A DNA stretch of 64,000 nucleotides from positions 4,101,001 to 4,165,000 of the forward strand of contig NC_092563.1 in NCBI RefSeq assembly GCF_037975245.1, given 5' to 3'. Shown here in pieces: positions 1 to 64,000 of the stretch. A program made the translations under genes and the position numbers. The notes beneath the pieces were generated by a model, which did no database searches, had not been told where the DNA came from, and worked only from the letters and a program-made list of their open reading frames with translations. Every line of letters begins with the position of its first letter. Position 1 is the stretch's first letter. This stretch comes from Apostichopus japonicus (Eukaryota > Echinodermata > Holothuroidea > Aspidochirotida > Stichopodidae).

Positions 1-339
1 CTTACTGTTACAATATCTCTATACATGTAATGTATTGAGATAAAAAATTAAGTTTGTTTCAAGTTATGTAATACACATGTTTTTTATTCTTTGACATCTC
101 AGTGAAGTGAAAATGGAATGTAGAAGATAAAATATGGTGTAAATTTTGGAAAATATACTATTTTAAATTGCATAGTCACACAAAGTCACAATCCAATCGA
201 ATCTCACCCTTCCCTCTTTTTATTCCCCAGGAGATACAAGGAAAGGCCTAGTCCCATAATTCTTCAGTTATGGAATGCACCAATGTTGCAGACTATAACT
301 AGTATAAAAGATATTATTTAAAAAATCTAAATTTAATTT
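1..339. other. AT-rich sequence, nothing recognised
   Basis: No open frame, repeat or splice-bounded exon could be supported here on either strand. Confidence 0.5.
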
Positions 340-1195
340 TAGCTTGTTACAATCAACATGGATGTGATTGGACGGACATTTATGGTAAAATATCAATTAG
401 TAGTTCACTTAAAAAATTAATAAAAAGAGAAAAGAATTTGATTTTGTTGCAATGTGTTAAGGACATTGACTTTATAACAAATAAACACAATAACTGTCTT
501 CAAATTGCATAATTAGCTTAACAATACAAAAAGTTTGTTCAATTTCACACATAACCATTGGACGGACACCACAGTTATGTGTGAATTTCACACATAACCA
601 TTGGACGGACACAGAGTTACAGTATGTGTAAATATTACGCACAACCATTGGATGGAAGCATTATTTTGAAAACATTCAGAATGGTTATGCAAACTGATTG
701 ATTCAGTTTCATCTATTTCTAATTTTTATGTCTATTTAACTTACAGATATATGTTGCAAGAGTAGAACAGCAAGTGTATGGATAAATTCACACACTCGAA
801 CTGAGTCAGTGGTGTCTGACTGTCACTACAAATATTGCAATGAATTCAACAGCGAAAATATAATATAAAGTTAGCAGGCATATTGAATTCACCTTTAATT
901 ACTGCATTTAATTGACTGAATTGATGTTATAGAATTGTATAATTGATTTTTAACTTGTAACATCCGACATGGACGGATATTTATGGTAAATTATCAGGTA
1001 AAAGTTCACTTAATAACATACTAAGAAGAGAATAGAATTTGATTTGTGTTAAGAGATGTTAAGAACATTGCTAAATAACAAGTAAACACAAACACTGCCT
1101 TTAAATTGCATATGTACAGTAGCTTGACAATACGAAACACTTTGTTTAATTTCACACATAACCATTGGACGGACACAGAGTTATGTGTGAATTTC
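340..1195. repeat. Duplicated repeat unit with GGACGGACAC hairpin modules
   Basis: Two diverged copies of one ~250-bp unit lie at about 340-600 and 950-1192. Both carry the order 'atttatggtaaa', 'agttcacttaa', 'aaacacaa', 'tttaatttcacacataac' and 'cattggacggacac'. Each ends in a short hairpin with arms ttcacacataac / gttatgtgtgaa around a loop containing GGACGGACAC (544-585 and 1151-1191; a degraded one starts at 587). The family is unknown to me; a miniature DNA element or minisatellite-like repeat is possible. Confidence 0.6.
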
Positions 1196-1269
1196 ACTAA
1201 CTTATGGAGTTATATTGGTTTAAATGTGTATACTAGTATACCCATTCACAGGGAAGTTTTTAAGAAAGC

Positions 1270-2060
1270 CTTACATTAACAAGAAAATTAATTGCCAGGC
1301 CATGCCCCTCATAAATGTGCATGACATTAATTGCATCACACATCAGCATGTGTAGCTACAGTAGGCTACCTACCAATATCACCATATCAAGTTTCTTTGG
1401 AGAAATTCAACCTTTTGATTGCCAAGTTATTGCAGTATAAAGATTTTTACCCTTTGACCTCATTAAATTACTATGATGTATGTAATAAAATTAATAGTAT
1501 TTATCTATAGGCCACCAAACCACTATGTATGGTAATAATCAATAGCTCCCTTGTCAAGTTATGGTGCATACAAACTTATGTTACATAAATTAAGCCCTCC
1601 TCCTCATCAATATGCATGAGGTAAAATTCACATCAGCAAGTTGGGCTACCTACCAATCTAACCATACCAAGTTTGAAAAAATCTGACATGTGCTTGAGAA
1701 GTCATCGCAATTTGATGTTTGACCCTCTGACCTCATTAACATTCATGAATGAGCACCAAATTCAATCCGGTTAAACATCTTATGATGGGCCACCCACTAG
1801 CCAAACTGACCAAGTATGCTATTGATCAATCATTCCCTTGTCGAGTTATAGTTTATACAAACCAAAAAACTAAGTCCCGCCTCTCTATTAATATGCATGA
1901 TATCAATAACAACATGCATCAGCATGTATAAATGGTCTACCAATATCACCACACCAAATTTGAAGGAATTCAGACTTGTAGTTGCCAAGTAATTGCAATT
2001 TGAAGATTTTGACATGTGACCCTGTGACCTCATTAATATTCATAAATGAGCACGAATTCA
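1270..2060. repeat. Diverged tandem repeat, units about 300-350 bp
   Basis: Three diverged units repeat the same order of words: a 'gcatgaNNtNaat' motif, 'catcagca', 'ggctacctaccaat', 'accatatcaagttt', 'gccaagtNattgca', then 'gacctcatta' followed by 'attcatgaatgagcac' or a variant. Unit ends fall near 1480, 1755 and 2050. The short open frames here are accidental. Similar 'tgaccN...tgacctc' words recur near 39 kb. Confidence 0.5.
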
Positions 2061-2689
2061 TCACTGCCAACTTCTCCTTCACTGCTTCCACTACCTTCTT
2101 TCTTTCTCATCCCTCACATTATGTTTCTTTACAATGCAATGGGACTACTAATTTACTACCCTGAACTTGCAAACTGAGTCGGCCTAGAATTACAACAAAA
2201 AATCGCAAAACTGGTACTACAAGTGCAAATGCATGTAGGGCAGCCATTTACAACAACTATATTTTAGTCATAAACATTGCTCACAATGTGTAATTAAACA
2301 TAAGAGACGCGTTAATTTTTCATCTGAATACTAGACATGGTCCAACGATCTAATTTGATGCAGTGGTTTCAAGTTTACATTTGTTATTCGCACTGCCCGA
2401 TATTGCGCAATGTCTGTCCCCTCGCACATTATCCTAGCGTTATCTGTCCCCTAACGTAACGTGCGGTAGGCCGATTACGATGTAATGGCCTACATCCAAC
2501 CATTGACACTATTATGTGTGGTATATCAACTACGATAAGAAAGATGCTAAACAAATATAAAAATAAGCTGATTCGTGCTTGTTTCTTGTTTTGAGCTTAA
2601 GATTTGTAAGATATAGTATTTCGCACGTAACACTTTTGCACACGTAACACATGGGACGGAATTTCTTCACCGTATCATATAGTAACGAA
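2061..2689. other. Intergenic, nothing recognised
   Basis: Unique-looking AT-rich sequence. Only a weak 'cgcacgtaacac...gggacgga' word near 2630-2660 recalls the module of the first kilobase. Confidence 0.4.
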
Positions 2690-3400
2690 AGTGTTGGTTT
2701 AGAACCAACGAGTTAAATGAATCTGGAGAAACTATCACACAGTAAATACGCGCGTACGCGCGTACCATGTATGGAGGGTCATGTGATGTGTTCCAGGGTG
2801 GTACTAATATATTACTCTCCCTATTACGCATGATGATTTCACCCAACTAGTACGTAAATGTGTATGCGTGCTTAGAGCAGCAGACGACACCCGTTACCTA
2901 GCAATAACCGTGCCTGTAGCCTAACGTGGTAGCTATATTCCCGTCGAGCAGCATTAGGCTCTGTTCCATGGAGAATTCCGTGGTTGCACTGAACTAAACA
3001 TTTCCCTACAGCAACACGTCCAGTTCAACAATCCTTTTCGACAAAAAATCGTTCTTGAAATACAATTCAGACAGCGACATCGACATTTCCCGCTGCAAGC
3101 CCAATGTGTCTGTACTTGTTCTGTGCCAGCATGTCTAACGTTAGCATATTAGCACTATTTCGTAGGCCTGAAGTACCAGTAGGCCTACCTTCTTATGCCG
3201 TTAGTTCCCATGTCCGATCCGTCTTGGTGCAAATTTTTCACGAAGTCACTAACACTATTCTCGAACTGCTACAGAGAAATATCAGTTTGGTACCACCCTG
3301 GAACACATCACATGACCCTCCATGCATGGTACGCGCGCACCCAATTGACATGAATCCTCCAGATTCATTTAACTCGTTGTTTAGAACGTCACCGCTGGTG
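2690..3400. repeat. Foldback element with ~115-bp inverted arms
   Basis: Sequence at about 2700-2815 returns as its reverse complement at about 3288-3395. Shared blocks include 'acgagttaaatgaatctgga', 'gcgcgtaccatg' and 'ggagggtcatgtgatgtgtt' followed by 'ccagggtggta'. The arms enclose about 470 bp. The right flank at 3496-3532 holds another GGACGGACAT word framed by cgcacgtaac / acgtgtga. This looks like a foldback or long-TIR non-autonomous DNA element; no target duplication was established. The 142-codon open frame across the right arm is not credible as a gene. Confidence 0.6.
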
Positions 3401-4446
3401 TTTACCAATAGCGCGAAATCAGAGGCAGATTGTGGAGGGTGCACTGAACAAAATAATTTCCATGCGATGTTTATATCCGTGACGATGTATTATGTCGCAC
3501 GTAACGTAAATTTGGACGGACATAACGTGTGATTTATAAAACACTACACAATTACGGGAGATTAGGTTTGATCGGGGATATTTTATTGTTATTATATAAG
3601 ATACACTTGAGCAATGTTTACACATCAAAAGCGGAATTTTTTTTAATTGTGTTGACAAGAAATAAGGCATACATTATTTGGCATACTTTGGACGGAAATA
3701 ATCTGGGAAATTGTCACTTATTGAGATACATCCACAAAGTACAAAATACCAATAAAGACAAAGAAACACCACTTATTTTATACATAATTCTTATCTTCAT
3801 TGAATGAGCAAAATTTATTTCAGTTGCTCTTCATTCTCACAATGTACATACCAATTATTTAAGCAACACCTATTTGAGGGAGTTGAGTCCGTTCATTTTT
3901 GTACAAAAAAAAACTTTCATCATTATTTTTCAAAAAAAAAAATTGGACAAAATAAAAAATATTATCTTTTTTATTTCAAATGCATGTGTTGTTCAAATTA
4001 ATGACAACGACTTGTAATTATTTAGAACACACAGCAGTACAGTGTACTTCAAACTGACTATGCTGGTTTGGACCATCAAACTGTGAAATCTGCCATAAAG
4101 TTATGACTTACTGCATCAAGAGGTAGTACATAGTTAAATTATGAACGCTTCATCTATCCACAGTACTACTGCAGATTCATATTATTAACTATGGCTACTG
4201 AAGTTTGGAATTAATATCATATGGTATTGATTTATTGATTTGAAAGTATGATAGCTTCAACTACAGTTCTACATCCCTTCATTAACTATGGCTATTGAAG
4301 TTTAGAATTAATGTCATATGATGGAGTGAAGACTAGCTTCACAATTTGGTAGTGTGAAAAAAATGATTACAAAAATCAAAATACTGAGTTTATTAAGGTT
4401 TACTTAATTTCATATTATTGAAACTACAGAGCTCTTTAATCATGAC
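3401..4446. other. Intergenic AT-rich sequence
   Basis: No gene seen. Around 4150-4330 'ttaactatggctaNtgaagttt' with 'taatNtcatatg' occurs twice (about 4187 and 4280), a small local duplication of ~90 bp spacing. Confidence 0.4.
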
Positions 4447-4825
4447 CATAGGCGTAGGAGGCGGGGGGAGGGGGGGGGATGCAGCCCCTCAAGTTCCCAA
4501 CCAAATGTTACTTTGAGAATTCGGGCAATATGCTGAGAATTTTTCGGGCACCTTATTGAAAGAAGAATAATTTGCAATGTGTTTTTCAATGGCTAAACTT
4601 ATATTATTATTATTATTATTATTATAACAACTTCCCCATAATCATAACCAATATGGAAGGGTTATAACACGGCAAATGATTGTATGTTACTGGCAGGTGA
4701 TGTAATAACAGATGAATGCCTATATGATATGCACATTAACATGTTGTACCAGGCGGAGCGAACAATTTTGGTTATAATTTTCGGGCAAGTCGTTACAGAA
4801 ATCAAATTAGGCTCCTATGCCTATG
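4447..4825. mobile_element. Miniature TIR element (hAT-like), ~380 bp
   Basis: The left end cataggcgtaggag matches the reverse complement of the right end ggctcctatgcctatg with one mismatch. Internal 'cgggcaa' words occur near both ends and an (ATT)n run sits at 4606-4624. A related right end (cgggcaagtcgatacag ... ggctcctatacgcctatg) occurs at 44897-44961, so this is a family. The flanking target duplication is not clear, so the superfamily is a guess. Confidence 0.6.
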
Positions 4826-5459
4826 ACCGTGCCTACACATTCACATTTAAGCATTAGTTGCCTTTTTCCATCATTGCAGACATGATTAAGAGAGGCTTAA
4901 GTACATTTATCCCTAAAAGCAATTTGATAAAGTTTTATCTCTCTTAGACTTTAGCTTTTTATGAACCTTTCTTTATTTTGTGTGCAATTTTGCCAAACCC
5001 TATCAGATCAGGGAGCAGAGTAGCAGCTCCCTGATCAGATTGCACTTAAATCATGATTGCAATTAATTAAACTAACATATTATCCGCACTCGCTTTTTTG
5101 CGCCAAATGGAGATTCTGATTCCATCATCAACATTTTATCCCCTAAACAGTTTGTCCTTTTCCCTTCATCACATGGAAAAAGCAAGTTGGAAAATTTCAC
5201 AAATAAGAATTCCTAATTAATTAGTGGAAATGACTGACTAAGCAAATGAACAGCTAACGGGGATTAATGGTAATTGACACAGGATTTTAAAGGTGTGTTG
5301 GGGTGGGGGGGGGGTCCAGTTATAAATTTCTAAAGCTGATTAGGGAAGGGACCTTTGTGGAAGGTACAGAGGATGAAGGACGTTTTATAGGAAGAGGTGT
5401 GATCCTGAGATCGTTGACGCCTACTACCATATAGGTAGTCTACAAAATAGATGTTTACA
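4826..5459. other. Intergenic, nothing recognised
   Basis: AT-rich with one poly-G tract near 5309. No frame or repeat supported. Confidence 0.4.
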
Positions 5460-5700
5460 AGTCAAATGGTACATTCTGAGGCATGTTTAATGTATATAAA
5501 GGTCTTGAAGCAAAGTCGTGCTAATAATGCTCTTGGATTTTTGTGTGAGGTTGAAAAAGGTGGGGGGGGGGGGGAAGGGGGAGGAGTGCACATCCAGGGA
5601 AATGGTCTTATTCTTTCCCACTGACTGAACCTTTGCCCCCCCAACTGAACAATGGAGGAGGGGGTCGCATGGCCCCAATTGCGCACATCGCTAGTAATGG
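5460..5700. repeat. Dispersed repeat fragment (CATTCTGAGGC family)
   Basis: The core 'ggtacattctgaggcat' and the following 'tttttgtg(t/a)gaggttgaaaa' match the repeat at 30650-30780; weaker relatives occur at 44185-44250 and 48640-48740. A poly-G run and CT/GA-rich sequence follow. The short minus-strand open frames here are proline-rich by composition only. Confidence 0.5.
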
Positions 5701-8700
5701 AATTTTAACATCAAATAGCATTACATTTGACATGATCCCAACAAACTGACTACATGGTCTGGATATTTACTATGACATGCCCGGATGAAACAGCCAAGTC
5801 CACTCTCATATACTGCGTCAGAGGAACTATCTGGTACACCTTCCAGAGTTGACGGGGAAAGCACTTCCTGTCTCCCAGACTTGTACAGTACTAGCCATTC
5901 TGTATATACTGTAAACTCTGTAGTCTAGCTTAGTTTACCTTAATTAATTCTCTCCCTCATGGTGTTGTACTTGTGCTCATACTCAGGGAAAAAAATTTAG
6001 AATCTTGTTCTACAGACAGAGTTATAGTTCAGGTTAATATGTACAGGATGTTTATATAAATTTTAAATTCTAAAAGTTGCTCTATGACAAATCCCCAAAT
6101 GCTTCTCCCACCCTTCCCCCATATATAAGAATGTTAATCAGATTGGTCAGAAATCAGGTAACGACATGGAGTCATACGTCAAAGTTATCTATTGTACTGT
6201 GTGCTTCTAACTTAGCAAATGTTTCTAAAGTTTGCTTCTTAATGGCCCTTGTGTAAAGTTTGCTTTACCCAAAGTGAGGTCACACTATTGTGACATCTAA
6301 GTCACTGGTAGGACGATAGGATATGACCTATTGGTATAAAGTAGTTATAGCCATCCAGCTATTGCTGTATTAATCACTGAAGTCTGAAGTGCTCACTCTG
6401 TGAGGAGACAGGTCAGCTAAGATGTGAAGTAACCAAAGCTGATTTTTGACATACGACACTCTCCATCTTTTGACAGGTTTTATTTTTTTTACATTATTAC
6501 ATATCTTGATCATTTATCAATGAGTCCCTTAAGAACTTCTATTAACACCAACCATTCCCTGTAGAAAAGCAGTTCCTTTAATAGCCTCGGCTATATTTCC
6601 TTCCGATAAAGTGAAATTTACGGCAGTAGTAACATAAAAGCATTGCATAGAACATCGAGTACTCTGATTTCCCTTATTATTAGCTCAAGACGGAAGTCCT
6701 CATTGATCAATGTCATGTTTGGATTAGAAGACTTTTCAAACACAAATTTGATCAGAAAAGTTAAATTGGATCATAAACATGGAGAGATTAAGGAACATCA
6801 AAAGCGACCTCTCATTTGCCAGCAGTCTCTTGGTTAAGTGGTCAATGACATGAGATTGTTCGCACAATTTCAAACTGCAGCATGAATCTGCAGTTACGCA
6901 TTGTAGAACGAATCCCTAAAAAGTGATTTTTTTCTAAATTATATTTATTTTATTTACCCATCATGCAATGATTCATCCTGTCCATTATACAGGTGTTCTA
7001 TTTCACATTTGAACAGCAATAAATTACAGATTCTACCTTTAGAAACCAGTCTTATTCGTCCCTGGAAAAGAAATCCAACCTCTACATTTGAAATCAAATC
7101 TAGTTTTGCAATTGTGCAGTTGTGCAAGAGCCGCAGTATCCCGGAAAGATAAATATAAATATATCGATTGCAATAATACATTTCCTGTACATTAAATATC
7201 ACATATAAACTAAAGGAAACCATCTACAATTTCTGGGATTTGTAATTTTGCCACTTGCAATACGCGGAAGCTCTACAGAAAAATTACTCGTTTATGACTA
7301 CAGGCTGCCTCCCAGCAGGGAGTTCTAACTGCTGTACGACACCGGTAGAAAATACACTGATGCATCTGTAATCAAATTCCAAAAAAAATTGAGACAAAAT
7401 TGGACCGTAAAAAGAGGAAGAAGACGAAGAAAAGACGTTGAAATGTCAAATTTTTCAACAACTGAGATGAGTTATAACTCACACAAGTATGAACTGTGTA
7501 GGAGGTAGTACTTGCCAATTAAGCCTGAGAATGGGTTGAGATGAGAGACTGGAGATAAAGTACAGAATTAGGGATGTACAGTAAGTGACAAGATAAAACT
7601 TGCTGTTTGATTAATTGCATGGTACATCCAAGTAATGTCATATTTTAAAAGAGCTACAGTAAAGTCCTTTCCATGAATGCTTGTGGTACGTTGGATGTCG
7701 TACCAGGAAGTTGTTGATGGGTCAAAGACAAAATACAATAAAAGACAGTGGAGAAACGTTTATCACGCTTGAGTGAAAGGGTTCATAATTATCCTGAATA
7801 GAATAGTGTAGTACAGTGAGATAGCAAGCAGGCCATGACAAAACGTTTTTTTGAAACTTTCTCAGCAAAGATTTAAACATATGACCCAATGCAATGCACT
7901 AATGCGCGTGTTTGTCTAAAAACACGTAAAATGCGGGACGATGGAAGGTCAAAGCCAATATTCCTTTCAAAGCTAACATAAGGTAACGCATAACTACTTC
8001 ACTAGCTAATGTTCCTCAGAAATTATCTTCCTGAGGGATAATTGCCTCAAAACAATGGTTTTAAGGTGGACAGTGTTATCCTTTAACTAACCTGATGCTA
8101 GGTGTTACAAATATGTTGTTGAGGCCCCTGCAAACAGTTCCAAAGCATCGCAGCATGCGCAAGCCTGGAAAACATTTACCCAGTAATAAATGAAGGGTTT
8201 ACTCTTTAATTTAAAGCTATAATATAATTCAATTAATTCAAATATTCATATTTTTGCTTCAATTCTAAACAATATATCGCACAATGAAGAAATCAAAGTG
8301 ACCGATCCAAGACTATTACAGTATGACCTCTACTGGAATACTGTATTAAAATGTAAAATCTGAATGAATTGACCTTTAGTAATGTTGGCAATCCTGAATG
8401 TAGCTAATCTTTCCAACTCTCTAACAACAATGTAGTAATAATTTCACATATTTTGCCTCTTTGTTGTTGATTTATGTTTTGGTTGCAATCCCACAGAATC
8501 CCATATCAGCTACAGCATGTAAGGTTGTGGTACTTCACTGTAAATGTACTGTACACATACCTACTTCACTATACCTGTAAGTACAACAATACTGTATATG
8601 AATAGTAACAGTGGAGGTCCAACTGTACATGATTACTACCTGGGGGGTTGCTAAGGAATTATCATATGTGGTATGCTTGGCATAAGCAAGTAGAAGGTCA

Positions 8701-11700
8701 AATAACTTCTTTACACACCAGGAAAAAGACTTGATCAAGTCTAAATTAATATGACATAATTGAGCCACATGTACTACAGTACACTCTTTTTTCTTTTTTA
8801 TTCCAAGTTTATTTTACTACAATGTTTATTTCCTATATCATTTTCTGGATAATCCCCTAGCAATAAATGCTATGTGCAAAATGGGCAAATTGGTGTACAA
8901 ATGCAGAGATGTATAGCAGTTTTGTACACATTGAAAAATTTAGAATTTTAACAAATATGAAGCAAACCAAAATTTTTAACCTACAAACCGCTACACACTG
9001 TTAACGTTTGAATAATTCCATGCTGCTCTGTAGCACGAAACGTGTGCATGCATGAATACACTAGACCTTTATTAAGTTAACATTATTACTGACACAGAGC
9101 TAGCCTACTGTACTTTATAAGCTGACCATAATCGATCACAACTCAGATACAAATATTTAATAATCGAAGAGATTAAACAGCCTTAGAATCGGTTCGGTTT
9201 ACAGGCCAATGACCATAGTAAATTACTACAGAGGGCAGGGCTAAATGTGTCTTCAAGAAGGAGTCGTCTTCAATGCTGAACGACATACAGACAATAGAAA
9301 GTCACAAATATTAATTTATAATTGATAGATTAAATAAAAGTGGAAAGTTTCCCACCTTTCTCCCAAAGATGAAAGCTTTTTTTGTTAATTGTTATATATA
9401 CATGTGGGGTTGTTATGAAATTTGAGGTAAATAAAGTAGGCAGAAAATAGAAAGCAACAACAAGAGAGAAATACAGAATAAACTTTTAAACACAAAATGT
9501 GTCCTTTTTGACCTACTGTAGTTAATAATGGAGGTTCATACAACTTTTACTACTGGTTAAAGGCAGTATTGTTGCAATATGATCACATGAGAACGCTACC
9601 AGCAAGTTTGCAAAGTTCTACAACGGATATGCACAGTTATACAGAGAACTGCCCTAGATGAAAGATAAGGATATTAATATAGAGCTCTGAGATGTCAACA
9701 TATCTTCAAATTGTTGTATTATAACAAAAGTTGGTATTCTATGTCTCTCAGTTTAATAAAACATTGATTTTAATATTAAACTTGACGGTGCAGACTTTTA
9801 GTATAAAACTTATATACTTTAGGAAAGATTTCTACTGTATATGCTCAGCATATTAACAAACCGTTACTATATAAAAAATATCAATACCTTGCTAGCTCTG
9901 TACCACCTAGAAGAAACTAAAGTATTATATCGTTAAGGACACCTACACAACTAGAGTAGCAATGCTGCAGAAACTTGATAATCTGATAACAGTACATGTA
10001 TATAATTATGACACACATACTCAGACACACATCGTGACACATACATGTACGTAGTGACATGCATAGTATACTGTACGTGTGACAAACATACAAACTTCCA
10101 AATTTGATGTAGTACTGTTCAGAAAAAGAAGTATAATAGCAATCAGTCTTGTTGGCTACTTGACCTAGGCCTACCATAGCCTATGAAAAAGAATTACATT
10201 TCATGAAATCTGCAAACCTATGAGAAAACAATTTAAGCCTGCTTAAACATTTTAAGTTGTCTATAGATGGCATCTATAGGCCATAATTCCATGGTTAGTT
10301 TGTGAAACGTTTATGGCAAAAATTTACACCAACTGACAATTTATAATCTTAACATAACACAATCAGACCACAAACATCCGATTTGCACAACACCATGCAG
10401 TAAACAATCTAGGCCTCTAGTATAGAATTTAACTGCAAACAATCCATTTTCCCGGATGGACATTTAACATGGGCAGCGCAACAATTTTTGGAATATACTG
10501 TACTGCAAAATATCTCTCGACAAACGTTTTCAGGACATTTTTATGAGTCACACGCTGAAAGGAAAAGATTGGCGACAAACCCACGTGATGTGACATAGCA
10601 TCTAGAAATTAGAATATATGATAGCCACAACATAATACGACCTGGGTTATAAATCATGGGTGCATATTGACAGTCACATTTTGATTGTACTGTACAGTTC
10701 CCATAGCAACGCACTCTACAAGGTCTATATATCAAGTTGAACAGTGCTTGAAATTCAGACTGTGTCATCAAAGATATGTACATTAAGAATGAATAGATGG
10801 CTTTTAAGTCATTTTTCAAGAACCGGCAAACTGTAACGAAACCATCGAGATAAAGTTTCAAGTATGGCTGCACGTCAGACTCAAGATTTCAGACGAGTGA
10901 CATAAACTGCAATCTGCATAAAAACTTTTCTTGGTAAACAAAGATATACATTACAACTGGAAAATAATATAAGTCTTCATTGTTCAACGCATATTTTCTC
11001 TGGTTTTGAAACGGAAATGTTCTTGAGTGGCAGGGAATATTATGCAAATAATTTACTGGTTACATTTTGCAGAGCACTTTTGATCTACATGCATTTTGCC
11101 CATTGAAAAGCAGGTACTGAAGAGAACAAGAGATATTCTATTTTTAGTATTTTTTGCCACACAAAATTGATAACGGCAACTTTACATCAATTTTGGACTA
11201 TTTACAAAGCATTTTGCAATATATACTGTACATATATATGCAATACCACTCATGCAGGATAAATATTCCCCACAGATACTGAACAACTGAAATAGTCCTG
11301 ACTATGAACAACACATTTTTATACGTCATGTTAGATACTTGACAATCAATCATTTAATTAGCATGATGAAATTTGCCAAGTAGAAAAGATAATCAATTGA
11401 AGAACATATTTAAGTCAAATTCAGTGCAAGTGGTTTCTTATAACATTTGAACATAAAATATTGCATTTACCCAAAAGGTTATCACTATAAAACATGATCG
11501 TGTGTTATGTATACTTCTAGCTCTTTGCCTTTGATTTTTCACTGGTTGTTGTTCTCTAAAAATCTAATTTCGATCTGCTAAATATGCTACATGACACAAA
11601 ATTCTCCTGAGCATTTTCATTATAACCAGAAGTTTGTAACTTCCAAAAGACTGTTATCTTCCTCAAGAAGGAAGAGCAAAGAGAACTGATTGTGCACTTG

Positions 11701-13500
11701 ATCAAACTTGACTCTGCTGTAGCGTGTTGTCACCGCCCTACAGTACCTGTCGATGGCAATTTAGAATTACCCTGATGAAAATGTCATGAATTCTGAAGAC
11801 CACTACTCCATGTGAGAAAGTTAATTTTATTCCCATCAATGGTTGCTGAAAGCTTTCCTAGCTACAAAATGTTAGGTAAGAAGTCGCACATGCATGCATA
11901 CAGTACGTTGTTTTTATCACATTGTACCAAAGACTGAAACGATTTTGCAGGATTTTACAGTGGCTTGAATAAATAGAGTGTGAAATGTAAATAATGTGGC
12001 TTCCAAGCTTCAAATACAGTGAATGAAAAATGGACAAAAGCATGACACAATTGGATCATAAGCTGCAGAATGATAGATTTATTAGCTTATTAAGTAGAAA
12101 AGTGCTAGATTACTACTGTAGTTCAAAAACAGACAGATTGGTAAATATAGTTGCCTGATGATCGCTGCAGTGATAAGAACTCAATGTGTGAGTGAAACTC
12201 TGAGTTGCAATGCAATGGAATAGCGTGTAAATACAAACTCTAAATGTTTATAATTTAAATATGTCTGGTACGATTGACCTGATATAGAAGTATGTTACAA
12301 ATGAGTCCTTTGTTTTCTTCTCCTTAAATGAACATGTCATTGGGCGTACCATGAAAAACAAAACTGATAAAAAATTGTTAGTAAATGCTACAGGATATTT
12401 AAAGCGGTATTACGCCTTGAATATGTTTGTGTGTCAAGCAACAGTTTTCAATTAACAAATTCTCATTCAACCCTCAATGCATCAGTTGCAACAGCTTTGC
12501 ATTAACCTGAGTCATTATTTAACCTTCATTTCTCTTTGCAGCATAAACATTTGGATAACTTCCTTTCACTTATCTGACGGAAATGATACACCAATGTGGT
12601 TTACAAACATTTTATGATTTTCAGTGTAATTGCTACACTTGGAACTCAACATTGCAGGTCAGAGAACATATACTTTACAGACCGAGAATACTACTAGAGT
12701 TGTCTGATTGTCTCAGACTGTAGGCATTATACAGGTGCACACAAAATACAGGCTAAATGGGGAAATAAAGAAAGGTATTTCTGTATTCACTGATGTTTTC
12801 CAAATAGTACAGAAAATCCAGACTACTACTGTAAGCATTTCTGAGTTCCTTTGTTGTATTTAAGGAATTAGGAATAAACTGGGAAAATTTCTCATTTTAA
12901 GATATATCAGAGCAAAACATGGACGTTGGCAAGGGGGGGGGGGGGACTGCTCGAAGAAGCTACGCTTCCTCAGTCCTCCACCACCGCCTTGTAAAAATGT
13001 TGTACTATTTGTATATATTTTGCACTGTGGAAACAAATTCAAACATCAAAAGTTGTGGGGAAGAAAATTTCCCCAACAACTTCAACTGGATTACTGTACA
13101 TGGTTAGTAATTTGCCAGTTTAATAGTAACCATAATGGCAAGAAAATCATGCACAAAAAAAGTATCTTGAAACCTGGGTAACCAATGCATGTGTGTCTAT
13201 TTATCAATTGGCTTGACGACACAAGCTTCCACAAAGTTACAAGTGAAGGAAAATATGGCTTAAACTTAAAGCTTACCGATACTCGCCCCAATGTTTTGCA
13301 GGCTAATAATAATTGCTTAAAGTTTTCACAATTACATTGTTGAGTGTTCTGATCCTCCATGATGTTAGTCTCATCCATTGAGGATCGTTAGAATACATGA
13401 TATGATTGTTGAAATTTGAGTATGGGTGACCATCACCTCACTTTCTAGCATATTTTGGGGCAATTCTCATGACCTTTTAATTACACCAAATGTTTATGAC
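5701..13500. other. Long AT-rich intergenic region, no gene supported
   Basis: Nearly 8 kb without a splice-bounded exon, tRNA or repeat I can name. Open frames stay below about 110 codons and show no protein-like composition. A G(13) run at about 12937 abuts a 'gaagaagctacgcttcctca' near-palindrome. Part may be untranslated or intronic sequence of a gene outside the window; this cannot be decided from sequence alone. Confidence 0.4.
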
Positions 13501-13524
13501 GATAATAAATTTAAATAAAATAAA

Positions 13525-13690
13525 ATAAACTGTTAGCAAACTGCGTATCCACTAGAGAGCCTGTGTAGGAGAATGTGTAAAAGAAAGTTGGCCTGACATT
13601 TCGATCCTAGCAGGATCTTCTTCAAAGGATAATAAATTTAGTGATATTGCCATTGCTTTCTTCCTGCTGGGTTTGCTACTTAACCATGGC
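13525..13690 (-). repeat. Retroelement-type repeat with GATCC-TGCTA-GGATC hairpin
   Basis: On the minus strand the order is 'ttgaagaa', gatcctgctaggatc, 'gaaatgtcaggccaac', then 'acaggctctctagtggata', 'gcagtttgctaacag' and a TTTTATTTTA tail. The same block, in the other orientation, lies at 51228-51325, so it is a family with a defined end. The hairpin followed by GAAA recalls stem II and core of hammerhead motifs in Penelope-like elements, but the CUGANGA core is not intact here; that identity is only a suggestion. Confidence 0.5.
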
Positions 13691-13745
13691 ATTTTGCCAA
13701 CAGTGGTAGGTTTTGTTAATATGTTTTGACATAAATATGACATAT

Positions 13746-15465
13746 CAATGGTATAACTTGGTAACTCGGTACTGTATAGTAATTTTTAATGACGAGGCAA
13801 TCAATAGGCAGTGTGTGTGCACTGACATTTAATGGTACACACTTGAGGTCTACAGACAGATCCCCGAATGTACAGTACTACACTGAACTTTTCTGTACCC
13901 GTTCGAGACTAGTTTTCAAGTCCGAGAGGTTCCCTGCCTGCAAATAACCCTCACTCGCTTCAGGACTGAAGCATAAAGAATGAGCATTAGATAGTAGGTT
14001 AACTTCACATTGTCACTTACCAATCTTACTTAGTGTTCAAAAAGTTTCCACTAAAATTTGTCTGCAAATGCCATGGATATATTTGCCACACCAAAATCAG
14101 GTTGAGCTCCGCTACCCTAGTTTTACTTTACACTACAATAAGAGCACCATAGTACTCTATTGGCCTTGCCTAAACCCACCTCTCTCATTTACATGATCTA
14201 ATCTCTGGCCTTACCTTTAGGCTTCTGCAGTAGGCCTACACAACGTTAGTGTTGGAAATTGGAATTGTTGCATCATTGTAATTATGGTGGTAGAGATAAC
14301 GTTTGTTATGAATAAAGTTATCCAGTGGATGATATATGTACTTACTAAGGCCTAGTCGAGCTGCTTTGGTTTTATCTCAACTCATTCCACTTTCAACTGT
14401 AATGTACTGTAGTGTAACGTTACTGTACTCCTAGACATAAAGCCTATCTTTTAAGTTAGTGGCAGAAGATAGTTAACTTTTGATTAAGTTAACACAATCA
14501 CCATACACTGTTATGCTTGTGACTTCCGCAGTTTATACTTCCATTTCGAAATTAGTTGGTAAGAACTCTGACAAACAAGATAGAAATATGATAAGAAACA
14601 TTTCAAAATCAAGTCATACATACCGTCAAACAAGCAGCATAATTGAGTAAACCTTCAAAGTAACCACGAAATCCCCAAAATATTAATTTTTGTTTGAGTG
14701 TTTCGCTAATTCAGCATTCCAGCGTACAGTGTATATTCTAGGAGTTTACGGGTTTTACATAGTGTACATGCCAAAAGACAATACACATGCACAAAGTGTA
14801 CGTTCCCTTGGAACGCGTAACAACTGGTAGCGAGGGCGAGCTCTAGAAACAATGAACTCACCAGCACTACAGTAATGATAAGTACTGTAAAATGTTAGTC
14901 TGAAATTCAAACACTATATTTGACAAAGAATCTGCCAATATCGGCACGACAACATATGTTATTTAAAAATGACCCATTTCTATTTGGATCAGATGAAAAG
15001 GTTTCAACACGATATTCTTGCACAAATTTGCTTCAAATATGAGAATATTGAGATTACGGCATTGGCTTGTCAAAGTGGACGTACAGTCGGTGTAGGTGTG
15101 CATGAGCGTATGTGTCATGCCCCAATCTCCTAAAACTGTGCCCACTCCTCTCCCATCGGAGCCAATCATCATGACTTGTGCCCCTACTTAAATTGCTGGA
15201 ATCCCTCCATGTTGGTGCCGCTTCAACTCAGATTCATGGCTACGGGCCAGTTGTATCGTATGTTCAAATGTCAGATGCTGTCTGCGTATTTCACTTCGAA
15301 CTGGATCAAACTGACTGTGCAAAAAAAGTTTGGTAAATCCGTCCCGGTGACTTGACACTTCGGAAATCTGTTTATCAACCACTAAAGTGTACCAACAAAC
15401 ATGTTTTACGCGACAATTCTGCGTGTGGATTCGATACCAGTTCAATCATGTAGACTACATTTACC
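13746..15465. other. Intergenic, nothing recognised
   Basis: No exon or repeat supported on either strand. Confidence 0.4.
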
Positions 15466-16005
15466 CAGAGATGCCAAGGTCAGATGTTTTTTAGGCGGGT
15501 GAAAATTGTCTGGTGCTGTTGGTTACGTACACCATCTAAGCGGAGCGCCACCATGAGTTGGCGCGAAGCGTACAAGAAAATTTTGGGATCTTACGGCCCC
15601 TCAGATGGCCGGAAACATCACTTCCCGGGTCATCTAAGCTGAATCTATACTGTCTCCATATTTGTATTGTGTCTATTTTTTTCCATTCCAGAGGAAAAAA
15701 TATCTTGAAATAAAAAAAATCTCTGAAATTTTGCGGACGCTGTAGCGTTCACGTGTGTCGTAACGGTATTATTTTTCACGAATCGTATAGGTAACGTTGC
15801 TTTCGGCCGGGCATATTTAGCACAATCGGCTTTGAGTAATTTCCGATCCTGGCGGAAACTCTGTGGGCCTACAATGCGGGAGATTCTTCAAAAATGCGGG
15901 AGTTTTTTGGAAAATGCGGGAGATTCGGACAGGTGGGCGGGTGAGTGGGAGACGACCCGAAAATGCAGGTGACACCCTCCCAAAGCGGGTGACTTGGCAG
16001 CACTG
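15466..16005. mobile_element. Probable hAT-like TIR element, ~540 bp
   Basis: The left end cagagatgccaag and the reverse complement of the right end, cagtgctgccaag, are near-identical; 'tttacc' flanks both sides (15460-15465 and 16006-16011). Inside, 'aaaatgcgggag' is repeated four times (15890-15980). Positions about 15535-15615 carry a block shared with 29290-29395, including 'gcggagcgccaccat' and 'cccctcagatggc'. No transposase frame remains. The frames on both strands are compositional. Confidence 0.55.
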
Positions 16006-16154
16006 TTTACCTGCCAGGCACCCCCCCCCCCACTCAACACCCAGCACAAACACCTCCCCCATTTTCACAATTATGGAGCTATTATAGGTTGTCCCATCCT
16101 CTTTGCCCAGCTCACTGCAGGTAAAAGCCTGTTCAGTCTGCTGGTATTTATAAC

Positions 16155-16598
16155 CAGCGTTACCAGCGACAATTGACAAAAAAACGCTAGATTTGCGAAA
16201 ATAAAACCCTAGAAAACGCTAAATGGTAGTTTCCCAAACTTTCGTGCTGTTTCGAGTCAATTTAGCACAGATTTGTAGGATGAATGGTCACCGATCACAA
16301 AATAGATTTAAATAGTTGATTTGAGTGATAGTCTATACCCAGAAAATTTGAAAAAAATATGGAAATTTTCAGTAGGAAATTCCGAAGATTGGGCAAAAAT
16401 ACTCAAAATAAATTTGGATGGGTCTCCAAGTAAGAATTTTGTCTAAAAATCTGAAAAATGGTCTATTTTTGGTAAATTTAACTAGTTTTTGGCAAAAAAA
16501 CGCTAGAATTACCAAAATAAGAAAAAACGTGCGATAGAACCCCAGAAATGTCTAAAAACGCTAGATCTAGTGTAAAAACGCTAACGCTGGTAACACTG
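16155..16598. mobile_element. Non-autonomous hAT element with perfect 8-bp TSD
   Basis: The left end cagcgttaccagcg and the reverse complement of the right end, cagtgttaccagcg, form 14-bp TIRs with one mismatch. The element is bracketed by an exact 8-bp duplication, tttataac (16147-16154 and 16599-16606). 'aaaacgctaga' occurs several times near both ends, typical of subterminal transposase-binding repeats. There is no coding capacity. An 8-bp duplication with CAG-type termini is diagnostic of the hAT superfamily. Confidence 0.9.
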
Positions 16599-16751
16599 TT
16601 TATAACTACAGTTATGTATGACTACAGTAATTCACTCAGTGTTTTGCAGACTTATGGCAAGCCGTTTTAACATTTACCTCCCTATATTCTAATTAAGTGG
16701 AATTAAAAAAAAATCATTGTATTTAGTTAAGCTTAATTGTAATCCACATAA

Positions 16752-17100
16752 AGGCATTGAAGACTCGCCCCAAACTGTGTGCGGCCATCTGAAAAAGTTA
16801 ACTTTCTGTTGCTTGAGAGTGACGTTTTGTTCGTGTCGCTACAAAATGCAGACAGTAATGAAACTTGATACCTTAATTGTTATCTTTAGCTGGACCTAAG
16901 ATGTCCATCGCTGTATCGTTTATATACTGTGGGTATTGACCGCAGCTGTATGTACTGACTGTACACTAGTGTCCAATTACCGACGGTGTGCATATTTTCT
17001 GGGATCGATGAAGGTTTTTAACACTTCTGTTACACCTCATTCGAAACTAGGTCAGATTACCGGCATTAGACGTTTCTTTTTGCGCGAGTCTTCACACCCT
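16752..17100 (-). mobile_element. TTAA-target miniature element, copy 1
   Basis: This is the first of three copies of one family (others at 22636-22934 and 34917-35249). The ends are aggcattgaagactcg and, on the other strand, agggtgtgaagactcg. TTAA follows at 17101-17104; the opposite side reads ATAA (16748-16751), a decayed TTAA. Internal shared words include 'ggtcagattaccggcatta', 'ctgggatcgatg', 'ctagtgtccaattaccg' and 'gatgtccatcgctg'. AGG termini with TTAA duplication fit the Kolobok/T2 type. Confidence 0.8.
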
Positions 17101-17104
17101 TTAA

Positions 17105-17460
17105 GCTGAATTCGTATTAGCTTAAGTTCAAACCGTTCTTGTCTATATCGTAGTTTACTTAGTAAAGTTCAATTCTGCTTAAGTAAAATGCAATTTTACT
17201 TTAGTAAATGCTATTCTACTTAAGCAAAATGGCTTCTCAAGTTTACTTAAGCTAAATTGCAATTTAACTTAAGTGATGTGTGATTGGTCAATTTATTTCC
17301 CGTAAGTGAAATAGAATTACGCTTAAGAGAAATTTGTTTGGTCAATCAGTTTGCTACTCATTGCATCACTTCCTGCGAATTTCAATTTTGCTTAAGAAAG
17401 AGAATGACACTTTTACTTTTAAAAGCTAAACTCAATTTTACTTAGGTGAAATAACAATAA
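17105..17460. repeat. CTTAAG-rich palindromic repeat cluster
   Basis: Seven CTTAAG sites lie between about 17118 and 17395, each within words such as ttacttaagcaaaat or gcttaagtaaaat that alternate in orientation. The pattern is that of a foldback or MITE cluster rather than a simple tandem array. It begins directly after the TTAA element. Confidence 0.45.
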
Positions 17461-18515
17461 CTCATACGAGTAGTTAAACCCATTGATTTCATTGAATATG
17501 GTTGGAATTTTCATGAGCAGGCAGTAGTTCAAGCAGATTCAATTGCATAGAAAGCTAAAATTATTTTTCATCCCAAGCACTTAATCTCGTAACAAGAAAA
17601 GGGTCTTTATCAATTCAGCTTCCATAACAGAGAGTTCATACAGTGGATGAAATTATTTTTGACTCATGAAAGAACATACTCTAAGCATCCTGGTAAAATT
17701 TGAATCGTTTTCGAGATAACATTTGAAAATAACATGAATTCTGTCATAAGTGAAACAGGTCTGACAATATACTAAACACACTGACAAGTTTTCTTTTCTT
17801 TTCTTTAACATCTTCACCCAATTTTCTTCATATTTGAGTTACATTAACAATATATAGATCTACACTTCGCATCCCCCAACTGGGAGCAAAGTTGGTACCT
17901 GCTCCAATCCAAGTGCAAACCAATCAAGTGCAAAATAAAGACCAGAGGGAAACCCCCTCTCAGTGGTTACTTGCCTTTAAATACATTTTAACTTGTAATT
18001 TATAATTTCCATCTTGTGAAGAGTAAAAAAAAGTAAGTGAAATAAGTTTTGAAGCTTCATACAAATAAACATTTAATCACCAAACGCCTTAATATGCTAA
18101 TTTAAAGTGTATATACCATAAAGAAATATAATAAACTTTGACAACATTCAACTCCAAATAATGCTGCTAACTATGCTATTGGCACAGGTATTCATTTTAT
18201 AAATTTTGACATAAATTTGCAAAAATTATTCAGTTTTGCCATGTACAAATGCCAGGTATTTTGAGATATATTGAACTAAAACATTATTATTACTGGAATG
18301 AATATTGTCAAATTACAATATGCAAGGTGACATTTGTTAAAAGTATCTTTAAAAAAAAATTTAAACAAAATAAACATATGGAACGTACAATGGAATGATA
18401 ACATCTGTATCTCAAGAACAAAAAAAAGGAGCTGAAGGTAGAAATTATAAAGACTATGAAATAATACTTTGTTTGTTTAAGGTTGCCATGGCTTTTTGAG
18501 GTCAGAAAATGTTTT
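17461..18515. other. Intergenic, nothing recognised
   Basis: AT-rich sequence without supported features. Confidence 0.4.
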
Positions 18516-18598
18516 AATTACCACAGTTAATTACCACAGTTAATTACCACAATTAATTACCACAATTACCACAGAAAATTTCATATTACCACAGTATA
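18516..18598. repeat. Short tandem repeat (TTAATTACCACAG)n
   Basis: About five degenerate units of a 13-bp word, ttaattaccacag, run head to tail. This is a minisatellite; units touch one another without spacers, so it is not CRISPR-like. Confidence 0.8.
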
Positions 18599-20158
18599 CG
18601 TTGTTGTTTTGGGGTTTTTCCCTTCCTATTCTGCTGCCATGGATACAATCAGCATTCAGAAGTAAATAAACTTATCAATTTGAAAAGAATCTTGATTACT
18701 TTGACAGATTAAAACTTAAAATGAATACATTTGCTGAAGTCAGTTTTATTAAAAAAGACTTGCTTTATAAAAAAGCCCTACACATTGAGTCTCAAATTCC
18801 TGAAAGTTTTACCAAACCTACTATGTGTTCTACTCAGAATGAGATATCAGCTGACCATATTAATTATAAATGCTGATACATTTTTTCAATAAATACAACC
18901 TAAACTTATGGAATTCACATGTGATAATAATGCAAAAATGATTGGTTTAGCTTAATAAAGTCTCAATACGTGTTTGCTGAATAAGTGTTGGAAAACAAGC
19001 TTCCGAAGCAGATTTAATGTTTCATATTCTAAATGCACTTTGACCAGGTGGGTTTAATGGCGAAAAGCTGTCGCAATCGAAAGAAAGAAATTGATTTTCT
19101 GTTGCCCTTATGGCGCGAACGATTTACCGTAAAATCACTGCAACAGCCCATATCAGCATGTTCATTACACAAATGTAACCTATATATACTCATACCTTCC
19201 ACTTTCTTACCCAATTTCACGGAGGATATGTCTGAAAATACCTGTTTATTCGTTGCAATGGAAGGAAATGATACAATTTTGCAAGCTACATTGGAAAGAC
19301 CGAAAGAAAGGTACTATTAAAAAGAAAAGAGACCTAACACAAGCTAGCCACGAAAGTGAAAGTAGTCCTAGGTCTAACAGTTGCTGAAAGTAGTCCTAGG
19401 CCTAACAGTTGTAAACAAAATAGAGAGATTTGATTGGCGCATAATCTGTTGGGCGGGCCTAGCAAAGTTTGTGGAATCTAAGGGACTCGTTAATAAATCT
19501 GGCTTTATTCAGCTCAAAATGTTTAACGGCAGATAACTCAATATAAATAATGAATATTGATATGGAAATTGCTTAGAATAGTGTCATTTTTCACTGAGCT
19601 TTTAGTGCTGTAAGCTGGAAGGTCAAAGTTTAAATTTGGCAAACACGTACTGAGAATTTAATCACTCAATTTGTCAATATAGCCTTTGTATACTAATGAG
19701 ATCAATGACTACAGGTGGCTCAGCTTAAGAGACGTATGACTAATTCTTTAGCAGGGATCGGCATGATATTAATCTTGTGGGCCACAATGAAATTAAAGTT
19801 TGTACCCCAGTTGGCTGGCCTATCAATAGTTAAGAATGTGACCAATGAATGGCACTTTATTGACAAATAGTGTTAAAATTGAGTAAAATCAATGTAAACA
19901 GCAGCTTGATAAAGACGATACTTATATTGAATGCTAATATTTCTGGAACAGGAGTTCACATGTAAATTTAGTACAACCTATTAAAAGCATACTGGTGAAC
20001 TTACCATCTAATTACTGGAAACATCAAACTAGTAATAAATATTGTATTTAGTGGTGCAGTTTCACAGCCTCATTTTGGGATACAAAAACATGTCTTAGAA
20101 TTAATTACAAAAGTAATGATCACGTATTACTTGACCTCTGATCAAACTAGATTAACCC
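18599..20158. other. 3' flank of the GGCT cluster, no further gene
   Basis: A 95-codon plus frame at 19033-19320 overlaps a minus frame and shows no family resemblance. A short duplicated word 'gaaagtagtcctaggNctaacagttg' sits near 19360-19410. Nothing else is supported. Confidence 0.4.
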
Positions 20159-20429
20159 TTAATTTTTTGTAGCTTCTAAATAGTAACTTTTCATTGGTCC
20201 TACGGTGTGCTCTGGACCTTCGGGAAGGCTCCTCAGGGTCTCGATGTATGCTGCAGGCAGTGCATGTTCCTCTGCACCTATGACGATGACCGACTTATAC
20301 AACACCGAGGGTGGGAATGGAGAATACGGTTGCAAGACCCTGTATGTCCTACATATTACGCTCTCTCCATTCTCTAGGTCCACGGATACATCCACAGGTT
20401 CATAAAATTTCTCTTTGATATGTTCTTGC
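20159..20429 (-). CDS. GGCT-like distal copy, exon 3 (last)
   Basis: The acceptor is tttccag at 20430-20436 and the stop TAA is at 20161-20159. The exon encodes the C-terminal half of the fold, starting at the Arg-Gln-Glu that supplies the catalytic Glu. The split Arg codon agrees with the phase of the preceding exon. Confidence 0.85.
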
Positions 20430-23400
20430 CTGGAAACATAAACATAGAATGTGACTGATGACAAGCTTCATGTAATGATATGATTGTTATATTAGACGTA
20501 TCTGCAAAAAGATGAACAGATGGATACACGGAAAGGATGAGAAACAGATGAATTTAGAATATACCGGTTCACAAAATATAGGCAGAGGTAGTGAGTCATA
20601 GCTGTAATTAGAAAGATAAATCTTCACATTCAATGCTCTCCCCCATCATATGCTTTTGGCACTGCGTGACTCTAGTCAAATTTTAAAGGGTCCAGAGGAA
20701 TTTTATATTCCAATAAAGAACATGCATGTTGTTTCTAGAAATTTTGTACATCTACATATGTGTGTCGTGATACATGATACAAAGAAGTCCATAGTGTACA
20801 TGTGGCAACACACGCAATAAGATAATTGCTATCGTAACCACCCTACCTGCTTTTCCAGAGAGGGGGCCCATTACCTTATAGCAGCAGGGTGAACAGGGAA
20901 TCAACCAAAGAGAGAATGATCTTGTGACACCCAAGTTTTGGCCATTTTACTAGGGTCCTGTCTTAGGTACTGGTAATGGGGAAATATATATTAAATAATA
21001 AAATAAATATAATCATAATAATCAGCAGTTATTTTTACGATGCTTAAGCGACCACAAACGTGGGAGAAACTTGCAAGGGTTTATGGATTACAACTTACAC
21101 ATCGGGTGGCTTCCAATTCAATATTGTAACTCAACTGGAATCTTTTCAACTTAGAAAGTCATTTCAGATGGGAAAACCGTAGATTGCTCTTGGATGAAAA
21201 ACCCACCTTACTATGACCCCAGCCGGGTATCGAACCGTGGACCTCCTGATTGCTAAGCCTCAATGCTTCAAATGCCACTGCTTTTATCCACTCGGCCACA
21301 GCACTGGTATTACATAAACTCTCTAGCTGTTAAAGAATCTCTGAAAATTCTTAAGTAAGCTTTAACTTTGAACCCTTTTTGTGTACTATTTAGCAGCTAC
21401 GAGCAGAGTTTGATGTGAAGTTTGGAAATGGGGTTTGGTGCTGTTCTTTCAGTCTTTTGTTTAATTTGCAGTGATGTTCTGATGGGGTTACCTTAATTCA
21501 CCTCCCTCAGGAGTGGTCAGCTGATACTTTACACCCTCGTCTTTAGGAAGCATGGGACAGTACATGGTTATCTCAGTAGCTATTCTCTGAATATTCATTG
21601 AAAAGAGAATGATTAAGCCAGCTGTTCATCCAAAGGTGATCACATGGATACATGGGCGCATCCCCACCAACTTTTTCAGTGGTGGGGACATGATATACCG
21701 TGTCCCCACCAATTTGTCTAGACCAACGCTGCATTTTCCCCTGTATTGAACTTTGGCGCAGTTTGGTCCAGCATTGTACAAATGACATTCAGCAGTTCTT
21801 ATTTTATTATATTTATCGGCAGTTGTTAAATATAGGACAGAAATCGCATATGCAGCAGTCTATAATTGTTTTCTGGGAGAGGACCCAAGACCAATCGTAT
21901 ACAAAAGTCTACTTGGATTATTTGTCCCCCGATTTTTTTTTTTGGCAGACGCCCATGTATTTCCCCAAACTAAATTTCTAAGCCATTAGATCTAAAACTT
22001 AAGGAGGTTTGGGAGCATCATTGGGTCTGGGAAGTGTTATTCCCGGCGATCTGGGAGGTATATTTGCCAAAAAATTCTTGTGCGCTACGCGCGAACCCAT
22101 GGTTGCGCTCCGCTCAGATAGTATCAGAGAACAGACACACGTCCCCACCATTTATCCAAGACTGATCTGCGCCCATGCATAGATAGGATTTCAAGACATT
22201 GTTGGCTTCCTAACTTGTTGCAATTATTTAATATTAACTGCCCTACCACAATAGGTAAAGGGAAGAACGAACAGTATAGTTATTCTTACCTATCCAGCTT
22301 AGGTAATTCTGTGAGATCTACTCTCCAAACGACACCCCAAGTGGAAGCATTTAGTCGGGATTCAATGGTTGCGCCAACAAACTTTTCGCCTGATGTTTGT
22401 TCTTTGATTGCAAATTCTAGACAGAATTCCTGATAAGATAAAATTTGAAGAGAGATACTCTGTTTTGTAATAACAAGAGGGAAAAAAACAAAACATGAAT
22501 TACGTATGCTTGGGATGATGGGATATTTTGACGTAACAGATAACTATTGTGCATGTAGACATTTCTCTTTACCGTACGATTTCAATAATTTTGTTTCCAC
22601 TTTGGTCATGGGAGGAGTATAGGGAACATTCTTAAAGGGTGTTAAGACTCGCGCACAAAGAAACGTCTCATGCCGGTAATCTGACCTAGTTTCGACTGAG
22701 GTGTAACAGAAGTGTTAAACACCACCATCGATCCCAGAAAATACACACACAGCTTGCTACCGTCGGTAATTGGACACTAGTGTACAGTCACTACATGCAG
22801 CTACGGTCAATACCCATAACACAGTGTACATAGCAGCGATGGACATCTCAGCAGGGAGTTGTTATGGAACTCCCTGATCTCTAGTTAACTTTTTCAGAGC
22901 GCGGCATGCGGCTTGGGGCGAGTCTTCAATGCCTTTAAAGATCATCACCATTGTGCCGAAATATGATAGAAAGTTACATTATGATCGCCCATGCTCAAAT
23001 TTTCAACACACAGCCACTCTATTATGTGTGATCCGTACTGGGCCATTGCTTTGAATCTCTGGGATAATTTACAGGATATCAGCATCTACAAAGGTATTTT
23101 TGAGGACTTTCTAGCGATTTTTAGTATGCTTATGCTATTTGTTACAAGGTTTACAAAGGCTATACATGTGGAGAAATTGGGTGGTTCAACAGGGCCAATA
23201 AGTCTCTGGTGTAGATAGCATGACTTGCTGTAAATAGCAGACGATACTTAATAATTCATCTCATAGTTACACTGGCAGCTGTAATAAGTTGCTGACATAA
23301 CTACTAGCCTCACCTTCAGACAACCTACAGCAACTTTCTGGGACGTTGGACAACTGACGGAAAATCTCTTCGAGTTGATGTTTGATCCATAAGCAAAGTA

Positions 23401-23463
23401 AAGGAAATATCCCTCAGATTGGTGAATTGCTTTAGAAGTGTGGACACCGTCACCGTTAGTAAC
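20159..23463 (-). CDS. GGCT-like gene, distal copy (three exons, 5' end unresolved)
   Basis: This encodes a gamma-glutamylcyclotransferase-fold protein; the family releases 5-oxoproline from gamma-glutamyl amino acids in the cytosol as part of glutathione turnover. Three minus-strand exons join in phase: about 23463-23314, 22429-22290 and 20429-20159. The first gives FLYFAYGSN, the family's substrate-binding loop. The second holds the conserved TWGVVWRVDL and LPKLDR words. The third begins with Gln-Glu, so the catalytic Glu (Glu98 in human GGCT) is kept, and carries ICRTYRV and EEHALPAAYIETL. No in-frame ATG lies in exon 1: an in-frame TAG sits just before the likely acceptor near 23464, and a LINE fragment begins about 30 bp upstream. 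The start codon is therefore either in an unseen exon or lost. Catalytic residues argue for an enzyme; the missing start argues for a decaying copy. Confidence 0.75.
20994..21307 (-). mobile_element. tRNA-derived SINE (family A), intron 2 of distal GGCT-like gene
   Basis: On the minus strand it opens with a tRNA-like head: box A tggccgagtgg (near 21300) and box B ggttcgatacc (near 21230), then a body and an (AATAAT)-rich tail at 20994-21025. The same body lies at 33930-34218. It is a retroposed SINE, not a functional tRNA: the head cannot fold into a complete cloverleaf and is followed directly by the body. Confidence 0.8.
21651..22177. mobile_element. hAT-like miniature element in intron 2 of distal GGCT-like gene
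   Basis: The ends catgggcgca and tgcgcccatg are perfect inverted repeats. The flanks catggata (21643-21650) and catagata (22178-22185) are an 8-bp duplication with one mismatch. 'tccccaccaa' words recur near both ends. An internal block at 22080-22125 is a reversed relative of the 'gcggagcgccaccat' block at 15540 and 29300. No transposase frame remains. Confidence 0.75.
22290..22429 (-). CDS. GGCT-like distal copy, exon 2
   Basis: The acceptor cttatcag precedes GAATTC at 22429; the donor GTAAG follows 22290. The 140-nt exon encodes about 46 codons with the conserved WGVVW core strand and ends two bases into an Arg codon, the same phase as in the other two copies. Confidence 0.85.
22636..22934 (+). 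mobile_element. TTAA-target miniature element, copy 2
   Basis: Exact TTAA flanks lie at 22632-22635 and 22935-22938. The termini agggtgttaagactcg and aggcattgaagactcg (other strand) are imperfect TIRs. The interior matches the copies at 16752-17100 and 34917-35249. It sits in intron 1 of the distal GGCT-like gene. Confidence 0.85.
23314..23463 (-). CDS. GGCT-like distal copy, exon 1 of those visible
   Basis: The donor GTGAGG follows 23314. The exon encodes the FLYFAYGSN loop. Its 5' border is uncertain: the acceptor-like tccgcag ending at 23464 gives an open phase-0 exon but no ATG. Confidence 0.7.
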
Positions 23464-23489
23464 CTGCGGAGCAGACTATTTATAATTCA

Positions 23490-24352
23490 GGTAACTTGCA
23501 TGTGGTAAGGACCCTTATTGTAAATGATCTAAACATCCCCTCTCTATCAAATTGCAACTATAGTCAGTACGCTGATGATAAAGCCATTTGGAGCACCAGT
23601 AAAAGTATTCATATGACAGAATTAAATATCAAAAAAGCAATTACACATCTCGAAGACTGGTGCTCGATGTGGAGAATGAAAATAAACCCCTCGAAATCTA
23701 ACCTATTCAATTTCTCCTTTAAAAACTCAAATACCGTAACCATATTCCAAAATCGATCTTTTTAACACCTCAATCACTGCCTCTCCCAATGCAACCTTCC
23801 TCGGTCGGTATCACATTTGATAGCAAATTATCCTTTAACTTACACTGTAATAGAACTGCAGGACGCTGCTGGTCCCACCTTAAAAACATCCAAATCCTCT
23901 CACACAAGTATAATTTCCCTCCGAAAACCACTATCCAAATCTACAAATCCAAAGTGAAACCAATTCTCAGTTACGGGAGCATCTCCTTGTTTACCATTTC
24001 AAATCCCAATAAACAAATTTTAAATAGAATCCACACCACAGCTTTAATATCGACTTGCCCTAAAAATCCCTTCATATATAGCTACTTCTCACGTTTTCAA
24101 GAACAAATAAAAAAATTCTGACAAAGTAGCAACCACTTCCGACCCAAACAATATAGAAACCGCTCCGTCTCCAAATTCCATTTACTTAGAAATTCCTCAG
24201 AAGAAATTTACAGAAGAAAAGATTTCTTTAGTTTGAATAATAAACATATTCAGTTTATTTTCTTCCCAAAATGTGAATGGGAAACATTTTCTCTCCTCTA
24301 CCTATCACCCCCCCCACTCTCACTCCCCCTCCCCCACACCAACCACCCTTAA
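23490..24352 (+). pseudogene. Non-LTR retrotransposon fragment (reverse transcriptase C-terminal part)
   Basis: Two adjacent frames (23496-23765 and 23789-24121) separated by a stop encode a YADD-type palm motif (CNYSQYADDKAIW), then EDWCSMWRMKINPSKS, then the thumb-like GITFDSKLSFNLH and YKSKVKPILSYGS words typical of jockey/I-group LINEs. It is 5' truncated and disrupted, therefore inactive. It inserted between the middle and distal GGCT-like genes, about 30 bp upstream of the distal copy's first visible exon and about 100 bp downstream of the middle copy's stop codon. Confidence 0.85.
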
Positions 24353-24458
24353 CTACACACAAACACCATGCCTATCATGAGATGTAACAGTGACATGATA
24401 TACCTGTTGGTTTAAAGGTCCTGTCAGACTTTCCCCTTTCCCAGTGACTTATTTAATA

Positions 24459-24738
24459 TTAAGCAAAGCATTCCTGGCTCACAATTTTTTTAGTTTCTTC
24501 AGAATCCACCAACGTAGCATCTACTGCTCCTGTTTGGCCATTATCTTCGATTGCAACTAATTTGGAAATGTAATCTTTCGGAAGTGAGTTCTCCACTGCT
24601 CCGTCCACCATCATCCTCTTATACTTTGTTGAGGGCGTGGCTGGTATGTATTCAGATAACTGGTAGACTCTACAGGATATCAAACCTCCATCTTCTTTCT
24701 CTACTGTAACATCTTTGGCACGATATCCCATTACCTGT
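24459..24738 (-). CDS. GGCT-fold middle copy, exon 3
   Basis: The acceptor gctcttcag precedes 24738; the stop TAA is at 24461-24459. It encodes the C-terminal half, beginning Arg-Gln-Val-Met-Gly-Tyr, where paralogues have Arg-Gln-Glu. Confidence 0.85.
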
Positions 24739-26104
24739 CTGAAGAGCAAACATTCAGCATAAATAGGATATATCCCATGTGGGCAATGTGACATTTTCAT
24801 GGAAAAGAGAAAAAAAAACTCAGTATCTTGTCTACATCATTCAAGTAATTTATGTGTGAATAATGTAAGTTTGGCTAGGTTAACCCCTTCCATTCTTCCA
24901 AAAAGTGGATCACAGTGGGTGGTCTGTGATGTTATATCTGCAATACTCTCTTCAAATATGCTTTACTTTCCATTTATAATCTTCTTTCATACCTGAAATG
25001 GGATACAATTGACTAGCTGTGATGCAAGGTTCTCTGTAGTTGGAATTTTATCAGAAGCTTTTTATGTTGTAGAAATATTATTTTCATCTGTGAATAAGTG
25101 CATTAAATATTAACAATTAAAAGATAAACAAAAACAAATTCATCTGAATTGACACGATTACATCACACTCTCTCTGCTGTTACCAGATTCATTAAAAAAA
25201 AAACCTCCAATTTTTTTTTTTTTTTTTTTACAAAGTGTTAACAAAGATGTGATTTTGAATTATGGATGCAAATAATTTCCAACATTTTGGTATGAAATCT
25301 ACTTCAGCCACCGAAATTGTCCACCGACAAATATCCCTTGAACTGGCTACTGAGCAAAGAAAAGCATAGATGGAAATTTCAGTGAAAAAAATTGATCAAC
25401 TTACAAAATGTTCCAAGCTATACAATTGTCAGTGTGTGACTCACTTTTGGGCGATTTTTCTCTAAAACACATTCAATTGCACATCATTTGAAGGTTAATA
25501 ATTTAAAACAGAAATGTTATAATTAGCATAGATAATTAATTTTAAATAATACCTATCTAATTTCTCTAGGTCAGTCTGGTTCATTTTCCATATCACACCC
25601 CAAACAACACTTCCAGGCTTTTCTTGAATACTAGCCAGACCACCTTTCCAGCAATTCTTTGCAGATGATGATGCCGGAAAATCACCAAAATGGAGCTCAT
25701 AACCCTGAAATTGTAATGAATCGATAAAAAAATACTGCAACAAATACACATTATAGTAACTTCTTTTCCCCCATTGATACCCCTATTGGATGTAAATACT
25801 GACTATAACATTGGAGAAAATACTTGAATTCTTAAAAATCAGTTTTGGAAAATAGTTTCCTGCTGATCTTTCCATACCTTCAGCAATTAGGAGAAATTTT
25901 GAATTTGACCCCCCCCCCCCCTGCCCCCCTACCTTTGAAAACCTGCAGAGGGCACTGACTGCATCAGTTTAATGTCTCCCTGCATGACCAAGCAACTCCA
26001 ACTCAGTCAGAATTCTGCTGCTCAATGAATGAAGCCCCCCAAAAAAATTATGATCAGATTTCTCCTGTGTTTAGAGAACTATATTGACTGCCAATTCGTT
26101 AGTG

Positions 26105-26148
<44 letters not shown>

Positions 26149-26741
26149 TAAACAAGCGAATATTTTTAGGTGAATTTTTAAACTAGGAATGATTAGAACA
26201 ACCAGCAAATTTTTAGTGAATTTTTAAACTAGGAATGATTTGAACAACCAGCAATAAAAAGTAAATAGGGATTAGAATAGCTCCAACCCGTAGCTCGCTA
26301 CGTTTCTATTTAAGTCAGCATTTAAGTATTTTATTATTAGACTCTCTTTATCTTCCTCCTGAACCACAGGGGTTCATTGCCAATAGCAGCACAATGGTCA
26401 ACAAAAGTAGGCAGATTATGTTTGTGCGCAGTACAATGAAGGTTAATAGCACCTTTCTGACCACCAAAAGAGGTCATCAGATGTTCTTTGATTCTATCTT
26501 TAAGCTGTCTATTGGTTTCTCCGACATAAAAGGAATCACAGTCAGGACAGTTTATCCTATATACAACATTGTTGGCATAATCTAACTTATAAGCATCCTT
26601 TAAATTGAACAAAGCAGAAATTTTCTTTTGCAGAAAAATTACCACTCCGAAATATAGCAGTATGTCGTTGTTAAAAATATTCGCTTGTTTATCTTTTATT
26701 TTTTTATCATATATATATATATATATACATATATGAATATA

Positions 26742-26784
<43 letters not shown>

Positions 26785-27116
26785 TTATATATATATATGT
26801 AAATATATCTGATTTTTCTTTGATCATTTTATTACATTTGTGTATCCTTTTTCTTTCTTTTTAATTTATAAGAAGTTTTCTTTAGTCCTGTGAAAAATAC
26901 TTTGACATAGTTACTTAAAGCACTCAATAATGTATATTATTACTGTCACTGTGGCCATCCCAACCCTTATCAAGTCATTATCAATATGATTTTGATTAAA
27001 CTTACCACCAGTTTGCCAATTCCAACTTTCAAGGCATTTTTATTATGCAGATGAATATTGGAAAGGTGATTTCCATAACCAAAGTAGTGAAAACATTCTT
27101 CCAGTTCTGTTGCCAT
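24459..27116 (-). CDS. GGCT-fold protein, middle copy; predicted pseudoenzyme (180 aa)
   Basis: Three minus-strand exons, 27116-27006, 25704-25553 and 24738-24459, join in phase (111+152+280 nt) to a 180-residue protein of normal family length (human GGCT has 188). The start ATG is followed by ATELEECFHYFGYGNHL, so the family's YGSN loop reads YGNH (residues 14-17). Exon 2 keeps WGVIWKMNQTDLEKLD. At the exon 2/3 border the usual Asp-x-Gln-Glu becomes Asp-Arg-Gln-Val, with about four residues missing after it, so the catalytic Glu is absent. The rest (SCRVYQLSEY, SLPKDYISKLVAIED) is well kept. The frame is open and splice sites are consensus, so the protein is probably made, but cyclotransferase activity is unlikely. 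Binding or regulatory roles are conceivable. A mis-set exon 3 acceptor is the main alternative, but no other AG restores the Glu. Confidence 0.85.
25553..25704 (-). CDS. GGCT-fold middle copy, exon 2
   Basis: The acceptor aatttcag precedes 25704 and the donor GTATTA follows 25553. It encodes GYELHFGDF at the start and the conserved VWGVIWKMN strand; it ends in phase 2 within an Arg codon. Confidence 0.85.
26108..26145. repeat. (TA)n microsatellite, left flank of Penelope fragment
   Basis: An uninterrupted TA run ends exactly where the 23-bp inverted repeat of the neighbouring retroelement fragment begins. Confidence 0.95.
26146..26694 (-). mobile_element. Penelope-like element fragment with 23-bp inverted ends
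   Basis: The ends 26146-26168 and 26672-26694 are perfect 23-bp inverted repeats (agataaacaagcgaat...). Both sides abut TA microsatellite, as if inserted into (TA)n. The minus frame 26645-26337 encodes the C-terminal GIY-YIG nuclease part of a Penelope-like element: VVYRINCPDCDSFYVGETNR with the CxxC pair, then LKDRIKEHL. A 46-bp direct repeat ('tgaatttttaaactaggaat') lies at 26169-26254. The reverse transcriptase is missing and the coding frame stops early, so it is a dead, truncated copy in intron 1 of the middle GGCT-fold gene. Confidence 0.85.
26337..26645 (-). pseudogene. GIY-YIG endonuclease remnant of Penelope-like retroelement
   Basis: About 100 codons are open. The visible motif is a YxI-C-x2-C-x3-FYVGET block with conserved Arg and Glu-His downstream, matching Penelope-type GIY-YIG domains. 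Only the endonuclease end survives. Confidence 0.85.
26711..26818. repeat. (TA)n / ATATATG microsatellite
   Basis: An imperfect TA-rich array on the right side of the Penelope fragment. Confidence 0.95.
27006..27116 (-). CDS. GGCT-fold middle copy, exon 1 with start codon
   Basis: ATG at 27116-27114, 37 codons, donor GTAAGT after 27006. It encodes the altered substrate loop YGNH. An exon border may lie just upstream because 'caactcagaaatggcaac' gives no closer alternative start. Confidence 0.85.
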
Positions 27117-27166
27117 TTCTGAGTTGTAGATATGAGTTGTTGAAATATCCTTCGTTAGAATTTAGC

Positions 27167-27170
<4 letters not shown>

Positions 27171-27203
<33 letters not shown>
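27171..27203. repeat. (GA)n microsatellite
   Basis: A pure GA run of about 16 repeats, roughly 55 bp upstream of the middle GGCT-fold start codon on the minus strand. Confidence 0.95.
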
Positions 27204-27204
<1 letters not shown>

Positions 27205-28827
27205 AGATAAAAACACAGCTTATATAAAACTAATGGTACTAAGCTAGTGCAGTACATAATTCCTACATAAAATTAATTTTGGCTGTTACAGCTAAGGTAA
27301 CACCTGAATACCAAACCAGCAACTATAACTTGGCTAATACTTGTCATGTAAATGCAATTTGCATAATAATAGAAAATCATTTATTATTTTTAACCTACCT
27401 TTCAATGCAAACTATTCTGACTAATTTTCTTGTAATTACATTTTTGCTGCTTTCTGTCTTGCAAAGCTGAGAATGAAACTGCATAGAGAGATAACAGATG
27501 AAAATGTGTACTGATATTAAGAAGATCCCTGCAAGGTAATATCTACATACATATTGCTAATAATACTGGCATAAATTGCACTATGGTTATTACAGGATGC
27601 CGTATGTTGTAAGTATCGTGGCTTCCACTTATATCTGTACTGCATAAAGTTGCAGGCACTCTTATGTGTAATAATTGTAAAACTGCTGTAAGCTCTGTTT
27701 GGAATAAACAACTCTGTAAAACAAACAGCAACAGTGTTGCCAGTAACAGCATAATTTACTCCAACAGTGTCGCATAGGCTATAATATGATGACAAACGTA
27801 CCAGCCATACTAAAGAGAACAAATCTACGGATGCCGAAATCTAAGGTAACTTATGCGACCTATCAATCTAAGTAATGCAATGATATATATACACTCTATA
27901 CGTCTAGGGCGCTTCATCCAACCCCCCCCCCGGCCCCCTCCCACAGCCAGAATACTACCAAACAAAAATGCTAGTTTGAAATACAACTAATGTAGAGCAA
28001 TGTTGAAAGTACTTCAACATTTTTTCAAAGTGCAAAATATACCAGCAATTTGCATCAAAGCAACCTCGATTTTAACAAGGGGAGGGGTATCTCTTGGATG
28101 ACATATCATCTTACCTCCCTGCCACCATCCACCTGCCCCCAACAACACCCTTTTAATTAAAATGGTGGTTATGTCCTTCATGTAAAGGGTCACAAAATTT
28201 TGTGTTGATGTCACTTATTATACTTATTCCGTACTGCTTAAAATATTTGCATGTCTACGTACTCACCATCAAATACTAAGTTCACACACTCGAACTTCTC
28301 TGGGGTTTCTTCGGTAAATGTTTGAAGACATCACATTCAACATGGTGAGCTATATAGTCTATAGTAAAAGAAAAAACTGTTGGTAAAATGAGTCATTGCT
28401 TAAAAATCATAATTAATTACCTCAAAATCCTTCTTTTTTCCCCACTTTTTTTTTGGGGGGGAGGGGACATTTTCTTTTATAAATACAGATCATCACAATA
28501 AATTTCCTCTTGCACTAAAGTTGTTCACATTTTTGCCCAAATCGGTGACAAATAGTACTCCTCACTCTATAGGGGAAGGATTTACACAAGACTGAATCCA
28601 AAATCTTGCAGAAATTCTGCAAGTTCGATTAACAGTGTATTTTGTTGCTCTTTTTGGAAGGATTTTGTGCAGACCAGTTTGTATGGGTAGTTACAATTTA
28701 TTGTTGCTATATATATTGACGAACTGTATAATACCTTGGATCTCATGTGAACACATGGATTTCATCTGGCAGCTATAATAGTGAGAAGGATCCCTACAAT
28801 TAATACCTAGTGTAGCCATATTTGTTG
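27204..28827. other. Intergenic between GGCT middle and proximal copies
   Basis: No exon supported. Poly-C and poly-G tracts occur at about 27921 and 28456. The 101-codon minus frame at 27822-27517 has no recognisable domain. Confidence 0.4.
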
Positions 28828-29757
28828 AGAGCATTGTGGTCCAGTGGTTAAGGCCAGTGGACTTGTGATCTAAAGGTTTGCAGGTTCGCGTCCTGGCCCA
28901 AGGGCGGCGGAAGCACTTTTAATCGGGGGGCACCGACATCAAAGGGCACTTTGCAGAAATTCGATTCGACTGATGCCTTATATTTAGTACCCTTTATAAC
29001 TCTTATTGTATTATCTTATTTGCGTATACACATCACTCCATCAACCCCCCCCCCCCCTCAAGATATGCATACTAGCACTGCAATATCCAATGTGCAAATT
29101 GGGAAACAAGGAACAAGTTTTCTTTTGAGACAAAAATCATGCTAGTTGCTAATGTAGGAGTCTTCCGAATCAGAGTTTACTTCTTGTCAGTATCTTAACA
29201 AATTTTTTCCATTTGAAATAGCTTTGAGTTTGACCCACAGAAACTCATTAAAAGTCAGGGGCGTAGCCAGGATTTGCAAAGTTGTATGCACGACTATCTG
29301 AGCGGAGCGCCACCATCGGTTGGCGCGGAGCGTACAAGAATTTTTTTGGTTTTACAAACCCCTCAGATGGCTGGAAACGGCCCTTCCCGAATGTTCATTA
29401 TGGTTCCCTGGCCTCTTGCTAACTTGAGACACCTCCATTTTTATGTAGAAAAAGGGCACATTTTTAACCTGAGGAAAAGTGGGGGGGCACGTGCCCCCTG
29501 TGCCCCCCCCGGTTCCGCCGCCCTTGTCCTGGCCAGATCATTATGTTGTGTCCTTGGGCAAGGCACTTTATATCCATTGCCTCTCTTCACCCAGGTGTAT
29601 AAATGGGGACCTGTTAGTTAAACGTCAATTGGGAGCTGTTTAGCTGCTGCCATTGTAAGTTTGACAGGTTATCGTTGACCAGGGTAATATCGCTATGCGA
29701 CTTGAGCACCGTTATCGGTGGATATGTCTGCGCTTATATCATTATTATGATTATATG
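28828..29757 (+). mobile_element. tRNA-derived SINE (family B), split by a hAT insertion
   Basis: The head 28828-28898 has box A tggtccagtgg and box B ggttcgcgtcc; after removal of the hAT element at 28899-29526 the sequence resumes at 29527 with 'tgttgtgtccttgggcaagg', 'caggtgtataaatgggga' and a tail ending 'catcattattatgatta'-like. The join across the insertion restores a continuous SINE. Confidence 0.8.
28899..29526. mobile_element. Non-autonomous hAT element, 628 bp, perfect TSD
   Basis: The termini caagggcggcggaa (left) and ttccgccgcccttg (right) are perfect 14-bp inverted repeats, flanked by an exact 8-bp duplication tcctggcc (28891-28898 and 29527-29534). At 29256 a second hAT-style end, caggggcgtagccagg, begins, followed by the 'gcggagcgccaccat' block shared with 15540, so a further element seems nested within. 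No transposase frame remains. Confidence 0.9.
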
Positions 29758-29879
29758 AGGAACAGAGATCTAAACATACCTAAGGGGTACTGCTGCTAGA
29801 TGAAAGCGAAGAGGTGCAATGACAAACAGAATTGAAGGATCTCACATACACATGAGGATCATGATCAGCTGGAGACTCT

Positions 29880-30090
29880 AAAGAACTCAAAGTAAAATAT
29901 CTCCAATAAAAACAGAAAGCATCGATTTCAAAAAGGGTTCTTTTACTCACCGAGCTGGATCTTCATACCAAGTATGAAGTTCAACAAAGATGTACTTTTT
30001 GAGTAACCGTGCTTTTAATACAAGCAAGTGTCATATACCCACGTGCGCCATCACCATTGCATAGATATCCTTCTGCCTCCGGCAAGGAAT
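29880..30090 (+). repeat. Single unit of the 39-kb tandem family
   Basis: The words 'actcaccgagctggatct', 'accaagtatgaagttcaac' and 'aaagatgtactttttgagt' match the units at 39050-39440, followed by a shared end 'ccggcaa'. A dispersed copy of that repeat. Confidence 0.6.
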
Positions 30091-30547
30091 CCAAAAAATA
30101 ACGCCAGGTGCAAATTGTCAGATATTATTATAACCTCAAAGGTCGACAGATTAATGGATGTAACAAAATTGCAGCTTAAGGGGTCCATCTATTCCAACCC
30201 CCAAAAATAGAACAAAACTTGACTTTCCCTCCAACAGAGATAAGTAGGGTGACTTTAATAAATTCGTGAACGTCATTGGCAAAAGCTATATAAGTTATTA
30301 GTTTATAATATGAAGAGAATCAGCCTTGTTACAACTCTGGACACTTGGTTTGAAAGCATTCTGCTGTAATTTCATGCACAAGATCAAAATATGTAACAAC
30401 AAAAAATGACATGAAACCAGGTTTATACCGTGAAGTCAAAACATGAAATATATTATTATCTTTGCATGAAACTTGATTGACATGCATGTCATTTTCTAAA
30501 TCAGAGTACTTTTTTATTATTAAAGCATTAATATATATATTGGTAAC

Positions 30548-30840
30548 CAGGGATGGATCCAGGATTTTATAAAGAAGAAGGGTGTGGCACTGGAGCCATT
30601 TAGAGCCTCATCTAGGGGGTTGGAGTAGTCCACCCCAAAAAATATACAACTTTTGGAGGTCAAAAGGTACATTCTGAGGCATACTTTAGGCTTATACATT
30701 AGGTCTATAACTGGATCTAAATGCACGGTTGTAATACTACTAACTATGAATTTTTGTGAGAGGTTGAAAAGGAGTTTACATACCCCTACACCCCTCCCCC
30801 CCCAACCCCCACATCAACTGTACCTGGATCCACACACGGT
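30548..30840. mobile_element. Probable TIR element of the CATTCTGAGGC family
   Basis: The left end cagggatggatccagg and the right end cctggatccacacac are inverted relatives, with ggtaac next to both. The inside holds 'ggtacattctgaggcat', shared with 5460-5560, and degraded at 44185-44250 and 48640-48740. The target duplication is not clean, so the ends are approximate. Confidence 0.5.
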
Positions 30841-33283
30841 AACAAATTGAGGTAATTAAGGATCATTTGGTATTAAAGATACACTGAAAAAAAACCATCT
30901 TAAAGTTACTATGAATACATTATGATATTTATGATAACACATAAAACCCATATAAAAGGTAAAAAATGACAGTTGGGTTTGTCAAAAAAATTTGTAATTT
31001 GCAGTTGCTGGAGGTGACCTCTAACATCTGACTTTGTGACCATAAAATATCAAGCTCTCTATGGAAGTATGCTCTGTCAGAATGCAAAAGAAACTAGAAT
31101 CTCATAAACAGCACTTTGCATTTGGTATGCAAGTTTACCAAAACAAAAGTGTATTATTGAAAATAAGATTGCATAAGATTAATTCAATAAAAACCACATT
31201 CTTTCATTGCTTCACCAAATGATAATTAATGAGCCATAAATTCATGGAATCAATGTTGCTCAGGAAATCTCAAAAATAAAAATGTTTAAACTTTACTTCA
31301 TTGTTTGAATTGGCCAAGTTAATGACCTAAAATTGGATTTTAACATTGAAAAGCATCAACATATTGATCAAAAACGAACTCAAGAAAGTTTACATAGCAA
31401 ATTGTAGTGTTTGATTCTATTTTTGGTTTCTCTTCCCAACAAACCAAGCTCAGATGAATCCAGGGCAAAGACATAATAGATTCTGATTCCACTTGCCATC
31501 AATCAATCTATCTCTCCATAAAATGTAATGTAAAATGAAGAGAATTAACATGTCGCTTAAAAGATGACAATCAAAATCTAAATGCTGCTTTAATTATATG
31601 ATATTCCGCTTCGAAACATTATATTGCCCACATACTAGAGAGAAAAGCATAGAGATGGATTTCATTATTTCACAATGAAAATATATGAAATTTCAGATCA
31701 CCCTGACTTGTAAAACAATGCAATGCTGCATTATATAACAAAATATTTGAGGAAAGACTAACAAATAGGGTGGACTTTAACACTTTTCTATCATGTTTTC
31801 ATCTCCAAAATTTTCATTTCTTTTCATCTCCAAAGGTGATTAGAAAATGTTTTTTCAAAACTGATCTTGGACCTCCGACAGCATCGTTTTTAATATATAT
31901 ACCAGCCAAATGGGACTTACACAACAAGTATAAGGTAAATCAGACAATTACAGGACTTCAATGACTGTCCTCCGGTAGCCTCGATAAAGACAATAGCAGT
32001 ATTACCCACACGAAGGAGGTTATGTACCAGCCATACAGTCAACCTAGACTGTACGTTTGTTACGAAGAGTATCGCATCATCCCCCCCCCCCCCGGCTTGC
32101 TTGCAGTCTTGAGTCTGCACTCATAATCCTAAATGCACTCATGGCCTTGTATTGGAGCATTTTGGAGATCTAGTATAGAGACTTAGTACTCGTACTCGTT
32201 GCTTACAGCTTCGTACTCACTCCTGAAGTGAACACTACATGTACTCGTGCTTCTTTGTAATACCCTCTACGACAAATCTGACTCCGATACACAGACTGCC
32301 ATAGATTCCCTTCCCACATTGAGCCCTGAATGAGAGCTGGATTCCTCCTAGTCTGGTATGACGTTAACTTCATGATGTGTTTTCGTTCAAACATGTTAAT
32401 TGTTCAGATGCTCCATCCCTGATACAATCGTTGAGTAATCTGTGTGGAGAATTGAGATGATGGGGAAAAAGAACAATCAACTCTGTATATAGATTACCAG
32501 ATCACAACAATAACATATCTATGTCACATGACTAAGGTACTTATTGGCCAAGACCCAAATCCGACAGATAATTGATATTTTAGTTTCCTTTATTTTCCGA
32601 GGGTCTTATTCAAGGATACCAACAAAAACTGCTCCACTTAACATCACCATCTGATGGACAAGAGTGTACCTCAGCATCTGACCACTTTCTCATAATACCT
32701 ACGAGGGTGAAGACATCACCATTCATCACCGCTGCAAATGCGGGCTTGTTATGAGTCTGTATTCTTGGCATAGTCGCCTCCACATGTTTCTCCTTGTACT
32801 CTTTGAAAACTACTGTGACTATACAGCCTATATACAGCCTACTATATACAAGATTAAGTACACATACTCTAGCCTTGCAGAATTGAACTCACACCGAGGG
32901 GGGTACTGCACTTGTACTCCAACTCATACTGTTGTACTCATGCTGTTGTACTCATCTGTTGTACTACTACTTCTACAAGTCTGCTGCAACACATCCATGG
33001 CAACCCCAAACCGCATCTCCTATTTCTCAAACCACAAATACCATGGATGACTCTGCTCAACAACAAATGCACAGCAGCTATTTTTTAATAGGTCAAACAG
33101 AGGTTGACAGCAAAATCCTTGTGAAAGTTTGAATTTTAATTCAATACTTTCAAGAAATGCATTGGTCAACACTGATGATGTCTCAGCAAATCTAGCAATC
33201 TGAAGTTATAGAATGATGGACAGCCAGATTGTTTTCTCAAACTTGTTATTATCCAACTAGCTTAAGTTAAATTGCTTACCTGT
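30841..33283. other. Intergenic, mostly unrecognised
   Basis: AT-rich. Imperfect GTACTC-type short repeats occur at about 32185-32255 and 32875-32975, and a poly-C tract at 32081. No exon supported. Confidence 0.4.
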
Positions 33284-33542
33284 TTAGTCTTTCTTTGCCT
33301 CAGCCATTTTCACCATTGTTGGGGTCAATGTCTTTGTGTCCCCATTGTCTTGAATTGCCATCAATTTCTGAATATAATAATCTGGTAATCCATGCTCCCT
33401 AGCGCCCTCTATACAAACTTGTTTATATGCAGGCATAGGCGCCATCACAGTGAGGAGATCTATTTGGTAGGTGCGGCACAGGAGTGATGTCCCATCGGTC
33501 ATCTCGATGGTCACTTCCTTAGGAAGGTAAACATCTTCCTGG
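33284..33542 (-). CDS. GGCT: GGCT proximal copy, exon 3 (last)
   Basis: The acceptor ggttcag precedes 33542, and the stop TAA is at 33286-33284. It carries the catalytic Gln-Glu at its beginning and the C-terminal beta strands. Confidence 0.88.
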
Positions 33543-36500
33543 CTGAACCCCCCAAAAAAAACAATAGTTACATCACATTAAGGTCCCAATAATAGGAAAT
33601 TTGTTTAAATAAAGTGATTGTTGCCTGAAAATGACATGATTGAATACTTTCTTCCCAGGCAGATATTTTCTATGAAACATAAAAGCACTGAGTAGCTATT
33701 GAAGATGTGACAATGACCATCTGGATAAGGTTAACTCTTCTCAAGGACACCAAATTTGTTAATATCAGCAAACGTATACCACTACAATCATAGTCATTAG
33801 AAATTTCATGTCTGTCGAATGGTAATTGATTGATTGATCGATTGACAGAATATATGCCACGGTTTGAAGGAACTGAAAGTGAATGAATATTTCAGGTGGG
33901 TGACAGAGAGATTTACATTATTACTCACAAATAATAATAATAATAATAATAATAATAATCAGCAGTTACTTTTACCACGCTGAAGCGACCACAAATGTGG
34001 GAGAAACCCACAAGGGCTTATGGATTACAACTTACATGTCAGGTGGCATTCAACATTTTAACTCAAATTTGGAATCTATTTGAATTTAGAAAGTCATTTC
34101 AGATGGGATTATCAAAGATTGCTCTTATATGAAAAACTCACATTACTCCAGATAACATATTGCTAAACCTCATTGCTTCAAATGCCACCGCCTTTATCTA
34201 CTCAGCCACAGCACCGGTCGTGAGATTACTCAATTCTCAATAGCCCCACCAAATGCATAAACAAAATTTAATGCACTTGTGGAATGCTGCAAAGATTTCT
34301 TAACATTTTTCGGTAACAATCTTTATCTTTAGATGCATTTCTGAGTTCTTACATTATTATATTTGTGAAAGTAACTCTTTTCAAGACCACCGTGACTCGT
34401 ACCGTTGATTATGTACCAGCAAGAGACCAACCCAAGGACATGGCTCTACACAACAAGACTTGCTGGTTTAAAACTTGCCAAGACAGTCTTTCATTGTTAT
34501 TCCTTTAAATCAGGGTTGTCCAACCTTTTGCTGAGGAGGGCCACATGGAATAATTATGATGAAGGAGGGGCCGCATGAACCCTACGCTCGATATTTCGAT
34601 TTTTTGCCCGAAGCCCAAGGCAACAAAATGTGAGCATTGCGCGCGGAGCGCACTGATTTATTTTCCTTCCTGATAAAGCAGATGAATAAAGTCCAGCTGC
34701 CCCCCTCCCCTCCGCTGAGAGTGTCACACAAACTGACCTGTATGCAGTTTTTTGGACCCAGAAGCTTCGAATGATTGATTATATAGCTTCAAATTGTTAT
34801 CAATAAATCTGCTCACTGAAATTTCGCACCGTACAGCATCTCTGGCGGGCCGGACGCAACCCTGCGGCGGGCCGGACTGTGGCCCGCGGGCCGTAGGTTG
34901 GACAACCCTGCTTTAAATGGTGTGAAGACTCTCGCAAAAAGAAACGTCTAATGCCGGTTATCTGACCTAGTTTCGAATGAGGTGTAACAGAAGTGTTAGA
35001 CACCACCATCGATCCCAGAAAATACACACACACAGCTTGCTACCATCGGTAATTAGACACTAGTGTATGGTCAGTACATACAGCTGCGGTCAATACCCAC
35101 AGCACAGTGTACAAACAATACAGCGATGGACATCTCATTACTGTACTGTCTGCATTTTGGAGCGACACGAAAAAAACGTCACTTGCAAGCAACGGAAAGT
35201 TAACTTTTTCAAATGGCCGCACGCAGTTTGGGGCGAGCCTTCAATGCCTTTAATAGTATGGCTGCTCAAAAAGTTTTAGAGTTGACATAACAACTAGATT
35301 ATTTCTAGAGCTATACTGAAATAGCACCAAACTTAGCCATTGTGATGAGGGTCCTTTCTTTGTTCTGATTGGGTGTTGTAGTAAAAGATGTTGTTGAAAT
35401 ATCACAGCATGACAGCTCATTGGTTAACACTTTACATGCTCAGCCAATAAGAGTTCCCAATTCTATTTGACATCAGACACCAACAAAGATCTTTCTTGTT
35501 CAGCCATTAGTTGAATTATTAATATCTATTTGATTTACTGATGAAAACTTGATTTAAAGTATTCCGCTACTACACTGCCCCACCAAATGCATAAACAATA
35601 TTTAATGTGCATTGCCCCACCAAATGCATAAACAATATTCAACGAACTTGTAGAACGCTGCAAAGATTTCTTAACATTTTCACTGTTAACAGTCTTTATC
35701 TTCAGACGCTTCTCTGAGTTCATACATTATTATATTTGTAACAGTAACTCTTTTCAAGACCACCGTGATTTGTACCGTTGATTATGTACCAGCAAGAGAC
35801 TATCCCAAGGACATGGCTCTACACAACAAGACTTGCTGGTTTAAAACTTGCCAAGACAGTCTTTCATTGTTATTCCTTTAACAGTATGGCTGCTCAAAAA
35901 GTTTGAAGTTGACATAACAACTAGTTATTTTCTAGAGCTATACTGAAATAGCACCAAACTTAGCCATTGTGATGAGGGTCCTTTCTTTGTTCTGATTGGG
36001 TGTTGTAGTAAAAGATGTTGTTGAAATATCACAGCATGACAGCTCATTGGTTAACACTTTACATGCTCAGCCAATAAGAGTTCCCAATTCTATTTGACAT
36101 CAGACACCAACAAAGATCTTTCTTGTTCAGCCATTAGTTGAATTATTAATATCTATTTGATTTACTGATGAAAACTTGATTTAAAGTATTCCGCTACTAC
36201 ACTGCCCCACCAAATGCATAAACAATATTTAATGTGCATTGCCCCACCAAATGCATAAACAATATTCAACGAACTTGTAGAACGCTGCAAAGATTTCTTA
36301 ACATTTTCACTGTTAACAGTCTTTATCTTCAGACGCTTCTCTGAGTTCATACATTATTATATTTGTAACAGTAACTCTTTTCAAGACCACCGTGATTTGT
36401 ACCGTTGATTATGTACCAGCAAGAGACTATCCCAAGGACATGGCTCTACACAACAAGACTTGCTGGTTTAAAACTTGCCAAGACAGTCTTTCATTGTTAT

Positions 36501-39500
36501 TCCTTTAACAGTATGGCTGCTCAAAAAGTTTGAAGTTGACATAACAACTAGTTATTTTCTAGAGCTATACTGAAATAGCACCAAACTTAGCCATTGTGAT
36601 GAGGGTCCTTTCTTTGTTCTGATTGGGTGTTGTAGTAAGAAATGTTGTTGAAATATCACAGCATGACAGCTCATTGGTTAATACTTTACATGCTCAGCCA
36701 AAGAGTTCCCAATTCTATTTGACATCAGACACCAACAAAGATCTTTCTTGTAGAGCCATTTAGTTAAATTATTAATATCTATTTGATTTACTGATGAAAA
36801 CTTGATTAAACAGGAATTCTCAGTGATTTCAGAGACAGCGGCTCGTGAAGTTTTTGCAGAACTAGAGAGGACCGATATGATAGCGCCCTCTGTGAATTCA
36901 AGACATCACTGAATTTCCACATTCAAGGTCATTTCTTAGCAGCCACCTGAATTCAAAGTTTTACCTAGTACTTCATAAAACAGATTAATTTTTCAACATA
37001 CAGCCACTTTTAGGATATCCTGTTTAGAAGTTAAACACCAATATGACAGAACTACTAGATTCAAACTTAGTTTAATGTAAGCTCACATCATGTTGTAAAA
37101 AATAGGGATGGCGTGATAAAATTCTGGGTAAAATTTAAATGTTCTGGTGTTCAAGTCATTACCCAGTGTTTTCTCATTATCAGTTGTAAACTTATTCTGT
37201 GGTGAAAGAGTTGCTGGCTATAAGAGTTCATTTGGGATGTCAATTACATTATAGTGAAATAAGAGAATAATTTTGCTACAATCTAGTGTAGGGTGGCCAG
37301 AAACTGGTCCCCATCCGGCACGTTTCTATGTTCATTTTCAAGTCTTAACATTGTGAAATAGGTAACCTGCAGTAGTTCAAGACTTAGTAAACGATTTCAT
37401 CTTATTAAATTATCTTTTCTAATTTGTTGAAGAGTCCAGCCCTGTCGAGGGAGATTGGGGAGGCTGCAGCATGGGTTCCATCAGAGGGTCTAACAGTTAA
37501 TTAATGTGAAGCAGGGAGCGATATTAACAGTTATGGAATTGTTTGTGCTGTGGTGAATGTGTAGGTTAATGTGTAAGCTAATGTGTAGGCTAATGTGAAG
37601 GCTAATGTGTAGGCTAATGTATAGATTTCGCGTACATTCATTTATGGATCCAACACAGTGAAGCAGTTTGAAAATGTGACACTGTAGGACTCCATAAACA
37701 TTGCAACATCAATTGCTTCGTTATGCTTGAAATTCTGCAAACTGTGCATTGAATTGCTGGACTGTCCAGCTTAATTGGTCAGTCTAGCCTAATCCTGGAC
37801 ATCTGGCCACCCCATAGCAACCACTCAATCACACCATGTGTCACCGTGACATGAAAGTGTATGATTGTCATTAAGGCCAAACTCTTCGGGGCTGTTCATT
37901 AAGTTTCATTAAGATTCTTTCTCCTAAAAGGTGCGAGTTACACCGACTGATGGTTTTTAGCATTGAGGCTACTTACCGGTCCAGGTTTGAGACAGCTGCT
38001 AGATCTATTTTCCAAACAACACCCCAGACATTTACTCCCTTTTTCTCTACTATAGTGGCCGTTCCCCCAGTCCATAAAGGGTCGGATTTTCGGCTTGATA
38101 AAGTGCCAAATGCTAAGTCATAATCCTATGGACGGAAAAACATAGAGACCATTCATTCTTGGAAACTTTTTTCCAATAAGAAGGTAACATCGAAAGGTAG
38201 TCCTCAATAAAACCAGAAAGCCACTTGGCTTTGCGATTCCTTGCCACATAATTTTCTCAAAGTTATAGAGCAAGTGAGAATAAGTTTTGTCTAAGAATTA
38301 AGTGAGAACCATAAAAGATCAGATATTTTTATCTCGTATTTGTAGCACTCACTTGTGGGCATCAATCAAGTAATTCACTGGTAAGGATTTTTACTGTACT
38401 ATAGAATATTTATTCCAAATTGTTTCAATAAACCAGAAAGAACAGTCTGTCAAGGTGAAATATAGACACATATATCTGCACACATGGACAATAATTTGTA
38501 CCAATTGGAGCTAGAAAATCACCTCTGCCACCAACCATCCCTTTAATAATTGTTAAATTAAATGAATTGAGAATATACATGATAGTTACACATGTGAAAT
38601 ATTTCACAACTTACTGGCAAAGCCAAGTTCATCTAGTATAAATAACAGAGAATAAGGCTAATTTTTGAGACCTTTTAAGATAACCTGCTGACTACTTGAG
38701 CCAATTTTGAAGCCATTTGAGATAACCTATTGACCCCTTAAAGCTCAGGGAATGTGTAAGGGATATTAAGGGCCACTTGAGTGTGTTCAAAGACCCAACA
38801 CAAGAGTATCAACTCTTTGAAACATATTTATTGTCCTGGGTGACTTTATGTACATGTACTTTTCATGAACAGTTGAGATTTTGTTATAATGAGCCCTTTA
38901 CAAAACTGAACCGAACTGATATTGGCCAAACTATGTTCACCAAAAAGGGAACTATAGCATTAGCATGGTAGAACTCATAGATTAAACCCAGCTTTAATTT
39001 GAAGTTATAGCATGTCTACAAGGATTACATACTTTGATACATGTAGACCTCATGTGACCTTTGACCTCTACCAACTACTCACCAAGTTGGATCTACATAG
39101 TAAGTATGAAGTTTCACAAAGATGTACTTTTTTAGTTATCATGTTTACAAGGTTTTTACAGACTTTACTAATTATGTTGACTGCAAATGAGCTTTGACCT
39201 CCCCAATTTCAATAGGGTTCTTGTACTCATCAAGCTAGATCTACATACTTCATATGAAGTTCAACATAGATGTACTTTTTGATATCGTGTTTACAAAGTA
39301 TTCAGATTTTGACCTCTGTTGACCCCAAATGACCTTTGAACTTCACAGAAAAGAACAGGATTCTTTTACTTAATGAGACGGATCAGTGTATCAAGTATAA
39401 AGTAAATCCACCATGAACTTTTTCAGTTATGATGTTTACAAGCAAATGTCACATGCACACACACACACCTTTCACATCCGGCAATGAAGAAAAATATATA

Positions 39501-39791
39501 GTTGAGATGGTGAATTCCAGCAATATTTGAACTTAGTAACAACATATATGGAAGAGTGCCTCAATGTGTACTGTACAGCCCAGACGACACAAAAAACGTC
39601 ACCTCTACTCAAAATCTGTAAAGGTAAAAAAGAAGATTAACACCACAACAAGCTTTCAGATGCAATACCTTCAATATTCCTTTCCCCACTGCAACAGCTG
39701 ATGGATTGTTCAGATGAATACGGGTGCTGTCTAAATTGCTGCCATAACTAAAGTAGAGGAAATAACCCTCCTCTTTATTGAACCACGACAT
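33284..39791 (-). CDS. GGCT: Gamma-glutamylcyclotransferase-like, proximal copy, complete (176 aa)
   Basis: Three minus-strand coding exons, 39791-39669, 38125-37977 and 33542-33284 (123+149+259 nt), give 176 residues plus stop, close to human GGCT length. Exon 1 reads MSWFNKEEGYFLYFSYGSN then LDSTRIHLNNPSAVAVG, with the intact YGSN loop at residues 16-19. Exon 2 holds NVWGVVWKIDL and SNLD. Exon 3 begins Gln-Glu (Glu93, equivalent to the catalytic Glu98), then LLCRTYQ and EHGLPDYYIQKLMAI. The family catalyses cyclisation of gamma-glutamyl amino acids to 5-oxoproline. The ATG lies 4 nt inside an exon whose acceptor is tttgtcttccag, so a 5'UTR exon exists upstream. A donor-like ACAG|GTAAGC directly follows the stop, suggesting a 3'UTR intron. 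It is the most likely active member of the cluster; intron 2 (about 4.4 kb) contains the nested repeat array. Confidence 0.9.
33930..34218 (-). mobile_element. tRNA-derived SINE (family A), second copy
   Basis: It has the same body as 20994-21307, with head tggctgagtagataaa (box A) and an (ATT)n tail at 33936-33959. The box B region is deleted. It lies next to the start of the 627-bp tandem array. Confidence 0.75.
34511..34910. mobile_element. Non-autonomous hAT element, 400 bp, perfect TSD
   Basis: The ends cagggttgtccaacct and aggttggacaaccctg are perfect inverted repeats; the 8-bp duplication ctttaaat is exact (34503-34510 and 34911-34918). The interior includes GC-rich 'gcgggccgga' words unlike the surrounding AT-rich DNA. 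No transposase. Confidence 0.92.
34917..35249 (+). mobile_element. TTAA-target miniature element, copy 3
   Basis: TTAA flanks at 34913-34916 and 35250-35253. The interior matches copies at 16752 and 22636. The sibling tandem units keep the empty site (a single TTAA in 'ttcctttaacagtatgg' at about 35875-35890 and 36502-36517), which proves both the insertion and the duplication. Confidence 0.92.
36808..37976. other. Intron 2 of proximal GGCT, 5' part
   Basis: No repeat family named. A short array of 'gtNtaggctaatgtN' words occurs at about 37555-37625. Confidence 0.5.
37977..38125 (-). CDS. GGCT: GGCT proximal copy, exon 2
   Basis: The acceptor tccatag precedes 38125 and the donor GTAAGT follows 37977. 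149 nt, ending phase 2 in an Arg codon. Holds the VWGVVWKID strand. Confidence 0.88.
39000..39490 (+). repeat. Tandem repeat with TGACCT words, intron 1 of proximal GGCT
   Basis: About three units of roughly 110-140 bp share 'tttgacctc', 'caagNtNgatctacata', 'agtatgaagtt' and 'aagatgtactttttNagtta' with 'gtttacaag'. A perfect DR1 arrangement, TGACCT-T-TGACCT, is at 39055-39067. A lone unit is at 29880-30090. Confidence 0.7.
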
Positions 39792-39795
39792 CGTT
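39669..39795 (-). CDS. GGCT: GGCT proximal copy, exon 1 (coding from 39791)
   Basis: The acceptor tttgtcttccag ends at 39796; ATG at 39791-39789; donor GTATTG after 39669. 41 codons including the YGSN loop. The acceptor upstream of the ATG shows that a non-coding exon precedes it; that exon was not found. Confidence 0.88.
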
Positions 39796-40269
39796 CTGGA
39801 AGACAAAAAGGAGATAACTTTTCCTCAGTCTTCAGATAAAAGTTTTCATCTAATCTTTTACATCGAGATAAATAAACAGTAAAGTTTGCAGCGCCGTCAA
39901 TTGGCAGGTCTCAAACTAACCAGCTCCTTAAGATGTGTGAAATAAACTTTAATTTTACTGCTTGGGGAGCTTTGGATGTTTCCCTACTCATTATATATGC
40001 TGTTCTGATCAGTTTGGGGATCGATTATTTGAAATTTGATCCCAGAATTTCAGCTGCATATTTGACAGAATATTTAAGACTGTTTGACCTTACTAAGTGT
40101 AAAGAAAATGCATATTAAAAGTACTATTACATACACAAGAGGAGCTTTTCGTGCTATTATGGAATCTATGAAAGCTTGCATGGGCAATCAGCCATGAAAA
40201 AGGACAATACTGTAGATACTTTAGCCCTATGCAGAAGACCTATTCCCAGCAGACGGTAAAAAAGGCATG

Positions 40270-41490
40270 CAGGAATTTCAGGAGGACTATACCAGTGCTT
40301 GCAAATGGAGAATTTTCCACATCCCACTGGAAAGTCTGGTGGAGGTGTGGGACTGTTATATAAATCAGGATTGTCCATAAATATCAACACACCAACAATG
40401 GATGACTCTATACCAATTTTAAGCATATGGATTGCTGTGTTAGAACTGGCGACTCACAAATCGTACTTAGCGTGATATATCGACCTCCTCCCTCCTCTAA
40501 TTATGGATTTAAAGAACTTTGTATTTTTTCAAGGAGTAGGCATTGTATTTAGAATCTGTCACAACTATGAAAGATCGTTTGGCCATTGTTGGTGTTTTAA
40601 ACTTCCAATTGGATGACCCCAATGATTTGGATTCTCAAAAAATTTTTCTAAAATGTCCATGGGTTAAAACAGCATGTCGTTGGTGCCACTCACTCATGAT
40701 GTTGTGATAACTCAGGGAAACAATGAAATACTGCACGGTTCACCCTCTATCGTTGAGGCTTGTCTTGGCAATATGGATGGAAAATGTGACCTGTGATCAT
40801 AACGCTGTTTCTTTCAATCACAACATGCATAAACCAGAAAACAATCGCAAAGTCACGACTTTCAGGAAGTTTCGTGGTCTCAGTGTGACCGGTTTCATTT
40901 AGGATCTTAAAAACTGTGAATTCCTGAAGCTTGTGGGTCGACCAGTTGATGAGTCAGCGAGGTACTACAACACATGCTTGAACGGTATAGTCAATCACCA
41001 TGCACCAAACTGCTGCACAAAGTCCATCACTCTTTGACCCCATTCCCCCTGGTACACAGATGAACTCAGGGAGGCAAAGCATGAATGCAGGGGGGCTAAG
41101 AGAGTTTGGAGGAAGACACGCCTGACCGTAAACTGGCAGATTTACAGAAAATAATGTCAATTTGTGAAACAAGCTTCTGATCCAAGAAACACAGTCTTTT
41201 CATTGCAACGAAATAGCTAAAGTTCGCCACATTTTATACATGTATATAATGTAGTAATGTCGTTCATTTTTAGCTTTTTTTCAGGAATTTGAATTTGGCA
41301 GCTTTTTTTTGGCCTTTTACCTATTTAATCTTATTTTACCTTTTTATTTCTGCATCTTTAACATTCGTTTATTGTTTATTTTCTTGATTTGTATGTTTTA
41401 TTGTAAACCCCTTAGAGGTATTTTATATTAGACACTTAAGGGGCTATAGAAATTCTGTCAAAAAATATAATAATAAAAAATAATATATAT
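40270..41490 (+). pseudogene. L2/CR1-like LINE remnant: endonuclease region joined to 3' end
   Basis: In shifted frames the translation shows PTGKSGGGVGLLYKSGL and VIYRPPPSSNYG of the APE-type endonuclease, then SPWYTDELREAKHECR with RVWRKTRLTVNWQIY, the linker seen in L2/CR1 LINEs. The reverse transcriptase is absent. Soon after, 41400-41490 holds a typical LINE 3' end ('gacacttaaggggctataga') running into an (AATA/TA)n tail. So the element has an internal deletion plus frameshifts and stops. Adjacent 5' boundary is uncertain. Confidence 0.8.
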
Positions 41491-44400
41491 ATACATATAT
41501 ACACTAGTCCTTTTTCAATTTGCATGTCTGAAAGAACTGCTGGATGGGAAGTAACTAACCCACCACTTTCATATATACACAATTTTAAAGTGAAGTAATT
41601 AATGACTGTAATGGTTACATAACATCTGCCAATTTCTTATGGATACAAATACTCACAGGGGGTTGTTGGTTTGCTTCAGATAACATGCAATGTCCACAGT
41701 GATTGCGTTCTGTGTGACAAAACTTTCTTTAGGTACTGTACTGTAGCTGACTGGCTGTTGCTGCCTGACTAAGAGAGCATATATATATATATTGAGAGAA
41801 GGAAAATACAACGGTATCTTAAATCTTTGTTCAGTGTTTTATGAGGAGGATGCTGCGATATTTTACTTTACCTGATGTACGATTAGGTAAACGAGCGCCA
41901 TCTGTATTGAAAGGCAGATCAGGTAAATAAGCAGTTAGTAAATTGTTTGTTTAATCGACATTCGGGTGAAGTAGCACCGGTGCGTCGCTATATGACCAAC
42001 AAACGGGTAGAGCAAGTAACGTACAGCTTTATCTTTATTGAACAGTGACTTGGGTAAAAAGGCACCAGAACTGTGTTTATTTCATCATCTTCATCATTAT
42101 TATCATCATGACTATTGATAATGCTCGCCTTCAAACCATTTCATCACTTAATAGTTCAACTGAAACACAATGGTGTCAAAGTCAGTGAAATATATATAAT
42201 TCACAATCTGGTAATTATAAGTTCCAGAACATCCCTTGTTGATCTGATGATAGGGTTAACAAGTATGAGCAACATCTTTATTTGACAATCCTGTGAATAA
42301 GCCAGTTCGGAGATGCAACTTACGCATGCGCGAATCTTTGTGCTTGACCCCCATTTTGGGTCATTTGTGAATAAACTCTGTGTTGTTGTCGTTGCGAGCA
42401 AACTGTAGTAATAATGAACAAGATTTAGCCCAGCATTTCCGGGAAAATTGATAAGATATTGGACATTATATTTATTGTAGTAGTCCAGAAAATTAAGCAA
42501 TAATATTTCCCTACATCAGAAAAAAATGTAATTTTGCATTACACCTCAGGACTAAAGATGTCTGGGGTTGATAATGATAAGTGTTTGCGCCTTTGCGGTA
42601 TGAACGCTAAGATTATCTAGTATGTAATTTGTCGCATAGTGTGTACGCGAATATATAGAAAGTTAGCAACAATGAATTATACATGGGAAATATCGTTGTA
42701 GCTTGTCATATAATGATTACTAAACCATGTATATAAGATAGAAAAAGATCTCTTCAAGATTGTTTTTGTATATGAATGATCATGAGATAACGAATTTGGA
42801 TCAATATTTTACTTCAAATACTTTCGCCTAAGTTACATCCAGTGCAGATCATATTCTTGCAGTATGCATACTATAGGTTCTCTACCTATGTTGCTACTTC
42901 AGAGTACGTTGTAGTTTACATGGGTCAAGCTAAGGCAATCTCTTCGCAGCGAAAACAAGTTCTTTTCTTCCCGATAATTTAAGTCCTCGCTCCCATAGAG
43001 AGTCCTTCAAAGCCTTAACCGTCCCTAGCATTTAATATCATCGATGGATATTTCATCCTCCATTGCGAAAAAAATAAGAAATACTTCAACCAGTACATAT
43101 ATCGATCAATAATTGGAGTTACAACCCTATAGTGTGTGCATATATGTTAACAAGCTGTCGAGTGTCTACTATTCACAGTCGACCCTTTGACCTCATATTA
43201 TGTAATCATAAGATGCTGGTATCTCCGAACTGGCTTATACTGTTAGCTCCCATAATGTGTTACAATGTCACTCTATGCCAGGGTGTTCAAAAGGGGGCCT
43301 TCAAATAAATTTGGCCTGTAAAAATTTAAATCTGCCCCAAGAAAAGTATTCAGCCACAATCATGCACTAACATGGTAGTCTTACAAATATCCTTAGGCAT
43401 CAAGGCTTAATTAAAGGCCGAGAGAATGAAATTATTTTTCCTTTCACTCCTTATCTTTGCCTTATCATTGTCTGCCTTTTCAGTTGAATGAGTTAAGCCT
43501 AGTCTATAGCCTAAATTGCTTCAGTGCAACAAGTAATAGCTAGATAGTTACTAACCATGGCAGGCAATTTACCAGAACAAACTGTTTGCAGAGGTTTCAA
43601 TATCGTAATCCTACCAATTCAGCTACGGTGCAACCAATAGCTATAGGCTTAGTCTGTTTCATTCGAGTAGTAGTACTCAGTACAAAGCCTACAGGACAGT
43701 AGCCTAAGCCCAACGACCAAATAGCCTACCCAGAATACCTGAATTACCAATTAACCTGTTTTACTTGAATACTTGCACTTGTGTAGAAACATCCACAAGG
43801 TTTGCTTACTGTGACAAAAAAAAGTTACAGCTAAATGGGTTTTTACCCACGACTAACCCACCTGAGATCGAAAGTTTTCGGTAGAAAGGGAATGCTAACA
43901 TTCCGTGATGGATTCATCCGCAAATTGGTTCACGTCGACTTCTACTCTAGTACTATGCTACTGACGGACGTGCGCGTTGGAACAAAAGGGACTGTCCCTC
44001 GAGAAGCTGAGCTGAAAAATCGTGTCTGAAGTGCATGGCGCTATTCATTTAAAGATAAAAGAGCCTTACATTTTGCGATGGCAGTATTTTAAAAAGGAGG
44101 CGGTACTGGCGTTGTCGTTGAAGACAACTCCCGTTTATGGGGTGGGGGGGGGGTCGATGGTCATCACTCCGCAATATAAAATTAATAGTTTAATGCAAAA
44201 TAGTGCATTCTAAGGCTTATTTTAGACTATAGGTTAGGCAAGGTTCGCGTTTTACATTTACGTCGTTTTTCACGACCGCAGATTAGGGGCCGCTACTTAC
44301 GACCAAAAATATGGTCCCGTTGTAAAATGCAGTGTTACCTATTGTTACGACCAAAAGTTCAACACAAATTTCACTAAAACTCCCTTACCAACGATATTCT

Positions 44401-44896
44401 TGCACTAAACATGCCACCGTCTTTCGATATTATCTTAAACTATAGTCGACATGTAATTTGTATCGTTGTGCTCCTACTCCTTAGCTATAGGCTAGGATCG
44501 GTAACATAAATTAATGATGCCAATATATATGATAATCTGATCTCCCTACATGTATATATATGGAGATAAGATATTGTTCTTCAACCCAAAACAGAAATGT
44601 AGGGAAGTGTGTAAGTGAGTGTGTCACTGAGTGAGCAAAAATTATTGAACTCCTCCTAGACTCTAAGTCCTATCAAGTTCAAACTTAGTGGGTAGGTGAC
44701 GTACCACTTAAAGGCGTGCCTGCGTGATTGGTGACGTGTAGGCCAAAGGTCAGGAACATAAAACTTCTGGATGCCAACATGTTGGAAAAATGCATTAAAC
44801 CACACGATATGTATAGAGAATGAGACAAATATTGAAAAAAGACAGATTTCGGTGTTAAGGGTTGGGGTCAAAGATCAATTAAGTTAATAGGTGTTT
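41491..44896. other. Intergenic, no gene supported
   Basis: AT-rich sequence without a credible exon. Fragment of the CATTCTGAGGC repeat at about 44185-44250. Possible promoter/5'UTR of the proximal GGCT gene lies somewhere in 39.8-42 kb, but no marker fixes it. Confidence 0.4.
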
Positions 44897-44961
44897 TTCG
44901 GGCAAGTCGATACAGCCCCCCCCCCCACCCCAAAAGAAATTGGGCTCCTATACGCCTATGG
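44897..44961. mobile_element. End fragment of the 4.4-kb TIR element family
   Basis: 'cgggcaagtcgatacag', a poly-C tract and 'gggctcctatacgcctatgg' match the right end of the element at 4447-4825. The left part is missing or diverged. Confidence 0.55.
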
Positions 44962-45069
44962 TTGTAGGCCAACTATCACTCAGACACTGTATATGCATAT
45001 TGTGTGTTAGATGGAACACGTTGTCACAACTTCCGTGGGATAAAACAAAATGGCACCCTCTAGCGCCCC

Positions 45070-46172
45070 CTCTGTTGCGACCCCGGGTTTCCCTTGGCCT
45101 TCAAAGCCGATAAAATACAATATGAGATAGATTCAGGGAAATAAACTCAAGGGACCAAAAGACTACTGAGAGGTTTCTGAAAGTTAACAAAAACGATATA
45201 TTAACAATGATACGATCTCTACTAATTTGTACAAGGATTCTTGGTACTAGAAATTTGGAATATCACAGACAGATTTTACAATATTATACGGCCGTTAAAT
45301 TCTTAAAAGATTACTTAACTTATCTTACGCGGCGCGTGCCGGTTCTCGGTTCCTTTCGTAACTGTGCTGACGTCCTTGCGTCACCAACAACGATATCGGG
45401 AGTATCCCTCGTAGGCTGGTATCCCGTGACTTGGTCAGGAGCAAAACCGTTCCCCGCTGGTCCAATTCGACTCAACGTTTGTATCCCAAGGATGGCGTCC
45501 TCCTGGGTGAACTCCGAAAACTCTGCCGAAGTCACGCCTCTCCCGATTAAACGACGCACCAATTTGATAAACAAACAGTCCACCGGTTCCTCCGTCCGTC
45601 CCCTCGATAATTAATCTTTTACCTCAGATGAATTACTTCTCACAATCCTCCTCCGTAGGTTTATTGAGAAAAAATGTTAATTCTGACTCGACTGGATAAT
45701 TAGATCGAAAAGCTAAAATCACCGAAAATATCTCTTCTTATATATATATCCAGGGTTTAATCTCCCGAAAGTTCCTTTCCAGGAATCCTGACGGAATAAC
45801 ATCGAGAATCATCCATGTCTCGAAGATACGACTGATAGTTCAACGTTCATTGGTCGACGATATCCGGTCACCTGCTAAAAATGTATGTTCTGGTAAATAT
45901 GTAATCGCTAATATCGAATAGCGTCATCATTTCTCGTCGCTTCCAGAAAGAACGCACACAGACACGTAAGCTCCGAAAGGATTGCATAATGTTCTCATAT
46001 TAGACTCGGTTATCAGTCACGATGAGCGACCTACTTATCACTCAGATCAGCGTATACTGAATACACGTTCAATGAATACAGTCGTTCGTGACACACGTAT
46101 TGCTTGCTTGTGGCATAGCCAAATTGACCCATTTGTTATTACATCGACTACGGCAAATAACATCATTATTAC
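45070..46172. other. Possible solo LTR or GC-rich element, uncertain
   Basis: The stretch opens TGTTGCGACCCCGGG and could end at TTACA (46172), i.e. TG...CA as in an LTR. It includes a GC-rich block (45330-45600) with open frames on both strands (135 codons plus, 87 codons minus) that show no known domain. No matching second copy or clean target duplication was found. Alternatives are a CpG-rich promoter/5' region of the transporter gene just downstream, or an unknown gene fragment. Confidence 0.25.
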
Positions 46173-46392
46173 ATGATTAAAATCTTACGCATGTTATATG
46201 TACCTGCATATATTAACACAAATGAAAAAGATATTTATTGAAGATAAAAGTGTGTATATATGTAATTAATTTTAGAATTCAACCTGATACACCATGCTGG
46301 CAGACCGTCATTTATATTAATAAATCATAAATAAATATTTACATATGTATAAAGAGAACATTGTCATCCCATTTTTATTTTTAGAACCGGTC

Positions 46393-47343
46393 ATGGAGTC
46401 ATTCAGCCAGGTTGTATACAACCAGCGTGGCGTAATATTTGCCACTCTCTCTTCCGTCATGTGGGCTATGAACGGACTGGGGGCCAAAATTATCACAAAG
46501 GCCGTTTCTCCGTGGATCATCGCTTATGCATGTTGTCTCTCATATCTGCTCTTCATCCCTTGGCTGAAATGGGAGAACATGACAAGATATGTCATGTTTG
46601 ACAATATCTTTATGATCCTCGCTGGACTTTGTGACGTGATCAGCCTTTATCTTGCCACAGTTGCTTTTTCGTTGACTTCCGTAGGAAATGCCAGTGCTAT
46701 CATTTTCAGCAAACCTGTATTTTGTGCTCTCCTGTCCAGTTTTGTCTTAAAGGAGAAGTTTGCAGCCTGTGATTGCTTTATAGTGATTGTAAATGTCATC
46801 GGTGTTCTTTTGATTACAAACCCATTTAGCATATGTTTGGACAATGCGGGATTTCGTCGTGATAGCTACCATGTGTTAGGTTCGATCTCTGCTCTAGGTG
46901 CCGCCGTTTCTGGTTCCGTCGCCTTCATTTCTGTGCGGAAATTAGTTTACAGAGACACGTACGACCCATTCTTAGTTCTCCTTGCCAAATGCATCATCGG
47001 TTTCGTAACTTTTAGTGTAGTCTTAAGTTTCGAATTTACATCACGTGATCATATGCAGAATCCGTCCGATTGGGGTTGCCTACTTGCAGTCTGTTTCACA
47101 GGGGTGTGCGCATGCGTTCTTGTATACGCAGCACTTCAGACTGAGACTGCAAGCACGGTGTGTGCAATATCGACAGCGCAAGTAGTTATATCATACTTAC
47201 TTCAAGTGGTTTTCACCGATGACGTCATAGATTTTATATCTGTTTTAGGTGCTGTCCTTATTTTATCTGCTCCACTCTGGTATGCCGTACAAGGTATTCT
47301 TCAAAGATCAGATGATGAGGTCATCGATCCTATACAGTATTAA
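46393..47343 (+). CDS. SLC35G1-like drug/metabolite transporter (EamA family), 316 aa
   Basis: This encodes a polytopic membrane protein of the drug/metabolite transporter superfamily, most like vertebrate SLC35G proteins; the substrate is not known from sequence. About ten hydrophobic segments are visible, in two EamA-type halves: roughly residues 13-32, 41-57, 69-90, 97-117, 126-143 and then 158-180, 190-210, 226-245, 250-270, 275-298. The family-typical word GNASAIIFSKPVFCALLSS with FVLKEKF closes the first half. I choose ATG 46393 (MESFSQ) over the in-frame ATG 46345 because 'tttttatttttag' at 46372-46384 looks like a splice acceptor, leaving a 5'UTR exon upstream. Stop TAA at 47341-47343. 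The coding region is in one exon. Length fits the family (about 310-365). Charged C-tail SDDEVIDP. Confidence 0.88.
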   Translation: MESFSQVVYNQRGVIFATLSSVMWAMNGLGAKIITKAVSPWIIAYACCLSYLLFIPWLKWENMTRYVMFDNIFMILAGLCDVISLYLATVAFSLTSVGNASAIIFSKPVFCALLSSFVLKEKFAACDCFIVIVNVIGVLLITNPFSICLDNAGFRRDSYHVLGSISALGAAVSGSVAFISVRKLVYRDTYDPFLVLLAKCIIGFVTFSVVLSFEFTSRDHMQNPSDWGCLLAVCFTGVCACVLVYAALQTETASTVCAISTAQVVISYLLQVVFTDDVIDFISVLGAVLILSAPLWYAVQGILQRSDDEVIDPIQY

Positions 47344-47546
47344 CGTTTCTATATAGAACTAACAAATTGGTCTGCGGAATGGGTAAATTTCAGTGACGGA
47401 TGCCCATGGGAGAGGATCGCATAAGGAGACGTTCAGTGCCTTATATATATGTTGGCCTTGTACAGACTTGCAGTCGGATGTTATGAGTATAGGTGTCGCC
47501 TGCATGGGCTAGGGATTGCAGGTATACATAAGATATTCAATGCTGA

Positions 47547-47552
47547 AATAAA
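47547..47552 (+). terminator. Polyadenylation signal AATAAA of the SLC35G1-like gene
   Basis: The first AATAAA downstream of the stop, about 200 nt away; a G-run and GGTCGGTCGG repeats follow. Plausible 3' end. Confidence 0.55.
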
Positions 47553-47559
47553 TCTCACG

Positions 47560-49540
47560 ATAAGGGGGGGGGGGGTGGGGTGCGGTCGGTCGGTCGGTCG
47601 GGTTAGAATACTCCTTTAAATTTACATTCGTCTATAGGGGAGGTCACCTAACCAGCCATCGGTTTCTGTCCCTCCCATATTTTCATAGCTTTCTATACTG
47701 TAGAAATTAAAGTCGAAAATGTGACAGATTATAGGGTATAGCCTATATGACACTAATAATCAAGAAACTGATCATTGGTTTCTGGCACTTGCCATCGGGA
47801 GTATATCTCTAGTCACAAAAGTGGAAGGGGCGTGGGAGGGGCGACGAACCATAATCTTGGCACTCGCACCAACTTTCGTATATATACAACTATATTCCAT
47901 TATGACGATAACGTCATATTACAGATAGCTATACATGGTTAATTAACTTTAAACTGTATGTACCCACTGCTCTCTGTTGATAATGTTTGAAAAACACATA
48001 GTGTAACTGTTTTCTCCCTTATTACATTTATGATCATTATTGAAAGGAGGATGTTTTTGTTTTTTTCGGGTGGTCATCATTCTCTCGTTATTTGATAATA
48101 TTCCGTATTGTCCTCGGTGATCAATCTATACTGGATGTTAACTATAAAACAATTTACCCCGGCGTCATTTCTTCTTTAGTTTCCGTTATCTGATGTTGTA
48201 CTTTTGGGGGCGACGCAGATCTATGGATATATATAGTTGAATATTAATTTAACTGTATGTATGGATGCATGGCCCCGATATGATTGCATTGTGTGTGGAA
48301 CGCTGGAAGGTGACGATGCTGACGTAAGAGGCTGACGGTGATACCGGCTAAAAAGGCTAACCACCAAAGTGCTACTCTAAGCAGCTGCTATACTAAAGTG
48401 CTATACTTAAATACGGTACAGGTGGCGATACAACTCTGTTACTTACTACAAGAGAGAGAGAGAGAGAGAGATAGGGAGAGACGGAGCTACTTCTATAGTA
48501 ACTTCGCCACCGGCATAAACCTTAGTGAAAGGGCCAGTGGCTAGTCCATGGTTGTTATGAAAGGAGGGTGGCTCTGGGTTCGTTGAAGACGAATCGCACT
48601 TAAGTGATATCCGGTTTGAATAACATAATGAAACCTTAGACGTCAGACGGTGCATTCTGAGCGATATTTTTAGACTAGTAAAATTAGGTCTGTGATTTTG
48701 GTCAAAATGCAGGGTTGTGCTACTATAGCTAATTTTGAAATTTAGGGGCGTAAACACCCTTCACACCACATAGATCCGCCCAAGAGGGCGCGGATCTTCC
48801 CCGACTATACACAGGAGACCTGCAAATATTTTCTTAAATTGTTTTTTTTTTAAAGATCAAGCCTTAAGAAGAAATTTGACACATCTCGTTAATTACGCAA
48901 CAAATATATTATAATCATAAACATCATGCTGGGAAGGGAGTGCACCCTTCTGTGTTAAATATTGTTATATGATAGTCACGTGGTAGATAAAGAGTCCATA
49001 TACATGTTGAGGCAGAAGTTAAGTACGTAAGTTACCCCTTGTAAATTCCCCAAGCCAGGTATATACGCTACGTTTTGTGAATTTTGCAGCGGACATTTCT
49101 AAATTTAAATTATGTGGTTTCCTAAATATTTTCGTTACGTGTATTTCTTTTTGTTTTTGTATAGGTTGCCTTCTTTTGGAATGTTGGTCTACAATCATAC
49201 CTCAATTTATAATTTGAACAATGATTGAAACTTACTTTTGTACCCTACATAGGACAAACTAAACACATTTCTGTGCAACCTATGAAATAAATGGATTTTT
49301 TTATCGTTCGAACCCAATAAGCACACACAATAACCCAATTTCATTTAATATTCATATATTATTTCCATATGCGGATGCCAAAGTTATTTCACAAGGAAAG
49401 GAAAATCGTCTCCAAAAGGCAATGATATCTTACTGTTTTTTGCAAGTTCTCCCGTAGAAACAAGTTCACATAACCGAACTTTTGTTCAAGTGATGGGGTA
49501 GTTCCAAAAATTACAGATTTCTAAGATTTCACGATCAATC
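47560..49540. other. Intergenic between transporter and TONSL
   Basis: Contains (GGTC)n at about 47585-47600, a GA microsatellite at 48449-48470, and a diverged fragment of the CATTCTGAGGC repeat at about 48640-48740. No exon supported. Confidence 0.45.
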
Positions 49541-49551
49541 AAATGCATGTA

Positions 49552-49561
49552 TTGGCGCCAA
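49552..49561 (+). promoter_or_regulatory. Perfect palindromic E2F-type site upstream of TONSL
   Basis: TTGGCGCCAA; read on the other strand with its flank it is ATTTGGCGCCAAT, matching TTTSGCGC. A donor-like ACA|GTAAGT near 49715 could end the 5'UTR exon. TONSL acts in S phase, so E2F control would make sense; this is inference. Confidence 0.45.
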
Positions 49562-50987
49562 ATTCATCTGCTCAGCTGAGAGCGAAGTCGACTGTAAGCC
49601 CGGTGCTGGTATTTATACAGTTATACTAGCTTGTAGAGACTGAAGCATTAACAGAAGTAGTTACACAGTCAAAGTATAATTTCATCCTAACCCTATCCAT
49701 AAGATATGAGAACAGTAAGTTACATTTCCTTCGTTAGCTTGCATATATCTAATGGGCCATCGTATATATTCGCTTATGCAGTGTAAGTACTAGTTTTATA
49801 CTACCACCGTACCAGTGGCATTAGGCCTAACCTGAAATAGAGTGTTGTTGGCAAAATGATGTAGCCTAGTCCTAATTAATTTTAATATAAACTACTAGCC
49901 TATATCGTACTTGATATACTACGACGACTAATTGGACTGTAACTTGTAAGAGACTGTACAGTGATACACGAGAGCATAGCAAGTTAGAATATATTAATAT
50001 AATGTTGTTAGCAGTACACTATTAAATTAACCTGTAACAAAGTGTGTAACCTTTACAATAACATTGCATAGCAAAACATTACTCTTTTCTACAGTACTTA
50101 AACTATGCTACTGTAGCCTAACATTACAAGTAACATTTCATAACATAAGACCTACAGTATAATGTTAGGTCTACACTAAACAAGAAACATAAGCGGTTAG
50201 CCTATTCCCGTAAGGCAGGCTTACCGTTACGTTAGTTGCTAGTTCGGACTGTGGAGACAGTTATAGTTAAAGACTTCTAGCTTTTGTGTCTAGGCCTACA
50301 TGATCAGGGGTTAAAAATAAATAAGGATGAGTTAACAATAACACTCTTGCTTTTCTTTCAAACCAACCTTTCTTTAGACCAAGCCTAAGCCAAACTAAGC
50401 AGTACTCTAACTTATAAGTCATTGCTTATTCAATCTTAGTCCTTCCTAGGCCAACTAGTAATAATGATGGCATTCACCATTCAGGCTTGTTTAACCCATC
50501 ATCAAGCAAACAAGCCTTGCAATATTTATTCTTGACCCAGACTCTAACTTCTAATCTAAGGTGTACAAAGTATCATTCTTAACAGCTAGTCTGGAGCTAG
50601 TGTTTATGCCAGTGTTCATTTGCCATCTAGGCTTAGTCTACTGAATAACAGAGATGGCAATGATAAGACTGAAAAGTAAAATTTTCTTCCTTTTTCATTT
50701 TGTATGTTATTTTGACCCTACCATGAAAAACTGTCAGGGCAACAAAAATGTCTAGAATTGATTAGAATCTTCATTAACATGATACTAAAAGATCATTATA
50801 CACAAATATAGGCTAGGCCTAGGCTATGTATTGTTGATGGTGGGGGAGATAAGCAATCAATGAAGAAGTACAACTTTGAGCTTACTTGAGTCTGAGGACT
50901 TTTTCATCTCACAGGATTTTACTTACTTCACAGTTTATGCCACAGATGACAACAACAGTCAAGAAATAAAGCTTCAAAGTTGTGGAT

Positions 50988-51015
50988 ATGAGTGGAATCA
51001 GAAAAGATGTACAAA
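50988..51015 (+). CDS. TONSL: TONSL coding exon 1 (28 nt)
   Basis: ATG at 50988 gives Met-Ser-Gly-Ile-Arg-Lys-Asp-Val-Gln, then one base of an Arg codon; donor GTATGT. Joined to exon 2 it yields ...[10 protein letters not shown], colinear with the vertebrate N-terminus. Acceptors at about 50911 or 50930 show that the exon has a 5'UTR part. Confidence 0.75.
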
Positions 51016-54000
51016 GTATGTTTGCATTTTATCCTTTTCCACATGTTATTGTATCATGTGGTTCAGGGTTTTACCAAGCTGTTATAGTGATTGTTATACA
51101 ACGCATTTTAAATTTGTTTACAATGAAATATTGACATATATATCGGTCTTATCTTTGTGTAAGTTGGCCTAAGGTAAGTTGGCCTGATGTTAAGGTAAGT
51201 TGGCCTGATGTTTCGATCCTAGCAGGATCCTGCTAGGATCGAAACATCAGGCCAACTTATTTTTACACATTCTATTACACAGGCTCTCTAGTGGATAAGC
51301 AGTTTGCTAACAGTTTTATTTTATTTCGGTCTTATCTTTGGAAGAATGAATGAAATGTACAAAAATTACAACTGGGTTGATCTGTTTCGAACCATTCAGT
51401 TTGTCGGAAGTTCCCAGGTACTCTTACGCCCTACAAGTTTGATGAAACTCAATTAGAATGATGCACTGTGTTTCATGAGCCGTGTCATTTCAAAATGTGT
51501 TATGGCCCTCTGAAAGTATATTTAAAGTAGTTTTTCACCTTTCAACTTTTTAAACTAGTAAGACATTTCTGTATTTTCAGTATAAATAAGAAATTTTTGA
51601 AACTCAATTTTTTTTTTCAAGTACAACATTGAAGCTATTTTAATCCTTATTGTATCAGGGGCACAGAGATTATCACAAATCCTTATTGATAGATATATCC
51701 GTTGAATTATGAATGTTTGATCATAGAAAGCTTTACCACATAAAAAAAATCTGTATACTAGCAGGGAAGGATATATTTTTTCACTGAAATCTGTCTTTAA
51801 TATCTAACGGTTCCAACCCCTCCTCACCGTGCAAGTAACTTTATGGCAACCTAGTATTAATTAAGATTTCATCTGACATATCAATGTAGGTTGTGCTTGT
51901 ACAATGTTTCGTGATGTTTTGGATGAATTATGTTTTCATGATGCCAAGGCAAATTTTTAACCATGGTTCGAGACAACCAAATTTCTGTTCGGATGACCAA
52001 ATTCAGCTTTGGTGGAAGTCCAGCAGACGACTAGTTGTGTACATAAAACTCGGATTGCATTGCAACTAAACCACCCAACACTGGTAAAAATGATTAATTA
52101 GTATCACCATCCATCACTTTGGAGATACTTACATAAAACAAAAGTAGGGGTAAGCCTGTGACCGATCCAAAGGGGGAGTTTTGCTTGGCTGAAAAAAACC
52201 GCTGTTTTACAGTATTCATCAAACCTACACCTATCTCCTGCAGTTTACACTTGGTTCGTTCTTTGTTGTTTCCCTACTTATCTTGGACGACCAGAGTTGC
52301 TGTTCAGATAACCAAATAAGTAAGATCTGGTCGTCCAAGGGACAAGCAGGAAAAGTCCTTAAGAATTGGCTTTGTTTACGTTTTGCTTTTCAGGACTTGA
52401 AAAGGAAAAAGCGAAAGCACAGTTGAGCAGTGATCTCAAGAAGGAAGCAGAGATTTGTAATGAGTTGGGAGAGCTGTATGTTCAAAATGGTGAGTAATAA
52501 TGTCAATCATTTTTTTTATGGAACTACTGCGAAAGAACTTTTAAACAAAGATGGAATTGATAACCATCAAGTAAAGTAAACCTCATGGTTAGAACTTTCA
52601 TGTTTTCCATCATCCATACAGCCAAATTAGGGCACTTTCTTTTCTATATTCGGCAATGTGTTACCATATCTAGTGCCAAGTAATAGTTAAAATAAGATTG
52701 TATTTGATCACCTCCTTGCTTGATTTCACTCTGTCCCTCCCACCCCCAAGAAAAGGGATAACGAACGATGCAAGCTAACAATCTACATGTTATGGGATAT
52801 TTGCATTAGAATAGCACCAGAAAATGATGTTACCAGTATTGACTCACAAGCTTTAATAAAGAAAATAGTAATGGGAAAAAATATTTTCCACATATTTTTA
52901 GCAAAAACAGCTGACAAGTAACCCTGGCTGGATAGAACAATTTTAATAAAAGAGACATCCTCAATTCACCTATCAATGATGTATATTACATAGCTGTAAT
53001 ATCATTTGAAGGTATCTTACTACAAGGGTAAATGAAGTCAAATAACCTCATTATAACACTTGTTGTTTTGACCATCACTTTAACTACTGATGGGTGTATC
53101 TGGAAGAAGTCATTTTGTCACTTTCGCATAAAATTTTTGGGGGGCAATATAACCTTTGTTTCATGATGTGGTTATTATAAAAGGCCAGTTTGAAGAAGCC
53201 CTTAAGGAACACCAACAGGAATTACAACTCTCGGAATCAACAAACGACGTCGTCGGAGCGGCTGTCGCTCACCGAAGGATCGGAGAGTGCCACCTGGAGC
53301 TCGGAAGCTTTCAGAGAGCGGTGAAACATCACCACAAACATCTGAATCTTGCAAAGTCTGCTGACAGTTACCTCGAGCAGCAGCGTGCCCTGGCTACGAT
53401 CGGCCGCACTCATCTATGTCAGGCAGATGTTTTGGAGGGAGACGAACAGATGGAAGCCTTGGGAAAATCCAAAAGTGCTTTTTTGGGGTGAGAGAGACCA
53501 CACTGTGGTTGGAATCATGTATCATTCAGAACTGCTGTGAAATTTTCCATCCAGTAATTGGTAAAAAACATCCTTACTTCTTATTTGCATGAGTATGATT
53601 AGTGCAATGAGCAATTTCAATTTCCCAAGTTTGCAGCTTTTGCTTTATAATTTGAGTCAGTCAAGCTACCGAGATATGCTGTTTTTGTGGTTTCAGTATC
53701 CATTGGTTATCCACCAATTTATCAACACCAACTTAATTAGGAAACCTGGTTTAAATGTGCCGTCATCCAATCATACGAAAGAAAGAGTATGTCAGAATAT
53801 AGTTTCCATTTTTGTTGTCCTTAGTTTGAGGGGTTTCAATTGTGAAATTTGCATGGCTATTACTCTATTAGAGTCAGAAGAGACGTAAATTTTTAACAAC
53901 TCACAGCAAAGCTTGCAAGTTATCTTTCAAGATTTCTCTCTATTTCACATTGTCTGTACTCTTCCGTCGTCTTCAGGAGTATGAGAGTTTGCGAGAACCA

Positions 54001-57000
54001 TCTCCAGGGTGTCGTCTCCACCAAGGAATACCACGAGATGAGGGCTAGGATATTTCTCAATCTAGGTCTTGTTTTTGATTATCAGAAAGACTTCAACAAT
54101 AGCGTTAAATTTATCCAGCAGGCTACTCATATTTCAGAGTAAGTACCTGTACCAGAGAATCAGGAATCAGAGAATTAAAAGAAACAACATATATAAATAA
54201 ACAACAACAAGAAAGAAGGAAAAGATGAATGTTGAAAGACCTGATGTTTTATTACCCATGCTGACTGATGAATTAAACCTAAAACCTACAAATGTATTGT
54301 TTTTAGAGATGTATCTACTAATAACTTGTTCTTCTTTTAAAGAAGAACTTTTATGTTTAATCAGAGAATGGAATGTTTAACTAAAACTCATCATATTACC
54401 TTGCAGTTTTAAACTGTTGGGACTTGCTGAGATGGAAAACATAAAGTTATTATTTTGGGAAAAGAGACTTGGGCAATAATCTGTTGAATCCAAATATTTT
54501 TCTTTTTCTTGATTCACTTGCAATTTGGGATCATTAAGAACTTTACATGGCAGTGGTGTAGTCTTGGGGGAGGATGGTTGACCTAGACCCTGAACATTTA
54601 CCTTTCCCCTCCACACCCAACCCCCAAAATTATATAAATATTGGCAGATTTTTTTTCCCCTTCAAAATAGACTCTGCCTGACCCCCTAGAAAAGCATTGG
54701 ATCCCTTAAAGAAGCAGTCTATCTATATCTACTTTTGTAATGCCTTATGACTTGTTTATTCTGCTGTTGCTCTAGGTATTTTAAAATTTCCAAATGTATG
54801 TCAATAATATCAGGAGCATCATTTCCAACAGATTGTATCTTTGGCACGTCTATCTCTCTCACTTCAGTAAGGACTTTATTCTTTTTTCTTTTGTCATTTT
54901 TGCTTGAAGAAAGAATCATTTAAACGAGGATTTATTAAGGTGCCATCATTCACTAGCAGACATTTACCGTAATGCCGGGGAATTTGCAAAGTCTCTGACT
55001 CTGCTGGGGAAGGCTCTCCAGATTACCAAAAGCATGAAGAACAAAGAAAAGGAAACAGCCATCCTAACAGCACAAGGACATGTAAGAGAAATTTACATAT
55101 ATGTTTATATCATGGTAGGATAACATTATGTGAAACCCCTAAGCTGATATATTTGTTTCCTTTGTCAACCAGTTTAAATCGTTGTAAATCTTATAAAAAT
55201 ATAAAAAATTATAAAATTTATACATTTGTGCAAAGGAGAAAAGGAATGCTTGTCAGAGAATAATTATATAAATATAATAAGAAAATAATCTGGTATTTAA
55301 ATTATGGCTATGAAAAATGGGTAATTTGCTATACACAATGTAAAGCAGATTTTGCACAAACCATTGTATCATGAGACAAAGTGTGAGCCTTTCAAAACTG
55401 CTGCACAAGAGTTGATCTTATTCCCTGCTTTGTTTTCTCATCAATATTATAGAATTTGTAGAGGTTGCCAGCATTTGTTTGAAGTGCTTTATAGGGAGAA
55501 AAGAGTGTGGTCTGTGAACTAGTTCAGATTGGAAACCTCATAGTTGAATCAAACTATCATTTTGATATTGATATTAAAGCAAGTGTGGTCTGTGAACTAG
55601 TTCAGATTGGAAACCTCATAGTTGAATCAAACTATCATTTTGATATTGATATTAAAGCAAGTAATGGCAACCAGTATTAAATTCCTAGAAATATATCTGC
55701 TTTCTGTTGCATTTGGAAAAAGTTGTGGATATTTTGTGAACTTAAATTGGAAATATAGCCTAATCTTTCTTAACAAAAAAATTCTGCCCTATTTTACCCC
55801 ACAGATCCATTTTCAGTTGGGTGATTTTTTAGCTGCTAAGAAGGCCTTCAAAAGAGCTTACAGACTGGGATCAGAAACGGACGCCGAAAGACTTAAAGTA
55901 ACTACAGCCTTACAACGTGGTGAGCTTCTCAATTAATGCATTCCAACTTCTGATACATCCCCTGTCCGAGTTTATTCAGCATTGTTCAACTGTACAGCAA
56001 TAGCTTCCTAGATAGTTTTCCTTTATTTTACTGTCTTATATTTACCTCCTTTTTTTCTTTTCTTTTTTGTGTTCAAGAAATGAACATGAAATGAACGATG
56101 TTCTACATATGCAAACTATGGTGTAATAACCAGCTAAGGTTGCAGCATTCATGTGGTGTATTGATATAGTTTGATTTAACTTTTGTCCCTCCAAGCCCCT
56201 CTGATGAAGGCTGAGAACATAGCACTGTCAGTAATTTTTGTGGTCGCTACTATCGTAATGTTCACTCGTTAACATTCATCTGCTGAAGAAAGAACAAAAT
56301 GCCCCTTCATCTGTGTGAAAACAATAGAAAGGCTCCTTGGTTTCATCACCATTCATTGCATTTTGGGTATTTTCAGTAAAAAAGGAGAAATAATCCTAAT
56401 ATGCAAATATAGGCATGAATATTTATATCAACCTGCTGTTTCTTTAAGGAAGAATTAATCGCTCACAATAGGTTTTAATTGGTCGAATAAGGCAGTCTTT
56501 ACATTTTGATCAACTGTAGAACCCTTTTCTCTGAGTATTGCTTGTAAGGTTTGATAAAAGTATTTCATATTTATTTAATACACCTATATTCATAAATATT
56601 TCTAGTCAACTGATTTCTGCATTTTTTTCTTCTTCTTCAACTTAGAAGTTCTTGCTCTTTGGTTTTCGTTTTGCCTTCAGAAAAAAACAAACTGTGTTGA
56701 AGAGAAAGTTCTGTTTAGTTTGGAAGCATTTAACATGTTCATAATGTTGACATATTGCGTTCTATTCTCAGCTATTAAGGGCTGCAAACTCGAGAAAATG
56801 ATCGAACAAGCTGTGAGGGATTCTAACCAGAAAGAAAGAATGGCTTTAGAGGAGCAGTTTGGTGACCTGTGCTGTAAGATGAGTAGCTATAATGAAGCCA
56901 TTCAACATTACAAAAGACAAGTAAGATGTCCTTAATAAAATTTAAATGTTGTCACTCATACAAACATTGAGAGGTTGGGGGGGTGGGGGGAGTGCTGTGG

Positions 57001-60000
57001 CAGGGGGTATTATTACAATATTACATAATCTGGGAACTAAAAGTTCATCAAGTCTATAGATCTGTTTTAATGTTAAGATATCCTATCATAATAGGTCATA
57101 AGTTTCATCTGTTTCTTGTCAGTGGTTCTCAATTTGTTCATCATCTCAGTTTGATTTATAATCAGCTGAAACCATCGCTTCGATATCATAGGGTTCTGCC
57201 GGCTTCATCAATAAGAGATAGCTGTCAAAGCCTTCTTGTGGGCTGAAGAAAATTTGCTTTCAGGGTCCGACAATTTTTGCTCACCTGTGCTGTAAAGCAT
57301 TTGTCAATGTTTGACCATTCCGTGGTAAACTATTAACTGATCTGTATTTCCGCAGCTCGACTGTGCTCTGAGCCTGGAGGTGCCCCCCCTGCAGTTAATC
57401 CCGATCTACGTTTCGCTGGCTGCCACCTATGCGGACAACAAACAGTACAGTTCAGCAGTGGAGATGTACAGCAAGGAACTCAAACTGAGGTCAGGGAACC
57501 CCAAGGAGGTAAAATAAGCTTTATCTCTTTTTCTCTCATCCGTTTGTCCAAGTTACTGGTCGGGTTTTATCAACAAACTTCTATCAAGGGATGCACCAGA
57601 TTATAAATTATTGGATCCGGCCGGAATCAGATTTGGTTCAATTTTTTATCCAAAAGTAAATTAACACAAACGTTGCCACTTTTAACTCAATTTGCTGTAC
57701 ATACTAGAAGGACCTTCACTGTATGCTTGTTTTTTTTTGGTTTTGTTTCTTGTTGATTAAACTTCATTTATTGGTTTTCAACTCAAAGAATGTTTTCTTT
57801 AGAATGTTAAAAGTAACTTTTGATGTTAAACTCATTTCTCCTTACTTTGACAGTTTTAAGTTTTCGAAATTTAAATTTAAATTAACTCATTTGCAGTACT
57901 TTCAAAAATGTAATTAAGAGGTAATTCCAGTAAGATTTTGATGAAGATTGGGACAGATATTTTTGTAGATCCAATCAGAACCAGATTCTGTTTCATTATC
58001 CGGCCAGGTAATTCAGTCGGATCAGATATATGCGTCATCCATAACTTTCACTGATTCACTCAATACACTGTGTAGTCTTCTCAATAAAATGTACATTTTT
58101 TTCTCATCTAAAATGGAGAGTTTGCTGGTCAGTTAGCCTTAATACGTGTTCAACTACGAGGATACGTGGTCAGCGATTTACAAAAAATGAAGAAAAAACA
58201 AAGATTTGTATCTATGAAACTGATGTTTGTAAATGCTTTAATTTAAGTTTTCCCTGTGGTAAGGGCCTAACTGAATTGGATAGAAACAAGTCTAGCAACC
58301 AGTTGGCTTTTGGTTCTACACCCGTTGATTCTATCTGCTCTTCTTGTAGAGCATTTCAATTGACTTTAATACCTATAAATCATTTTTCTAAGCAATATTT
58401 CCAAATTTTGACCTTGTCGTAATTTTGCATTTTATCCGCAATCTCTTTGTAATTGATAAGCCGTTAATCAGGAGCTCCGATTGCTTTAACGATTTCTTGA
58501 CAGGAATGTCTGACTTGGTTGAACGTAGCCGACGCTCAGGAACGAGCCGGTCAGGAATACGAGGTCCTTCATCAGTCGTACAAGAGAGCCGTGGAATGCG
58601 CTGAGACCGCAGAGATCACAAAACTACAGGTGAGATATCAACAGGAAGTAGGAAAACAAAGAAACAACCATTTAGTGTGATGATCAAGGTATTCAATTAT
58701 GGTATGTTTTCTTGTGTTATTACCTTAATGCATTGCTTTACTGGATATATTATTAATCTTCTTAATCCGATGAAGCATGCATAAAATCACTAGTTTAGAT
58801 GATGTCTATAAATGATTCATACAGAGTTCATTTGTGGTTTCACTTTATTAAATATTGTATCAAGCTGAGAGTTGATATCATGAGCATTCTACATTCTCTC
58901 CGTCTAGTTTCGAGCTTTAAAGTCGCTGATGCTCGTACAAGAACATTTTAAAGAGGAGACTCACCTCTGGCTCTCTAAGAAGAAACTCAGTCGTTTAAAA
59001 GAAGAGCAAAACCTTCCATCGGATTATGAACCAAGCTCTGACGAGGAGGAGGAGGAAGAATCCAACAACTCTCTTGAAACCGAAGATCTGACCCTTGACC
59101 TCTCAGATTCAGGTACAGTAAACAAACCAATTGTCACCAATAGCTTTCTATATTTCTTTACTTAGTATGTAATAAAGTGCATGCCATCTTCTCTTTCTGC
59201 AAGTTAATCTCTCATAGTCGGTAACTTGCTGTTGTTAATTGAGTAAAGACAGTACTGACAGTCACTTAGTCATACACATTATACTCAACATCACTTGATG
59301 TCATCAAGGGGTGTTGGGGGGGGGATGGGACTGAAGTCGAGTATAAAGCATTTGTGTAAATGTGTTAGTGTAACTTCACTCCCAGCTTGTCCTGTCGCTA
59401 AGATATATACATTACCGAAAAATGATTCATTTGAAATGAGAAAAGTGTTTTGCACACTTTTGCATCTGTGACAGTGTGATATCACGTGACATCATTGATC
59501 ACCAGCTCGAGACTGGTCGTTATTTAAAGTAACGATGCCTTTTTTCTTTCTGTCCAAAGGAAATTCTGAAGGAGAGCAGGAGGATTTTGACCGTCCTACA
59601 TCCTCCAATCGAGCACAGATTGCCAAGGTAAAGTAAACCAAACATAATGAAAGACAATGTAATCATCAATAACAGAGTAGTACAGTCATCATCACTAACA
59701 GAGTAGTACAGTCATCATCACCAATATCATATCATGTTTTATACACTCTACACTATTGAAGGATAAGAACAAAATTGTGTACCCACTAACTTATGTAATT
59801 GGGCTCAATGTTTTGGATACAATTTGGGATTGGTGGAACAAGATATGACCAGCCTGCACCATATTTTGAACAGTTTTAACAGGCAATGTTAGTTAATGTT
59901 CAGTAGTAATTAATATTGGCTAGCTCTAGTTCTTGTGGCCACTCGGTCTTGTGATTATATCGATCTTATCCTTTAGTTTTCAAAGACCAACGAGAAAGGA

Positions 60001-63000
60001 GAGACGCTTCTTCACAGAGCTTGTATCGATGGCAACTTTAGACAGGTCAAAAGTCTCCTGGAGAAGGTACGTTGAGGACTTTCATCCCGAAGGACACCAG
60101 CTTGTATGTATTTAGCAATTAGCTAGTTATTAGTCTGACCTGTTAAGGACAATAATATCTTCAGCCCCAATTCTTACATTTACTTTGGTATCGGAACCTA
60201 TGGTAAATTGTTGATGTCAGTATTTTGCGAGGTCAGTTAACATTGCTTGTGTCAAACTGAACAGTCTACAGACCATATATGATACCTAATTATTTGCCTT
60301 TGAACATATATTCGCTAAATTTATGATAAGCCCAAGTATTTCTGGTAGCATAATTTTAGGACCGATCAAATTTCTCAATAATTGTTCATAATTCCACAGT
60401 TGTAATAGCTCTGAGCAGGTCCGAGTTTGATGTATTGGATAGTGCAGTGTGGGTATAGGCTTCAGTGGTACTGCTATATCTAACCTGTTACTGCTAGGAT
60501 AAACCAAAATTGTCCCCCATGAGACTTCATAAAATCTATCAATGAAAGAAGAGGGTGAAAAGAACCTCAGTATTACAGTAAATTTCCTGCACTTCATTGA
60601 AATCCGTGTAAATTGATTGAGGGCATACTTTAAATGTTTCTGGATTCCTTTTATCTCTATACCCAGGGCCATCCGGTTAACCCGAGAGACTACTGTGGAT
60701 GGTTGCCCCTCCACGAAGCAAGCAACCACGACCACTACGCCATAGTGGAAATCCTCATAGAACATGGTGCAGCCATCAATGACAGAGGTGGCGCTCAGTG
60801 TGGTGGCATCACACCCCTCCATGATGCCATTAGCTGTGGCAACCTGGAAGTGGCGGAGTTGCTAGTCCAGAAAGGAGCATCGGTAATCGCTAAAGACGAC
60901 AACGTAAGTCAACTTCCTCGGTCGCTGACATTGGTCGACTAAAATCGGCGATGGGGTGATGAAGTGAACAATGTAAGAGATCTGAAAAAAAGAGCTACTT
61001 TCAATTCATTTTGGATTAAATTTTCATAAACAAATTTAAATGAGCTCCTTGAAGGTTCTTTCCAGTTTCGTCACTGCAATGCTGCATATATTTGTGGCAT
61101 AAACAAGAGTTGTGGGAAAACAGTCTTTTTAAGGTAGAATCAGATAAACCAGAGTAGTTCAAGTTTGAGTTTGCAATTATATATGCGCAGAGACTCTTAG
61201 AAACTCGGGAGTAATAAATCTTTAATGACCCTGTCGAATATGCTCATTTACAAAGGGTGGCAACAGTCTATGGGCGATCATCGAAAAAGGGTCTACGTTA
61301 GGCTTACCTTACCAAAAGTTTGTTAATTCCAAATCTCTGAAGTTTTTATTACTGTTATTCTGCGTAGCTTCAGTCACCAGTTTTCTGTTCTGTGATATGA
61401 TTCAAAAGATGGGTTTGGGGTATTAATATGGTCTTGTCGTTTTGCAGGGTCTTTCAGCATTGGACACTCTGGAGAAATGGAAGGAGGTGAACATGGGTGG
61501 CCTTGACGACGATGTCATGCGGCAATCTCAGAACCTCGCTGAGCAGCTACTGAATGCTGCTCAAGGTAAAGGATGGACAGATTGTATAATCAAACAGACT
61601 TGTTACCATTTATGGATGTTTACTATGCACTATGCAATTGCATTTTAATAGAAAAATAAAGTATCCCTAGTTGATCAGGAGCTTCAAGATCAAATATTGA
61701 GTTATATGTTTTATAATATAGTGGTATCAAACTAGACCATTAATAGGTTGATTAGGTACCACAAAGGTAAACAATTTATTTACCTTTTAAACCCCTTGAA
61801 AGGGTTGAGAAGGATTCATAAACACCCATTCTTGGATGTCTTAGGTCCCCTAAAGGGATGAAATCAGGCATTTCAACTTTTGCAAAGAAAGCAACAAAAC
61901 ATTAGATTAACATTGTGAGATCTTTTTGTCTTTGTAATGGATTGAAGAATAATAACTAATTAGTGACAGCCAATATTGTCATGACCTCATAATGACAGGT
62001 AAGTTTTGTATTCAGTGATGTGTAAATATTACATGATTTGCTCAGAAGAATAAACAGTGATGTCATTGAAAATGGAGAATTGGTAAGATGGAGGTATCAC
62101 TTTATGAAAAGTAGCTTTTTTTGTTTCATCTATTTGGTCATCCATCTTCCAAACTAGTTGGATTGTTAATGAATGAATTAAAATGATAATTTAGGTTATA
62201 ATATACAACAACAACTTTTTGTGAAGTAATTCTATGCTAAATCTTAACAAAACCAAAAAGGGTTATTATATATTTTTGGCATCACCATATTATTTGCAAC
62301 CATATCGTTTATTATTTGCTCCTACTTTCAGCTTCTCCAGCTGTCGTTTCTTCGACACCAGAAGTGCCTGGTAACAGTTTATTAAATTCTGATCTCTATG
62401 ACAACGAAGAAGATTCACAAAGTCAGTCACAGACTGGTACTCTCAGTCAATACCAGATTGGTCCCCTCAGCCAGTCGAACAAACCCTATGGAAATGTCAG
62501 TGCTGGCATACATCGGAAACCGGAGGATGGCCTTAGAACTGTTAGCAAGCATCCAAACAGGAGCAGTTTATCGATCAGGAGTCAGAGAGATGAGGCTTCT
62601 AGTTCAGACGAGGAAGGAGAGTTAGAGAAAGAGGAGGATATTATCGTATCAGGGATTAGCCAATCACAATCAAGTGAACTGCCTACCATGACATCATTCA
62701 AGAGGAACCACTCGTGCTCTATTTTGGGCTCTCAAAAGCAAACCAGTCCAAAACCAACGATAGCTAACGACACTCTGTCGGTGTCCCCACTGATGTCCTC
62801 CGAATCAGGCGAAGTTCCAGTCAGAAACACAAGTATGGCAAAGGACACTTCCCGTGAGGATGCGAGAGTCGTCTATCGTACGGCCATGGACAGCGTGGGT
62901 AGCGCCACCAGCAGATTGACGGTTAAGAAACATCCAGGGACGTCCGTAAAAACTAGTCACAAAACCAACAACAAGGTTCCCCTCATATCGGAGAACGACT

Positions 63001-64000
63001 ATGTAGCGGAAGATTGGTTGATAGAGGATTTGGCGCCCTCTAAAAGGCGTCGTGTAGATGGCAGGGATGTATTCAGGGAAGCCGAACTAAACAGCGTCGG
63101 TAGACACGAGGAGACTTCAAGATTGTCCAGAAAGAAGAGGAAGAAGCAAACCCAACTGAAGTTAACAGGAATCTTACATCAGAGGCCGAGGAACACGTCC
63201 GAGAGGGGAGATTCGTCCAATGACGAGAGAGAAACGGAACCGATGGTACCTTCCTCGTCGCCGATGGTGTCTCAGTCAATCGATAACCACCACCAGGTGG
63301 CGGTGGTTTCATCTTCGCCGCCCGCAACGGCTTCAGCGATGCGAGTCAAAGTCAGGGTGGTGGATAAGGTGTTTCTCATCTCGGTGCCTTTGAGGTACTC
63401 CACAAAAGATTTTTATCAGTATTTTTTCCACTTTGTTTGGGATAGTGAGCAGTTTTACATACGTCCCTGTATCAAACGCTCTGGGACTTATTAAGATATC
63501 ATCTAACAGAAAGAATAAAGACCAATAGGTTGACCATCTTCAAAATTTAACCCTCATTATGCCAAACAGTAGCAGTAATGTTTTACATTTTTCACTTTTT
63601 ATGAATGTCTTAATTTTACGCCAGCTCAAACCACCATCTCATAGAACCTCCAATTGTTCACGGTAAATTAAATCTTAGGAGGCTTACGTTCAACTCTCTC
63701 CCGTCCAGAAAGGACTCAGACTTTCTCCATGTGTAATTTTTGTTTTCTTCTTGCTGTTAATGTCTGATGACTCTCTGTTTATTTTATTTATTTATTAATT
63801 AATTAATTAATTAATTAATTTATTTATTAATTAATTAATTAATTAATTTATTGTTTCTTTGACAGTTCACCTAAAACCATCAAGTGGCTCTCAGAAGAGA
63901 CGGGGAACAGATACTATTCATTCTCGGGATTGAGACCTCTGATCACCTTGACAACGGCAGACAAGGCTCTCTTTTCTCCAGACGACGTCGTGTCTGAGAT
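50988..64000 (+). CDS. TONSL: TONSL (Tonsoku-like DNA repair protein), 5' ~1073 codons; runs off window
   Basis: TONSL works with MMS22L in homologous-recombination repair at stalled forks and reads new histone H4 unmethylated at Lys20. I rebuild 16 coding exons: 50988-51015, 52394-52489, 53184-53487, 53977-54138, 54910-55081, 55805-55919, 56772-56920, 57356-57508, 58504-58629, 58908-59112, 59560-59627, 59977-60066, 60667-60903, 61448-61565, 62332-63394 and 63866 onward. All junctions are GT-AG and all phases agree. Residues about 10-435 are TPR-type helical repeats (e.g. [35 protein letters not shown]); about 445-510 is acidic; 531-650 is three ankyrin repeats ([40 protein letters not shown]); 675-1000 is Ser/Gln-rich and basic, disordered; 1010 onward is a ubiquitin-like strand region ([15 protein letters not shown]). 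The C-terminal LRR domain (human protein has 1378 residues) lies beyond the window. Confidence 0.95.
51196..51325 (+). repeat. 64-bp perfect palindrome plus retroelement-end block, TONSL intron 1
   Basis: 51196-51259 is a perfect palindrome with two 32-bp arms and no spacer, centred on GGATCC at 51225-51230. Its right arm continues into the block 'acaggctctctagtggata' ... 'gtttgctaacag' + TTTTATTTTA shared with 13525-13690. 'taagttggcct' is repeated three times at 51160-51210. It looks like a head-to-head joint of two copies of that repeat. Confidence 0.85.
52282..52339. repeat. Hairpin repeat before TONSL exon 2
   Basis: The arms cttggacgaccaga and tctggtcgtccaag are perfect 14-bp inverted repeats around a 30-nt loop, 55 bp upstream of the exon. 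A related word occurs at about 51970-52010. Confidence 0.6.
52394..52489 (+). CDS. TONSL: TONSL coding exon 2
   Basis: Acceptor gcttttcag, donor GTGAGT. Encodes LEKEKAKAQ and [12 protein letters not shown] of the first TPR helix pair; ends phase 1 within a Gly codon. Confidence 0.92.
53184..53487 (+). CDS. TONSL: TONSL coding exon 3
   Basis: Acceptor attataaaag, donor GTGAGA. TPR repeats with [29 protein letters not shown] and [10 protein letters not shown]. Ends phase 2. Confidence 0.92.
53977..54138 (+). CDS. TONSL: TONSL coding exon 4
   Basis: Acceptor cgtcttcag, donor GTAAGT. Encodes [20 protein letters not shown], a conserved TPR unit; phase 2 at both ends. Confidence 0.92.
54910..55081 (+). 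CDS. TONSL: TONSL coding exon 5
   Basis: Acceptor tgcttgaag, weak polypyrimidine tract; donor GTAAGA. Encodes [19 protein letters not shown]; colinear with the NHL-EDL segment of vertebrate TONSL, which supports the weak acceptor. Confidence 0.88.
55505..55660. repeat. Perfect 78-bp tandem duplication, TONSL intron 5
   Basis: Two apparently identical units, 55505-55582 and 55583-55660, starting gtgtggtctgtgaactag. Recent local duplication. Confidence 0.9.
55805..55919 (+). CDS. TONSL: TONSL coding exon 6
   Basis: Acceptor taccccacag, donor GTGAGC. Encodes [19 protein letters not shown], one of the best conserved TPR segments. Confidence 0.93.
56772..56920 (+). CDS. TONSL: TONSL coding exon 7
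   Basis: Acceptor tattctcag, donor GTAAGA. Encodes [20 protein letters not shown], a TPR unit. Confidence 0.92.
57356..57508 (+). CDS. TONSL: TONSL coding exon 8
   Basis: Acceptor tatttccgcag, donor GTAAAA. Encodes [20 protein letters not shown] and ELKLRSGN; symmetric phase 0. Confidence 0.93.
58504..58629 (+). CDS. TONSL: TONSL coding exon 9
   Basis: Acceptor ttcttgacag, donor GTGAGA. Encodes [16 protein letters not shown], the last clear TPR; phase 0. Confidence 0.92.
58908..59112 (+). CDS. TONSL: TONSL coding exon 10 (acidic linker)
   Basis: Acceptor tccgtctag, donor GTACAG. A basic helix ([11 protein letters not shown]) then an acidic run ([10 protein letters not shown]) between TPR and ankyrin domains. 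Ends phase 1. Confidence 0.92.
59560..59627 (+). CDS. TONSL: TONSL coding exon 11
   Basis: Acceptor tgtccaaag, donor GTAAAG. A 68-nt linker exon, polar residues only. Confidence 0.88.
59655..59730. repeat. Short tandem duplication, ~32-bp unit
   Basis: The word 'aacagagtagtacagtcatc' occurs twice, about 32 bp apart, in TONSL intron 11. Confidence 0.8.
59977..60066 (+). CDS. TONSL: TONSL coding exon 12 (ankyrin repeat 1)
   Basis: Acceptor tatcctttag, donor GTACGT. Encodes [15 protein letters not shown]; Glu535 corresponds to human Glu530 of the H4 pocket. Confidence 0.93.
60667..60903 (+). CDS. TONSL: TONSL coding exon 13 (ankyrin repeats 2-3)
   Basis: Acceptor ctatacccag, donor GTAAGT. Encodes [16 protein letters not shown] and [12 protein letters not shown], with Asp564, Trp568, Glu573, Asn576 and Asp609 aligned to the H4-tail pocket residues. 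Confidence 0.95.
61448..61565 (+). CDS. TONSL: TONSL coding exon 14
   Basis: Acceptor tcgttttgcag, donor GTAAAG. Encodes [11 protein letters not shown], matching the end of the ankyrin domain. Ends phase 1. Confidence 0.93.
62332..63394 (+). CDS. TONSL: TONSL coding exon 15 (large disordered exon)
   Basis: Acceptor ctactttcag, donor GTACTC. About 354 codons: Ser/Gln-rich ([14 protein letters not shown]), acidic patches ([12 protein letters not shown]), basic patches (SRKKRKKQ) and, at the end, [17 protein letters not shown], start of the ubiquitin-like region. The open frame continues past the donor to 63494, but homology stops at the donor. Confidence 0.93.
63785..63852. repeat. (ATTA)n/(ATTT)n microsatellite in TONSL intron 15
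   Basis: Tetranucleotide run ending about 14 bp before the exon 16 acceptor. Confidence 0.95.
63866..64000 (+). CDS. TONSL: TONSL coding exon 16 (partial, cut by window end)
   Basis: Acceptor gtttctttgacag. Encodes [19 protein letters not shown] and DDVVSE of the ubiquitin-like region; phase agrees with exon 15. Continues beyond the window. Confidence 0.92.

Follow-up and report, generated by a model that had tools for sequence, protein, structure and literature searches.

A probable gamma-glutamylcyclotransferase pseudoenzyme encoded in a cluster of paralogues in the sea cucumber Apostichopus japonicus

Does a gamma-glutamylcyclotransferase (GGCT) gene that has lost the residues of its chemistry, and still reads through from start to stop, encode an enzyme, a decaying relic or a protein with other work? 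The question is raised by gene B, which lies on the minus strand of a 64,000-nucleotide stretch of the Apostichopus japonicus genome (hereafter the window; contig NC_092563.1, positions 4,101,001 to 4,165,000), between two same-strand paralogues, gene C upstream and gene A downstream. In this family the YGSN motif is the substrate loop, and both YGSN and Glu98 (human numbering) are required for 5-oxoproline formation.

Gene B consists of three exons bounded by GT donors and AG acceptors (Table 1). Joined in phases 0 and 2, the exons give 543 bp, that is, 180 residues and a stop codon with the frame intact, which bears out the gene structure proposed in the first-pass annotation. Its own ATG is flanked by G at -3 and +4, and the three-exon layout and its phases are the same in A, B and C, in keeping with descent from GGCT. 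Within intron 1, we also observed a fragment (26340-26640, minus strand) with a GIY-YIG domain barely above the cut-off and TA microsatellites on both sides. At least 39 other nearly full-length copies of it (91-95%) were present among the matches listed, and it may derive from a Penelope-like element.

Table 1. Positions within the window of the exons and altered codons of gene B and of the exons of its two neighbours.
Feature	Position	Strand	Remarks
Gene B exon 1	27006..27116	-	ATG to GTG/gtaagt; residues 1-37, with YGNH; one place in genome search
Gene B Tyr-Gly-Asn-His codons (family YGSN)	27066..27077	-	S and N kept in 37/37 other rows of alignment A5
Gene B exon 2	25553..25704	-	residues 38-88, last codon split
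Gene B exon 3	24459..24738	-	includes stop codon
Gene B GTA = Val90 at the place of the catalytic Glu	24732..24734	-	GAA in genes C and A
Gene C exon 1 (YGSN)	39669..39791	-	upstream paralogue
Gene C exon 2	37977..38125	-	
Gene C exon 3 (Gln-Glu kept, short loop as in B)	33284..33542	-	
Gene A first recognised exon (YGSN)	23314..23463	-	no in-frame ATG; acceptor-like CAG ahead
Gene A exon 2	22290..22429	-	W..GG motif lost (FVG)
Gene A exon 3 (Gln-Glu kept, full-length loop)	20159..20429	-	

Gene B is a GGCT by descent (gamma-glutamylcyclotransferase, AIG2_2/GGACT superfamily). Its product matched human GGCT chains with phmmer E values of 7e-33 to 1e-32 and scored 67.1 bits against Pfam AIG2_2 (cut-off 27) and 28.8 against GGACT (cut-off 22.8). 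Identity to human GGCT amounted to 68/160 positions for B, 68/162 for C and 55/163 for A. An AlphaFold model built from a 38-row alignment (A5) reached a pLDDT of 85.5 and a pTM of 0.80, superseding a weak first model from three rows (pLDDT 66), and the predicted fold superimposed on human GGCT (2rbh) with a Z score of 24.5 and an rmsd of 2.1 over 159 residues. In a tree, A, B and C grouped against human (95/92) with B as the first branch (90/77); A forms a long branch and the bootstrap values are unsettled, and the branching order was left out of the argument.

The losses of B include the catalytic signatures. As the first-pass annotation had read, the substrate loop is YGNH instead of YGSN and the catalytic Glu is replaced at the border of exons 2 and 3, where B has Leu-Asp-Arg-Gln-Val; the Val codon, GTA, is one base away from the GAA of C and A, and the gene models of both neighbours retain YGSN and Gln-Glu. 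In A5, all 37 other rows have the Ser and Asn of YGSN as well as the catalytic Glu; these three residues are lost in B only, which has Val90 or a gap in the Glu column. An alternative alignment of the loop (YG-N-H, that is, Ser deleted and Asn kept) leaves the Ser lost either way. Twenty-two columns, start Met included, are near-invariant, with one residue shared by 90% or more of the other rows. A and C each match 21 of them and B matches 17, the five losses of B being L10H, A13G, S16N, N17H and the Glu. B retains the invariant residues Y11, F12, Y14, G15, G73, L86, Y93, Y113, Y127 and G134, including the pocket tyrosines Y93, Y113 and Y127 (human Tyr105, Tyr125 and Tyr139) and the glycine G15 (human Gly23). 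Furthermore, an Arg common to human GGCT, A and C (human R30) is missing in B, together with a two-residue deletion in the same loop. When the four proteins were compared, B kept 35 of the 43 columns in which human, A and C agree, and the eight losses include S24, N25, R30 and E98 (human numbers). The same count gave 35/40 for C, 35/43 for human and 35/52 for A; therefore, B is not generally decayed.

A deletion of about four residues at the place of the Glu, which had also been ascribed to B, is present but not peculiar to it. C has the same gap after its Glu (LDRQEDVY, compared with human LDEQEGVKSGMY), and in one homologue from bacteria (L050, LDTEETGY) the loop is just as short and the Glu is retained. 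Since C and this homologue share the short loop, only the change from Glu to Val is specific to B, and we rejected the gap as a sign of inactivity.

We also looked for an alternative exon 3 border that would restore the Glu. Among the 59 frame-keeping donor/acceptor pairs listed for exons 2 and 3 (donors 60-259 bases from the exon 2 start), none gives Gln-Glu after Leu-Asp-Arg: in 52 pairs the donor cuts the Leu-Asp segment out, and none of the seven that keep Leu-Asp-Arg continues with Gln-Glu. An acceptor at 24831 used with the standard donor yields Gln-Asp and 31 extra residues. We rejected it as the main form of the gene, as the preceding gaatgatgtag has no pyrimidine tract, and its use in a variant is possible.

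To place these losses in the wider family, we assembled prokaryotic homologues. Scans with the animal alignment confirmed no relatives among 16 pattern matches in the genome_contigs collection and none among 58 in viral_contigs. Plasmid searches by tblastn returned four records with C and seven with B, five of which were taken into the sample. A scan of genome_contigs with a bacterial alignment contributed the best 80 of 543 relatives, giving 85 loci with those from plasmids. Motif-based extraction took 79 of the 85 and dropped six from Pseudonocardia, all of which have YGSN and LDRWEG. The 35 prokaryotic rows of A5 were chosen by hand among the higher-ranking profile matches, with close copies and some others omitted. 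In this sample of the best 80 of 543 relatives plus plasmid loci, YGSN is present in 84 of 85 loci, the exception being YGSC (L070), and the Glu is likewise found in 84 of 85 (77 by the motif L[DN]..E, one, L010, by eye and the six with LDRWEG). Conservation is partly built into these counts, as the search pattern MLYFAYGS occurs in 77 of the 79 proteins first extracted; the Asn that follows it and the Glu lie outside the pattern. A locus from Verrucomicrobia (L064:601-1056) reads LDRRRG and seems to be without the catalytic Glu, with YGSN kept. This is possibly an independent loss, to judge from the sequence, and it indicates that loss of the Glu is not unique to B in the wider family.

Taken together, we consider it probable that B encodes a GGCT pseudoenzyme and arose by tandem duplication, keeping fold, pocket and frame, losing catalysis and staying under constraint for work that is now non-catalytic. 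Of the pseudoenzyme reading offered by the first-pass annotation, the description of a GGCT-fold paralogue without the Glu and YGSN, with the frame and most of the family signature kept, is upheld. The course of events would be as follows. Tandem duplication of a gamma-glutamylcyclotransferase gene would have produced B. In this copy, Val would then have taken the place of the acid/base Glu, and Asn-His that of Ser-Asn in the substrate loop, while the frame stayed open and the GGCT fold was retained along with the tyrosines and the glycine that form part of the gamma-glutamyl pocket. With the Glu missing and the Ser-Asn loop altered, B would not be expected to form 5-oxoproline at a normal rate. 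As fold and tyrosines are kept, the simplest remaining roles would be to hold a gamma-glutamyl ligand without turnover, or to pair with the product of C and modulate it.

The best surviving alternative, which we regard as unlikely, is that B is a young pseudogene in which selection ended recently, so that catalytic residues were among the first random losses and the frame is not yet broken. The residues lost in B are indeed invariant in the other rows, and under neutrality an intact gene is fairly likely at 0.02-0.05 substitutions per site (0.34-0.067, at 0.05 indels per substitution). However, the joint chance of an intact gene and at least five of 21 near-invariant codons lost is at most 0.0039 at any age with 0.05 indels per substitution, and at most 0.0015 with 0.10; these figures are model results rather than a test of selection, from a model that ignores unequal mutation rates and uses conserved columns partly biased by the MLYFAYGS pattern. 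A neutral chance of at most about 0.4% makes recent decay unlikely, and the retention in B of every splice site and of 17 of the 22 near-invariant columns also argues against it. Synonymous changes between B and C are saturated (ps 0.81; dN 0.54), and therefore dN/dS cannot date the catalytic loss. The match to human GGCT differs by exon. Exon 3 of B is as near to human as that of its sister genes (32/79 matching positions, compared with 27/79 in C and 26/82 in A), and exon 2 matches at 22/48, 22/48 and 15/46 positions in B, C and A, respectively. Conversely, exon 1, which carries the altered loop, matches at 14/33 positions in B and 19/35 in C (14/35 in A), which makes it the weak part of B and counts in favour of decay; judged from these matches, relaxed constraint on this exon is possible. 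On balance, we infer that the catalytic residues were lost while the protein stayed under constraint.

It is also conceivable, albeit quite improbable, that B has remained an enzyme but works on another substrate or by another chemistry, with the Glu replaced in function by the loop residue His17 or by an acidic residue located elsewhere. The new His in the substrate loop and the retention of the three pocket tyrosines and the glycine would suit such an enzyme. In GGCT, Glu98 is the acid/base, at a site that is also lined with conserved tyrosines (partly after PMC7022552). In human ChaC2, Glu 74 and Glu 83 can both occupy the site (PMC7022552), which shows that the Glu can be supplied from a second position. 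On the other hand, B is changed in YGSN as well as at the Glu. Moreover, in prostate cancer cells, the metabolic effects of over-expressed GGCT were reversed by the E98A form of the human protein (PMC13039682), which again speaks against continued catalysis.

We hold it very doubtful that the exons of B are spliced solely as alternatives into transcripts that also contain exons of C or A. Such transcripts could be assembled, as A, B and C lie on the same strand and share their phases (0 at the end of each first exon, 2 at the end of each second), and gene A, which has no in-frame start of its own, would need an upstream exon. However, B has its own ATG and C a full exon set, and any transcript with exon 3 of B would still be without the Glu. 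A sequencing or assembly error is scarcely credible, since S16N, N17H, the loss of R30 with the two-residue deletion and the change from Glu to Val are separate, frame-keeping differences in two exons for which one chance error cannot account.

The pseudoenzyme was originally described as sitting beside active paralogues, a claim that is safe for C at most. C is a credible, complete gene with a product of 176 residues. A reads as 186 residues without a start codon, with a stop codon immediately upstream of its YGSN exon in the same frame, and has lost W..GG; a retroelement fragment lies next to it. Gene A may either use an upstream exon or be itself failing. The fragment, located between B and A (23511-24098, plus strand), encodes part of an RVT_1 reverse transcriptase, starts about 47 bases upstream of gene A and belongs to a repeated element with at least 39 further copies at 85-93% identity (40 scored candidates).

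Searches of the animal's own genome with the exon peptides and PF13772 revealed no GGCT copies elsewhere, within the limits of assembly gaps and missed matches, and PF06094 gave three matches (one on contig C16, two on C4), none of them in the window. Elsewhere in the window, a 339-codon open frame (46324-47343, plus strand) resembles by eye an EamA/SLC35G-type transporter with several membrane spans. The assembly also contains a mitochondrial contig (C35, 16,099 bases) whose COX1 is read best under the echinoderm/flatworm code (table 9), with 835.5 bits against solved cytochrome oxidases compared with 805.2 under table 4 and 798.5 under table 5, in agreement with an echinoderm host. Further COX1 pieces (contig C29:14745-31219) appear to be mitochondrial copies that are either nuclear or mis-assembled.

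If B is a pseudoenzyme, a more specific role can be put forward tentatively, namely that of a natural gamma-glutamyl sensor or GGCT regulator, which would keep its pocket ligand uncyclised or form mixed dimers with C and thereby act as a switch of the gamma-glutamyl cycle. In a bolder form of this proposal, the loop His may bring new chemistry. Should B be expressed and bind gamma-glutamyl compounds or the C protein, it would be a natural counterpart of the E98 mutants and could also help to find out whether the functions of GGCT proteins extend beyond catalysis. Pseudoenzymes next to live paralogues are a known kind; a thin literature search of one open-access library found no GGCT-family pseudoenzyme beside a live paralogue.

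Among known systems, human GGCT (C7orf24; PDB 2pn7, 2i5t, 3cry, 2rbh) is close to B in fold (Z 24.5, 42.5% identity) and in its pocket residues Tyr105, Tyr125, Tyr139 and Gly23, and differs in having YGSN, R30, E98 and a loop four residues longer, whereas B has YGNH, no Arg and Val. The human E98A (2rbh) and E98Q (3cry) chains carry Ala and Gln at this place and were solved in the GGCT fold, indicating that GGCT proteins without the Glu still fold. B resembles a natural version of these chains, although they keep YGSN and the loop of B is changed too. Part 2 of the Paulinella chromatophore transit peptide (9i08, 9i09), a targeting peptide by its PDB title, has a GGCT-like fold (Z 7.6 and 9.5 to the B model) and is presumably a non-enzymatic use of it; it is distant from B (13-21% identity) and comes from another cell context. 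GGACT (3jub, 3juc; Z about 11) and ChaC2 (6k95, 6ky0, 6ky1; Z 11.5-14.3) also match the B model with the GGCT fold, more weakly, but unlike B they are enzymes with other substrates, and ChaC2 has two alternative Glu residues (PMC7022552). Finally, the prozyme of T. brucei, from another enzyme family, is a dead paralogue kept with a live one, as B probably is; prozyme and its partner assemble into a functional complex (PMC5201418), whereas the pairing of B with C is hypothetical.
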